Below are positions 1 to 64,000 of a DNA stretch of 64,000 nt, one piece after another. Both the position numbers and the translations under genes were made by a program. The stretch is from contig OX485805.1 in assembly GCA_950295325.1 (NCBI GenBank), positions 58,242,758 through 58,306,757 on the forward strand. The letters run 5' to 3'. Each line of letters starts with the position of its first letter. Within the stretch, counting starts at the first letter, position 1. Origin of the DNA: Polytrichum commune (Eukaryota > Streptophyta > Polytrichopsida > Polytrichales > Polytrichaceae). Below the pieces are notes generated by a model that worked only from the letters and a program-made list of their open reading frames with translations, was not told where the DNA came from and made no database searches.

Positions 1-692
1 GCAACTATGGCCTCACATTAGGCCAATGCCAATGGAGGCCGTGCCGTTCGGCCTCGGGTGGGTGAGGCCACACCACTTCACCCATATAAGCCTCTAGGAC
101 TCTACGCGGGGCCCCTACCCCACCGTCAACCAACCTCTTGTCTCTCTACCAAGAGTTGGGGCCAAGTGGACATTTTCCCTTAGCCGCTGGGCCTAGAAGC
201 CCCCAGCAGCTTCAGACCATCATAACTTCCTTGTATGATGTCTGATTCCAGCAACCAACCACTCCATCTTCATCTACGCTTCACGTAGATGCCGATGGAC
301 TCCTCACTTGCCCCATTCGGGCAAGTGGTGAGGACGTTATGCCTGTTTGAACCTTGGCAGTCCCGGGAATCACTCCCAGGCACTGCTGTACCAGGGCGCT
401 GTCCCGGGACAGCGCCCCACTCAAATGGCCATAACTCCTAGCTCACACCTCCGATTGAGGTGTTCTTGAGCATTCTAGAATCACCACGCCATGAGCTACG
501 CATAGCTCATGGCCTTACCCTTGTGCCTCCTAGTCTTCGTGGATGGGAGGCGCTCCCAACGCCCGGGGACCTCACCCACACTAGGATCACTTGGGCCCTC
601 TCACCAACGGCGCCACAAGTCCCGGGTGTCACTCCGGGGTCCCCCTTGTGCCCATGGTGTTTCGGCCACTCCTCATGGAGAGGTGCGCGACA
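1..692 (-). repeat. LTR of the TGTCGC family, cut by the window edge
   Basis: About the last 690 bases of the 974-bp LTR family that recurs through the window, ending in the family terminus GCGCGACA at 692. The orientation is minus, as in the element at 20600-28072. It contains the family's 24-bp CCCGGG-centred palindrome and other stem-loops. The following bases GAGGG begin coding sequence of the broken transposase-like gene, so this copy is inserted in or beside an exon. The left end is outside the window, so solo or full-length status cannot be decided. A 103-codon open frame inside it recurs in every LTR copy and is not treated as a gene. Confidence 0.9.
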
Positions 693-1010
693 GAGGGCAC
701 CGAAAGTAGCAGCGACAGTGAGGGCGGCGAATCACCAAGCAAGGCCTTGCAAAAAACACAGGTTCCCCTAACGGCATACGAGGCTGCTCGCTTGAAGAGG
801 ATAGAGAGTAACAACAAGAAGCTTGAGGAGTTAGGGTTACATGCGCTTGCAAATGAAGTCGGAGTACTGAAGGCGGAGAAAGGCAGGCATCCCGAAAAAC
901 AAGGAGTTGGTCGTGTGCAGGTATCACACCAGGTGGTGGAGGTTTCGAGGATCACGAGGTCACGGAGAGCACAATCTCCGACGTCCCTGTCGGATCAAGC
1001 TCGTATCCAG
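693..1010 (+). CDS. Transposase-like gene, first visible exon
   Basis: 106 codons in phase 0, running from the LTR junction to a donor at 1011 (CAG then GTGTGT). The product is charged and contains YEAARLKRIESNNKKLEELG near residues 29-48, a helix-rich motif that I associate with many plant nuclear and transposon-linked proteins. A Ser/Arg-rich tail follows. The upstream boundary is the LTR insertion, not a splice site, so the original exon probably began further left. No catalytic residues are visible. The role is inferred only from the exons that follow it. Confidence 0.6.
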
Positions 1011-2799
1011 GTGTGTTTTCATCTTCATCTTTACTCAATCCCTGTTCTCTCTTGCAACCCTAAAGTCTCCAGCCTCAACATTTCCATGCTTTAGGGTCTA
1101 GGGTTGAGAGATTTAGGGTTTAAAGGCGTGTTTTAACCGCAACTTGATCTACACAGCTCAGTTAAAACACGTATGATTTGCACATGTTTGGTTTGGATAC
1201 TGTCTTGGTTCGAAAAATGTGAGAAAATGTGATGAAGTTCCTCAAGGGTTGGGCGCGGTCATTGTACACCTCGAATCTGCACAGAGCTCCATCAAACCCC
1301 CTCCATGATGCTTCTGGCAGCTCATGTCACATGAATTTTCTATACCATAGAGTTATGGCAGAGTGACCTAAAAAATGAATCTGAATTCATGAGGAAATGG
1401 ATACACTGCAACAGTCTTAGCGTTTGGAGGTTAATAGATGCCCGTCGGAATTGCTTTGTCAAACGTATGGTGGATGTGATTATGATGCATTGAGGTGGGT
1501 CGAAAACATGTGTAAGATAAGGTTAGGTAAACCTGGCGTTTAATCATGTGGTCTTTGATAGGTCATTAATGTAACATAAGTTGTCAATATGATGATCATG
1601 GTCAAATTCGATAGCCTCATTAAAAGATTACGCTAACAAGTGGGGTTGAATTGCTAGTGATTCTGCTAATGTTTGGTTTTCTAATAACTGTTGGAACCTG
1701 CACTTTCTCATCCCTATAACATAGATTTGGGGTAACTTGGTCATGGTGTTTAGGGATGTGAAGTTGCTGTGGTAGTTCATCAAAACATCAGAATGCATGT
1801 AGTCTTTCAATTCTATGGGCTTTTCATGCTGAGTTTATTATTTTATGAGTAAACCAGGATGCATAAGTTCATAAATAAAAGGTTACTTGTTGGCGTCTTT
1901 CCCTATATTCCAGATAGATGGCAATATAATCTGTTGAATGTTGAGCAAGTCAGATTATTATGTGTAGGTTTGCAAATGGGGACTTTGAAGTCAATCATTT
2001 GTATTGGTACTTTGATTTGATATGCTCAAGTCGACATCATGATATGTGAGTAGGCATTTATGAGAAGGGCATGAGCAGATTACACTTTTGCTTTGGTACA
2101 ACTTCCATTCAGTGACCTTGCACATTTTCTGGCATGTAGAAATGTTTTGAATTCTTCCAATGGTAAGCACTCCATAAATAAGCAATGTGCATCTAAGTGG
2201 TCACCATTAGTGGAATTATTGCATGGAAAGTGACATTTGTCTAGATTTTCTGCCAGAGTTGAAATCAATCACATGTATATAGTGGTTTGGTGTTGAAGAT
2301 TGAATGTGTAGAGAATCTCCTGTGTAGAATCCCTTGAAAGGGTGGAAGAAGCACGTTATAGTGTTGAATGAGCTATATGTGCCACATGTTTGGTAGTACT
2401 GTAGTATTACCTGCAGTTAACTAGCGAGCAGAGGTATATTTTGAATAGATTAGTCAATTATATGATCTCTTATAACTGACTATTTCTAGATTGAGATCCT
2501 GAGTGAGTTGAGTGGAGTCAAATTGAAATAAATCTACTCTCCATCTTAATATGGAGCATCTTTACTGGGGGAAAATCTGTATTGTTTGTTTGGCTGCCAA
2601 TTTGGAAAACGGACCAAGAGCCTACTGGATACCTCTCTAGATTTCTTCTAGACTTCTAATGTTAATAATTCAACTGCATAACTTGACTATTTCTTGTCAC
2701 AATGTGTGCAGAAGGTGACAAACACTAGTATGATCGTTGAACATCTTAAATTGGTACTAGTAAAGTATGGAAGTACTAATTACTGCATAAGAACTACAG
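1011..2799 (+). other. AT-rich intron of the transposase-like gene
   Basis: About 1.8 kb between the donor at 1011 and the acceptor at 2798-2799. I see no conserved open frame, no recognisable repeat and no RNA gene here. The short open frames lack coding character. Confidence 0.5.
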
Positions 2800-2883
2800 G
2801 CATTAGACGAAGAGGGGAGGAGGACCAGAAGGAACTCGGAAGCAGTGTTGCCAACTTCTCCAGCTCCTCAAGCTCCTGCAAAG
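2800..2883 (+). CDS. Transposase-like gene, small exon
   Basis: An 84-bp exon of 28 codons, with acceptor CTACAG before it and donor GTGCGT after it. It begins ALDEEGRR and ends with a Pro/Ala-rich stretch. Its phase matches both neighbouring exons, which is the main support. A different frame of the same DNA is also open, so the splice sites decided the call. Confidence 0.55.
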
Positions 2884-3413
2884 GTGCGTGTATGTACTCC
2901 AGTTCTAATGCTGCAAACAATGCCAGGTGTTGGTTCAGCTTATGCATTATCTCAACTGTTAGTAAGCTTAGCATCTTGAGAACTAGGAGTCCTGGGTCAT
3001 CTCCCTATATTTTTATGGCAACGCTTGAGTTATGAAGACACTTAATTGTGGTTTTAGCTGTGTGAGTTTGTGACCTGGTATTAGCCCACTCGGTGCTCCT
3101 GTTACTAGAGATAGAGCACTTTGGTACCGTTTCTGACTACTGTGCAGGGAGTTTAGTCATTGTCTGATATGATAGAGTGAACCAACCTTTAGAATTGGCA
3201 TAGGCAAGAAGGTGCTCTGGGTGCTTGTTCTTACATGTAAATTTCCATATTGTCGTTGGCTGATTCATTTGTAAATCTTCCTAAATTCATTTAAGTTCAG
3301 CATGCTTGATAGGTGTGATGGTATTTAGTGTCTGCTGGCCGTGACCTCTCCTTATCTATCATACATGATATGTGCATAGAACCTGGAATAAGTCAGTGAA
3401 TCCACATGTGCAG
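2884..3413 (+). other. Intron of the transposase-like gene
   Basis: 530 bp between the donor GTGCGT at 2884 and the acceptor at 3412-3413. No other signal is seen. Confidence 0.45.
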
Positions 3414-3619
3414 GGGAAACCTGAACTGTCCGAGCCGGCGAAGTGGGAAACCAGAAGGCCCTATAGTGTGAACAACACACCCGCTTTAGCACGTTCACAG
3501 CCTTCACAACCTTCAGGTGCAAAATTTGCGGTGCCACGAACAATTAGTTAACAAGACTCCGCAATACCAAAGGAAGCACGCAACATGTCAACTAGTGTGA
3601 CGTGGTCATCTAACGATGG
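3414..3619 (+). CDS. Transposase-like gene, exon 3 left half
   Basis: The acceptor GTGCAG ends at 3413. The frame runs GKPELSEPAKW... to the gypsy insertion at 3619/3620 and continues in the same frame at 16071 (the GATGG duplication is counted once). One TAA at 3549-3551 interrupts it directly before a CAA codon; the frame is unchanged on both sides, suggesting a CAA-to-TAA change. The sequence is Ser/Pro-rich and probably disordered, leading into the acidic start of the transposase block. Confidence 0.55.
3615..3619. repeat. Target-site duplication GATGG, left copy
   Basis: GATGG directly before the gypsy 5' LTR. The same five bases follow the 3' LTR at 16066-16070. Removing the element and one copy restores the host reading frame. 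Confidence 0.95.
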
Positions 3620-4320
3620 TGTGAGCCCAAAAGGGTGCCCACATTTAGTCTTAGACCCTTGAAACGTTAGTTGATGCACTTTGAAGTAGCATGTTACTTC
3701 ACAAAAATATAAAAAGAGTGAAATGTTAGTCTTAGAAGTACCATGTTGTAAGAGGCTAGGATGTGAGTTGTTATTGTGTTTTTACCTTCGGAAGGATTTG
3801 AGTGAATGAGGATAGGTAAGGAGAACTTGGATTGAGTAGTTAGTGAGTAGGCTAGTACAAATGGATGGAGACAACCAAAGTGACTCAAGAGGCAAGTGCA
3901 TTCGAATTGGGATGAATGGAGGATCACATGGAGCGCACAAGTGGACCACCTCATCATGGCCACTTAATGGGGAAGGCCCAAGGAAGAATGCAAGGTGGAG
4001 GATAAGCAAATTCTCAAAGCACCAATCAAATCACGAGTTAAGCATCGTGGTTTGAATTAAGTGGTGAGCGACGATTTGGGAAAGTAAGGGGAGAAAGTTA
4101 TGGCGGCGGAAAGCGAAGGAGGCTAAGTTTGGGTTGAAGCATCCCAAGTTTGGTAAAGTGTGGTAGGTAGAAAGCCAAGGCTAGTTAAATGTTCGAATTA
4201 GGATCCTTGTTGATCATTTGAGGGAGGAAGGCTTAGAAGATAGGATTGGCGCCTACTAAGTAGGAGGAAATCTCAAGGGCTTATCGTGAGCCTTGAGGGT
4301 GCTCACCCCCTCAAGCTTAC

Positions 4321-4327
4321 TATATAA
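4321..4327 (+). promoter_or_regulatory. Candidate TATA box of the gypsy LTR
   Basis: TATATAA, followed by a pyrimidine-rich stretch typical of plant promoters. Repeated at 14638 in the other LTR. It is the best core-promoter candidate in the LTR; the start site itself cannot be seen. Confidence 0.5.
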
Positions 4328-4846
4328 TCCCTCATTCTTCCCTCACTCATCCTCTCTTTCCTTTGTGCTCCAAGGCACCCCACGAGTTATAAGTGTGGGT
4401 GTGGGAAGCCATATTGGAGCACATGTGTGTGCTTAGTTTTTAGTTTGAGAGCCAAGGCTTGTTAGCCTTGAAGAGGGCTTGACCTCTTGGTAGAATTAGT
4501 GTTGACGTGAAGGATTTTAAAGTTAATTCATGATTCCAATTTGTGGTACTTAAAGTTCATGTTTTGAATACACGTGGTTGCAAGTTCCATGTTTAAGAGT
4601 TGAGCACTTGATGTTGTGATGAGTGCAAAAATATACTTGTGTGGATTAGTTAGTCTTAGTGAAGTTAGGAAATTCTCTCTCCCCCTCTCCTCCCTAAGAT
4701 TTTAGGATTTTAGGATTAGAGAAGAATTGTGTGATTAGAAAGGGGTTGTTAGTAGAATTAGGGAAATTAGGTAGGAAGATTAGTTAAGGGCTTGAATAAT
4801 TAGTGAGGTAGTTGGGGATTACAACTACAAAGTTGTGGGTTTATGA

Positions 4847-5045
4847 AGGAGCTGGGTTTATGAAGGAACTGGGTTTGTTTAGTTAGAAAGTAAAGAGCTG
4901 GGTTTATGAAGGAGCTGGGTTTGTTTAGTTAGAAAGTAAAGAGCTGGGTTTATGAAGGACCTGGGTTTGTTTAGTTAGAAGCTAAGAAGCTGGGTTTATG
5001 AAGGAGCTGGGTTTATGTAATTAGAAAGTAAAGAGATGGGTTCAT
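4847..5045 (+). repeat. Tandem GAGCTGGGTTTATGAAGG block in the gypsy LTR
   Basis: About four imperfect units of 40-60 bp, each with GAGCTGGGTTTATGAAGG and most followed by TTTAGTTAGAAAGTAAA. The same block occurs at about 15164-15362 in the 3' LTR, so it predates this insertion. Confidence 0.8.
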
Positions 5046-5748
5046 GAAGGAGCTTAGTAGATAGCCTACCTAATTAGCTCATAGACAAGTAGTTAGTTAC
5101 ATTATGCTAGTTAGTGTTATGGTGGCTTTCACAAGTAAATGTATTTGAGATTGACTATAGAGAATAGTGTTTTTTTAACACTTGCATCCTCTCTTTAAAA
5201 ATAAACCACGTGCACAAATTAATGGAGAATGTGGAGCACTCTCGCGATGGCAAGACAAAGGAAGCAAAGACCAAAGGTGCGAGGGAGAGATTGACATAAG
5301 TCACATAAGTATTTCTTAATACTTAAAGGCTTATGTACGGTATGGAGACACCAAGTGAGACCTCTTATAGTAGCGATACGGAATACACAAGTGATAGTTC
5401 AAGTGGTAGTATAGAGTCAACGGCACGGACTCCATTTAGGAGAGGGATATCCTTAAGGGCTTGTGTAGCTAAAGCGGCCGGATGGACGTTAGAAGCAAAC
5501 AAAGACAAAATAGCACCCGAGCATAAGGAGGTTAAAATAACATAGTTAACTTGTGCATTCTCCACATACGTATTGAAATTGTACATTGAGTTGTTAAAAG
5601 TGAAATTCCAGTTAAATCCAAGATCACTTGAAGGGTGAACCTTGCACTATGGACTCATCCAAGTCCAAATCCAATACCGCGGAGGAATGTGAGCCCAAAC
5701 CCACTACTCGGACTACGGACGCTTAAGGGTGGGGGGTTTGGCCTCACA

Positions 5749-6657
5749 TAATTGGTGCGTCCGCCGGGAGCGAAGCGGAAGGTAGTTACAAGACTTGGAG
5801 GCGACTAGGAGACTTGGAGGCAACTAGGAAAAATTGGAGACACAAACTTGAGAGAAGGGAAGGAGCACCCGAAACTCGGTAAGTATTATCTCTTTGGGTT
5901 ACATTTGAATTCATTGTATTTCAACTATTCCTTGGAATGAATTGCATCGTCAATTACGCAAATTCATTTTTGAGGAAGGAGCGCGGCGAAGGTACGTCCT
6001 CAACCTTTTTGGGGATTTGCTAAGAACTTAAAAGGAACCTATAACCGAGTAGCTCATTAAAACATTAGAGGATAAATTCACCTTAGGACATTGAACTTTG
6101 ACACTCACCTCGGGGTGAGTCTCAAAGTTTTGGGAGTTGTCATTTCATGCTCTAGATTAAATTAATATTTCACAAAGTTTATGGTGTTGTTACATTGAGT
6201 CACGATTGAGGGGAGTGCTAACTCACAGGGGGATGCGATTGCTCAAGGTATGTTTATTTCTTCAAAGCGAACTCATTAACTAATTAAGGAATGCCTTTTG
6301 TACTCGTGATTGTTGTTATCCGTTGTAGAGGGTAATTCCCAAATTGTGGATGGTGTGAGAAGTTGAAGGGTGAAGCCTCGACTTTTAACATAATCTACTC
6401 GGAAGGTCACCCCCTCACAATCGGTATTGTGGTGAGTGTTAATTTGCGGGAAGGTGCGGAGGTGATGCTCCGACTTAACCAAAAAATTAACATGAACATG
6501 CCTATCCCCTATTGGGATTCTTTCACCTAAGTGGGCTTGCAGGTTCTTTTCTTCACCTCCTAAAAAAATTATAACCACACCAAGACAAGTGAAAATATTA
6601 AGAGGGGAATTGCTAGGATTATGTGTGGTCAAGTGAGGGTCGATCGATTCTTATGGA
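5749..6657 (+). other. Gypsy 5' leader with a possible primer-binding site
   Basis: About 0.9 kb of untranslated leader. At 5753-5769, four bases after the LTR, lies TGGTGCGTCCGCCGGGA. It partly resembles the tRNA-Asp-type primer site of Athila elements but is not a clean match, so the primer is uncertain. No convincing gene on either strand. Confidence 0.5.
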
Positions 6658-9600
6658 ATGCAAGGTAGGACTCGCTCACAAAAACCAAGTTTGATAGTAG
6701 GACTAGAGAAATCTACTCGAAAGAGGCGGTCCTCTAAAATCAGTGATAGATTAGAACAAGATAATGTTAGAATAGAGAGTTGTTTGAACGTCGAACCTAG
6801 GACTAGGTCAATTCTAGACACCTTAGAACTTGGAGCTCAACTTGAAGAGGAGATCACTCCCTCCAAATTGAATGGTGAAACTTCTTCGGAAAATTACACA
6901 CTTAGAGAAGAATTCCCGGTAGAAGTTGATAGGGGATTGTTGAATAGTTCACCGGTCACCATGGCCGAGGAACGGGGGATGGATCCACCACCCATACCCC
7001 CAATTCCGCCCATACCTCCTATACCTCCAATAGACCCATTGGTTAGGCCAAGAGGCCTACCAATTGTGGTTCCACAAAATTTAGCGGCGATGGATATGCC
7101 ATCTCATCTCCCTAAATTTTATGGGACCAAGGATGAGGACCCCTCTCGGCACATGGAACGGTATATCGAACGGTTGGCTAGCTTCCTCATAACCGACCCG
7201 GGTTATTGGTTAGTGTGGTTTCCTACCACTCTAGAGGGGGAAGCCTATGAATGGTATCGGGATCATGCCGAGGGACATTTTAGGGGATGGGAACAATTAC
7301 AAAGGGAGTTTCTTAACGAATTTAGGCCGGAAGTGGGTCAAAGTACCGCATTAAGGGCATTGTCGTCATTGAAGCAAGGAAGGGAGGAAGAAATTTCGGC
7401 TTACATTAGAAGGTTTGATTTAGTGTGCACTAGATTTGTGGGTACCATGCTCAACGACGACACGCTAAAGCAATTTTTCATTCAAGGGTTTTTTAAGTCC
7501 GGAACTATTAGGGGTGTTCTAGAAAGGAATCCCTTGACCTTGGCGGATGCCAAGCGTGCGGCTAGAGATATTGAAAACTTGGATAAAGATCACGAAAGGC
7601 TATGGAGAAGGGAGGATGAATTGATCCCACAATTCATCCCCATACGCCCTAGGGTGGTAGCGGTAGAACCCGCTAAGTATGAGAACCAAATTCCATATGC
7701 CATTGTGGACACCGGTCCCCGACCTTTAGCGGTTAGGGAACCGGCACCTCTTTTGGCACTACCGGCCCCTAGAACGGATCCACACTTGGAGGAGGTTGAG
7801 AGAAGACTAGGTGCTAGCCAACTAGGATTCCAAGAGGCTATGATAAAACAAATGCAAAGCCTCACGGATCAAATGTCATTAATGATCCGGAGTCAACAAC
7901 CGGGGCCTCCACCCCCGGTTGAGTCGGGTAGGCATTCTTCCGGATTATGGTGTGTCCAATGTGGCCAACCGGGCCACACGCGTCAATTTTGTAGAAGTGG
8001 ACAAAACCGTGACCAAAGAGGAAACGGTAACCCACCTCAACAAAATCAACGAGGTCAAGCGCCACCTCACTATGGAAATGGAAGCAATAGAGGACCACAA
8101 CCTAGAGGGCAAGGTGGCCAAAATTTAGAGAAGAAGGAATTTCATCCCTTTTGTGGAAGGTGGCACGCTCAAGGACAATGTTGGTCCGAAGGTCAAGAGT
8201 TTAATTGTAGCAATTGTGGAGGAAGTCATCCCTCGGATACGTGTCGCCAACCGGACAAAATAATTAATGTCCCTTACCCGGTGGCTAATCCACAACAACA
8301 AGCAAGGGATAATATGCGAGGTGCTAGGCCACAAGGAGTACCGGCCAATGAACTTAGGCCACCTAACTTATACTATGACCATAGTAATACTAGGCAAACT
8401 TTTCATCCACCGGCGGGCTTGCAAACTACAACCGGTTACATTCCAATACAAAATAGACAAGGAGTTCCACCTAATGGTAGTAACGGGAGACAAGCGCCTC
8501 CAACGGATCCGGGACCATCTAACTCCCAAGATGTTAGGTTCATGGATGGAGTGTTGGAGGCCACATGTGATGACATGCTTCCTCTCCCAACGAGAATTGG
8601 AGAGGAGCAAAGTCAATGGCCTCCTCACACCAATGCTATTACATATGAGTTAGTGAAGGGTAAGGGTGTGGTTGAAGAAGCACCTGCACTAGCGGTAACT
8701 ACTAGGGCTAGGAGAGGGGATGCCCCGTTGGAGGTAGGAATAGGAGAGCAAGGAAATTACTCTTCGGATGAAGAGATTAATCTCTCCGAGTTGGATAGGG
8801 TAGCTAGAAGAGCTACTAAGGATGTGGAGAGGGAAAATATAATTTTACAAGATAGGGAGAGGACTAATGCGGTACATGACTTGGATAATAGCGATGTGGG
8901 TGAATGGGAAGGACCGGGGGTTCCCGTAGACGAATTCGACGTAGTGGGTAATTCTAAGGTGGAAAGATCTACCGGGTACGACTTGTGGGCGGACCTTAGT
9001 ACACTCAAGGCGGATATTACTTTCGGCCAACTATTGGAAATTTCACCCACGGCAAGGAAAACATTAAAGGAGGGAATGCCGGTACACAAGAGGATGAGGA
9101 AGGTGAAAGCTAAAATAGCCGCTAGGATCCAATCACAAGGTGGAAGAGACGTGAAAGCTATAGAAATAGAAGTTGTTATAGTAGATAAGGTGGTTCCTAA
9201 TGTGCTAGTCGACGGAGGGAGTAGTCTAAATATACTACCGGAGGATACTATGAAAAAATTGGGACTTGGACTCACGGGGCCTTCACCTTTGGTCATAAAT
9301 ATGGCAAATCAAAGTTCGACTACGCCTTTGGGGATGATCAAGGATTGTAGAATGACTACGGGAGGTGAGGAGTACTTGGTCACCTTCCATGTCATTAAAA
9401 TGCACTCCAACAAGGACACCTTCCCCATTTTGCTAGGTAGGCCTTGGTTGCGGATGGCGAATGCTATGGTCAATTGGGGTGGACCTAAACCATCCATCAC
9501 TTATGGTCCGGAGGGTAATAGGGTCATAGTGTCCATTGGTTCATTAGAAGGATGGATGAAGAAGGAGATGTATTTGCCATTGGAGAAGGAAATTGATGAC

Positions 9601-11811
9601 TTAAACGAGAATGAGATTGGCAAGGCATTGGTGGGAGTCGTCCATCCCGAAGGTCAAAGGGTTGTTATAGATTCGGGCTCGGGAAGTCTAGGTCCTAATT
9701 TTTACAATTATGGGGATAATGGGGATTATGCCCAATGGCTAAGGGAGTACCCCGAGTCCGAGGTTGATGTAATGGTTACATTTCACCAAGTAGGCTTAGG
9801 GAGTGAATTTCCTAGTGTTAGTTTAGGAGAGGGCTCATTGTTGGAGCCATGTGAGGTGCTCACCGAGGAAGAGTGGGTTAGCGGTGGGTTAACACCTTGG
9901 GTAGATGACGTGGAAGAGGGTGAGGTTAGTTTAATTCATGTAGATGGGACTCAAGAGGAGGATGTGATTATTGAGTCATCGAAATTGGAGGAGCCTTTAC
10001 ATTTCAAGACCACGTCTACGGGGATAGTTGTAGGTCAAGATGTGAAAGATTACCCCAATGTGCCTTCCGATTGGTATCGGAACAAAGAGGAACAAGCACA
10101 TGTGTCGGAAGCGGATTGGCGGTACGTGGATGTGAAATTAAAGAATGGAAAAACCCGACAAATGAAGATGGGCTCCAAATTGGGGGAGAAAGAGGTTAGG
10201 GAGTATAGCAATTTGGTGGATGAGTTTAGTGATACTTTTGCATGGTCCTACGATGAGCTTAAGGGAATTCCTAGGGAAATGGTAGAGCACCGGATTCCTT
10301 TAATTCCGGGGGCGAGGCCAATTAGACAAAAGGAGAGGAGGATGAATCCTCAATTGCAATTGTTGGTGAAAGCGGAATTGGAAAGGTTATTGAAGGCCGG
10401 GTTTATCAAGCCGGTGGAAATCACGGATTGGGTTTCTCCTATGGTCTTAGTAAAGAAAAAAAATGGGAAATTAAGGGTTTGTGTCGACTATAGGAAATTG
10501 AATTCGTGCACACAAAAGGATCACTTCCCCTTACCTTTTATCACCTTGTTGCTTGAGGAGGTTGGAGGTCATTCGCGATATACCTTTATGGATGGGTATG
10601 CGGGTTATAATCAAATTTCCATAGCCCTCCAAGATATCCATAAAACGGCTTTTACTACACCTTGGGGTACTTTTGTGTGGGTAGTGATGCCATTTGGGTT
10701 ATGTAATGCCCCGGCTACTTTCCAACGATTAGTAATGTATATCTTCACCGACTTGTTGTTCAAATCCATGACCGTCTTTGTGGACGATTTTAGCACACAA
10801 AGTAATGTGGATGATCACCTACATTGTGTTAGGGAGGCATTGGTTAGGTGTAGGAAGATGAGGTTAGCATTGAACCCGGATAAGACATTTTTGGGAGTGA
10901 ATAAGGGAGTGTTGTTGGGTTATGTTGTTAGTGAGAAAGGTAGAGAACCCGATCCGGATAAGATTGCGGCCATAAGCGACTTGGCAACTCCAACCAATTC
11001 CAAGGGGATCTCTAAGTTGTTAGGACATGTGGGATGGTACCGGGAACTTATTCCTAATTTTTCAAAGATAGCGGTGCCCATTACCCATTTGCTCAAAAAG
11101 GATGTCAAATTCGAGTGGACGGATGCTTGTCAAAAAGCCTTTGAGGAATTGCGGGATAGGTTGAGCACCTATCCGGTGTTGATACCACCCAATTGGGGTA
11201 AACCTTTTCACGTCTATTGTGATGCTAGTAATGTGGCAATAGGGAGTGCGCTTTGTCAAGCAACGGGAGAAAAAGAGAAGGATCAACCTATAGCTTATGC
11301 GAGTAAGCAATTGACCCCCGCCGAAAGAAACTACTCTACAACGGAGAGGGAGTGCCTAGCCATGGTGTTTTCCGTTAAAAAGTTTAGGCATTACCTCATG
11401 TGCAACCCGGTTGTATTTTTTGTTGACCACATGGCTATCAAGTATCTAATTAACAAGGCGGAGTTAAGTGGTAGGTTAGCTAGGTGGGTTTTGTTATTAG
11501 AAGAATTCGACTACACGGTGGAATATAAACCGGGTCGTATGCATTTACAAGCGGACCACTTGTCTAGGTTGTCGGAGGAGATAGGAAAAAATCCGGTAAA
11601 TGATATGTTAGTAGATGATAGCCTCTTTGTGGTCACTTCTACACCGGAGTGGTATGCGGGCATAGTGGAATTTCTAACAACCCACAAGTTGCCCAAAGAG
11701 TGGACAAAAGAAGAGAGAAGGAAGGTGAGGGTAAATAGTAGGCAATTTGTTGTAGTGGGCCATAGGTTGTTTAGAAGGGGGTCCGATGGTATTTTACGAC
11801 GATGCGTGTAA
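6658..11811 (+). CDS. Gypsy Gag-Pol polyprotein, ends at an in-frame TAA
   Basis: 1,717 codons from an ATG. A retrotransposon Gag domain lies at about residues 155-290. CCHC zinc knuckles start at residue 432 (CVQCGQPGHTRQFC) and near 515-530 (CSNCGGSHPSDTC). The aspartic protease motif VLVDGGSS is near 850. The reverse transcriptase includes KKNGKLRVCVDYRKLN near 1268, the first catalytic Asp in FMDGYAGYNQ near 1310 and FVDDF near 1373. RNase H includes VYCDASN near 1518 and ADHLSRL near 1634. The frame stops with TAA at 11809, exactly at the usual start of the integrase zinc-binding region, and stays open beyond it. It looks like one nonsense change rather than a natural Pol end. The protein would form particles and copy RNA in the cytoplasm, but integrase would be missing. 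Confidence 0.93.
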   Translation: MQGRTRSQKPSLIVGLEKSTRKRRSSKISDRLEQDNVRIESCLNVEPRTRSILDTLELGAQLEEEITPSKLNGETSSENYTLREEFPVEVDRGLLNSSPVTMAEERGMDPPPIPPIPPIPPIPPIDPLVRPRGLPIVVPQNLAAMDMPSHLPKFYGTKDEDPSRHMERYIERLASFLITDPGYWLVWFPTTLEGEAYEWYRDHAEGHFRGWEQLQREFLNEFRPEVGQSTALRALSSLKQGREEEISAYIRRFDLVCTRFVGTMLNDDTLKQFFIQGFFKSGTIRGVLERNPLTLADAKRAARDIENLDKDHERLWRREDELIPQFIPIRPRVVAVEPAKYENQIPYAIVDTGPRPLAVREPAPLLALPAPRTDPHLEEVERRLGASQLGFQEAMIKQMQSLTDQMSLMIRSQQPGPPPPVESGRHSSGLWCVQCGQPGHTRQFCRSGQNRDQRGNGNPPQQNQRGQAPPHYGNGSNRGPQPRGQGGQNLEKKEFHPFCGRWHAQGQCWSEGQEFNCSNCGGSHPSDTCRQPDKIINVPYPVANPQQQARDNMRGARPQGVPANELRPPNLYYDHSNTRQTFHPPAGLQTTTGYIPIQNRQGVPPNGSNGRQAPPTDPGPSNSQDVRFMDGVLEATCDDMLPLPTRIGEEQSQWPPHTNAITYELVKGKGVVEEAPALAVTTRARRGDAPLEVGIGEQGNYSSDEEINLSELDRVARRATKDVERENIILQDRERTNAVHDLDNSDVGEWEGPGVPVDEFDVVGNSKVERSTGYDLWADLSTLKADITFGQLLEISPTARKTLKEGMPVHKRMRKVKAKIAARIQSQGGRDVKAIEIEVVIVDKVVPNVLVDGGSSLNILPEDTMKKLGLGLTGPSPLVINMANQSSTTPLGMIKDCRMTTGGEEYLVTFHVIKMHSNKDTFPILLGRPWLRMANAMVNWGGPKPSITYGPEGNRVIVSIGSLEGWMKKEMYLPLEKEIDDLNENEIGKALVGVVHPEGQRVVIDSGSGSLGPNFYNYGDNGDYAQWLREYPESEVDVMVTFHQVGLGSEFPSVSLGEGSLLEPCEVLTEEEWVSGGLTPWVDDVEEGEVSLIHVDGTQEEDVIIESSKLEEPLHFKTTSTGIVVGQDVKDYPNVPSDWYRNKEEQAHVSEADWRYVDVKLKNGKTRQMKMGSKLGEKEVREYSNLVDEFSDTFAWSYDELKGIPREMVEHRIPLIPGARPIRQKERRMNPQLQLLVKAELERLLKAGFIKPVEITDWVSPMVLVKKKNGKLRVCVDYRKLNSCTQKDHFPLPFITLLLEEVGGHSRYTFMDGYAGYNQISIALQDIHKTAFTTPWGTFVWVVMPFGLCNAPATFQRLVMYIFTDLLFKSMTVFVDDFSTQSNVDDHLHCVREALVRCRKMRLALNPDKTFLGVNKGVLLGYVVSEKGREPDPDKIAAISDLATPTNSKGISKLLGHVGWYRELIPNFSKIAVPITHLLKKDVKFEWTDACQKAFEELRDRLSTYPVLIPPNWGKPFHVYCDASNVAIGSALCQATGEKEKDQPIAYASKQLTPAERNYSTTERECLAMVFSVKKFRHYLMCNPVVFFVDHMAIKYLINKAELSGRLARWVLLLEEFDYTVEYKPGRMHLQADHLSRLSEEIGKNPVNDMLVDDSLFVVTSTPEWYAGIVEFLTTHKLPKEWTKEERRKVRVNSRQFVVVGHRLFRRGSDGILRRCV

Positions 11812-12227
11812 AAAACGGAGGTTGAAGCGATTTTAATCGCTTGCCACGATAGCGCTTGCGGCGGTCACTTCTCGGGTCAACTCACCGGGCAAAAAATACT
11901 TAGAGCGGGCTACTTTTGGCCTACACTATTTAAGGACGCCCATGACTATGTAAGGAAATGCGACGCTTGCCAACGGTATGCCCGAGACGACCTTAGAATG
12001 GAGATGCCTTTACATGTATCACTACCCTTAATTCCTTTCGAAAAATGGGGCATCGACTATGTGGGTGAGGTCCATCCCCAATCTTCAAAAGGAATGAAAT
12101 ATATTGTGGTGGCAACCGAGTACCTCACCAAGTGGGCGGAAGCCAAAGCGGTGAAGACCGACACGGCGGAACACGCGGCAACATTTATGTACGAAAACAT
12201 AATTTCGCGGTTCGGGGTGCCGAAGAT
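11812..12227 (+). pseudogene. Gypsy integrase, N-terminal part
   Basis: In the same frame as Gag-Pol after the TAA. The zinc-binding region has His residues (ACHDSACGGHFSG) and CDACQ. The start of the DDE core follows with the first Asp in WGIDYVGEV. Translation would need read-through, since the next in-frame ATG lies just after CDACQ. The frame is cut at 12227 (FGVPKI) by a solo LTR and resumes at 13201. Confidence 0.88.
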
Positions 12228-13200
12228 TGTCGCAACCCTTGCTAACCCCCTTAGTAATCTTGCCAATTTTCAATTCTAGCAAAGGTTACGAGCGCTAACC
12301 ATTCGCATTCCGCCATGCTAATGGTTAGCTCCTCCTACCCCGGACCTTATAGTTCATAGGAGGGAACCAACCCTCCTACTTTGCTTTAGGGACTCACCCC
12401 TTAATCGGTAACCCATTCCTAGATGTGGACTTCCATCCATGGAAGTCCAATCCCATGTTGATCATCGCGTTGCCGGAACAACACTACAACAACCCGAACC
12501 ATACTAGGCAAGTATGGCCTCACATTGGGCCAATGCCCATGGAGGCCGTGCCGTTCGGCCTCGGGTGGGTGAGGCCACACCACCTCACCCATATAAGCCT
12601 CTAGGACTCTACGCGGGGCCCCTACCCCACCGTCAACCAACCTCTTGTCTCTCTACCAAGAGTTGGGGCCAAGTGGACATTTTCCTTTAGCTGCTGGGCC
12701 TAGAACCCCCCCAGCAGCTTCAGACCATCATAACTTCCTTGTATGATGTCTGATCATAACAACCAACCACTCCATCCTCATCTACGCCTCACGTAGATGC
12801 CGATGGACTCCTCACTTGCTCCATTTGAGCAAGTCTTGAGGAAGTTATGCCTGTTTGAAGCTTGGCAGTCCCGGGAATCACTCCCAGGCACTGCTGTAGC
12901 AGGGCGCTGTCCCGGGACAGCGCCCCACTCAAATGGCCATAACTCCTAGCTCACACCTCCGATTGAGGTGTTCTTGAGCATTCTAGAATCACCACGCCAT
13001 GAGCTACGCATAACTCATGGCCTTACCCTTGTGCCTCCTAGTCTTCGTGGGCGGGAGGCGTTCCCAACGCCCGGGGCCCTCACCCACACTAGGATCACTT
13101 GGGCCCTCTCACCAACGGCGCCACAAGTCCCGGGTGTCACTCCGGGGTCCCCCTTGTGCCCATGGTGTTTCGGCCACTCCTCATGGAGAGGTGGGCGACA
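12228..13200 (-). mobile_element. Solo LTR of the TGTCGC family inside the gypsy integrase
   Basis: 973 bp from TGTCGCAACCC to GGGCGACA, flanked by AAGAT at 12223-12227 and 13201-13205. No internal sequence is present, so this is a solo LTR left by LTR-LTR recombination after insertion. It separates the first and second catalytic Asp of the gypsy integrase. It must be younger than the gypsy insertion, which itself appears recent. Confidence 0.95.
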
Positions 13201-13875
13201 AAGATCCTAGTAAGCGATAGGGGTACTCACTTTTTGAATGACTTGATTCGAGAGATGACAGAGAAATTTAAAATTGATCACCGGAAGACTACTCCCTACC
13301 ACCCACAAACCAATGGACAAACGGAAAGGGTTAACGGAATTTTGGTGAGTATACTACGCAAGACGGTTATAGACTCGAAGCGGGATTGGGATACGAAACT
13401 AACGGCGGCACTTTGGGCATACCGTACAACCTATAAGGTAACTACGCGTGCCACACCATTTTCCTTAGTCTATGGTCTTGAAGCGACACTACCAATCGAA
13501 TATGAAGTCGAGTCACTTAGGGTGGCCGTGAGTACGAGACTTACCGAAAGTCAATCCTTACGAAATCGACTAACCGATTTGGAAGCACTTGACGAAGGGA
13601 GGAGAATGGCGGCTCAACATATTGAGGCAATCCAAAGAAGGAGAAAGATTACTTTCGACAAACGACATAAGAGAAGGGCCCTAACACCGGGAATGATGGT
13701 CATGATTCAAGACGCACGAAAGCTTGAATTTCCGGCGAAATTCAATGCGGTATGGTTAGGACCTTACCTTGTCTATGAGGTCTTTCCTAATAATTCAATT
13801 CAATTGGAAACGTTGAATGGTGAGCTCTTTCCTACCCGTACATCGGGAAGTAGATGTAAGGAGTACCGAGCTTGA
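13201..13875 (+). pseudogene. Gypsy integrase, C-terminal part
   Basis: Continues the integrase after the solo LTR with KILVSDRGTHF (second catalytic Asp) and TNGQTERVNG (catalytic Glu). The C-terminal region GPYLVYEV is SH3-like and there is a normal stop at 13873. An open frame starting at 13099 begins in LTR sequence and is an artefact. No chromodomain is visible before the stop, which separates this element from the chromovirus-like family in the same window. Confidence 0.9.
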
Positions 13876-13936
13876 CTAGGCAACTTACCCTTGGAGCAAG
13901 AGATGTTTGGATTCATCCCCCGATGGTCGCCAATTA
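13876..13936 (+). other. Gypsy 3' untranslated stretch before the LTR
   Basis: 61 bp between the integrase stop and the 3' LTR. A polypurine tract is expected here, but the best candidate, GGAGCAAGAGATG at 13891-13903, is weak and lies 33 bases from the LTR. Confidence 0.4.
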
Positions 13937-16065
13937 TGTGAGCCCAAAAGGGTGCCCACATTTAGTCTTAGACCCTTGAAACGTTAGTTGATGCACTTTG
14001 AAGTAGCATGTTACTTCACAAAAATATAAAAAGAGTGAAATGTTAGTCTTAGAAGTACCATGTTGTAAGAGGCTAGGATGTGAGTTGTTATTGTGTTTTT
14101 ACCTTCGGAAGGATTTGAGTGAATGAGGATAGGTAAGGAGAACTTGGATTGAGTAGTTAGTGAGTAGGCTAGTACAAATGGATGGAGACAACCAAAGTGA
14201 CTCAAGAGGCAAGTGCATTCGAATTGGGATGAATGGAGGATCACATGGAGCGCACAAGTGGACCACCTCATCATGGCCACTTAATGGGGAAGGCCCAAGG
14301 AAGAATGCAAGGTGGAGGATAAGCAAATTCTCAAAGCACCAATCAAATCACGAGTTAAGCATCGTGGTTTGAATTAAGTGGTGAGCGACGATTTGGGAAA
14401 GTAAGGGGAGAAAGTTATGGCGGCGGAAAGCGAAGGAGGCTAAGTTTGGGTTGAAGCATCCCAAGTTTGGTAAAGTGTGGTAGGTAGAAAGCCAAGGCTA
14501 GTTAAATGTTCGAATTAGGATCCTTGTTGATCATTTGAGGGAGGAAGGCTTAGAAGATAGGATTGGCGCCTACTAAGTAGGAGGAAATCTCAAGGGCTTA
14601 TCGTGAGCCTTGAGGGTGCTCACCCCCTCAAGCTTACTATATAATCCCTCATTCTTCCCTCACTCATCCTCTCTTTCCTTTGTGCTCCAAGGCACCCCAC
14701 GAGTTATAAGTGTGGGTGTGGGAAGCCATATTGGAGCACATGTGTGTGCTTAGTTTTTAGTTTGAGAGCCAAGGCTTGTTAGCCTTGAAGAGGGCTTGAC
14801 CTCTTGGTAGAATTAGTGTTGACGTGAAGGATTTTAAAGTTAATTCATGATTCCAATTTGTGGTACTTAAAGTTCATGTTTTGAATACACGTGGTTGCAA
14901 GTTCCATGTTTAAGAGTTGAGCACTTGATGTTGTGATGAGTGCAAAAATATACTTGTGTGGATTAGTTAGTCTTAGTGAAGTTAGGAAATTCTCTCTCCC
15001 CCTCTCCTCCCTAAGATTTTAGGATTTTAGGATTAGAGAAGAATTGTGTGATTAGAAAGGGGTTGTTAGTAGAATTAGGGAAATTAGGTAGGAAGATTAG
15101 TTAAGGGCTTGAATAATTAGTGAGGTAGTTGGGGATTACAACTACAAAGTTGTGGGTTCATGAAGGAGCTGGGTTTATGAAGGAACTGGGTTTGTTTAGT
15201 TAGAAAGTAAAGAGCTGGGTTTATGAAGGAGCTGGGTTTGTTTAGTTAGAAAGTAAAGAGCTGGGTTTATGAAGGACCTGGGTTTGTTTAGTTAGAAGCT
15301 AAGAAGCTGGGTTTATGAAGGAGCTGGGTTTATGTAATTAGAAAGTAAAGAGATGGGTTCATGAAGGAGCTTAGTAGATAGCCTACCTAATTAGCTCATA
15401 GACAAGTAGTTAGTTACATTATGCTAGTTAGTGTTATGGTGGCTTTCACAAGTAAATGTATTTGAGATTGACTATAGAGAATAGTGTTTTTTTAACACTT
15501 GCATCCTCTCTTTAAAAATAAACCACGTGCACAAATTAATGGAGAATGTGGAGCACTCTCGCGATGGCAAGACAAAGGAAGCAAAGACCAAAGGTGCGAG
15601 GGAGAGATTGACATAAGTCACATAAGTATTTCTTAATACTTAAAGGCTTATGTACGGTATGGAGACACCAAGTGAGACCTCTTATAGTAGCGATACGGAA
15701 TACACAAGTGATAGTTCAAGTGGTAGTATAGAGTCAACGGCACGGACTCCATTTAGGAGAGGGATATCCTTAAGGGCTTGTGTAGCTAAAGCGGCCGGAT
15801 GGACGTTAGAAGCAAACAAAGACAAAATAGCACCCGAGCATAAGGAGGTTAAAATAACATAGTTAACTTGTGCATTCTCCACATACGTATTGAAATTGTA
15901 CATTGAGTTGTTAAAAGTGAAATTCCAGTTAAATCCAAGATCACTTGAAGGGTGAACCTTGCACTATGGACTCATCCAAGTCCAAATCCAATACCGCGGA
16001 GGAATGTGAGCCCAAACCCACTACTCGGACTACGGACGCTTAAGGGTGGGGGGTTTGGCCTCACA
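13937..16065 (+). repeat. Gypsy 3' LTR
   Basis: 2,129 bp, near-identical to 3620-5748, including the TATA-like box (14638) and the tandem block (15164-15362). Followed by the target duplication GATGG at 16066-16070. Confidence 0.93.
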
Positions 16066-16857
16066 GATGGGGACGACCATGACTTTCTGGAGGAGGAAAG
16101 CCTACTGGAGGATTTTGCACCACCGCCAGCAAGGAGGTTCGATGGTTCACGTTCTTCTGGTAGGACCTCTGAGGTTGGGCTGGACGACTATGCAAGCATG
16201 GACCTAAAGATTATGAGCAAGGAGTTGGAGATGTTGAAGGTACAGAGGGCTCAAAAGCAACGTCTTGCGGCTAAGCTCAGTCCAGAGGCAGTTACGGGGG
16301 AAGAGTTCGATGATCTTCCACGCAGCTCGGAAGCTCATAAACGCCACCGGAGGCGACTACATACACGACAACTGCAACAGGAAGCACCGGTTCGAGAGCA
16401 ACATGGAGAAAAGCGATACACAATGGAAGTGAATATGAAGGGAAATCCATACGGGGGAAACCGTCACTTATGGCTGAAATGCCTACGAGGCCATGCAGTT
16501 GACTTGGACTTCAGTGTGGACAACTACAACAACCACAATGCAATGACCTTGTTGAATATCAAGAAGATGGTGGATAATACCTTTGAGTATGAAGGTGGCA
16601 TTGGGCACGTCACAAAGTGGTCCTTTCATGCAAATTTGAAATCACAGTTGAAGATGAAGAGGTATGCCATGAAAAAGTTAATGGTCGCTGGCAGAGAGAA
16701 ACCAAAGCACATCAGGCAAGACCATTGGGTCAACCTCTCAGCACTAATCGCAGACGAGAAGAAGGTAAAGCAAGCGGAGACACTCACTCAAAATCGTGCT
16801 CAACTGAAGCGACTTTCCCATGCTAGCAGGTCCGAGGGGGAGGTAACGGCAAATCTG
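16066..16857 (+). CDS. Transposase-like gene, exon 3 right half (Transposase_24-like)
   Basis: Continues the frame broken at 3619 with GDDHDFLEEESLLEDF, an acidic region, then about 150 basic and aromatic residues including NIKKMVDNTFEY, HVTKWSFHANLK and KPKHIRQDHWVNL. A Gln/Asn/Arg stretch (TLTQNRAQLKRLSHASRSEG) follows, which resembles the end of Transposase_24 domains in plant Ptta/En/Spm proteins. The exon ends at 16857 before the strong donor GTAAGT. This domain is known as transposon-linked, but its biochemical role is not settled as far as I know. The open frame extending left to 15952 is LTR sequence. Confidence 0.65.
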
Positions 16858-17836
16858 GTAAGTAACTCTCCCAAGTTTCTACTCTTGTCATGTTTTAGTC
16901 ATATTTTAGTCTAAAATTCCACATAGCCTACAATTCCTCACAATTTCAATGCTTGAGGTAGATGGGCTTAAAAAGTTCTTTCGACCAGCCCACTTCTCGT
17001 AGAATATAAAACACCTGATTAGTAAGAGATGGTTAGCTCCCGAAGATTGTCCAGTAGCCCTGCATGCATGAAGCATCTAAATAGCTCAGCACAGAGGCCA
17101 CTTTCACACAATCTGCACTGCTAAGCACTAGACAGAGTTCTCCATCATCACTAGACTTTAGCACTCTTCCACTGTTAGGTCATATCAACCATAGTACAGG
17201 ACAAACCTCTGGCAGATGACTCGGTTTTGTAAATACTCCTAGAGAGACTACTCAGCTGGCTTCCAGTATCCCTGTACAATACACTCAGTTAATTACCACA
17301 AATCCCCGAACCACCAACAACGTGAATGGCAGTAAGAATCTACCACATTTCCGACCAATCTGTCACCTGACAAAAATGACAATAAGATAGAAACAAAGAC
17401 AGAAACAACAATACCAAGTTTATCAACATACATCAAGAAATTATATGAGGTGCCTCAGAATATTGATTAGCCTGTACTAAGTTGTTCAATTGATAAATAC
17501 AAAGGAGTGTTAGAAAATTAAATGACAACTTCACCTAAAATTTAAGAGAACTTGTCATGTGATGGAGACTTATGGGCTAGACAAAGGGAGAGGGGACACC
17601 ATACCCTCATATATATATGTGTGTGTGTGTTGTAGATTTTGAATGGTGTCCCCTACCTAAGCCAGCCCAACTCCTGGCAATTGAATAGGCAAGCTCTATG
17701 TATTCCTACTATATTGAAGAAAATGTTAAAGCAGTGAAAAAAGCCTAATCTCAGCTCCAAGTGTTGCCATCAGTTATTGAGGACTCCTGGCAACTGAAGT
17801 GAGCACATAGACATTTCTTCTGGTACAGTTGCTTAC

Positions 17837-17889
17837 TTTAGTTTTGTTCTCCCCCGTTGAAGTTCCTCTTCTGCTAGCCTTGCTCTCTC
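17837..17889 (-). pseudogene. Exon-like coiled-coil segment on the minus strand
   Basis: 53 bp with acceptor TTCCAG and donor GTAAGC on the minus strand, encoding ERARLAEEELQRGRTKL. Charged heptad-like sequence. Together with the exon-like segment at 18330-18413 it suggests a fragment of a coiled-coil gene opposite to the transposase-like gene. I do not recognise the family. Confidence 0.35.
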
Positions 17890-18329
17890 CTGGAAGAGTT
17901 CAAAAAAGCTTAAAAGAAGTTTAAAAAACATGTTGACTTACCTACTCATCTTTGACTCTTTGTAAGATTACATCTGAATTTACGTGACCAAGCTTTTGAT
18001 GACGAAGCTTAAGAAATGAAGACAATCTGATGAGCAGTACAGAGGTATATTCCTATTCCAGGTAAACCACTGTCACCTGGACCAAGCATTTGAACATTAA
18101 ATTAAATGTTTTGTCCCAGAATCTCCAATTATACTTGATAGCTTTTGCCAATAACTAATTTTAAATAAATCAACATTCTCCATAGAGATTCATGTGCATC
18201 TGAAATTTGTAGATTCATATGGAACATTACATGCTCTTAATCATTTCAAGCATTGAGATTTTTCACGTTATTTTTGTTCGCCACTGATTGGCATATATCA
18301 CAAACTTAGGATAATGTAAGCAACCTCAC

Positions 18330-18413
18330 CTCCAGCTTCTTGGTCTCATTCTTCAGTAAATCTACTGATTGACGCATCTCTTTCACTTTGGTTTCTGCTC
18401 GGGCTACCATGGC
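18330..18413 (-). pseudogene. 28-codon coiled-coil exon on the minus strand
   Basis: 84 bp with acceptor TGTAG and donor GTGAGG on the minus strand. It encodes a run that starts AMVARAETKVKEMRQ and ends NETKKLE with heptad-like spacing. Perfect splice borders and an open phase-0 frame make chance less likely. It may be a captured host-gene fragment within the transposon, a known habit of plant CACTA elements, but that is inference. Confidence 0.4.
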
Positions 18414-20002
18414 CTACATTCAAAAGGCCACTTAATATTCATTTCTAGAATGGTGCATTTAGAACCAAACTAAAAGGTGCAAGAAATTAGTTTAAGCTTC
18501 ATAAGTTTTAAGAACTAATTGCTTTTAGATTTCAGCATACGAAGCATACTGTGAAAGGAACATACGTCTAGGACTTGCTCTAGATGGGTAGTCATTTGAG
18601 TTGTGTTTGGAGATTTTAGCACAAAAGCTTGGCAACCCAACATTCTATAACACACTAAAGAGCATCTCCCTGCATATATCTGGGGCACTGCTCTAAAAGA
18701 TTATTTTGATTTGAAACTAATAGTAGCACATAGGGTTTGGTGATTGGTGCTTGGTGATAGCAAGTCACAATTTACTTAGAAAAAAGATCACGGATGGAGT
18801 CTCTATCGAATGTCATGAAGGGATTCACTGTAGTAAGGAGTGGACGACTCACAAATTGTGTTGTTAACTAAAAGGAACATCACTGGTTGACTACATGGGA
18901 CATGGTGGTCTGTTAGGATTCTAAGTTTCTTAATTGCTGAATTTCTTTCCAAGTCCAGCCAGTTACGTGTTCATCTTTATGGCCAATATAAGTGTTTTTT
19001 CACGTCCTCTTCTTTTGGGCTCATACAATTTCTTGGTCACGGCTCTTTGGCTTTAACCATTAACTTTCTGTTGTGTGATTGTATTGCTTCCTGTTGTTCT
19101 CCAAGTTCGATTTATGTTAAGTTTAGAGGAATAAATTTCTGGTGATATTATATTTCTGCCGAGAATCTGGGTATAAGGTTTTTGCTGAGTTTGTAGTTTG
19201 ACATTTCAAGGTAAGGCAAGAATCATAGTTCTTTATAGATCTAGATTACCGCGCATTTCTTCCAACCTTTTCATTCCCGGAGTTTTGGGTTGCTTTATTT
19301 CTAAATTTCTAGAGTTTCCAAGTCCAGCCAGTTAGATGTTCACAACTTTTGGGTTTTCTTATGTAATTCAAACTAAGTTCTCTGAATTCTGTCAGTGTAA
19401 GTGTAACATATGCAACATACTAGAGAAAATAACTTATTGTTGATATCGTTATATTTCATCTTCACTAATGCCAAAAATGTGATTTCCACATTGGATTCAA
19501 GGAGGCCCGATTCTGGTTAGTCTAGGGTAGGTGACCATGTTCTGTTCCGAGAGTGTCGGTTTCATAGCCATGTCCTAGAAGTAGGCCTGGAGGTGTCCAC
19601 TTACGTGCGGGAACAGGGTTTAGGGTATATGTGTGCACATTCTTGAGTTTTTGGTGCAGGTGATGTTAGATCTTCGTATAGAAGCCCACTGACTGCTTCG
19701 CTTTATGAGTGTTATTTTGTGAGTCTTCTAATACCTCTGACTTTCCCACTTGATGTGCACTCTCCTTCTCGATTCCACTGGCTCCAGCCGAAGTCGAGTA
19801 GACATCCAGGCTAGACCTAGTAATACTACAGTCAACATTTACTGACCTGGTAGTAATGTTATAGTCAACCATTGGTGTAGTGGTAGTCAACTAGTTCTGA
19901 AGTTCCTCAACACTTCAGAACTTGTTTATGCGTATATATCAAACTCTGTTCCCATGTTTATGTCTGATTAATGGAATGCAATGCAAGAGGGTCTTGGTGC
20001 AG

Positions 20003-20350
20003 GCAGCAGAGTTGCAACGGGATCCAAGTCGCGAGGAGATAGAGTTGGAGATGCTACGCCAAAAATCTCGCAAGAAGCAGCCGGTAGGCACGCCAAATGT
20101 GTCCCACATTTCTGGTAGCAGAAGTGGAGTGCAGGAGCCGTCGACGTCCCTGGCAATGGAATTCAAATCGATGAAACGCAATTTTTATACCCGAATGGCT
20201 GGGATGGAGGCAAGTATGAAGGCAATCATGACAGCACTAAACATACCAGTTGTTCCAGACCCTACTACTTGCAATGTGCAGCAACCTTCATCTTTCGAGC
20301 AAAGGCAGTCAACTCCGAACACGGGTAGCACCGAGTGCTTGCCCAATTCC
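20003..20350 (+). CDS. Transposase-like gene, exon 4
   Basis: 116 codons in phase 0, with acceptor GTGCAG and donor GTACGT. The start AAELQRDPSREEIELEMLRQ is a helical segment, followed by MEFKSMKRNFYTRM and MEASMKAIMTALN, a second short coiled coil. This Lys/Glu-rich helical tail after a Transposase_24-like block is usual in plant Ptta/En/Spm proteins and probably serves oligomerisation. Confidence 0.6.
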
Positions 20351-20599
20351 GTACGTTTTTAATTCCAGGCCTCAACCTGAATTTGCCTTGGTAGAGTTCA
20401 CGTGCAACCACTCTAAATCCCAAACATTAAGGACGTATTGTTGCCCATGTTGTGTAGTTCCCAAACCAGAATTTGGCCTCACCAAAATCCAAGGGACATT
20501 CAAGAGAAGATACTCCTCAAATTGACGAAGCTCATGTGGTACACGCACACACTACACATGAGCAAGAGGTGACTACAAAGACATTCTGAACATAGAGTT

Positions 20600-21572
20600 T
20601 GTCGCAACCCTTGCTAAGCCCCCTTGACAATCTTTCCAATTTTCAATTCTAGCAAAGGTTACGAGTGCTAACCATTCACATTCCGCCATGCTAATGATTA
20701 GCTCCTCCTACCCCGGACCTTATAGTTCATAGGAGGGAACCAACCCTCCTACTTTGCTTTCGGGACTCACCCCTTAATCGGTAACCCATTCCTAGATGTG
20801 GACTTCCATCCATAGAAGTCCAATCCCATGTTGATCATCGCATTGCCGGAGCAACACTACAACAACCCGAACCATACTAGGCAACTATGGCCTCACAATG
20901 GGCCAAAGCCCATGGAGGCCTTGCCGTTCGGCCTCGGGTGGGTGAGGCCACACCACCTCACCCATATAAGCCTCTAGGACTCTACGCGGGGCCCCTACCC
21001 CACCGTCAACCAACCTCTTGTCTCTCTACCAAGAGTTGGGGCCAAGTGGACATTTTCCCTTAGCCGCTGGGCCTAAAACCCCCCAGCAGCTTCAGACCAT
21101 CATAACTTCCTTGTATGATGTCTGATTCCAGCAACCAACCACTCCATCTTCATCTACGCTTCACGTAGATGCCGATGGACTCCTCACTTGCCCCATTCGG
21201 GCAAGTGGTGAGGAAGTTATGCCTGTTTGAACCTTGGCAGTCCCGGGAATCACTCCCAGGCACTGCTGTACCAGGGCGCTGTCCCGGGACAGCGCCCCAC
21301 TCAAATGGCCATAACTCCTAGCTCACACCTCCGATTGACGTGTTCTTGAGCATTCTAGAATCACCACGCCATGAGCTACGCAAAGCTCATGGCCTTACCC
21401 TTGTGCCTCCTAGTCTTCGTGGATGGGAGGCGTTCCCAACGCCCGGGGACCTCACCCACACTAGGATCACTTGGGCCCTCTCACCAACGGCGCCACAAGT
21501 CCCGGGTGTCACTCCGGGGTCCCCCTTGTGCCCATGGTGTTTCGGCCACTCCTCATGGAGAGGTGCGCGACA
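20600..21572 (-). repeat. 3' LTR of copy B
   Basis: 973 bp, TGTCGC...GCGACA. It shares private variants with the partial LTR at 27494-28072 (for example AAAGCTCAT and GGGGACCTC) that the full LTR at 26520 lacks, which suggests the partial copy is its true partner. Confidence 0.92.
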
Positions 21573-22409
21573 CTCACCCCCACCAAACGGAGTCGATGCC
21601 CTCATCGACTATACTCGTAGTCGGCACACCAATTCTCAAGTTGCCATCCTCTATGGTGCGGCATTGTGTTTACCTTAGGGCGCGACCCCCACAATGCATC
21701 TTCAAATTTGGCATAGTCCCAAAGGTGTCGTTCCTAGGTGGTCCGTTAGCGACCTTGGATCTCTCCTCCAAGGACCTAACCTACACTAGACCCACCTACT
21801 TTGGGACTCACTTGGGTTGCCCCTCCTTTGGGGCCTCCCCCGTTAGGCTCCACTAGCCTAACGTGACACATCTAGGCGAGACCTCAACGCTTCCACTAAG
21901 TTGTCTCGGTTGCAACTCCGAGATGGCTTTCCATTGTTAAGCCACGCCTCGATCGCACGGGGGTGATGCCAAGTCCCGCCCGACTCGGTTCCCACTTTGC
22001 TCTTTCGAGACATGGGTTCATGACTCCCATGCGCCAACTCTCGTTAGCTCGCGGGTAGCACTTTTATAAGCACGCGCCATCACCTTGTCCCCGCCCGGAC
22101 AAGCCCACAACTAAGAAGTTTCTTGGTTTTATCCAAGGCCCCTCCAAGCCATGGCCCCAATTACTCGGCTTACCCAACCTAGTTTGGCATGTCTATTCCC
22201 ACTCTTCCATTAACCAAGCACAAGTACAAGACTAGGACCTCATCTCATACTTTTCTCTTTGCACCACTAAAGTTTGGACTTTATTCCCTCAAGCCAAAGA
22301 ACAAGTGCATGTTGTGGAGCAATTAACCTCGAAGCTATGTTTGCTACTAGAGTCTCTCCCCCACTAAAGGAGATTGATGTCCTCATCAATGCCTACGCTT
22401 CTTTTTATT

Positions 22410-22815
22410 GGAATGTCTAGCCTTAGTTTCTTCAAAGTGCTTCACCACTTCATTGGTGTTGACCATGTCTCTTGCCGCCACCCAAGCGGTTTCTTTCTCA
22501 TGGTATCCTCACCATTTCACCAAGTATTCCTTTGTACTTTTTCTTTCCTTTTCACTTGGGCTTCCTACACTTGAGGATGCCTTCTTACCTCATGTTCCAA
22601 ATGATGTCCACAAGGTCGGGAGGTGGCCTAATCACTTGCTTGTGATCGGGCCACAAGGTGTCGTCCTAAAATGACTTTCGTAATGAGACATGAAATGTCG
22701 GATGCACTTTGATCTCCGGCGGTAATTCCAACTTATATATGTCCTTGACCACTTGTTCCACAATGGGAAACGAAGCTCCAATTTTGGACATGAACTTTGG
22801 AGTGAGGCCTTCCGG
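22410..22815 (-). pseudogene. Copy B integrase C-terminus and chromodomain remnant
   Basis: The minus strand encodes the post-integrase PTFHVS-type motif and a chromodomain-like run with YLVKW, GYHEKETAW and VAARDM. Stops interrupt it. Chromodomains of chromoviruses direct integration to marked chromatin. Assigned by comparison with the copy at 41049-41460. Confidence 0.65.
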
Positions 22816-23580
22816 CTAAGTGAAGTTGTTCACATTCAACAACGCCTTTTGGCCCACCTCATTCTCCACTTCGCGTCTTCCGGCATTGACTTGCACTCCA
22901 TAGCACCTTCGGGCTTTCTCCACCAACAACTTGGTCATCTCCAAGACTTGTTCACGCTTCTTGGCCAAGTCCTCACCATCTTGGTTGAACTCTAGTGTTG
23001 AATGTGCCCCCTCGAGAGCTAGGTTAATAGGTTGGAGCGCATCCACTCCATAAGCCACCACCAAAGACCACCCCTTGGTAGCCAAGTGCGTGGCTACATT
23101 GCAATTACACTCCGCTCGACCCACATAGTCCGCCCAATCTCCTTGGTCCGCCCCCACCAAGTTCCTCAAGTATTGCTTCAAGATTCCATTCACACGCTCC
23201 GATTTCCCATTCATTTGGGAATGCAAGGTCGTGCTAAACCTTAGTTTCATTCCGACCTCCTTAGAGAAATGCATTGAAAATGCACTTGTGAACTTTGGAT
23301 CTTGATCCCACACAATCACTCTTGGCAACCCGTGGTGCCTCAACCATCCTTTGAGAAAAGGCTATGCGGTCTCCAACGCGGTGGCGGTTCCCACAATCGG
23401 CACCATGTGTGCCCACTTGGCAAACCGCTCTACCATCAACAAGATGGCATCATACCCATGTGACTCCGGCAAACTTGTGATCAAGTCCATGCACATACCA
23501 TGCCATGGCGCCAACGGGATAGGCAACGGTTGCAAGAAGCCGCCTTGCTTTTGGTAAGAGGCTCGGTTCACTTGGCACTT
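22816..23580 (-). pseudogene. Copy B integrase core remnant
   Basis: Two adjacent minus-strand frames. The first has CMDLITSLP (first catalytic Asp) and the second has VIVWDQDPKFTSAF (second Asp) and GKSERVNG (Glu). A stop separates them, near ALETA. The catalytic residues are preserved although the gene is broken. In the related family sequence SDRDPKF the Arg is common; here it is Gln. Confidence 0.75.
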
Positions 23581-24019
23581 TGATTCAAGCCTTCACAAAG
23601 TGGGCTATATCTTCCTTTATGCACCGCCAATGGTACCTCTTTGAGCACCTTGCTCTTGCGAAGCTCACCTAAAAGCTTTTGTGCTTTGGGGTAGTTAATT
23701 TACCCCTCCCGTATCTTGCATCACAAGTTTCCTTTGCCGGCACACATTAGCCACAAGGTTTGGATGGTTCTCATTGCTTGGAACTCTTCCGGTCTACTTC
23801 GCACATCCGGCACCACATTTCCACGGTCCGGTTTGTGGATCAAATCCACCTTCATAAGCGCCAAACTATCATGCCTCCGCAATGACTTGGCGTTCACTTA
23901 CGCTTGTATGTCAAAATACTTTTAGGACACATTGTCCATGTAGACCTTTGCTTTGTGCGACCCCATATAATGTCGCCACATCTTCAAGCAATGCACTACG
24001 GCAAAGAAGTTCTTTGTCA

Positions 24020-24710
24020 TGAGTTGGTTGTCTTCTTTGACAACCATCGAGCTTTATGCTCCCATATGCAATGGCCATCCATCTTACACATAATCCACCA
24101 TTGGCAAAGGCACTCACCCCGGTATGCACCTCGAAAGGTTTGTCAAGCTCCGCGAACTTGAGCACGGGCGGCGAAGAGAACTTGGTGTTAAGCTCCCCAA
24201 AGACTCGTGACAAACATCATCTCACTCTTGGGATAGCCATTTCTTCCACAAGTCGCACAAGGTGGGACAACCATCGAGCTTCATGCTCTCATATGCCATG
24301 GCCATCCATCTTGCCTCAACATCCGCCAATGGTAAAGTCACTCGCCCCCGTATGCACCTCAAAAGGTTTGTTAAACTCCGCGAACTTGAGCACGGGCGGC
24401 GAAGAGAACTTGGTCTTAAGCTCCTCAAAGACTTGGTGGGAAGGCTCATCCCACTCTTGGGATAGCCATTTCTTGCACAAGTTGGACGAGGTCGGACAAC
24501 CATCGAGCTTCATGCTCTTATATGCAATGGCCATCCATCTTACCTCAACATCCGCCAATGGTAAAGTCACTCGCCCCCGTATGCACCTCAAAAGGTTTGT
24601 CAAACTCCGCGAACTTGAGCACGGGCGGCGAAGAGAACTTTTTCTTGAGCTCCCCAAAGGCTTGGTGACAAGGCTCATCCCACTCTTGGGATAGCCATTT
24701 TTTCCAACAT
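24020..24710 (-). repeat. Triplicated RNase H start in copy B
   Basis: Three tandem units of about 230 bp, each with the minus-strand motifs WLSQEWDEP, VFEELKTKFSSPPVLKF and FEVHTGASDFTIGG. They correspond to the RT-RNase H connection and the first RNase H strand, where FEVHTDAS is usual; the catalytic Asp is Gly here. The last copy runs into DKELLCR and the rest of RNase H. Confidence 0.85.
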
Positions 24711-25015
24711 GTTGACTAAGGTTCTAGCAACCTTAGAAAACCATGAATGAAGTGGTGGTAGTAGTTGGTTAGGCCAACAAATGACCTAAGCCTTTTTCTT
24801 GAGTCAAGGGCCAATTCTCTTCTTGGATTGCCTTCACATTCTTCATGTTCGTCCACCAACTTCCTTTGTCACCACATACCTCAAGAACTCAATTTCTCGT
24901 TGAGCAAAGTTATTTTTCACTCCTTGGCGGTAACTTTTTGGGCAACACATTGGTGAATACATCCTTGTATCTCACCAACATCCCACCAATGTGATTTGGA
25001 GGAGGCCCATCTTTC

Positions 25016-25405
25016 CTAGCCTCTCCATACATTCCTTGGAGTTGCTCCAATGGAACCACGACCATTATGTTTTCTATTTTTCAGTTGGTCCATTAAGACC
25101 AAATTCAACTTGGGTCCTCCTACCATAGGAGTCCTTGTCAATTTGAACTTCAATTCTTTGCCATTATGACACATCATAATGCACCGCAAGCTTACCGGCT
25201 TGCACCTCATATCTATCATGTGAGTTTCAAAGTAGGCGGCCTTCACAATGACATGCATTTCATCTATTTCACATTGTATGAAATTTTGACAAAAATCCAA
25301 TGTCCCACATTGAAAGGTTACATGCATCGCGGCCTCCTTTGTCTCATGCGGTTCGCCCTTTCCAAACCGCACCTTGGTGGGCTTGTTTTCTCTATCAATC
25401 GGCAA
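25016..25405 (-). pseudogene. Copy B protease-like remnant
   Basis: 129-codon minus-strand frame containing AAMHVTFQCGTLDFCQNF and ARKDGPPPNH-type sequence (here truncated). Closely similar frames occur at 31467-31856, 38065-38552 and 45808-46197. The order between the gag-like region and the RT remnant places it in the protease/linker zone. No DTG/DSG active site is visible. Confidence 0.5.
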
Positions 25406-25544
25406 GCCCCAACTCCCTTGTGAATTTTGGGCTCAAGGAGTGGTAGCCTCTTTGTCAACACATGAGACATTTCTCCCATTCATTGAGCCTCAAGGTACAA
25501 AAGATTTGGCCTTGGCTTAAGGCTACTAGCCTTGGCCACAATGC

Positions 25545-25865
25545 CATCGTCTTACATTCGGTCCTCGGCAACTTGGCTTGGCTTGGTCCGCAAAGCCAAC
25601 TTTAAACATTTCATCCGCGGAACAAATTGGTTTGGTGCCACAAAACCAATTTCTAATAGTTTGTCCGCAAAACAAACATGTTTTGCCTTGGTAGCACAAA
25701 GCCACCTTCCCACACTCCGTCCGCGGCACGAACATGAATTGCCTTGGTAGGACAAACCCACCTCCCAACATTCCGTCCGTGGCACAAGTATGATTTGCTT
25801 TGGAAGCATAAAGCCACCTTTCAACATTCCGTCCGCGGCACCAACATGTTTTGCCTAAGTAAAAT
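25545..25865 (-). repeat. 56-bp tandem repeats in copy B
   Basis: Six units anchored on GTCCGCGGCAC-like cores. The last four start at 25663, 25719, 25775 and 25831, exactly 56 bp apart; the first two are 50-52 bp. Because 56 is not a multiple of three, successive units change frame, so this is not a simple protein repeat. Confidence 0.88.
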
Positions 25866-26505
25866 GGACCAAACAATTTGCACTCATTTCTTTGGGACCT
25901 ACTTTGGCTAAAGCCACTTGTGGTGATGCGCCGCCAAACTTCTCTTTGGGACCATCGGCTTCAATGCTCTTGCAAATTTGATGGTCCCCACCATGTCCTC
26001 AAGAAGTCTTGGGGACTTAAAGAAGGCATCCACCACCCGCTTTTAAAACCCCACCTAAAAGGATGCATTTCTTAGAAAACTCGTCCGTTTTAGGTGTATC
26101 CTTCATTTGTGCGTTTGGATAGCGCACATAGGCCTTAAGAGGCTCCGGGTGCCTCGTTAGCACCAAATTCATTCCAACATCAATACCTTCCAAGCATTTC
26201 GAATTGGAATTTCAATCCAACATTAATGCCCTCCAAGGTTTTGGGTGCTTTCGGTATTCTAGGCCCCAAATGTTTTTTGAGGTTTGGGGGAGCCCTTTTC
26301 AAAGCACTCCTCCATTTTCCTTACCAAATCCACCCTCATGCCCACCATTGTCATTACAACCAATGGTATGGTCAAATTCCATTTACACATGATCTTTGTT
26401 CCAATTTGAGCCTCACAACCTTTTGGAAACCCCGGGTCACCATCATAACCCGCTTATTTGATAGCCTGTCTCCCTCAAAGTGCTAGCTCAAAATATTGGA
26501 ACCCT

Positions 26506-26517
26506 GCTCTGATACCA
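26506..26517 (-). other. Primer-binding site of copy B (initiator tRNA-Met)
   Basis: TGGTATCAGAGC on the minus strand, two bases inside the 5' LTR end. This is the 12-base complement of the plant initiator tRNA-Met 3' end used by many plant retrotransposons. Confidence 0.9.
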
Positions 26518-26519
26518 AG

Positions 26520-27493
26520 TGTCGCAACCCTTGCTAGGTCCCTTAATAATCTTGCCAATTTTCAATTCTAGCAAAGGTTACGAGTCGCTAACCCTTCGCA
26601 TTCCGCCATGCTAATGGATAGCTCCTCTTACCCCGGACCAATAGTTCATAGGAGGGAACCAACCCTCCTACTTTGCTTTCGGGACTCACCCCTTAATCGG
26701 TAACCCATTTCCCCAATGTGGACTTCCATCCATGAAAGTCCAATCCTATGTTGATCATCGCGTTGCCGGAGCAACACTACAACAACCCGAACCATACTAG
26801 GCAACTATGTCCTCACAATGGGCCAATGCCCATGGAGGCCGTGCCGTTCGGCCTCGGGTGGGTGAGGCCACACCACCTCACCCATATAAGCCTCTAGGAC
26901 TCTACACGGAGCCCCTACCCCACCGCCAACCAACCTCTTGTCTCTCTACCAAGAGTTGGGGCCAAGTGGACATTTTCCCTTAGCTGCTGGGCCTAGAACC
27001 CCCCTAGCAGCTTCAGACCATCATAACTTCCTTGTATGATGTCTGATCATAACAACCAACCACTCCATCCTCATCTACGCTTCACGTAGATGCCGATGGA
27101 CTCATTGCCTGCCCCATTCGGGCAAGTCTTGAGGAAGTTATGCCTGTTTGAACCTTGGCAGTCCCGGGAATCACTCCCAGGCACTGCTGTACCAGGGCGC
27201 TGTCCCGGGACAGCGCCCCACTCAAATGGCCATAACTCCTAGCTCACACCTCCGATTGAGGTGTTCTTGAGCATTCTAGAATCACCACGCCATGAGCTAC
27301 GCATAGCTCATGGCCTTACCCTTGTGCCTCCTAGTCTCCGTGGGTGGGAGGCGTTCCCAACGCCCGGGGCCCTCACCCACACTAGGATCACTTGGGCCCT
27401 CTCACCAACGGCGCCACAAGTCCCGGGTGTCACTCCGGGGTCCCCCTTGTGCCCATGGTGTTTCGGGCACTCCTCATGGAGAGGTGCGCGACA
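26520..27493 (-). repeat. Full LTR beside the primer site of copy B
   Basis: 974 bp, TGTCGC...GCGACA, adjacent to the primer site. It is not directly flanked by a target duplication; a second partial LTR follows immediately. Confidence 0.9.
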
Positions 27494-28072
27494 CCTACCC
27501 CACCGTCAACCAACCTCTTGTCTCTCTACCAAGAGTTGGGGCCAAGTGGACATTTTCCCTTAGCCGCTGGGCCTAAAACCCCCCAGCAGCTTCAGACCAT
27601 CATAACTTCCTTGTATGATGTCTGATCATAACAACCAACCACTCCATCCTCATCTACGCTTCACGTAGATGCCGATGGACTCATTGCCTGCCCCATTCGG
27701 GCAAGTCTTGAGGAAGTTATGCCTGTTTGAACCTTGGCAGTCCCGGGAATCACTCCCAGGCACTGCTGCACCAGGGCGCTGTCCCGGGACAGCGCCCCAC
27801 TCAAATGGCCATAACTCCTAGCTCACACGTCAGATTGAGGTGTTCTTGAGCATTCTAGAATCACCACGCCATGAGCTACGTAAAGCTCATGGCCTTACCC
27901 TTGTGCTTCCTAGTCTTCGTGGATGGGAGGCGTTCCCAACGCCCGGGGACCTCACCCACACTAGGATCACTTGGGCCCTCTCACCAATGGCGCCACAAGT
28001 CCCGGGTGTCACTCCGGGGTCCCCCTTGTGCCCATGGTGTTTCGGCCACTCCTCATGGAGAGGTGCGCGACA
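27494..28072 (-). repeat. Partial LTR fused behind the 5' LTR of copy B
   Basis: 579 bp corresponding to the outer part of the LTR, starting at CCTACCCCACCG and ending in GCGCGACA. The GAGTT duplication after it pairs with the one at 20595, so this fragment marks the original 5' end of the element. Confidence 0.88.
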
Positions 28073-28245
28073 GAGTTTGTGACCACAACATAGTAAACTA
28101 GAGATCATGTCGTGAGTAGTAGTAGCTAATGTTGTTGAGCTCTCGAGTATGAAATCTGAAGTTCATTCTTAGCGCAAAGTTGGCTAGCTTTGGAGTGATA
28201 TAAATTTGCTAGACTAAATGTTACTGGGGTGGATACTTTGAACAG

Positions 28246-28554
28246 GGAAAGAAACGGAAGGCAGAAGACGAAGGTCCCACTTAGCAGGAGGTTGCAGAGT
28301 TGGAGACTCAGAACGATGAGGAGGTAAGCTCCGGCTCAAGGGAGAAGGTGGCCACCGATGTTGCAGGTGACAAAGAGGGCGGGATAGGAACTCCGAAGAA
28401 GAGGGCGCGGGCCACGGAGTTGCAGAAGCTACAGGTTGGAATGCAGTCACCGCAAATGCCCCGGAAATTACGAGCCAAGCATTATGTGGAAAAGGAATCG
28501 GAGAAGATTGGCAAGAAGCGGCCCCCCAAGAAAGGTGCATCAAAAATCACAAAG
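28246..28554 (+). CDS. Transposase-like gene, exon 5 (basic linker)
   Basis: 103 codons in phase 0 between acceptor GAACAG and donor GTAGGA. Lys/Arg-rich (GKKRKAEDEGPT, TPKKRARATELQKLQ, KIGKKRPPKKG), with several nuclear-localisation-like runs. One TAG at 28282-28284 lies just before CAG, consistent with CAG-to-TAG. The linker precedes the DUF8039-like end. Confidence 0.6.
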
Positions 28555-28940
28555 GTAGGACAATGACTTATGCTTGACTTATGCTTGACTAATGCTTGAC
28601 TAATGCTTGACTTATGCTTGTCTAATGCTTGTCTAATGCTTGGCTAACCCGTGACTAATGTTTGACTAACACGTGACTAATGGTTGACTAACCCGTGACC
28701 AATGCTTGACTAACCCGTGACTAATGCTTGACTAACCCGTGACTAGGTCTAGACAAATGCTTGACTAGGTCTAGTCAACATGTCGTAAATATCTTTAGCA
28801 GAGTGGGCACTACATGTTTACTACTGGTAATTGACAATGCTTGACTTTTTGAATGTCACTGGTATTAGTAATCAAATGACAAGTCATGTATCCATGGTTG
28901 TAGCTCTTACTAACTCCGAAGCATGTCAATTTCTTTGTAG
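28555..28940 (+). repeat. Intron with a TGACTAATGCT minisatellite
   Basis: The intron begins GTAGGA and ends TTTGTAG. From about 28563 to 28790 it is built of imperfect 10-20-bp units with TGACTAATGCT or TGACTAACCCG. The adjoining 28763-28845 block recurs downstream at 30852-30935. Confidence 0.8.
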
Positions 28941-29261
28941 GAGAAAGAAACATTGAAGGAGGTTGAAGCAATGCTACCCTTTGTAGCAGGAGACATTGTA
29001 CAGATCATGGGAATAGGAGTCGACGAGGAATCTCTTCTAGTAGGGGAAGGGAGGGTCACGACTCTTCCGAGGGGGACATTGCACGGAGTAGTAATCGCTG
29101 AAGGAACTGTGTCCTTGGCAGTGCTGCAGAGCCACGATGACGGATATGTGCTATATAAACCCTTAATGCTAGATGATCCAGTAGTCTCGAAAATTGGTGA
29201 TGCCGTTGGGCAGTTTATTTTGTGGCCCACAGAATGTTTGCGCCGGCCTCCACCAGTTTAG
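28941..29261 (+). CDS. Transposase-like gene, last exon (DUF8039-like)
   Basis: 106 codons and a TAG stop, from acceptor TTTGTAG. The pattern is VAGDIVQIMGIG, VGEGRVTTLPRGTLHGVVI, DDGYVLYKPLMLDDPVVSKIG, DAVGQFILWPTECL. It fits the beta-rich DUF8039 domain at the C-terminus of many plant En/Spm-type proteins (a GD.V.L start, an internal gly-rich repeat, an IAWP-like end). Function unknown. The stop after PPPV appears to be the natural end. Confidence 0.65.
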   Translation, partial: EKETLKEVEAMLPFVAGDIVQIMGIGVDEESLLVGEGRVTTLPRGTLHGVVIAEGTVSLAVLQSHDDGYVLYKPLMLDDPVVSKIGDAVGQFILWPTECLRRPPPV

Positions 29262-29694
29262 TTTTTGACTAGTTCTAGGAACCCGCATGTGCTTATGGGA
29301 GGACTATACCCAGAAACGATTATTTTCAATATAAAATGCTCTTTTAACCAGTGTATGGATTGCCACCAGTGATTGTTTCTATGGAATGTTGGAATATGCG
29401 CAGCTGAGCTTGTTACCACAAGTAGTACAGATTGCACATACATGGATATGCATCTAATTCTATCACTAGTCGTATTAATTTGACTACTTGTGATAGCAAT
29501 ATTAAAAATGAAGACCAGAACAATTCACATGGGCTGAATAGAGTCAGTCACGAATCTGGAATGCAAGACTAAAGTGAATGAGGAGAGTTGACTATGCGTA
29601 GTAGTTTCCAATTGACAACAATTACTAAAACGATTGCAAGTAGTGAAGAAGACAATCTTTGAGGCCAGCTGAATGCCAATTGTGTGACTAGTTT
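29262..29694 (+). other. 3' flank of the transposase-like gene
   Basis: No gene seen. AT-rich with several TGACTA/TAGTCA motifs. Continues after the solo LTR at 30668. Confidence 0.5.
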
Positions 29695-30667
29695 TGTCGC
29701 GCACCTCTCCATGAGGAGTGCCCGAAACACCATGGGCACAAGGGGGACCCCGGAGTGACACCCGGGACTTGTGGCGCCGTTGGTGAGAGGGCCCAAGTGA
29801 TCCTAGTGTGGGTGAGGGCCCCGGGCGTTGGGAACGCCTCCCACCCACGAAGATTAGGAGGCACAAGGGTAAGGCCATGAGTTATGCGTAGCTCATGGCG
29901 TGGTGATTCTAGAAAGCTCAAGAACACCTCAATCGGAGGTGTGAGCTAGGAGTTATGGCCATTTGAGTGGGGCGCTGTCCCGGGACAGCGCCCTGGTACA
30001 GCAGTGCCTGGGAGTGATTCCCGGGACTGCCAAGCTTCAAACAGGCATAACTTCCTCAAGACTTGCTCAAATGGAGCAAGTGAGGAGTCCATTGGCATCT
30101 ACGTGAAGCGTAGATGAACATGGAGTGGTTGGTTGTTATGATCAGACATCATACAAGGAAGTTATGATGGTCTGAAGCTGCTGGGGGGGTTCTAGGCCCA
30201 GCAGCTAAAGGAAAATGTCCACTTGGCCCCAACTCTTGGTAGAGAGACAAGAGGTTGGTTGACGGTGGGGTAGGGGCCCCGCGTGAAGTCCTAGAGGCTT
30301 ATATGGGTGAGGTGGTGTGGCCTCACCCACCCGAGGCCGAACGGCAAGGCCTCCATGGGCTTTGGCCTAGTGTGAGGCCATAGTTGCCTAGTATGCTTCG
30401 GGTTGTTGTAGTGTTGCTCCGGCAATGCGATGATCAACATAGGATTGGACTTCCATGAATGGAAGTCCACATTGGGGAAATGGGTTACCGATTAAGGGGT
30501 GAGTCCCGAAAGCAAAGTAGGAGGGTTGGTTCCCTCCTATGAACTATTGGTCCGGGGTAAGAGGAGCTATCCATTAGCATGACGGAATGCGAATGGTTAG
30601 CGCTCGTAACCTTTGCTAGAAACGAAAATTGGCAAGATTGTTAAGGGACCTAGCAAGGGTTGCGACA
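29695..30667 (+). mobile_element. Solo LTR, plus orientation
   Basis: 973 bp, TGTCGCGCACC...GGTTGCGACA, with AGTTT duplicated at 29690-29694 and 30668-30672. No internal sequence. Inserted in the 3' flank of the transposase-like gene. Confidence 0.95.
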
Positions 30668-31180
30668 AGTTTTAGTCAAGGTAAACCCTGGATTGTCCAC
30701 CATGAACAATCCCTTGACTAATCCTAGTCACACCAATGTGACTAAATATAGTGGAACGTTGTAGCAAAGATGATTGTTTTTTTTGGATTATACACAAATC
30801 ATTATGACTAGACTTAGTGAAGCGACATAATTATTGACATGACTAAGCTTTTACTAGGTATAGTCAAGATATCGTAACTATCTTTACTAGAGTGGGCACT
30901 ACATGTTTACTACTGGTAGTTAACAATACTTGACTATATGTAGTCGAGACACAGGAGGTCCCAAGGGCGGTGCCAATCGAGGTCCCAAAAGGTCATTGGG
31001 AACGTGCATAGGGAACGAAATGCCCACAGAATAAACCATAGTCAACTTGTTGCAAGCGACTGGTCCGACCTGACAAGCATTTGACTCACTTTGCCACTAC
31101 AGTAGTTCTAGTCAAGTACCTGGTTTTATACCATTTTTAGTCGAAAACCCTAGTCAAAAAAGCATGTATTTGGCATAGTG
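30668..31180 (+). repeat. TGACTA/TAGTCA-rich subterminal-like region
   Basis: Many copies of TGACTA, TAGTCA or CTAGTC in both directions, plus an imperfect copy (30852-30935) of the intron block 28763-28845. CACTA-type elements carry such short subterminal repeats as transposase binding sites, so this may be the 3' end of the broken transposon. The end itself is not visible: at 31181 it is cut by an LTR fragment. Confidence 0.5.
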
Positions 31181-31466
31181 CTTGGGCCCTCTCACCAACG
31201 GCGCCACAAGTCCCGGGTGTCACTCCGGGGTCCCCCTTGTGCCCATGGTGTTTCGGCCACTCCTCATGGAGAGGTGCGCGACATTGACATTCTTCATGTT
31301 CATCCACCAACTTCCTTTGTCACCACATACCTCAAGAACTCAATTTCTCGTTGAGCAAAGTTATTTTTCACTCCTTGGCGGTAACTTTTTGGGCAACACA
31401 TTGGTGAATACATCCTTGTATCTCACCAACATCCCACCAATGTGATTTGGAGGAGGCCCATCTTTC

Positions 31467-31856
31467 CTAGCCTCTCCATACATTCCTTGGAGTTGCTCCA
31501 ATGGAACCACGACCATTATGTTTTCTATTTTTCAGTTGGTCCATTAAGACCAAATTCAACTTGGGTCCTCCTACCATAGGAGTCCTTGTCAATTTGAACA
31601 TCAACTCATTGCCATTATGACATATCATAATGCACCGCAAGCACACCGGCTTGCACCTCACATCTTTCATGTGAGTTTCAAAGAAGGCGGCCTTCACAAT
31701 GACATGCATTTCATCTATTTCACATGGTATGAAATTTTGACAAAAATCCAATGTCCCACATTGAAAGGTTACATGCATCGCGGCCTCCTTTGTCTCATGC
31801 GGTTCGCCCTTTCCAAACCGCACCTTGGTGGGCTTGCCCGCTCTATCAATCGGCAA
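31467..31856 (-). pseudogene. Protease-like remnant of element E
   Basis: 129 codons, almost the same as the frame at 25016-25405. An open frame survives, but there is no start context and no active-site motif visible. Confidence 0.45.
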
Positions 31857-32708
31857 GCCCCAACTCCCTTGTGAATTTTGGGCTCAAGAAGGAATGGCTT
31901 GCCTCTTTGTCAACCCATGAGACATTTCTCCCATTCATTTGAGCCTCAAGGTACAAAAGACTTGGCCTCGGCTTAAGGCTACTAGCCTTGGCCACAATGC
32001 CATCGTCTTACATTTGGTCCTCCGCAACTTGGCTTGGCTTGGTCCGCAAAGCCAACTTTAAACATTTCGTCCGCGGGACAAATTGGTTTGGTGCCACAAA
32101 ACCAATTTCTAATAGTTTGTCCGCAAAACAAACATGTTTTGCCTTGGTAGTACAAAGCCACCTTCCCACACTCCGTCCGCGGCACAAACATGAATTGCCT
32201 TGGTAGGACAAACACACCTCCCAACATTCCGTCCACGGCACAAGTATGATTTTCTTTGGAAGCATAAAGCCACCTTTCAACATTCCGTCCGCGGCACCAA
32301 CATGTTTTGCCTAAGTAAAATGGACCAAACAATTTGCACTCATTTCTTTGGGACCTACTTTGGCTAAAGCCACTTGTGGTGATGCGCCGCCAAACTTCTC
32401 TTTGGGACCATCGGCTTCAATGCTCTTGCAAACTTGATGGTCCCCACCATGTCCTCAAGAAGCCTTGGGGACTTAAACAAGGCATCCACCACCCGCTTTT
32501 AAAACCCCACCTAAAAGGATGCATTTCTTAGAAAGCTCGTCCGTTTTAGGTGTATCCTTCATTTGTGCGTTTGAATAGCGCACATAGGCCTTAAGAGGCC
32601 CCGGGTGCCTCATTAGCACCAAATTCATTCCAACATCAATACCTTCCAGGCATTTCGAATTGGAATTTCAATCCAACATTAATGCCCTCCAAGGTTTTGG
32701 GTGCTTTC

Positions 32709-33684
32709 TGTCGCAACCCTTGCTGGCCCCCCTTGACAATCTTGCCAATTTTCAATTCTAGCAAAGGTTACGAGCGCTAACCCTTCGCATACCGCCATGC
32801 TAATGGTTAGCTCCTCTTACCCCGGACCATATAGTTCATAGAAGGGGAACCAACCCTCCTACTTTGCTTTCGGGACTCACCCCTTAATCGGTAACCCATT
32901 TCTTTGATGTGGACTTCCATCCATGGAAGTCCAATCCTATGTTGATCATCGTGTTGCCGGAGCAACACTACAACAACCCGAACCATACTAGGCAACTATG
33001 GCCTCACAATGGGCCAAAGCCCATGGAGGCCGTGCCGTTCGGCCTCGGGTGGGTGAGGCCACACCACCTCACCCATATAAGCCTCTAGGACTCTACACGG
33101 GGCCCCTACCCCACCGCCAACCAACCTCTTGTCTCTCTACCAAGAGTTCGGGCCAAGTGGACATTTTCCTTTAGCTGCTGGGCCTAGAACCCCCCCAGCA
33201 GCTTCAGACCATCATAACTTCCTTGTATGATGTCTGATCATAACAACCAACCACTTCATTTTCATCTACGCTTCACGTAGATGCCGATGGACTCCTCACT
33301 TGCCCCATTCGGGCAAGTCTTGAGGAAGTTATGCCTGTTTGAAGCTTGGCAGTCCCGGGAATCACTCCTAGGCACTGCTGTACCAGGGCGCTGTCCCGGG
33401 ACAGCACCCCACTCAAATGGCCATAACTCCTAGCTCACACCTCCGATTGAGGTGATCTTGAGCATTCTAGAATCACCACGCCATGAGCTACGCATAGCTT
33501 ATGACCTTACCCTTGTGCATCCTAGTCTCCGTGGGTGGGAGGCGTTCCCAACGCCCGGGGACCTCACCCACACTAGGATCACTTGGGCCCTCTCACCAAC
33601 GGCGCCACAAGTCCCGGGTGTCACTCCGGGGTCCCCCTTGTGCCCACGGTGTTTCGGGCACTCTTCATGGAGAGGTGCGCGACA
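32709..33684 (-). mobile_element. Solo LTR nested in element E
   Basis: 976 bp, TGTCGC...GCGACA, with CTTTC at 32704-32708 and 33685-33689. Removing it and one CTTTC restores the internal sequence found intact near 26248 in copy B. Confidence 0.95.
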
Positions 33685-33943
33685 CTTTCGGTATTCTAGG
33701 CCCCAAAAGTTTTTTGAGGTTTCCAGGAGCCCTTTTCAAAGCACTCCTCCATTTTCCTTACCAAATCGACCCTCATGCCCACCATTGTCATTAGAACCAA
33801 TGGCATGGTCAAATTCCACTTGCACATGATCCTTGTTCCAATTTGAGCCTCACAACCTTTTGGAAACCCCGGGCTCACCATCATAACCCTCATTTTTGAT
33901 AGCCATGTTTCCCTCAAAGTGCGAGCTCATAACTTGGAACCCT

Positions 33944-34918
33944 TGTCGCAACCCTTGCTAGTCCCCCTTGACCATCTTGCCAATTTTCAATTTTAGCAAA
34001 GGTTACGAGCGCTAACCATTCGCATTCCGCCATGCTAATGGTTAGCTCCTCCTACCCCGGACCTTATAGTTCATAGGAGGGAAACCAACCCTCCTACTTT
34101 GCTTTCGGGACTCACCCCTTAATCGGTAACCCATTCCTAGATGTGGACTTCCATCCATGGAAGTCCAATCCCATGTTGATCATCGCATTGCCGGAGCAAC
34201 ACTACAACAACCCGAACCATACTAGGCAACTATGGCCTCACAATGGGCCAATGCCCATGGAGGCCTTGCCGTTTGGCCTCGGGTGGGTGAGGCCACACCA
34301 CCTCACCCATATAAGCCTCTAGGACTTCACGCGGGGCCCCTACCCCACCGTCAACCAACCTCTTGTCTCTCTACCAAGAGTTGGGGCCAAGTGGACACTT
34401 TCCTTTAGCTGCTGGGCCTAGAACCCCCCCAGCAGCTTCAGACCATCATAACTTCCTTGTATGAAGTCTGATCATAACAACCAACCACTCCATCCTCATC
34501 TACGCTTCACGTAGATGCCCATGGACTCCTCACTTGCCCCATTCAGGCAAGTAATGAGGAAGTTATGCCTGCTTGAACCTTGGCAGTCCCGGGAATCACT
34601 CCCAGGCACTGCTGTACCAGGGCGCTGTCCCGGGACAGCGCCCCACTCAAATGGCCATAACTCCTAGCTCACACGTCAGATTGAGGTGTTCTTGAGCATT
34701 CTAGAATCACCACGCCATGAGCTACGCATAGCTCATGGCCTTACCCTAGTGCCTCCTAGTCTCCGTGGCTGGGAGGCGTTCCCAACGCCCGGGGCCCTCA
34801 CCCACACTAGGATCACTTGGGCCCTCTCACCAACGGCGCCACAAGTCCCGGGTGTCACTCCGGGGTCCCCCTTGTGCCCATGGTGTTTCGGGCACTCCTC
34901 ATGGAGGGGTGCGCGACA
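33944..34918 (-). repeat. 3' LTR of element D
   Basis: 975 bp. It borders the 3' internal end (CTCACCCCCACC on the plus strand) on its right and the truncated element E on its left, with no duplication. Confidence 0.9.
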
Positions 34919-35753
34919 CTCACCCCCACCAAACGGAGTCGATGCCCTCATCGACTATACTCGTAGTCGGCACACCAATTCTCAAGTTGCCATCCTCTAT
35001 GGTGCGGCATTGTGTTTACCTTAGGGCGCGACCCCCACAATGCATCTTCAAATTTGGCATAGTCCCAAAGGTGTCGTTCCTAGGTGGTCCGTTAGCAACC
35101 TTGGATCTCTCATCCAAGGACCTAACCTATACTAGACCCACCTACTTTGAGACTCACTTGGGTTGCCCCTCCTTTGGGGCCTCCCCCGTTAGGCTCCACT
35201 AGCCTAACCTGACACATCTAGGCGAGACCTCAACGCTTCCACTAAGTTGTCTCGGTTGCAACTCCGAGATGGCTTTCCATTGTTAAGCCACGCCTCGATC
35301 GCACGGGGGTGATGCCAAGTCCCGCCCGACTCGGTTCCCACTTTGCTCTTTCGAGACATGGGTTCATGACTCCCATGCGCCAACTCTCGTTAGCTCGCGG
35401 GTAGCACTTTTATGAGCACGCGCCATCACCTTGTCCCCGCCCGGACAAGCCCACAACTAAGAAGTTTCTTGGTTTTATCCAAGGCCCCTCCAAGCCATGG
35501 CCCCAATTACTCGGCTTACCCAACCTAGTTTGGCATGTCTATTCCCACTCTTCCATTAACCAAGCACAAGTACAAGACTAGGACCTCATCTCATACTTTT
35601 CTCTTTGCACCACTAAAGTTTGGACTTTATTCCTTCAAGCCAAAGAACAAATACATGATGTGGAGTAATTAGCCTCGAAGCTAAGTGTGCTACTAGCGTC
35701 TCTCCCCCACTAAAGGAGATTGATGTCCTCATCAATGCCTACACTTCATTTCA

Positions 35754-35970
35754 TTGGAGTGTCTAGCCTTAGTTTCTTCAAAGTGCTTTACCAATTCCTT
35801 GCCGTTCATCATGTCTCTTGCCGCTACCCAAACGGCTTCTTTCTCATGGTATCCTCACCATTTCACCAAGTACTTCTTTGTACATTTTCTTTCATTTTTA
35901 CTTGGGCTTCCTACACTTGAGGATGCCCTCCTACCTCATGTTCCAAATGACGTCCACAAGGTGGGGAGGT
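35754..35970 (-). pseudogene. Element D chromodomain region, cut by copy C
   Basis: Corresponds to copy B 22410-22620. The plus-strand text GTCCACAAGGTGGGGAGGT stops at 35970 and resumes as GAGGTGGCCTAATCAC at 43252. Confidence 0.7.
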
Positions 35971-36943
35971 TGTCGCGCACCTCTCCATGAGGAGTGCCCG
36001 AAACACCATGGGCACAAGGGGGACCCCGGAGTGACACCCGGGACTTGTGGCGCCGTTGGTGAGAGGGCCCAAGTGATCCTAGTGTGGGTGAGGGCCCCGG
36101 GCGTTGGGAACGCCTCCCACCCACGAAGACTAGGAGGCACAAGGGTAAGGCCATGAGTTATGCGTAGCTCATGGCGTGGTGATTCTAGAAAGCTCAAGAA
36201 CACCTCAATCGGAGGTGTGAGCTAGGAGTTATGGCCATTTGAGTGGGGCGCTGTCCCGGGACAGCGCCCTGTTACAGCAGTGCCTGGGAGCGATTCCCGG
36301 GACTGCCAAGGATCAAACAGGCATAACTTCCTCAACACTTGCCCGAATGGGGCAAGTGAGGAGTCCATCGGCATCTACGTGAAGCGTAGATGAAGATGGA
36401 GTGGTTGGTTGTTATGATCAGACATCATACAAGGAAGTTATGATGGTCTGAAGCTGCTGGGGGGTTCTAGGCCCAGCAGCTAAAGGAAAATGTCCACTTG
36501 GCCCCAACTCTTGGTAGAGAGACAAGAGGTTGGTTGACGGTGGGGTAGGGGCCCCGCGTAGAGTCCTAGAGGCTTATATGGGTGAGGTGGTGTGGCCTCA
36601 CCCACCCGAGGCCGAACGGCAAGGCCTCCATGGGCTTTGGCCTATTGTGAGGCCATAGTTGCCTAGTATGCTTCGGGTTGTTGTAGTGTTGATCCGGCAA
36701 CGCGATGATCAACATAGGATTGGACTTCCATGGATGGAAGTCCACATTGGGGAAATGGGTTACCGATTAAGGGGTGAGTCCCGAAAGCAAAGTAGGAGGG
36801 TTGGTTCCCTCCTATGAACTATTGGTCCGGGGTAAGAGGAGCTATCCATTAGCATGGCGGAATGCGAAGGGTTAGCGACTCGTAACCTTTGCTAGAATTG
36901 AAAATTGGCAAGATTATTAAGGGACCTAGCAAGGGTTGCGACA
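35971..36943 (+). repeat. 5' LTR of element C
   Basis: 973 bp, TGTCGCGCACC to GGTTGCGACA. It contains a perfect 24-bp palindrome at 36246-36269 and further hairpins at 36151-36174, 36336-36358, 36372-36392, 36423-36445, 36453-36480 and 36721-36744. Confidence 0.93.
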
Positions 36944-36945
36944 CT

Positions 36946-36957
36946 TGGTATCAGAGC
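36946..36957 (+). other. Primer-binding site of element C (initiator tRNA-Met)
   Basis: TGGTATCAGAGC two bases after the LTR terminus CA; complementary to the 3' end of initiator tRNA-Met. Confidence 0.92.
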
Positions 36958-37609
36958 AGGGTTCCAAGTTTTGAGCTCGCACTTTGAGGGAAACATGGCT
37001 ATCAAAAATGCGGGTTATGATGGTGAGCCCGGGGTTTCCAAAAGGTTGTGAGGCTCAAATTGGAACAAGGATCATGTGCAAGTGGAATTTGACCATACCA
37101 TTGGTTCTAATGACAATGGTGGGCATGAGGGTGGATTTGGTAAGGAAAATGGAGGAGTGCTTTGAAAAGGGCTCCCGCAAACCTCAAAAAAACATTTGGG
37201 GCCTAGAATACCGAATGCACCCAAAACCTTGGAGGGTATTAATGTTGGATTGAAATTTCAATTCGAGATGCTTCGAAGGTTCGGATGTTGAAATGAACTT
37301 GGTGCTAATGAGGCACTCATGGCCTCTTATGGCCTATGTGCGCTATTCAAACGCACAAATGAAGGATACACCTAAAACGGACGAGCTTTCTAAGAAATGC
37401 ATCGTTTTAGGTGGGGCTTTAAAAGCGGGTGGTGGATGCCTTGTTTAAGTCCCCAAGGCTTCTTGAGGACATGGTGGGGACCATCAAGTTCGCAAGAGCA
37501 TTGAAGCCGATGGTCCCAAAGAGAAGTTTGGCGGCGCATCACCACAAGTGGCTTTAGCCAAAGTAGGTCCCAAAGAAATGAGTGCAAATTGTTTGGTCCA
37601 TTTTACTTA

Positions 37610-37925
37610 GGCAAAACATGTTGGTGCCGCGGACGGAATGTTGAAAGGTGGCTTTATGCTTCCAAAGCAAATCATATTTGTGCCGCGGACGGAATGTTGG
37701 GAGGTGGGTTTGTCCTACCAAGGCAATTCATGTTCGTGCCGCGGACGGAGTGTGGGAAGGTGGCTTTGTGCTACCAAGGCAAAACATGTTTGTTTTGCGG
37801 ACAAACTATTAGAAATTGGTTTTGTGGCACCAAACCAATTTATCCCGCGCACGAAATGTTTGAAGTTGGCTTTGCGGACCAAGCCAAGCCAAGTTGCGGA
37901 GGACCAAATGTAAGACGATGGCATT
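37610..37925 (+). repeat. 56-bp tandem repeats in element C
   Basis: The same array as at 25545-25865, in plus orientation, with GTGCCGCGGACGGA cores. Located in the gag zone, where I see no retroviral Gag or zinc knuckle. Confidence 0.85.
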
Positions 37926-38064
37926 GTGGCCAAGGCTAGTAGCCTTAAGCCGAGGCCAAGTCTTTTGTACCTTGAGGCTCAAATGAATGGGAGATATGTC
38001 TCATGAGTTGACAAAGAGGCAATGGACTCTTTCATGAGCCCAAAGCTCACAAGGGAGTTGGGGC

Positions 38065-38552
38065 TTGCCAATTGATAGAGCGGGCAAGCCCACCAAGGTG
38101 CGGTTTGGAAAGGGCGAACCGCATGAGACAAAGGAGGCCGCGATGCATGTAACCTTTCAATGTGGGACATTGGATTTTTGTCAAAATTTCACACCAAGTG
38201 AAATAGATGAAATGCATGTCATTGTGAAGGCCGCCTTCTTTGAAACTCACATGATAGATGTGAGGTGCAAGCCGGGTGTTTGCAATGCATTATGATGTGT
38301 CATAATAGCAAAGAATTGAAGTTCAAATTGACAAGGACTCCTATGGTAGGAGGACCCAAGTTGAATTTGGTCTTAATGGACCAAATGCAAAATATAAACA
38401 TAATTGTCGTGGTTCAATTGGAGCAACTCCAAAGAATGTATGGGGAGGCGAGGAAAGATGGGCCTCCCCCAAATCACATTGGTGGGATGTTGGTGAGATA
38501 CAAGGATGTATTCACCAATGTGTTGCCCAAAAAAATTACCGCCAAGGAGTGA
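38065..38552 (+). pseudogene. Element C protease-like and pre-RT remnant
   Basis: Two overlapping frames, split by a small shift near 38280. They end in YKDVFTNVLPKK, which resembles the LP-PRR segment just before the reverse-transcriptase fingers. No catalytic protease motif is seen. The copies in B, D and E cover the same protein. Confidence 0.5.
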
Positions 38553-38559
38553 AAAATAA

Positions 38560-38768
38560 CTTTGCTCAACGAGAGATTGAGTTCTTGAGGTATGTGGTGA
38601 CAAAGGATGTTGGTGGATGAACATGAAGAATGTCAAAGCAATCCAAAAGGAGAATTGGCCCTTCATTCAAAAAAATGCTTAGGTCATTTGTTGGCCTAGC
38701 CAACTACTACCACCACCTCATTCAAGAGTTTTTGAAGGTTGCTAGGACCTTAATCAACTTATTGAGGA
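38560..38768 (+). pseudogene. RT thumb remnant with the palm missing
   Basis: Right after the pre-RT segment the sequence reads EIEFLRYVVTKD and then SFVGLANYYHHLIQEF, which are the post-palm motifs (EVxFLGHVV and RSFLGLANYYRRFI) of gypsy reverse transcriptase. The roughly 150-200 residues between them, including the catalytic YxDD region, are absent. Copy B (24715-24960) and D (about 45485-45690) have the same structure. Confidence 0.8.
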
Positions 38769-39680
38769 AAATGGCTATCCCAAAAGTGGGATGAGCCTTG
38801 TCACCAAGCCTTTGGGGAGCTCAAAAACAAGTTCTCTTCACAAGATGTGGTTAAGTTTCCGGATTTTCGTAAGCATTTTGAGGTGCACATGGAGGCGAAG
38901 GATTTTACCATTGGCGGATGTTGATCCAAGATGGATGACCATTGCTTATGGGAGCATTAAGCTCCATGGTTGTTGAACCTTGTCCGGCGTGTGCAAGAAA
39001 TGGTTATCCCAAGAGTGGGATGAGCCTTGCCACAAAGCCTTCGGGAAGCTTAAGACCAAGTTCTCTTCGCCGCCCGTGTTCAAGTTCGTGGAGTTGGCAA
39101 ACCTTTGAGGTGCATACGGGGGCGGGTGACTTTACCATTGGCGGATGTTAAGGCAAAATGGATGGCCATTGCATATAACAGCATGAAGCTTGATGGTTGT
39201 TCAACCTTGTCCAACTTGTGCAAGAAATGGCTATCCCAAGAGTGGGATGAGCCTTGCCACCAAGTCTTTGAGGAGCTTAAGACCAAGTTCTATCGCCACC
39301 CGTGCTCAAGTTTTTGGAGTTTGACAAACCTTTTGAGGTGCATACGGGGGCGAGTGACTTTACCATTGGTGGATGTTGATGCACGATGGATGACCATTGT
39401 ATATGGGAGCATGAAGCTCGATGGTTGTCCGACCTTGTGTGACTCGTGAAAGAAATGGCTATCCCAAGAATGGGATGAGCCTTGTCACCAAGTCTTTGGG
39501 GAGCTTAAGAGCAAGTTCTCTTCGCCGCCCGTGCTCAAGTTCGCGGAGCTTGACAAACCTTTTGAGGTGCATACGGGGGTGAATGACTTTGCCAATGGTG
39601 GATTTTGTGTAAGATGGATGGCCATTGCATATGGGAGCATGAAGCTCGATGGTTGTCAAAGAAGACAACCAACTCATGAC
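38769..39680 (+). repeat. Four tandem 228-bp RNase H units in element C
   Basis: Anchors ATGGCTATCCCAAG at about 38771, 39000, 39227 and 39455 are 227-229 bp apart, so the unit is 76 codons and keeps frame. Each unit covers the RT connection (EWDEPCHQVFEELK) and the RNase H start (FEVHTGASDFTIGG). The fourth copy leads into the normal RNase H sequence. Confidence 0.9.
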
Positions 39681-39790
39681 AAAGAACTTCTTTGCCGTAG
39701 TGCATTGCTTGAAGATGTGGCGACATTATATGGGGTCGCACAAAGCAAAGGTCTACATGGACAATGTGTCCTAAAAGTATTTTGACATAC
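39531..39790 (+). pseudogene. Element C RNase H remnant
   Basis: Begins KFAELDKPFEVHTG and continues as QPTHDKELLCR..., the THDKEL motif that follows the RNase H start. A shift then gives MWRHYL, and LIHKPDRGNVVPDARSRP follows (usual: PGKxNVVADALSR). The first catalytic Asp is Gly. Confidence 0.7.
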
Positions 39791-40019
39791 AAGCATAAGT
39801 GAACGCCAAGTCATTGCGGAGGCATGATAGTTTGGCGCTTATGAAGGTGGATTTGATCCACAAACCGGACCGTGGAAATGTGGTGCCGGATGCGCGAAGT
39901 AGACCGGAAGAGTTCCAAGCAATGAGAACCATCCAAACCTTGTGGCTAATGTGTGCCGGCGAAGAAAACTTGTGATGCAAGATACGGGAGGGGTAAATTA
40001 ACTACCCCAAAGCACAAAA

Positions 40020-40916
40020 GCTTTTAGGTGAGCTTCGCAAGAGCAAGGTGCTCAAAGAGGTTAAGTTGGTGGACGGATTGTTCAAGTGCAAACAAAGTCG
40101 GGTATATGTGCCACAAGGCAAGTTGAGGCTATCGGTTTTGAAGGAGGAATATGATAGTCCTATTGCCGGCCATAGAGGAGAAAAAAAAAACCGCCATAGA
40201 ATGGTGTCAAAGAGGTACCATTGGCGGTGCATAAAGGAAGATATAGCCCACTTTGTGAAGGCTTGAATCAAAGTGCAAAGTGAACCGAGCCTCTTACCAA
40301 AAGCAAGGCGGCTTCTTGCAACCGTTGCCTATCCCGTTGGCGCCATGGCATGGTATGTGCATGGACTTGATCACAAGTTTGCCGGAGTCACATGGGTATG
40401 ATGCCATCTTGTTGATGGTAGAGCGGTTTGCCAAGTGGGCACACATGGTGCCGATAGTGGGAACCGCCACCGCGTTGGAGACCGCATAGCCTTTTCTCAA
40501 AGGATGGTTGAGGCACCACGGGTTGCCAAGAGTGATTGTGTGGGATCAAGATCCAAAGTTCACAAGTGCATTTTCAATGCATTGCTCTAAGGACGTCGGA
40601 ATGAAACTAAGGTTTAGCACGACCTTGCATTCCCAAATGAATGGGAAATCGGAACGTGTGAATGGAGTCTTGAAGCAATACTTGAGGAACTTGGTGGGGG
40701 CGGACCAAGGAGATTGGGCGGACTATGTGGGTCGAGCGGAGTGTAATTGCAATGTAGCCACGCACTTGGCTACCAAGGGGTGGTCTTTGGTGGTGGCTTA
40801 TGGAGTGGATGCGCTCCAACCTATTAACCTAGCTCTCGAGGGGGCACATTCAACACTAGAGTTCAACCAAGATGGTGAGGACTTGGCCAAGAATGTAAAC
40901 AAGTCTTGGAGATGAC
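40020..40916 (+). pseudogene. Element C integrase remnant
   Basis: The zinc-binding region (AGHRGEKKNRHRM, HFVKAC), then CMDLITSLPESHGYDAILL (first Asp), VIVWDQDPKF (second Asp) and GKSERVNG (Glu). Frames break near 40266 and at 40489. The catalytic triad is retained. Integrase would insert the cDNA in the nucleus; this copy cannot make it whole. Confidence 0.8.
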
Positions 40917-41048
40917 CAAGTTGTTGGTGGAGAAAACCCGAAGGTGCTACGGAGTGCAAGTCAATGCCGGAAGACGCGAAGTGGAGAATGAGGTGGGCCA
41001 AAAGGCGTTGTTGAATGTGAACAACTTCACTTAGCCGGAAGGCCTCAC

Positions 41049-41460
41049 TCCAAAGTTTATGTCCAAAATTGGAGCTCCGTTTCCCATTGTGGAACAAGTG
41101 GTCAAGGACATATATAAGTTGGAATTACCGCCCAAGATCAAAGTGCATCCGACATTTCATGTCTCATTACGAAAGTCATTTTAGGACGACACCTTGTGGC
41201 CCGATCACAAGCAAGTGATTAGGCCACCTCCCGACCTTGTGGACGTCATTTGGAACATGAGGTAAGAGGGCATCCTCAAGTGTAGGAAGCCCAAGTGAAA
41301 ATGAAAGAAAAAGTACAAAGGAGTACTTGGTGAAATGGTGAGGATACCATGAGAAAGAAACCGCTTGGGTGGCGGCAAGAGACATGGTCAACACCAATGA
41401 ATTGGTGAAGCACTTTGGAGAAACTAAGGCTAAGGATTCCAATAAAATGAAGCGTAGGCA
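41049..41460 (+). pseudogene. Element C chromodomain region
   Basis: After integrase: GAPFPIVEQVVKDIYKLELP and HPTFHVS, then a chromodomain-like run EYLVKW, a TGA at 41339-41341, GYHEKETAWVAARDM. The stop falls where chromodomains usually carry Lys or Arg (KWKGY/KWRGY), so CGA-to-TGA is likely. This puts the family among the chromoviruses. Confidence 0.72.
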
Positions 41461-42278
41461 TTGATGAGGACATCAATCTCCTTTAGTGGGGGAGAGACGC
41501 TAGTAGCACACTTAGCTTCGAGGTTAATTACTCCACAACATTAACTTGTTCTTTGGCTTGAGGGAATAAAGTCCAAACTTTAGTGGTGCAAAGAGAAAAG
41601 TATGAGATGAGGTCCTAGTCTTGTACTTGTGCTTGGTTAATGGAAGAGGGGGAATAGATATGCCAAACTAGGTTGGGTAAGCCGAGTAATTGGGGGCCAT
41701 GGCTTGGAGGGGCCTTGGATAAAACCAAGAAACTTCTTAGTTGTGGGCTTGTCCGGGCGGGGACAAGGTGATGGCGCGTGCTCATAAAAGTGCTACCCGC
41801 GAGCTAACGAAAGTTGGCGCATGGGAGTCATGAACCCATGTCTCGAAAGAGCAAAGTGGGAACCGAGTCGGGCGGGACTTGGCATCACCCCCGTGCGATC
41901 GAGGCGTGGCTTAACAATGGAAAGTCATCTCGGAGTTGCAACCGAGACAACTTAGTGGAAGCGTTGAGGTCTCGCCTAGATGTGTCAGGTTAGGCTAGAG
42001 GAGCCTAACGGGGGAGGCCCCAAAGGAGGGGCAACCCAAGTGAGTCCTAAAGTAGGTGGGTCTAGTATAGGTTAGGTCCTTGGATGACAGATCCAAGGTC
42101 GCTAACGGACCACCTAGGAACGACACCTTTGGGACCATGCCAAATTTGAAGATGCATTGTGGGGGTCGCGCCCTAAGGTAAACACAATGCCGCACCATAG
42201 AGGATGGCAACTTGAGAATTGGTGTGCCGACTACAAGTATAGTCGATGAGGGCATCGACTCCGTTTGGTGGGGGTGAG
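41461..42278 (+). other. Element C 3' non-coding region and polypurine tract
   Basis: About 0.8 kb without a supported gene, ending in GGTGGGGGTGAG (42267-42278) directly before the LTR, a good polypurine tract. The equivalent stretches in B (21573-22400) and D (34919-35750) are near-identical. Confidence 0.7.
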
Positions 42279-43251
42279 TGTCGCGCACCTCTCCATGAGG
42301 AGTGCCCGAAACACCATGGGCACAAGGGGGACCCCGGAGTGACACCCGGGACTTGTGGCGCCGTTGGTGAGAGGGCCCAAGTGATCCTAGTGTGGGTGAG
42401 GGCCCCGGGCGTTGGGAACGCCTCCCACCCACGAAGACTAGGAGGCACAAGGGTAAGGCCATGAGTTATGCGTAGCTCATGGCGTGGTGATTCTAGAAAG
42501 CTCAAGAACACCTCAATCGGAGGTGTGAGCTAGGAGTTATGGCCATTTGAGTGGGGCGCTGTCCCGGGACAGCGCCCTGTTACAGCAGTGCCTGGGAGCG
42601 ATTCCCGGGACTGCCAAGGATCAAACAGGCATAACTTCCTCAACACTTGCCCGAATGGGGCAAGTGAGGAGTCCATCGGCATCTACGTGAAGCGTAGATG
42701 AAGATGGAGTGGTTGGTTGTTATGATCAGACATCATACAAGGAAGTTATGATGGTCTGAAGCTGCTGGGGGGTTCTAGGCCCAGCAGCTAAAGGAAAATG
42801 TCCACTTGGCCCCAACTCTTGGTAGAGAGACAAGAGGTTGGTTGACGGTGGGGTAGGGGCCCCGCGTAGAGTCCTAGAGGCTTATATGGGTGAGGTGGTG
42901 TGGCCTCACCCACCCGAGGCCGAACGGCAAGGCCTCCATGGGCTTTGGCCTATTGTGAGGCCATAGTTGCCTAGTATGCTTCGGGTTGTTGTAGTGTTGA
43001 TCCGGCAACGCGATGATCAACATAGGATTGGACTTCCATGGATGGAAGTCCACATTGGGGAAATGGGTTACCGATTAAGGGGTGAGTCCCGAAAGCAAAG
43101 TAGGAGGGTTGGTTCCCTCCTATGAACTATTGGTCCGGGGTAAGAGGAGCTATCCATTAGCATGGCGGAATGCGAAGGGTTAGCGACTCGTAACCTTTGC
43201 TAGAATTGAAAATTGGCAAGATTATTAAGGGACCTAGCAAGGGTTGCGACA
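42279..43251 (+). repeat. 3' LTR of element C
   Basis: 973 bp, matching 35971-36943. Followed by the GAGGT duplication at 43252-43256. Confidence 0.93.
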
Positions 43252-43399
43252 GAGGTGGCCTAATCACTTGTTTGTGATCGGGCCACAAGGTGTCGTCCTT
43301 AAATCGTTTTAGGAATGAGACATGAAATGTGGGATGCACTTTGATCTTGGGCGGTAATTCCAACTTATATATGTCCTTGAACACTTGTTCCACAATGGA

Positions 43400-44440
43400 A
43401 AACGGAGCTCCAATTTTGGACATGAACTTTGGAGTGAGGCCTTCCGGCTAGGTGAAGTTGTTCACATTCAACAACACCTTCTGGCCCACCTCATTCTCCA
43501 CTTCGCGTCTTCCGGCATTGACTTGCACTCCGTAGCACCTTCGGGCTTTCTCCACCAACAACTTGGTCATCTCCAAGACTTGTTTACCATCCTTGGCCAA
43601 ATCCTCACCATCTTGGTTAAACTCTAGTGTTCAATGTGCCCCCTCGAGAGCTAGGTTAATAGGTTGGAGTGCATCCACTCCATAAGCCACCACGAAAGAC
43701 CACCCCTTGGTAGTCAAGTGCGTGGCTATATTGCAATTACACTCCGCTCGACCCACATAGTCCACCCAATCTCCTTGGTCCGCCCCCACCAAGTTCCTCA
43801 AGTATTGCTTCAAGACTCCATTCACACGTTCCGTTTTCCCATCCATTTGGGAATGCAAGGCCGTGCTAAACTTTAGTTTCATTCCGACCTCCTTAGAGAA
43901 ATGCATTGAAAATGCACTTGTGAAATTTGGATCTTGATCCCACACAATCACTTTTGGCAACCCGTGGTGCCTCAACCATCATTTGAGAAAAGGCTATGCG
44001 GTCTCCAACGCGGTGGCGGTTCCCACAATCGGCACCATGTGTGCCAACTTGGCAAACCGCTCTACCATCAACAAGATGGTATCATACCCATGTGACTCCG
44101 GCAAACTTGTGATCGAATCCATGCACATAGTATGCCATGGCGCCGACGGGATAGGCAACGGTTGCAAGAAACCGCCTTGCTTTTGGTAAGAGGCTCGGTT
44201 CACTTGGCACTTTATTCACGCCTTCACAAAGTGGGTTATATCCTCCTTTATGCACCGCCAATGGTACCTCCATGACACCATTCTATGGCGGTTTTTTCTT
44301 TCTCCTCTATGGCTGGCAATAGGACTATCACATTTTTCCTTCAAAACCGATAGCCTCAACTTGCCTTGAGGCACATACACCCGACTTTGCTTACACTTGA
44401 ACAATCCGTCCACCAACTTAACCTCTTTGAGCACCTTGCT
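43400..44440 (-). pseudogene. Element D integrase remnant
   Basis: Minus-strand frames with GKTERVNG (Glu), VIVWDQDPNFTSAF (second Asp) and CMDSITSLPESHGYD (first Asp), plus an N-terminal frame ending HFVKA. Broken by stops, like copies B and C. Confidence 0.75.
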
Positions 44441-44799
44441 CTTGCGAAGCTCACCTAAAAGCTTTTGTGCCTCGGGGTAGTTAATTTACCCCTCCCGTAT
44501 CTTGCATCACAAGTTTCCTTTGCCGGCACACATTAGCCACAAGGTTTGGATGGTTCTCATTACTTGGAACTCATCCGGTCTACTTAGCGCATCCGGCACC
44601 ACATTTCCATGGTCCGGTTTGTGGACCAAATCCACCTTCATAAGCGCCAAACTATCATGCCACCGCAATGACTTGGCGCTCACTTGTGCTTGTATACGTT
44701 AAAATACTTTTAGGACACATTGTCCATGTAGACCTTTGCTTTGTGCGACCCCAAATAATGTCGCCACATCTTCAAGCAATGCACTACGGCAAAGAAGTT

Positions 44800-45490
44800 C
44801 TTTGTCATGAGTTGGTTGTCTTCTTTGACAACCATCGAGCCTCAAGCCCCCATATGCAAAGGCCATCCATCTTACATTAACAATCCATCATTGGCAAAGT
44901 TACTCGCCCCCGTATGCACCTCAAAAGGTTTGTCAAACTCCATGAACTTGAGCACGGGCGGTGAAGAAAACTTGCTCTTAAGCTCCCCAAAGACTTGGTG
45001 ACAAGGCTAGTCCCACTCTTGGGATAGCCATTTCTTTCACAAGTCGGACAAGGTCTTACAACTATCGAGCTTCATGCTCCCATGTGCAATGGCCATATTT
45101 TTTTTTTTACATCCACATCCGCCAAATAAAGTCTTTCGCCCCCATATGCACCTCAAAAGGTATGTCAAACTCCGCGAACTTGAGCACGGGCGGCGAAGAG
45201 AACTTCGTCTTAAGCTCCTCAATGGCTTGGTGGCACGGCTCATCCCACTCTTGGGATAGTCATTTCTTGCACAAGCCGGACAAGGTTCGACAACCATGGA
45301 GCTTAATGCTCTCATAAGCAATGGTCATCCATCTTGGATCAACATCCGCCAATGATAAAGTCCTTCGTCTCCATGTGCACCTCAAAATGCTTATGAAAAC
45401 CCGGAAACTTAACCACATCTTGTGAAGAGAACTTGCTCTTGAGCTTTCCAAGGGCTTGGTGACAAGGCTCATCCCACTCTTGGGATAGCC
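44800..45490 (-). repeat. Triplicated RNase H start in element D
   Basis: Anchor copies near 45021, 45255 and 45483, with a period of about 230 bp. The third is closest to the RT thumb. The copy number equals that of B (3) and differs from C (4). Confidence 0.82.
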
Positions 45491-45807
45491 ATTTTCCTCA
45501 ATAAGTTGAATAAGGTCCTAGCAACCTTAGAAAACTCTCGAATGAAGTTGTGGTACTAATTGGCTAGGCCAACAAATGACCTAAGCCCTTTTGAATCAAG
45601 GGCCAATTCTCCTTTTGGATTGCCTTCACATTCTTCATGTTCGTCCACCAACTTCCTTTGTCACCACATGCCTCAAGAACTCAATTTCTTCTTGAGCAAA
45701 GTTGCAATTCACTTCTTGGCGGTAACATTTTGAGCAACACATTGGTGAATACATCCTTGTATCTCACCAACATCCCACAAGTATGGTTTGGGGGAGGCCC
45801 ATCTTTC

Positions 45808-46197
45808 CTAGCCTCCCCATGAGTTCCTTGGAGTTGCTTCAATTGAACCATGACCATTATGTTTACCATATTTCATTTGGTCCATTAAGACCAAATTCAA
45901 CTTGGGTCCTCCTACCATAGGAGTCCTTGTCAATTTGAACCTCAATTCTTTGCCATTATGACACATCATAATGCACGGCAAGCACACCGGCTTGCACCTC
46001 ACATCTATCATGTGAGTTTCAAAGAAGGCGGCCTTCACAATGACATGCATTTCATCTATTTCACATGGTGTGAAATTTTGACAAAAATCCAATGTCCCAC
46101 ATTGAAAGGTTACATGCATCGCGGCCTCCTTTGTCTCATGCGGTTCGCCCTTTCCAAACCGCACCTTGGTGGGCTTCACCACTCTACCAATCGGCAA
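45808..46197 (-). pseudogene. Protease-like remnant of element D
   Basis: 129 codons, the fourth copy of this frame in the window. No active-site motif is visible. Confidence 0.45.
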
Positions 46198-46438
46198 ACC
46201 CCAACTCCCTTGTGAGCTTTGGGGTCATGAAAGAGTCCATTGCCTCTTTGTCAACTCATGAGACATATCTCCGATTACTTGAGCCTCAAGGTATAAAAGA
46301 CTTGGCCTTGGCTTAAGGCTATTAGCCTTGGCCACAATGCCATAGTCTAACATTCGGTCCACGGCAACAATATGTTTTGGCTTGGTCCGCAAAGCCAACT
46401 TTTAACATCCCGTCCGCGGCACAAATATGTTCTAGCTT

Positions 46439-47413
46439 TGTCGCGCACCTCTCCATGAGGAGTGCCCGAAACACCATGGGCACAAGGGGGACCCCGGAGT
46501 GACACCCGGGACTTGTGGCGCCATTGGTGAGAGGGCCCAAGTGATCCTAGTGTGGGTGAGGGCCCCGGGCGTTGGGAACGCCTCCCACCCACGGAGACTA
46601 GGAGGCATGAGGGTAAGGCCATGAGCTATGCGTAGCTCATGGCGTGGTGATTCTAGAATGCTCAAGAACACCTCAATCGGAGGTGTGAGCTAGGAGTTAT
46701 GGCCATTTGAGTGGGGCGCTGTCCCGGGACAGCGCCCTGGTACAGCAGTGCCTGGGAGTGATTCCCGGGACTGCCAAGCTTCAAAGAGGCATAACGTCCT
46801 CATAACTTGCCCGAATGGGGTAAGTGAGGAGTCCATCGGCATCTACGTGAAGCGTAGATGAAGATGGAGTGGTCAAGTGTTAGCATCAGACATCATACAA
46901 GGAAGTTATGATGGTCTGAAGCTGTGGGGGCTTCTAGGCCCAGCGGCTAAGGGAAAATGTCCACTTGGCCCCAACTCTTGGTAGAGAGACAAGAGGTTGG
47001 TTGACGGTGGGGTAGGGGCCCCGCGTGAAGTCCTAGAGGCTTATATGGGTGAGGTGGTGTGGCCTCACCCACCCGAGGCCGAACGGCAAGGCCTCCATGG
47101 GCTTTGGCCTATTGTGAGGCCATAGTTGCCTAGTATGGTTCGGGTTGTTGTAGTGTTGCTCCGGCAACGCGATGATCAACATAGGAGTGGACTTCCATGG
47201 ATGGAAGTCCACATTGGGGAAATGGGTTACCGATTAAGGGGTGAGTTCCGAAAGCAAAGTAGGAGGGTTGGTTCCCTCCTATGAACTAATGGTCCGGGGT
47301 TAGAGGAGCTAACCATTAGCATGGCGGTATGCGAAGGGTTAGCCACTCGTAACCTTTGCTAGAATTGAAAATTGGCAAGATGGTCAAGGGGGGGGCTAGC
47401 AAGGGTTGCGACA
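46439..47413 (+). mobile_element. Solo LTR nested in element D
   Basis: 975 bp with AGCTT at 46434-46438 and 47414-47418. Inserted into the 56-bp repeat zone of D, opposite to D. Confidence 0.95.
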
Positions 47414-48229
47414 AGCTTGGTACCACCAATTCACATTGTAACATTCCGTCCGCGGCCCAAACATTATATGGATTAGTAGCATAAAACCAACTTCTAACAT
47501 TCCGCATACGGCACAAATATGATTTGGCTTGGTACCACAAAGCCACCTTCCACATTGTGTCCGCGAAACGAGCATGATTTGCCTTGGTGTAACGGCCACA
47601 CTACTTATGCCCATTTCCTTGAGACCTCTTTCGGCTAAACCCACTTCATGGTGGTACGCCGTCGAATTTCTTTTTAGGACCATCGACTTCAATGTTCTTC
47701 AAATCTTAAAGATTCCCGATACGTCCTCAAGAAGCTTTGGGGACTCGGACATGGAATTCACCACCCGCTTTTGAATTCCCACCTAAAACGATGCATGTCT
47801 CACAAGGTCGTCCATTTTAGGTGTATCCTTCACTTGTGCGTTTGAATAGCGCACATAGGCCTTAAGAGGCCCCGGGTGCCTCATTTGCACCAATTCCAAC
47901 ATCACCACCTTTTAAGCATTTCAAATTGGAATTTCAATCCAAAATTAATACCCTCCAAGGTTTAAGGTGCATTCGGTATTCTAGGCCCCAAATACTTTTG
48001 GAGGTTTGTGGGAGCCCTTTTCAAAGCACTCCTTCATTTTCCTTACCGAATCCACCTTAGTGCCCACCATTGTCATTAGAACCAATGGTATGGTCAAACT
48101 CCACTTGCACATGATCCTTGTTCCAATTTAAGCCTCACAATCTTTTGGAAACCACGGGCTCACCATCACAACCTGCATTTTTTGATAGCCATGTTTCCCT
48201 CAAAGTGCGAGCTCAAAATTTGGAACCCT

Positions 48230-48241
48230 GCTCTGATACCA
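48230..48241 (-). other. Primer-binding site of element D (initiator tRNA-Met)
   Basis: TGGTATCAGAGC on the minus strand, two bases from the 5' LTR. Confidence 0.9.
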
Positions 48242-48243
48242 AG

Positions 48244-49218
48244 TGTCGCAACCCTTGCTAGTCCCCCTTGACCATCTTGCCAATTTTCAATTTTAGCAAA
48301 GGTTACGAGCGCTAACCATTCGCATTCCGCCATGCTAATGGTTAGCTCCTCCTACCCCGGACCTTATAGTTCATAGGAGGGAAACTAACCCTCCTACTTT
48401 GCTTTCGGGACTCACCCCTTAATCGGTAACCCATTCCTAGATGTGGACTTCCATCCATGGAAGTCCAATCCCATGTTGATCATCGCATTGCCGGAGCAAC
48501 ACTACAACAACCCGAACCATACTAGGCAACTATGGCCTCACAATGGGCCAATGCCCATGGAGGCCTTGCCGTTTGGCCTCGGGTGGGTGAGGCCACACCA
48601 CCTCACCCATATAAGCCTCTAGGACTTCACGCGGGGCCCCTACCCCACCGTCAACCAACCTCTTGTCTCTCTACCAAGAGTTGGGGCCAAGTGGACACTT
48701 TCCTTTAGCTGCTGGGCCTAGAACCCCCCCAGCAGCTTCAGACCATCATAACTTCCTTGTATGAAGTCTGATCATAACAACCAACCACTCCATCCTCATC
48801 TACGCTTCACGTAGATGCCCATGGACTCCTCACTTGCCCCATTCAGGCAAGTAATGAGGAAGTTATGCCAGCTTGAACCTTGGCAGTCCCGGGAATCTCT
48901 CCCAGGCACTGCTGTACCAGGGCGCTGTCCCGGGACAGCGCCCCACTCAAATGGCCATAACTCCTAGCTCACACGTCAGATTGAGGTGTTCTTGAGCATT
49001 CTAGAATCACCACGCCATGAGCTACGCATAGCTCATGGCCTTACCCTAGTGCCTCCTAGTCTCCGTGGCTGGGAGGCGTTCCCAACGCCCGGGGCCCTCA
49101 CCCACACTAGGATCACTTGGGCCCTCTCACCAACGGCGCCACAAGTCCCGGGTGTCACTCCGGGGTCCCCCTTGTGCCCATGGTGTTTCGGCCACTCCTC
49201 ATGGAGAGGTGCGCGACA
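48244..49218 (-). repeat. 5' LTR of element D
   Basis: 975 bp, the partner of 33944-34918 by shared private variants. Right flank TTCTT. Confidence 0.9.
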
Positions 49219-49317
49219 TTCTTGTTCTAAATACCCGACACAAAGTGTTCGCATCTTACAACTTTCTCCAATATGTGTTCCATTTATCCTTGTTCTTATT
49301 TATGTGAATGTCTCAAA

Positions 49318-50490
49318 ATGCCCAAAAAGTCTCAATTTAACAAATATAGTGTTACAAGGTGGACGTCAGCATTGCGCACTTGGGTGAAGTGCGCCTTCCA
49401 TACCCACATGAGGCAGGTGTCGCAACCCTTGCTAGGTCCCTTAATAATCTTGCCAATTTTCAATTCTAGCAAAGGTTACGAGTCGCTAACCCTTCGCATT
49501 CCGCCATGCTAATGGATAGCTCCTCTTACCCCGGACCAATAGTTCATAGGAGGGAACCAACCCTCCTACTTTGCTTTCGGGACTCACCCCTTAATCGGTA
49601 ACCCATTTCCCCAATGTGGACTTCCATCCATGGAAGTCCAATCCTATGTTGATCATCGCGTTGCCGGAGCAACACTACAACAACCCGAAGCATACTAGGC
49701 AACTATGGCCTCACAATAGGCCAAAGCCCATGGAGGCCTTGCCGTTCGGCCTCGGGTGGGTGAGGCCACACCACCTCACCCATATAAGCCTCTAGGACTT
49801 CACGTGGGGCCCCTACCCCACCGTCAACTAACCTCTTGTCTCTCTACCAAGAGTTGGGGCCAAGTGGACATTTTCCTTTAGCTGCTGGGCCTAGAACCCC
49901 CCCAGCAGCTTCAGACCATCATAACTTCCTTGTATGATGTCTAATCATAACAACCAACCACTCCATCTTCATCTACGCTTCACGTAGATGCCGATGCACT
50001 CCTCACTTGCGCCATTCGGGCAAGTCTTGAGGAAGTTATGCCTGTTTGAACCTTGGCAGTCCCGGGAATCACTCCCAGGCACTGCTGTACCAGGGCGCTG
50101 TCCCGGGACAGCGCCCCACTCAAATGGCCATAACTCCTAGCTCACACCTCTGATTGAGGTGTTCTTGAGCTTCCTAGAATCACCACGCCATGAGCTACGC
50201 ATAGCTTATGGCCTTACCCTTGTGCCTCTTAATCTTCGCGGGTGGGAGGCGTTCCCAACGCCCGGGGCCCTCACCCACACTAGGATCACTTGGGCCCTCT
50301 CACCAACGGCGCCACAAGTCCCGGGTGTCACTCCGGGGTCCCCCTTGTGCCCATGGTGTTTCGGCCACTCCTCATGGAGAGGTGCGCGACAGCAGGGGAC
50401 CAATTGGTAGTTGAGGATGTGGTAGGAGGCAGCACATTGTGGAATGAAAGGAATTTGAGAGCTGCATGATTTCAGCCACATATCAAGCAG
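49318..50490 (+). pseudogene. Candidate exon split by a solo LTR
   Basis: The open frame MPKKSQFNKYSVTRW... runs from 49318 to 49417 and, after removing the solo LTR and one GCAGG, continues in frame from 50397 to a donor at 50491 (CAG then GTAGAA). Three stops interrupt the second part (TAG 50408, TAG 50423, TGA 50456), each compatible with CAG, CAG or CGA. The sequence has many Trp and Cys residues (RTWVKCAF, NW). Family not recognised. It may belong to the gene at 52560-55543. Confidence 0.35.
49418..50391 (-). mobile_element. Solo LTR, minus orientation, left arm of an inverted pair
   Basis: 974 bp with GCAGG at 49413-49417 and 50392-50396. It faces the plus-oriented LTR at 50728 across 336 bp. 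About 690-740 bp of the inner parts share unusual variants (CTTCCTAG, TCTTAATC, TTCGCGGG, GTCTAATC). Confidence 0.94.
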
Positions 50491-50727
50491 GTAGAAGATG
50501 TAGTCCATGAACAATGTGAACCCTCTCCCCCCCATTTGAACATGCCCATGTATTTTGTTTGGACCAGAAAAATAAAACATCATATAGCACATGTCTTTTC
50601 TGCGTGCTTGCCACTGTCATATTGAAAGTGTGGATGTATGTGGTGCACACTGGCTTTAAAAATGTTGTGAATGCAAACTCTGCTTGGTGTGGTGGGGTTA
50701 CCTGAAACATCGAGCTGCTGCTCCGTG

Positions 50728-51704
50728 TGTCGCGCACCTCTCCATGAGGAGTGGCCGAAACACCATGGGCACAAGGGGGACCCCGGAGTGACACCCGGGA
50801 CTTGTGGCGCCGTTGGTGAGAGGGCCCAAGTGATCCTAGTGTGGGTGAGGGCCCCGGGCGTTGGGAACGCCTCCCACCCGCGAAGATTAAGAGGCACAAG
50901 GGTAAGGCCATAAGCTATGCGTAGCTCATGGCGTGGTGATTCTAGGAAGCTCAAGAACACCTCAATCAGAGGTGTGAGCTAGGAGTTATGGCCATTTGAG
51001 TGGGGCGCTGTCCCGGGACAGCGCCCTGGTACAGCAGTGCCTGGGAGTGATTCCCGGGACTGCCAAGGTTCAAACAGGCATAACTTCCTCAAGACTTGCC
51101 CGAATGGCGCAAGTGAGGAGTGCATCGGCATCTACGTGAAGCGTAGATGAAGATGGAGTGGTTGGTTGTTATGATTAGACATCATACAAGGAAGTTATGA
51201 TGGTCTGAAGCTGCTGGGGGGGTTCTAGGCCCAGCAGCTAAAGGAAAATGTCCACTTGGCCCCAACTCTTGGTAGAGAGACAAGAGGTTAGTTGACGGTG
51301 GGGTAGGGGCCCCACGTGAAGTCCTAGAGGCTTATATGGGTGAGGTGGTGTGGCCTCACCCACCCGAGGCCGAACGGCAAGGCCTCCATGGGCTTTGGCC
51401 TATTGTGAGGCCATAGTTGCCTAGTATGGTTCGGGTTGTTGTAGTGTTGCTCCGGCAACGCGATGATCAACATAAGATTGGACTTCCATGGATGGAAGTC
51501 CACATCTAAGGAGTGGTTACCGATTAAAGGGGTGAGTCCCGAAATCAAAGTAGGAGGGTTGGTTCCCCTCCAATGAACTAATGGTCCGGGGTTAGAGGAG
51601 CTAACCATTAGCATGGCGGTATGCGAAGGGTTAGCGACTCGTAACCTTTGCTAGAATTGAAAATTGGCAAGATGGTCAAGGGGGGGCTAGCAAGGGTTGC
51701 GACA
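50728..51704 (+). mobile_element. Solo LTR, plus orientation, right arm of an inverted pair
   Basis: 977 bp with flanks CCGTG (50723-50727) and CTGTG (51705-51709), one mismatch apart. The outer 270 bp differ from the left arm and resemble the LTR at 46439-47413. Confidence 0.9.
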
Positions 51705-52559
51705 CTGTGGGATGATTGTTACTGCTGTTTGGTAGGCAATCCCAGCGTGGGATCATTAATTAGTGCAAATGTATGAGTGCACACCTTTTTGCAATGTAGT
51801 CATTTCCAGTGCTTTATATTTTGCAAGGTAGTCATTTTTGCAAAGCTAGTCATTTATTCCAGTGCACTCCGGAACGACTAATCTAAGTTGAGACGTATAC
51901 CCCCAACACGTGGACACATTGCATACCACAACGACTGAATGAAAGACTGAACAATGAGTCGTTTATTGGGCACATGGCCCCCTGTCTAGACCTGTGACTG
52001 GTTTGTAGTTGCCAAAGAGTAGCTGATTAGTCATTTATCATCTAGATTTGAGGATGACAATACCCCAACACAGACCACGTGGCCACCACATCATCGTTGG
52101 AAAATGCTTATGACTACAAAATGACTACTGTAACGTCCACGTGGACAAATCAGAACACACCACATGTCCAGTGTACACGTATGCAAGAAGCTTACATAGT
52201 TGGCATTTGAGTGACATGGCTGGATGACTAGGAAGACACGTTGGCAATGACATGGCGTGGCGGAGAAGACACGTTGGTAATGACATGGCGATGACAGGAC
52301 ATGATGGCCACGTGACATGATGACATGGAAAGTGAGGCAATGGCGTGGATGGCCTAGTCATCACACTATGACACGTGTGATCCAGGTGTTTATGACTGTC
52401 CTATATGACTACAAAATGTATGCTGCCACGTTATGTCCTATACGACTGAATGTCCGTTACAAGTCGTCCATAATAACAGAAACACTATTAGTCATTGTAG
52501 TCCGTAATAACAGAAACCGCAGTCGTTAACAAAGTTGTTGTTTGCCGATTTTCTTGTAG
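51705..52559 (+). repeat. GACTA-rich and short tandem repeat region
   Basis: Many TAGTCATTT, TGACTACAAAATG and CGACTGAATG motifs in both directions, similar in style to 30668-31180, and a duplicated AGACACGTTGG-AATGACATGGCG unit near 52227-52290. No gene is seen. It may be a subterminal region of a DNA transposon, or the promoter side of the next gene. Confidence 0.5.
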
Positions 52560-52626
52560 TACGTGTACAACGTTTGTGGAGGCAGCAAGTTCATGTACGC
52601 TGCGATGGTAAGCTCTCCAACTAATA

Positions 52627-52648
52627 TTTACGAACGCTCGTTCGTAAA
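52627..52648. repeat. ACGAACG palindrome 1
   Basis: Perfect 10-bp arms TTTACGAACG / CGTTCGTAAA around CT, in the first intron of the HAD gene. A second, less perfect copy follows at 52703-52720 (centre CA). Confidence 0.95.
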
Positions 52649-52748
52649 GTTCATCTCAACTTGTCTTGGGTTTTGATGACATTGTTTCTCGTCGTTGATG
52701 TTTATGAACGCACGTTCGTATATTCTAACGTATTTGCTTGGATCTCAG

Positions 52749-54200
52749 ATGCTGGGGCTGGTCGTCAACAGCTTCATTGACGCCATCGACGAGGAGGACT
52801 TCCAGGTGCACAGGGCAAAGGCCTCCACGATGGACCTGGAGGATATGTCCCTCCCGAGGACGGACATCAACATGCCCGTCGACGAGGGCATGCCCGCCAT
52901 GGAGACGGACGACGACGAGCCCGCGCCCTCCTACAACGTCGAGGCGATCCTCTGATCCTTGGACGTCACGCCTCTGCGAATTTTGGGGCCGTCGGGAAAC
53001 CCATCCGATGTGCAGGGGACTCCGGGTGGATACACGGGGTCGTCCGCGGGGACAACCCAAGATGTCCTCCCCGCGCGAACGTCTGGGGCGGAGGCATTCG
53101 ACACTCCCGGGGGATGCTCGACATCGGTGTCGCCCAGGCCAGTCGTGGTTCCCAAGATGGAGAACCTCGACCTTCTGGACCAACGCTCCCGCCCGTCGTT
53201 GGACCACTTCCGCAACACTAGGCGGAAGATGAAGAAGACCCCCTATGTGGATCTGCCTCCGGGGGCAATCATCGAGGTCTCCGACGAGGACGAGGGAGAT
53301 ATGGAGATAATGGTCGAGCTGGGGGTCGACTTCGACAAGAACAAGCGGGTCAAAGAGGAGGCCCTCTCCGTCGCCGAGCTTAACGCCAAGCTCGAGCAGA
53401 AGATGAAGGAAGACATGGCGAAGGCTGCTGAGGAGAATGCGAAGAAGATGAGAGCAATTCAGGAGGAGCTAAGGCAATCCAACGAGAAAATGGACGCCAT
53501 CTTCGCCATGCTCAACAAGATGCAGAGCTTCTCGGCGCCCCCCCAGCCGGCTTACCCCTTCCCTGGAGGATACCCATCGCAATACCCCCCACCGGGCCAG
53601 TACCCCCCGCAGGGCCATTTCCCAGGAGGACCATCACACCACTCCGCGCCCCACCCTACGCCTGTTGGGACTCCTCTGCCCCCAGAAGTTCCCTCGACCA
53701 CCTCCCACGATGCTGTCGCGGCGGCCATCCAGGAGGACGAAGATTTACGAACGCGCTTTCGTGAATCTTCAGGTCCTGCAGCCCTCACCCCTCCCCCTTC
53801 AAGGGTAGGACTGCACTCAGACACTGACACAACATCTTTCACCGTCGTCCCCAGGGTAGTAGAGAGACAGGGCGATGACTCTGTGCGACACATTGACATG
53901 GTCATTGTGGAGGACACGCAGGGGAGCCCCAATGACGCAGCAGGAGAGTAGGGGATGGACGTGGAAGAGACCCCTGCCGCGTGGATGGAGGATGTCCGGA
54001 TGGACGCGCTCGACATGGGCGCCGAGGATGACAACGTGCTGCGCATCCAGCAGACACAGGCCTCTCAGTTGGAGTGTGAGGCCGACGCCATGGAAACGGA
54101 GGCGGCTACGGCTGTGGAGGTTACGAACGCGCGTTCGTTAATCGTTGAGGAGGGACCTGCTGCTCGGTCCAGCGCCGCTGCCCCTCCCCCCGATGACGAG
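52749..54200 (+). CDS. Exon 2 of the HAD gene: coiled coil and Pro-rich region
   Basis: The acceptor CTCAG ends at 52748 and the donor is GTAAAT at 54201. It starts MLGLVVNSFIDAIDEEDFQ; the ATG at 52749 could be the true start. The middle coiled coil holds KMRAIQEELRQSNEKMDAIF and the low-complexity part has YPFPGGYPSQYPPPGQYPP. Stops at 52953-52955 (TGA) and 53949-53951 (TAG). Two ACGAACG palindromes (53740-53769 and 54123-54138) lie within the coding frame, encoding DLRTRFRES and VTNARSL. Confidence 0.6.
53739..53770. repeat. ACGAACG palindrome 3, inside coding sequence
   Basis: Fifteen-base arms with two mismatches around CG. It is the longest copy and lies in the open frame of exon 2. 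Confidence 0.9.
54123..54138. repeat. ACGAACG palindrome 4, inside coding sequence
   Basis: A perfect 16-base palindrome with centre CG, in the open frame near the end of exon 2. Confidence 0.93.
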
Positions 54201-54775
54201 GTAAATCTCCTCTGAGAATACCATTTTTTGCAAACGCGCGTTCGTAACCTCACTAACATCGCAGTGTTTTTCTCTTCATCGACACCCCCTGGCCCAAGCG
54301 TGCCCTCTTCAGCGACCCCCCTTATGGACGACCAGTTTTGTAGGACATGGCATCATTTTGCCTTAGGAAAATGTGATAGACTATCACGTGAGAAATGTAA
54401 ATATTCAACAGATTAATATATGGGCCCATGTTATCTGCATCGCATTGCTTCAAATTTTGTGCCCTCCACCCCTTCTCGTATATTGTGGATGTTGATGCGA
54501 TTATGTTCATTCTTGTATATCCACCTCATTCACAAACGCTCGTTCGTGAAAGGGTGCGGCCCCGTGTCCACCTCCTTCACGAACGACCGCTCGTAAATGC
54601 ACCGCCCCCCGCAGCCTTCATTCACGAACGGTCGTTCGCAAGTGTGCCCTTGTGCACATTTTCCTTGCACTCTCCTCATTTCCTCGTCTTTTTCCATAAT
54701 GCATCGTCTTCATTTTCTACGCAAAAATTTCATTATTGGATCATAGCATTAAACTAGTCGCGTTGTTCATCACAG
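54201..54775 (+). other. Intron of the HAD gene with four palindromes
   Basis: Begins GTAAAT and ends ATCACAG. Holds ACGAACG-type palindromes at 54231-54245, 54529-54550, 54576-54597 and 54621-54642. Confidence 0.6.
54529..54642. repeat. Three ACGAACG palindromes in one intron
   Basis: Copies at 54529-54550 (centre CT), 54576-54597 (centre AC) and 54621-54642 (centre GT). Starts are 47 and 45 bp apart. A further copy lies at 54231-54245. Confidence 0.92.
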
Positions 54776-55543
54776 GACCCCCCGGAGATAGGTCGCAACC
54801 CCTCGACCAGTGGACCTCACACTTGGAACAAGCCTTTCGTAGTTTTTGACCTCAACGGGGTCTTGTGTCACACCCAACACATCCCTAGGGTTCCCACGCG
54901 TCCCTTCCGTCACCCCGACGAAAGGAACTATGACGGCGAGCTCGACACCCTCATAAACCGCAAGGCTGTCCGCGCCCGTCCCAGCCTGCGGGACTTCCTT
55001 CGCGAGGTGGTCGAGTTCGCTCACGTCATTGTGTGGAGCTCCATGGTCATGGAAAATACAGAGCCCATCGTCCACTTCTTGTTCCGCGATCTCCCGAGCC
55101 CGTGCCTCGTCCTCGGCCAAGAGGACTGCGACGAGCTGCTCGACGACAAAGGTCAACCGGTGCCCAAGTTTGGCGGTCGGGGCGGAGGACAACAGTTCCT
55201 CAAGGTCCTCCGCTCGAGACTCTGGCGAGGCATCCCCCGTCTGCAAGGGATGCCGCACGGGTGGTGGCCGACTCCTGAGAACACCCTCCTCATCGACGAC
55301 AGCCCCACCAAGAGCGTCTTGAACCCCCCGGGAAACGTCATCTTCCCGGACACATGGACCGGCGATAGGCAAGACACATTTTTGGTCGATAGGCTAGCCC
55401 CCTACCTTAGAAGGCTCGTGCTCCACGCCGGTAGCATCCCATTTTTTGTTAGGTCCAACCCCTTCGGCAATGCGGCACTAAGCCCCCGCGATAATGTATA
55501 TAAGAGCATCATGAGGCTCGCCAAACTCAATAAATTGATTTGA
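54776..55543 (+). CDS. Last exon: FCP1/NLI-like HAD phosphatase domain
   Basis: 255 codons and a TGA. Motif I is VVFDLNGVL: the first Asp of the DxDx(T/V) signature is present and the second is Asn. Motif II-like VIVWSSM follows, then an invariant-looking LLIDDSPTKS (motif III/IV Asp pair) and VIFPDTW. This order is that of FCP1/SCP-type phosphatases, which act on phospho-Ser such as the RNA polymerase II tail. DLNG or DING variants exist in plant and fungal HAD families as I recall, so the Asn may be typical of a subfamily, though it should weaken acid/base catalysis. An ORF caller start at TTG 54863 is wrong; the domain begins further upstream. Confidence 0.75.
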   Translation, partial: DPPEIGRNPSTSGPHTWNKPFVVFDLNGVLCHTQHIPRVPTRPFRHPDERNYDGELDTLINRKAVRARPSLRDFLREVVEFAHVIVWSSMVMENTEPIVHFLFRDLPSPCLVLGQEDCDELLDDKGQPVPKFGGRGGGQQFLKVLRSRLWRGIPRLQGMPHGWWPTPENTLLIDDSPTKSVLNPPGNVIFPDTWTGDRQDTFLVDRLAPYLRRLVLHAGSIPFFVRSNPFGNAALSPRDNVYKSIMRLAKLNKLI

Positions 55544-55625
55544 AATGCCTCCATGTCTTTGCTTCTTATCATGTGGTTCACATATCTAATGTTTGCTCTG
55601 TTTTTGGATGTCTGTTTTTGTTTTT

Positions 55626-55657
<32 letters not shown>

Positions 55658-55760
55658 GGCCTCCTTAGTCTGCCCCCATATGTGACGCCCCGGTACTCGA
55701 CGGCCTTTCCCGTCCCATCTCGCCCCCTGGCTCCCCTTCCCGCGACGTCACGGACTTCCA
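55544..55760 (+). repeat. Spacer with a (TTG)n microsatellite
   Basis: About eleven TTG/GTT units at 55627-55659. An open frame through it encodes poly-Val and is not taken as a gene. Confidence 0.7.
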
Positions 55761-55761
55761 A

Positions 55762-56662
55762 ATGCCATCCCTCTACCAGTTCTCGGCGGTGGACGCGGCC
55801 TTGGCAGTGGATTACTCCCGCGACGTCGGCATCGACGACGGCGTCGTCAACAGTCCGCCCCCCGCACTTGTCGCCCGCGCCTACGCGCCTACGCCCCGTC
55901 GCCCTCCCCCCTCTCCAAGGAAAAACGGACGCTCGTTCGTTTGGGACACCTCTCGCCCTCGAGGGACGACGCCGTTGCTCGTCGCGGGCCGAGCCGGCGT
56001 CTCCGCATGGAAGGCCCCCGTTGCCACACCTCCCCAGCCGACTCCGTTCCTCCCCCCGCAACGTCCTCCGCGATCGTGGGCCCTCCACGCCTCGACTCCC
56101 CCCCGCCACTCACCAATACAATAGTTCCATCAGCTCCGGATGCTCCCGTCGACGCCCCCCTCGTTCCCACCGTTCCCCGCATGGACGTCCCCAAAGCCAA
56201 GGTGCCCTCCTCAACCCTAAACCCCTTTCCCGCTTTTGTTTCCCTTGTCTTCCGTTTGCGTGCCGTTCTCTTTACGAGCGCCCATCCCAAACCGCCCTCA
56301 TTATTTTCCCCACTCCATTCCCATTCTTATCTTCCTATGACGTTGTTTCGCAGGTGGCTACCCGCTCGCTTGGTGCCCGGCCCTCCTCCACGTCCTCCTT
56401 GGATAGGCACGCCCTCAAGGCTGCATCTTCCGAGTCCGATCGTTGTCTGGCCCTCCGGAGAAGCGCAAGACGTTTCCTTTCGCAAACGCCCTCGCATTCT
56501 ACCTATAATACCACCTCGTACAATTCGGGAGCGCGTCCTGAAACATGCAAGAACGACACATATTCCTGTCCAGGCAACACACAAGGATATAGTCGTGGGC
56601 CTGAGATTTTTAGAGCCATGGAGGCCACCCAAAAAAAGGACTTAGCCGCCAAAAAAAAATAG
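55762..56662 (+). CDS. Possible Pro/Arg-rich two-exon gene
   Basis: Tentative. An open frame from 55941 (or, in another frame, 55762) reaches PRMDVPKAK at 56201, followed by donor GTGCCC. An acceptor TTTCGCAG ends at 56353 and the next exon gives VATRSLGARPSS to EATQKKDLAAKKK with a TAG at 56660. GC-rich and Pro/Arg/Ser-rich throughout, so open frames are expected by composition. No domain recognised. A palindrome of the ACGAACG class lies at 55923-55942. Confidence 0.3.
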
Positions 56663-57705
56663 TGGGTCGGACTAGTGTGACTAGAAGCGTACTAGTGGGA
56701 CGGACTCCCTAAATGGGCTTAGGTGTAGAACATATTTAAGTGCTTACTTTCTATGCTATTCCAAGTTACTCAAGACATTGATGGTATTTCCATTATAATT
56801 GTATTTCAATCCCAATTAATTCATTCAACTTACATTCATTCTTCGCATCTTCCCTTCCATTCATTACGAGTTGTCATTTCATATGCAACTATTTTCATGT
56901 ATGCCTCACATTTTTGTTCACTTCCATGCCTTTATGTATAATAATAGTAGCATACCATTATACATATGGGATTTTTAGTCGTCATTACTGGTCCAATTTT
57001 GAAATGTGCATCCTTATATAGTCTCATAATCAACAAAAAGTCTCCAATTACTGAATATAGTGTTTAATTTGTGAGCGGTGAAGAAAACAAAATATTTGGT
57101 AATAGGACCCCCTAGTATCCTATAACCGTGGCCTAAAGAAATAAATTTTTAGGGTTCAATAATAAGAAGATTGGGGAGGACAAACAATATGAATGCTAGA
57201 TTGCAAGTAGTGAGCAATGAAAAATACCAATATGTACATGACTCGGGGTTGCTAGTATGTGAGCATGCGAGTGTGAACCTGTGAGCCTTCAATTTTTTCC
57301 CGGTTATGGTTTGTAAATCCGTTGGGGGCCTATGATTGGGGAATTATATGTAAGGGTCTATAGTCCAAATGAACAACAAATGAGAATGTTGCTATAACAA
57401 TTTTGTATAAAAAATGAACTAATATACATTCAACTTTTGAAATAATAATAATGTAATTGGAGACAATGTGTAAGCAAACTCATAATGAAAACAAGTATAG
57501 CATGTTAGAATGTCTCACTGTAATACACATCAATGTAAAATTTGAATACATCATAACACCATCATGAGGGTGATAGTTACGAAGTGCAAAACATAAAGAA
57601 CAACAAAATTGAATTGTAGATATAAATTGGGTAGTAGGTCTAAATTGTTGAAGTTCTTGGAAATCAAATATAAAAAATAAAAAATAATGGGCCCATGATC
57701 CATAC
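56663..57705. other. AT-rich stretch, nothing recognised
   Basis: About 1 kb with no supported gene, RNA or clear repeat. The GC drop against 52.7-56.6 kb is abrupt. Confidence 0.5.
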
Positions 57706-58014
57706 CATCTGGAAGATAGTTGATGGACACATGCATATTAGCCATAGTAGCATCAAAGAGCTTCTCGGTCTCAATAGCCAACTGCCAAATACAAAATAAA
57801 GATTAGGAAAATTGAATGATTGAAAAAATATTTTTTTTCAAAAAGCATAGACAAAAAATTATCATCTGAGCCCACCAAGTAGCTTTATCAAGTCACTTAG
57901 GAAACTCTATATCATTGAATTTTGGTTTCGGAAACTTGAGAGCCTCACGAAGAGTAGATGAACTGTTCCACCTCTCAAGCCACTTAATCTTCATAGATGT
58001 ATCCATTGCCAAAG
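57706..58014 (-). pseudogene. Two exon-like fragments on the minus strand
   Basis: 57781-57706 has acceptor TTTGGCAG and donor GTATGG and encodes LAIETEKLFDATMANMHVS. Upstream, about 58014-57850, an open frame encodes MDTSMKIKWLERWN and LREALKFPKPKFNDIEFPK, then a TGA (57893-57895), then LDKATWWAQ. The TGA fits CGA-to-TGA. I do not recognise the protein and found no clean donor for the upstream piece. Confidence 0.35.
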
Positions 58015-58049
58015 TTGCTAACATCCAAAGTTTTTTTTGAATCAAACAT

Positions 58050-58105
58050 TATATTCGTTAAATTGAGACTTTCTCTAGTTTCAAATTAATATATGGATCA
58101 AACAA
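58050..58105 (+). repeat. 56-bp direct repeat, left copy
   Basis: Begins TATATTCGTTAAATTGAGAC and ends GGATCAAACAA. It recurs at 63331-63386 with two or three mismatches and lies on the other side of the DUF7869-like gene. Confidence 0.85.
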
Positions 58106-58576
58106 CATTCCGTGTTCCGAAACTATATTGAGAACGATCTCAAATATATTATATGTTCTAATATCCCAAATCTATTATGTGTGGACATAAGCACATGTGG
58201 TAGAGCACTCAATACCAACTTCATCTACAAAAACACTTTGGGTAGAGCACTCCAAACTAGTTTCACCCAAGAAACATATAAACTGATTTCTATTATTAGC
58301 ATGGTCAATAAAATATAGACATTGCAACATACAAAGTGCATGCAATAAATGCATTTTTCTTCAATGGAAAATTTAGTCCCAAACTTAATAAAAAAAATGA
58401 ACTTCACAATTGTATTGAAATATAGTAAATGGATATTCATCCAACCCCAAACAATATAGCATTCGCAAGTTCTACCCAAACTTTGCCCCAAGTTTGAGGA
58501 GCACACATATGAGTAATATATATTCGTCAAATTACAGTTTACACTATAATCATGCTAACACAATCCTACCAACTTC

Positions 58577-60063
58577 TCATTCAACGTGGGTTGCTTCTTC
58601 TGCGATCCGAGCAAGGTTGTATTTTGCAAAAATTATGTACTTTTGAGGGATGGACACTGATCCACTATGATTTTTCCGTGGTTTCCATGCTATGAATATG
58701 GAATCTGTATCTACCCAAGATGAACCGTGCTCGGAATCCACCTTCCACCGAAAGTTAGGGTTTGTATCCCAGCCTGTATAATGCCGAACAACATCTTTAT
58801 TCCGTGCTGTCGGTCGGTAGTACTCTACTTGTATTTGTCGAAAATGAGGGCTGGAAGTTACAAAATTTGGTTTGGACAAAGCTCTTGCCACCCACACTGG
58901 CTTTGCATATGTCTCATCTCCAGGACGCAAAATGAGCATATAACCTTCATGACAATTCACTGCAATGCGGAAAGATGGTGGCGGACGACTACTAGCAGGC
59001 CCCACGTAATGGTCGTCCACATCAAACTCCTCTCGCACCTCTCCATTTCCCAAAAGACTAGCTTCCGAAGCTTGTACATTGACACGTGTTTGTGGCCAAA
59101 ACCCATGCCTTAAAGTAAGGGGTGTATCTTGATGAAGGTTTGCCAATGCGCCACGAACACGTGTCTAATATTGTATCCAACTTCCGTAACGAAGCCAACA
59201 CGATCCACCAACATCCGCTACCCTCAAACTCTCCCAATATTGTATGAAGCCTGATATGCCTTTACAAATGTCCTCCAAATTCTTCATGGGTATTGGTTTG
59301 CAAGGCTTAGGCTCTCCGTCAGGCAACATCGTCCTTCCTTCCCCATCAACACGCCATACAAGGAGACCCTCCGGCGGGCTCCAATCTTGTGATGTGCACA
59401 ACAACTTGTATTGCATGGCGGGGACACCATCGTCACGCACGTAGAACCGAAATTGTTGTGCCTTCGTATGCCCGATCAATCGGTGAGCTCCGCTTCGAAT
59501 ATACGGTTCTATAAATGCCTTGAAGTCTGGAACCTCCTCGATCATATGGGGGATGACGGGAATGTTCTCCAAATCCATGTACGACTTCATCAACAATGGG
59601 ATTGTTGGAAAATCCTCCTCGCGCAACTTCATGCTCCACCGCCCAAAGGACGCATCAATATCATCGTGCGTATGGCCTACCAATAGAAAGGACACAAAAA
59701 CCTCCTTGAAAATGCCTTTCGCAACCAACAACGACCAATATGCAAAAACATATCTACTTTTATTGTCCTTCGCACAATTGTCCAATTGGACACGCAGAGT
59801 TGGGGGCAACTTCTTGGCAATCACATCTTCACTTGGTGGCTCCGGCAATGAGTGCACGCATACATCTCTTCCATCCAAGACCGCTTCATATAGAGGTGTT
59901 GATCCCGAGTTTTCAAATAACAATCTTGATGAATAGGACGGCGGTTTCTCCAAATCACGTAAAAGCTTTGCAAATGACCCTATCGTGTGGTTTGAATCCG
60001 CCGGATACAAATCAAGAGCATAATGAGCATATTTGACATCACCATGTCCATGTGCAATCATTC
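58577..60063 (-). CDS. DUF7869-like gene, exon 2
   Basis: Starts in phase with exon 1 (G then GA ATG). It contains the conserved LRVQLDNCAKDN, YVFAYWSLLVAKGIFKEV and FLLVGHTHDDIDASFGRWS, whose Asp and His pattern suggests an RNase H-like nuclease fold (inference). TAG at 59165-59167 follows SWIQY. The frame goes on for about 190 more codons (FRQIQVEYYRPTA, SWVDTDSIFIAWKP) to a TAG at 58577. Confidence 0.7.
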
Positions 60064-60201
60064 CTGCAAAGGCGACCCAATGGTTTAATATTCAACTATA
60101 ACACCAAAAAATTCACATGGTGTACATGTATGGCCCCAAGTACAAACCTAAACGCACAAATTTGTGTTTAGGTAATGCAATGCAATTGTTATCAAAATCA
60201 C

Positions 60202-61666
60202 CTGTAACCGAAACAGGAAGCTTAAAAAGGCCGTCCGTGGCTTTGATTCGATTTGCAAAACATGGTGAGGCTATTTTGGCATGGTCCATTTTGTCATGGA
60301 TGATTGTAAGGACTTCCAAAGGCCTGGAGATGGAAAAAACTCTATTTGTGTAGTAATCATTACGGTGTGCCTCTTGCATGTTCACATGCTTGAAATAGTT
60401 CATTTGATGTGCGGCATAGGACTCTGTCCCCATCGTGTGTGCATCTCGAAGGCGTTTCAACTTCTCGCATTTGGAACAACGGGCAAATTTGTCGCCTCGT
60501 CTTTTTGTGATGTATTCACTAAAGTGAGATTTTTTGATAGCACTCAGTTTCGACAACGAAATTGGGTCCAACCCGGCCTTCTCGCCAACTGCGTTTACGT
60601 CCAACAATATGTCTTTCCATTTCGTGCCTGTAGGAAGAACCTTCTCCACAACCTTTTCACCGGTTGCGAGTGTGCGTGTTTTGTGCGGCATTGCATCGGC
60701 AAGGGGGACAATGATGGTTGCCAAAGTGGCTGTTGCTTGTCTCGTTGTTTCTCTTGGTTTCTTTAAGCCCATGTTCCCATGGTGACGGGCACGGCGGCCT
60801 TCATTGGCATACGCGGCTTGTCTTTAAAATTCCGCTTTCGACACACCATGAATGGTGTACCATGCCGTACAACACACGTCTATGCTCTCAAGGGTGATGA
60901 CCTTGCGACCCGCTCCGTTCACATGTATCGCCCTATGGACATCAAGTTTTTTGGTGGATCTTAGACGGAAATCTCCAAGCCACATTTCTTCACGGATGGC
61001 CTTCAATTTATCTCTTGGGAACAATTGGCAACAACGATGTACACAACAATCCTTCATAGCAACTTCTCTAATAGACTCCTCACAGAGCAACCTTTGACGT
61101 TTACACTTATTTGCAGACGGAGTAGGACGTGTCAATGTTTCGTACTTCCGAAGGCCTTTGCGTGGCCGAATGTTTGCTTGGAGCTCCTGTTGGATTTGGA
61201 CGTGTCGTCGCTCATGGTCGCGCAAGCTAACCCCCTCAATTGTCACATTCCTCAACGGCCACCTTCGCAACGAGAACCTATGAGTTGGATTGACTTCCGA
61301 ATGTACGAGTGATTCTAATATAACAACTCCAACGTCCTCGGTGCCAAGGGGGTGTTCATCAATGCAATCTTGTGGATGTGTGTTACGACAAATACCCTCC
61401 GCCACAGCAACTCCACTGTCATTAACAAGTACCACATCCAAATTCACCCATGAAGCTCGTGAAAGCCCCGCACATTCCACAATGGGGCAAAAAGGATCAG
61501 ATGGCGAAGGACTCCCCAAATGACCTTCATCTGCACTGTCATCAAAACTATCCTCCCCGACAATGTCTAGTTCATCCCCATACGGAGATTGGGTGCTGCC
61601 CATGTCTTCAGAGAAGGAATCCCCTCTTCCACCAACTTCCTCCATTACGCCTACACACATGCACAT
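60202..61666 (-). CDS. DUF7869-like gene, exon 1
   Basis: 488 codons from ATG 61666, which reads MCMCVGVMEEVGG; the second Met at 61642 may be the real start. Cys-rich block around DCCVHRCCQLFPRDKLKAIR (near residue 200), then VCCTAWYTIHGVSKAEF and a TAA at 60824. The frame continues open with RQAAYANEGRRARHH to the donor at 60201. The Cys-rich and CSKCEKL motifs could bind metal. The stop sits where family members, as I recall, continue through GIS-type sequence. Confidence 0.65.
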
Positions 61667-61846
61667 GAAACCTCAACAAACATGGACACAACGTAAGGGT
61701 CCAAAAGAATCAAATATTGGAAAATGCAAAACATCACGATGAATGGGGACACTGAGGATCAAGACATTTGCAACACAAATGCAATGTGAGCTCCCAATAC
61801 TGTGCGCCAGTCCACAAAATGTTCCACAAAATATTTTGGGTGGGAG

Positions 61847-62567
61847 TTTGGGTCGGCCGACCTAAACCCTGTGGCACCAGGGATTGAGGGCCATCTCCAC
61901 CTTGCCCGTGGGATAGGGTCGGGTTCCGGTCGACCGACTCAAACCTTGTACAATGATGGGTTGAGGGCCATTTAGAATTCCATCACACTGTGGGGAAAAC
62001 TTTGGGTCGAGCGACCCAATCCTTGTCATGGTCAACTACAACCGCCGAAGCTGGGGAAGGGGTTTGGGTCGACCGACCCAAACTTTCACAGGGTAAACCC
62101 ACCCACACTCAGAAGGGGTTTAGGTCGGTCGACCCAAACTTTCACAGGGTAAGTCCACCCACACCGGGAAAGGGTTTGGGTCGGTCGACCCAAACTTTCA
62201 CAGTGTAAATCCACCCACACTGGGATGAGGTTTGGGTCGCTCGACCCAAACATTACATATGATGGGATAAGGTTCCTACTCTGTCCGTCCAAACCTTCTG
62301 AGTACCTTGGGTAAGGGCCATTAACAATTCGTTCACGATGTGCGAAAAAGTTTGGGTCGACCGACCCAAATCTTCTAAAAGGTTTTACGATAAACGCCCA
62401 CAGTGGGGTAGGGGTTTGGGTCGACCGACCCAAACCTCACAAGGGTCAGAGTAGACCCCCCCCCCCAACACTAGTGAAGGGGTTTGGGTCGACCGACCCA
62501 AACCTCACAAGGGTCAGAGTAGACTCCCCCCAACACTAGTGAAGGGGTTTGGGTCGACCGACCCAAA
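61847..62567. repeat. Array of 11 palindromes TTTGGGTCG-NN-CGACCCAAA
   Basis: Twenty-base inverted repeats with 9-bp arms and a 2-base centre start at 61847, 61924, 62001, 62063, 62119, 62175, 62231, 62351, 62415, 62483 and 62548. Centres in order are GC, AC, AG, AC, GT, GT, CT, AC, AC, AC, AC. The copies at 62063, 62119, 62175 and 62231 are exactly 56 bp apart. The array lies 180-900 bp upstream of the DUF7869-like gene, on the side of its presumed promoter. Confidence 0.95.
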
Positions 62568-62599
62568 CCTCACAAGGGTGAGACTAGAACCCGCCCACA

Positions 62600-63241
62600 C
62601 TAGTGTCGACCGACGTATAATGCGGCGTATAATGCAGCGGATATTGAGAGGTGTGTGGAATTTCAGCTCATTGCAAAGTTCACTGCGGACTTGCATGCTG
62701 TGGATAGGTCCTCATGAACAGCAGCGTGAACGAACCTCGAAGTACAGCTCCGACTAAGAGTTCTCTCTACGAATTCAGGTGTGGGAGAAGAGCAAAAAGA
62801 AACCAACTTTTGGGGGGTGCGCCCCTTTATACTATCCACCTCCACTTGCCCGACTTCCTCATTGGATGCCTTTCCCGCCTTGTTATTTCAAACGTCCTGA
62901 CAGAATTCCCCGTTTTCTGTTTATTGTAGAAAATGCGCATCTTTCAATGCCCCTCTCATACCCCAGCCGTCATATGATTTAGTGTATGATATTTAATCTT
63001 TTTTTGGTTTTGTGTGTATATGACATACGACATTGGGAGGAAGGGTGGCGGCCACATTAATTTTTTCAAGTGTCACAACGGTATATTTTAACCAATATGT
63101 ATACCCAACCACAACTCCATTCAATGCTTTCAAGTGCAAACCTATTTCGGTGGGGTTGGGGCCATTTGGAGGCTGCAATTATGAGAGAGTTTCCAAGGCT
63201 TGAGGCCATTGTCATGATGAATAAAATTATTTATTTGTCTC
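62600..63241. other. Flank of the palindrome array, no gene
   Basis: A degenerate half copy (GTCGACCGACG) lies near 62605. After that I see no supported gene, and the short open frames have no domain. Confidence 0.5.
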
Positions 63242-63274
63242 CCCTAAACCCTAAACCCTAAACCCTAAACCCTA
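63242..63274 (+). repeat. Short interstitial telomere-type repeat
   Basis: Four CCCTAAA units plus CCCTA. Shorter runs follow near 63688-63706 and 63884. This is the plant-type telomere unit, but too short to be a telomere. Confidence 0.9.
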
Positions 63275-63330
63275 GAACATTGCTCTATTATCTCGCATGG
63301 AAGTGTGGCAATGATAAACGTATGTAACAC

Positions 63331-63386
63331 TATATTCGTTAAATTCAGACTTTCTCTAGTCTCAAATTAATATATGGATCAAACAA
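63331..63386 (+). repeat. 56-bp direct repeat, right copy
   Basis: Partner of 58050-58105, in the same orientation. The region up to 64000 also has a repeated CTCGCATG-AAGTGTGGCAATGA segment (near 63293 and 63725) and is otherwise AT-rich without genes. Confidence 0.85.
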
Positions 63387-64000
63387 AAACTTCTACAATG
63401 TCACCCTAATGCATCATATACATATTAAATGATGATATTGATCTACTTTAATTCAAACATTACGGTATGGCATTAACCAATATGTAGACAAAAGAAGTCT
63501 AAACATTGTGTAACGCCTTATGGTAAGAGTCACTAAATACAATAGTTAAAGTGGTTATGAAGATCCTCGCAAGGGGAATTATTAATTTTGAAATCAAATT
63601 ATGTCATGACAAAGTTCATTTATTGTTCCAAATCTGAATTTGCAACAATGCAAGTGACAAGAGCTTTTATATATAATATGTTGTCATCCCTAAACCCTAA
63701 ACCCTACAATATTGTCCTCTTCTCTCGCATGCAAGTGTGGCAATGACGAATGTATGTGGACGTCGATAAGGGGATACTAACTACCAATGTCGCTTTTTAG
63801 TTCAATATTTCCATGCTAATTGAATCCATCCTCAAGTTCACTTCAAGCTTACTAATGTGTGTGAACAAAACATCCAAAGTTGAACCCTAAACCCTTATAA
63901 CATCCACAACATGAAATTATACGTATTGACTAAACCATACACCAATTAGTATATCATGTTTAGACGTTCCAAATAACATATTCACATGATCAAGATTGTG

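Follow-up and report, generated by a model that had tools for sequence, protein, structure and literature searches.

An array of eleven copies of a 20-bp palindrome, TTTGGGTCG-NN-CGACCCAAA (hereafter alpha), was found in the interior of a DNA transposon in the analysed stretch of 64 kb (the window), and in related transposons we found palindromes of the same form but another sequence. We believe that these palindromes are probably, although with considerable room for doubt, family-specific address tags, recognised by a homodimeric DNA-binding protein that the elements themselves encode and that would control their expression, most likely acting against silencing. The support in hand is the transposon context, the 9-2-9 geometry, the conservation of the arms, the placement of the sites and the other motif in a sister element. 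According to this reading, the transposons would encode a homodimeric DNA-binding protein, which may be the co-encoded ParB-like/methyltransferase-like protein, and this protein would bind the 5′ regions and introns of its own transposon and thus control expression. The most likely effect, whether regulatory or anti-silencing, would be to keep the element out of host silencing.

The palindrome array and its host element

At up to three mismatches, all 11 alpha palindromes of the window fell at 61847-62567, compared with a mean of 0.03 and a maximum of 1 in dinucleotide shuffles; the array is far beyond chance expectation. Seven copies were perfect, three had one mismatch, and one, at 61924, had three. 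Exact 56-bp steps separate the copies at 62063, 62119, 62175 and 62231, and the last four copies showed spacings of 64, 68 and 65. The first-pass annotation, which had described eleven copies upstream of a DUF7869-like gene, most of them with perfect arms and four at an exact 56-bp period, was thus borne out. The array is 5′ of the DUF7869 gene; this gene is on the minus strand, and the ATG of its first open frame is at 61666. Alpha-array spacers in the window and in loci L010, L013, L014, L047, L051 and L053 were nearly CpG-free (o/e 0.078) while the palindromes keep CpG, a pattern that varied among arrays.

By comparing the window copy with three further loci and searching for ends, we delimited a transposon of 15,943 bp, of which the array is an internal part and which runs from window position 58045 to L009:9987, that is, 9,987 bases beyond the window end. 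Its terminal inverted repeats (TIRs) start with AACA(C/T)TATATTCGTTAAATTGAGACTTT, and perfect 4-bp target duplications (ATCA, TTAT, AAGT) flanked each of the three copies for which we read both ends; in the fourth (copy A), the left end was searched for and not found. TIRs together with a target duplication of fixed length identify the element as a TIR DNA transposon. Its open frame 59165-60061 matched DUF7869 (PF25273, E 2.8e-41, Pfam), and the product of this gene is presumed to be the transposase. On the plus strand, a multi-exon second gene is followed by a NIF/CTD-phosphatase-like gene (coordinates in Table 1). The element also contains a 95% copy of its own left end (window 63326-63386 and 63242-63274), with a (CCCTAAA)n stretch and a repeat of 70 bp close by. 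Elsewhere in the window, at 46439-51704, there are four repeats of about 975 bp in mixed orientation, and 135 bp of the right end of the element are copied at 49219-49354.

Table 1. Coordinates of palindromes, genes and element ends in the window
Feature	Position	Strand	Remarks
Beta palindromes, two (TTACGAACG-NN-CGTTCGTAA)	52628..52721	.	52628 perfect, 52702 with 2 mismatches
Beta palindrome, 2 mismatches	53745..53764	.	In open frame 52959-53951, encoding DLRTRFRE
Beta palindrome, 1 mismatch	54121..54140	.	Open frame 53955-54215, reading VTNARSLI
Beta palindrome, 2 mismatches	54228..54247	.	Just past stop at 54215; alpha counterpart L009:7260
Degenerate beta palindromes, three (54530, 54577, 54622), 2-3 mismatches	54530..54641	.	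Before NIF-like gene
NIF/CTD-phosphatase-like open frame of neighbour	54863..55543	+	PF03031, E 4.6e-12
Right end of 5′-truncated sister element	57035..57064	+	26/30 identical to right end of alpha element
Left terminal inverted repeat	58045..58072	+	Preceded by target duplication ATCA; right end L009:9987, then ATCA
In-window part of DUF7869 element	58045..64000	.	Continues into L009; from locus comparison and ends
Degenerate alpha-like site, 4 mismatches	58237..58256	.	192 bp inside left end; may be chance
DUF7869 gene region	58577..61666	-	Open frames 60824-61666, 60113-60772, 59165-60061, 58577-59146
Alpha palindrome array, 11 copies	61847..62567	.	5′ region of DUF7869 gene

Further alpha sites were associated with the second gene, whose introns were placed from reading frames and GT-AG signals. 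In the window copy, three exact sites, one with one mismatch and one with four lie 5′ of this gene, with an acceptor-like junction, TTTGCAG/ATG, 27 bp downstream of the end of the 1-mismatch site. The putative intron 1 (GAG/GTGAGT ... TGCAG) contains six exact sites, the putative intron 2 (ATG/GTAAGT ... TGTAG) two sites, and the third-exon open frame two more, which encode FGSTDPN and FGSPDPN; another site lies 11 bp past the stop codon (L009:7260).

The first-pass annotation had offered, as a possible binder, a transposase that acts on the end of its element, and this was not upheld. Such a reading, in which the ends would be brought together by the DUF7869 protein or a helper as at the subterminal TNPA sites of maize En/Spm, would fit the arrays adjoining the DUF7869 gene, as well as the weak 3-4-mismatch sites that four copies have near the right end and the single 4-mismatch site inside the left end. 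However, in the window copy, no site with at most one mismatch lies within 3.8 kb of the left TIR or within 2.7 kb of the right end (4.0 kb and 2.7 kb for the nearest exact sites), strong sites being found in 5′ regions and in the putative introns and coding frame of the second gene, and only 3-4-mismatch sites near the TIRs. Moreover, right ends are 26/30 identical across elements with different palindromes, and alpha is common to two transposons that differ in TIRs and in duplication length (4 versus 10 bp, see below). We thus consider it unlikely that these are transposase-binding sites, although the degenerate sites near the ends may have a role there. In En/Spm, TNPA sites are subterminal arrays of short element-specific sites bound by a protein of the element; the arrays described here are likewise made of short element-specific sites, but the strong ones are internal.

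Conservation of the arms and restriction of the centre

We aligned four elements over their right part, from the 5′ region of the second gene to the right end, and compared the six pairs, taking sites with at most two mismatches from the first-named element of each pair. Identity over the six pairs was 97-99% in the arms, 36-86% in the centres, 61-91% in the 40-bp flanks and 79-95% in the rest. In the diverged pair W-C, 236/238 arm positions were identical, compared with 11/26 in the centre, 400/660 in the flanks and 5405/6734 in the rest, that is, 99% for the arms versus 80% for the rest. Single sites outside arrays were exact in 4/4 aligned elements. The sequence between copies is therefore less conserved than the arms, as had been proposed. 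Given the link of the copies with DUF7869-type loci, and arms that are kept while the flanks are not, sites for a dimeric protein, one of the readings suggested at first pass, are the best class of explanation.

The same alignment bears on plain satellite-like expansion without function, to which we give hardly any weight. Local periods of 32, 56, 64 and 78 bp do point to tandem duplication, but across loci the arms are the same and the spacers different, the single sites outside arrays are exact, and a neighbouring element has a different motif at corresponding sites; such an expansion is largely contradicted by the element alignment.

The centres of the array read, in order, GC, AC, AG, AC, GT, GT, CT, AC, AC, AC and AC, matching the dinucleotides listed at first pass, but they were not freely variable. 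The centre was 2 bp long in 169/169 exact alpha pairs, and no pyrimidine-purine centre occurred at any of the 169 exact alpha sites read (31 clusters). Genome-wide, exact copies with such a centre numbered only 38, all CA/TG, versus 12,519 places at up to one mismatch with any centre. The centre is therefore not neutral, and the proposal that selection or copying acts on the arms and not on the centre holds for the arms only. The centre also differs among copies and between corresponding sites, which gives no support to recombination sites with crossover at the centre, the other suggestion made at first pass. Centre lengths of 3-12 gave 172 matches in the genome, and 50/50 of the listed places were a 29-bp hairpin, TTTGGGTCGAGC-AAAAT-GCTCGACCCAAA, or a near variant. 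This hairpin belongs to another repeat (L057:1529, L058:1056).

A structural role as RNA hairpin or DNA cruciform, for example in splicing of the site-bearing introns, would account for perfect inverted repeats, several of them in putative introns near splice signals, and a G-U pair was kept on the strand read in 5/10 two-mismatch and 14/37 one-mismatch sites. We nevertheless regard it as very improbable: the sequence of the arms is conserved beyond mere complementarity, the largest arrays lie 5′ of a gene, and the length of the centre is constant in the 169 alpha pairs. None of the 10 two-mismatch sites showed a Watson-Crick compensated pair, which favours, without proof, reading by a protein.

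Motif types in sister elements and across the genome

The window contains a 5′-truncated sister element carrying a second palindrome, beta (Table 1). Its first beta pair lies within a putative GT-AG intron of a methyltransferase-like gene. The site at 54121 is in the same frame as the site at 53745 but behind the stop at 53949-53951, which makes its coding status uncertain. The NIF-like frame of this neighbour is 44% identical to the copy in the alpha element, and beta sites in the intron, in the tail exon and after the stop occupy positions corresponding to those of the alpha element. Thus, the window shows an apparent motif switch, a related element having a different palindrome at corresponding places in its genes.

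For a wider comparison, DUF7869 gave 1,491 candidate places in the genome, of which 150 were scored and 24 of these read upstream, being picked to span score and frame length and not at random. At least three copies of a palindrome were found in 19/24 loci versus 0/240 dinucleotide shuffles, with one motif type per sampled DUF7869 locus: TTTGGGTCG in 3, TTACGAACG in 2, TTACGGACG in 4, CCACGGGTG in 7, CCACGGGCG in 2 and GGTGAGGCA in 1. The six types share the 9-NN-9 design, with the exception of 2/31 exact CCACGGGTG pairs that lack a centre. It is as if each family had its own address tag, with different palindromes of a common shape. Within the stretch read, 5/24 loci had no array; these five match the DUF7869 profile from position 5-8, and arrays were present in 1/6 loci of that group versus 18/18 of the rest. 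TTACGRACG palindromes were exact at 5,107 genome places, with 0 for the reversed control. Upstream of DUF7869 at one delta locus, we found no ParB/MTase-like gene in 9.8 kb of sequence, and no recognised element gene was found in the 3.1 kb (L059, C1:641900-645000) between the beta arrays at C1:640865-641986 and 644984-646098. The perfect 20-bp palindromes GCGCTGTCCCGGGACAGCGC and GACTTCCATNNATGGAAGTC recur in the window at 396-51481, often about 475 bp apart, GACTTCCATNNATGGAAGTC also with a variable centre. An unrelated small transposon (ends TTGTGAGCC / GGCCTCACA) interrupts an alpha palindrome, its insertion showing a 3-bp repeat (TCG); the same transposon was found elsewhere inside a DUF7869 gene (loci L017:5450-7725, L014:534-2051).

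In the genome of 408 Mb, which has plant-type CCCTAAA repeats, the reversed alpha pattern used as a control had no match, and five arbitrary 10-kb stretches had no alpha site. The alpha matches listed (100 rows, 92 places, all exact) fell in eight loci of contig C1, three of which were DUF7869 elements and five copies of a different transposon. The second transposon has the TIR GAGGGAAGCTATCTTATGAGC, 10-bp duplications in 2/2 copies with both ends read, and arrays with a period of about 32 bp, which in copy G lie between two open frames of a large minus-strand gene and also where a gene with a DGNHR motif starts. In another copy, a later frame showed weak similarity to DNA methylases (PF01555, E 0.021, below cut-off). 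Mutator-like elements, to which VANDALs belong, have target duplications of 8-11 bp, TIRs and a MULE transposase. We tentatively call the second transposon Mutator-like from these hallmarks, the Pfam scan of its frames naming no transposase.

The sharing of alpha by unrelated transposons, along with its placement in 5′ regions and introns, would be accounted for by host transcription factor sites exploited by both transposon kinds for expression. We hold this explanation to be improbable, since at least six different motifs occur in one genome with one type per sampled locus, and the 100 rows listed, an incomplete set, all lay within the two transposon kinds. Between the two alpha-sharing transposons, no homology was detected in their ParB- and MTase-like parts (hhalign probabilities of 0.9% and 0.2%, single sequences versus profiles), so that they need not have an element-encoded binder in common, and the sharing of alpha may instead reflect a host factor or one-way parasitism.

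Candidate binding protein and comparable systems

How a transposon escapes silencing without activating all others is an open question, and to our knowledge VANDAL/VANC, in which an element protein binds its motif and removes DNA methylation, is the one well-studied plant example of evasion that does not wake other transposons. VANC21 of VANDAL21 and VANC6 in Arabidopsis are element-encoded anti-silencing proteins directed to arrays of short motifs in non-coding regions of their own element, including introns, the motifs differ between related families, and the motif of one family is also present in the unrelated element AT9TSD1 (PMC5735166, PMC10398659). These motifs are of 9 and 8 bp (YAGTATTAY; AGTTGTCC/AC), and we did not find them described as palindromes there (PMC5735166). 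VANDAL/VANC is the closest working analogue, having family-specific arrays in its own introns and intergenic parts and a motif shared by an unrelated element. The elements described here likewise have arrays of family-specific motifs in non-coding regions and putative introns, with some in coding frames too. They differ from VANDAL/VANC in being DUF7869 elements with 20-bp 9-NN-9 palindromes, sites in coding frames and a candidate protein with ParB/MTase-like predicted folds. Many tag types of common geometry seem to exist in parallel within one genome, beside a candidate binder, making coevolution of tag and protein directly testable.

The candidate binder is the product of the second gene, with predicted folds that are ParB-like and N6-adenine-methyltransferase-like. 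The predicted model has the fold of a ParB N-domain (model pTM 0.39). ParB-parS, Noc-NBS and KorB are bacterial systems with clustered palindromic sites, and the predicted fold and clustered palindromes here resemble them; unlike ParB-parS, the setting is a eukaryotic transposon, and an MTase-like domain would follow in the same gene. In a more specific scheme, which we offer tentatively and consider rather doubtful, the ParB-fold protein, with a probably inactive MTase-like domain, would load at the palindromes, spread, mark the element as self and keep it open. Sister families would switch palindromes against cross-talk, and unrelated transposons would take the tag to share protection. If the ParB-like protein is the binder, clamp-loading logic of bacterial type might act on nuclear chromatin.

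Residues 243-465 of the second exon were predicted to have the class fold of N6-adenine DNA methyltransferases, likened to M.BceJIV, CcrM, MTA1 and RsrI, which we take to be of the beta class. With Foldseek alone, neither the ParB-like nor the MTase-like model had a match at E<=0.001, and Pfam reported no family above cut-off in the scanned exons of the second gene. N6-adenine DNA methyltransferases usually have the catalytic motif [DNS]PP[YFW]. In this respect the candidate, similar in predicted fold to the beta class, departs from it: any [DNSE]PP[YFWHL] occurred in just 2/78 homologues, as EPPY and EPPH. Catalysis by the MTase-like domain is therefore doubtful, as judged from its residues. 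A different motif, [DN][YF]RxxP, was present in 73/78 homologues of the MTase-like part.
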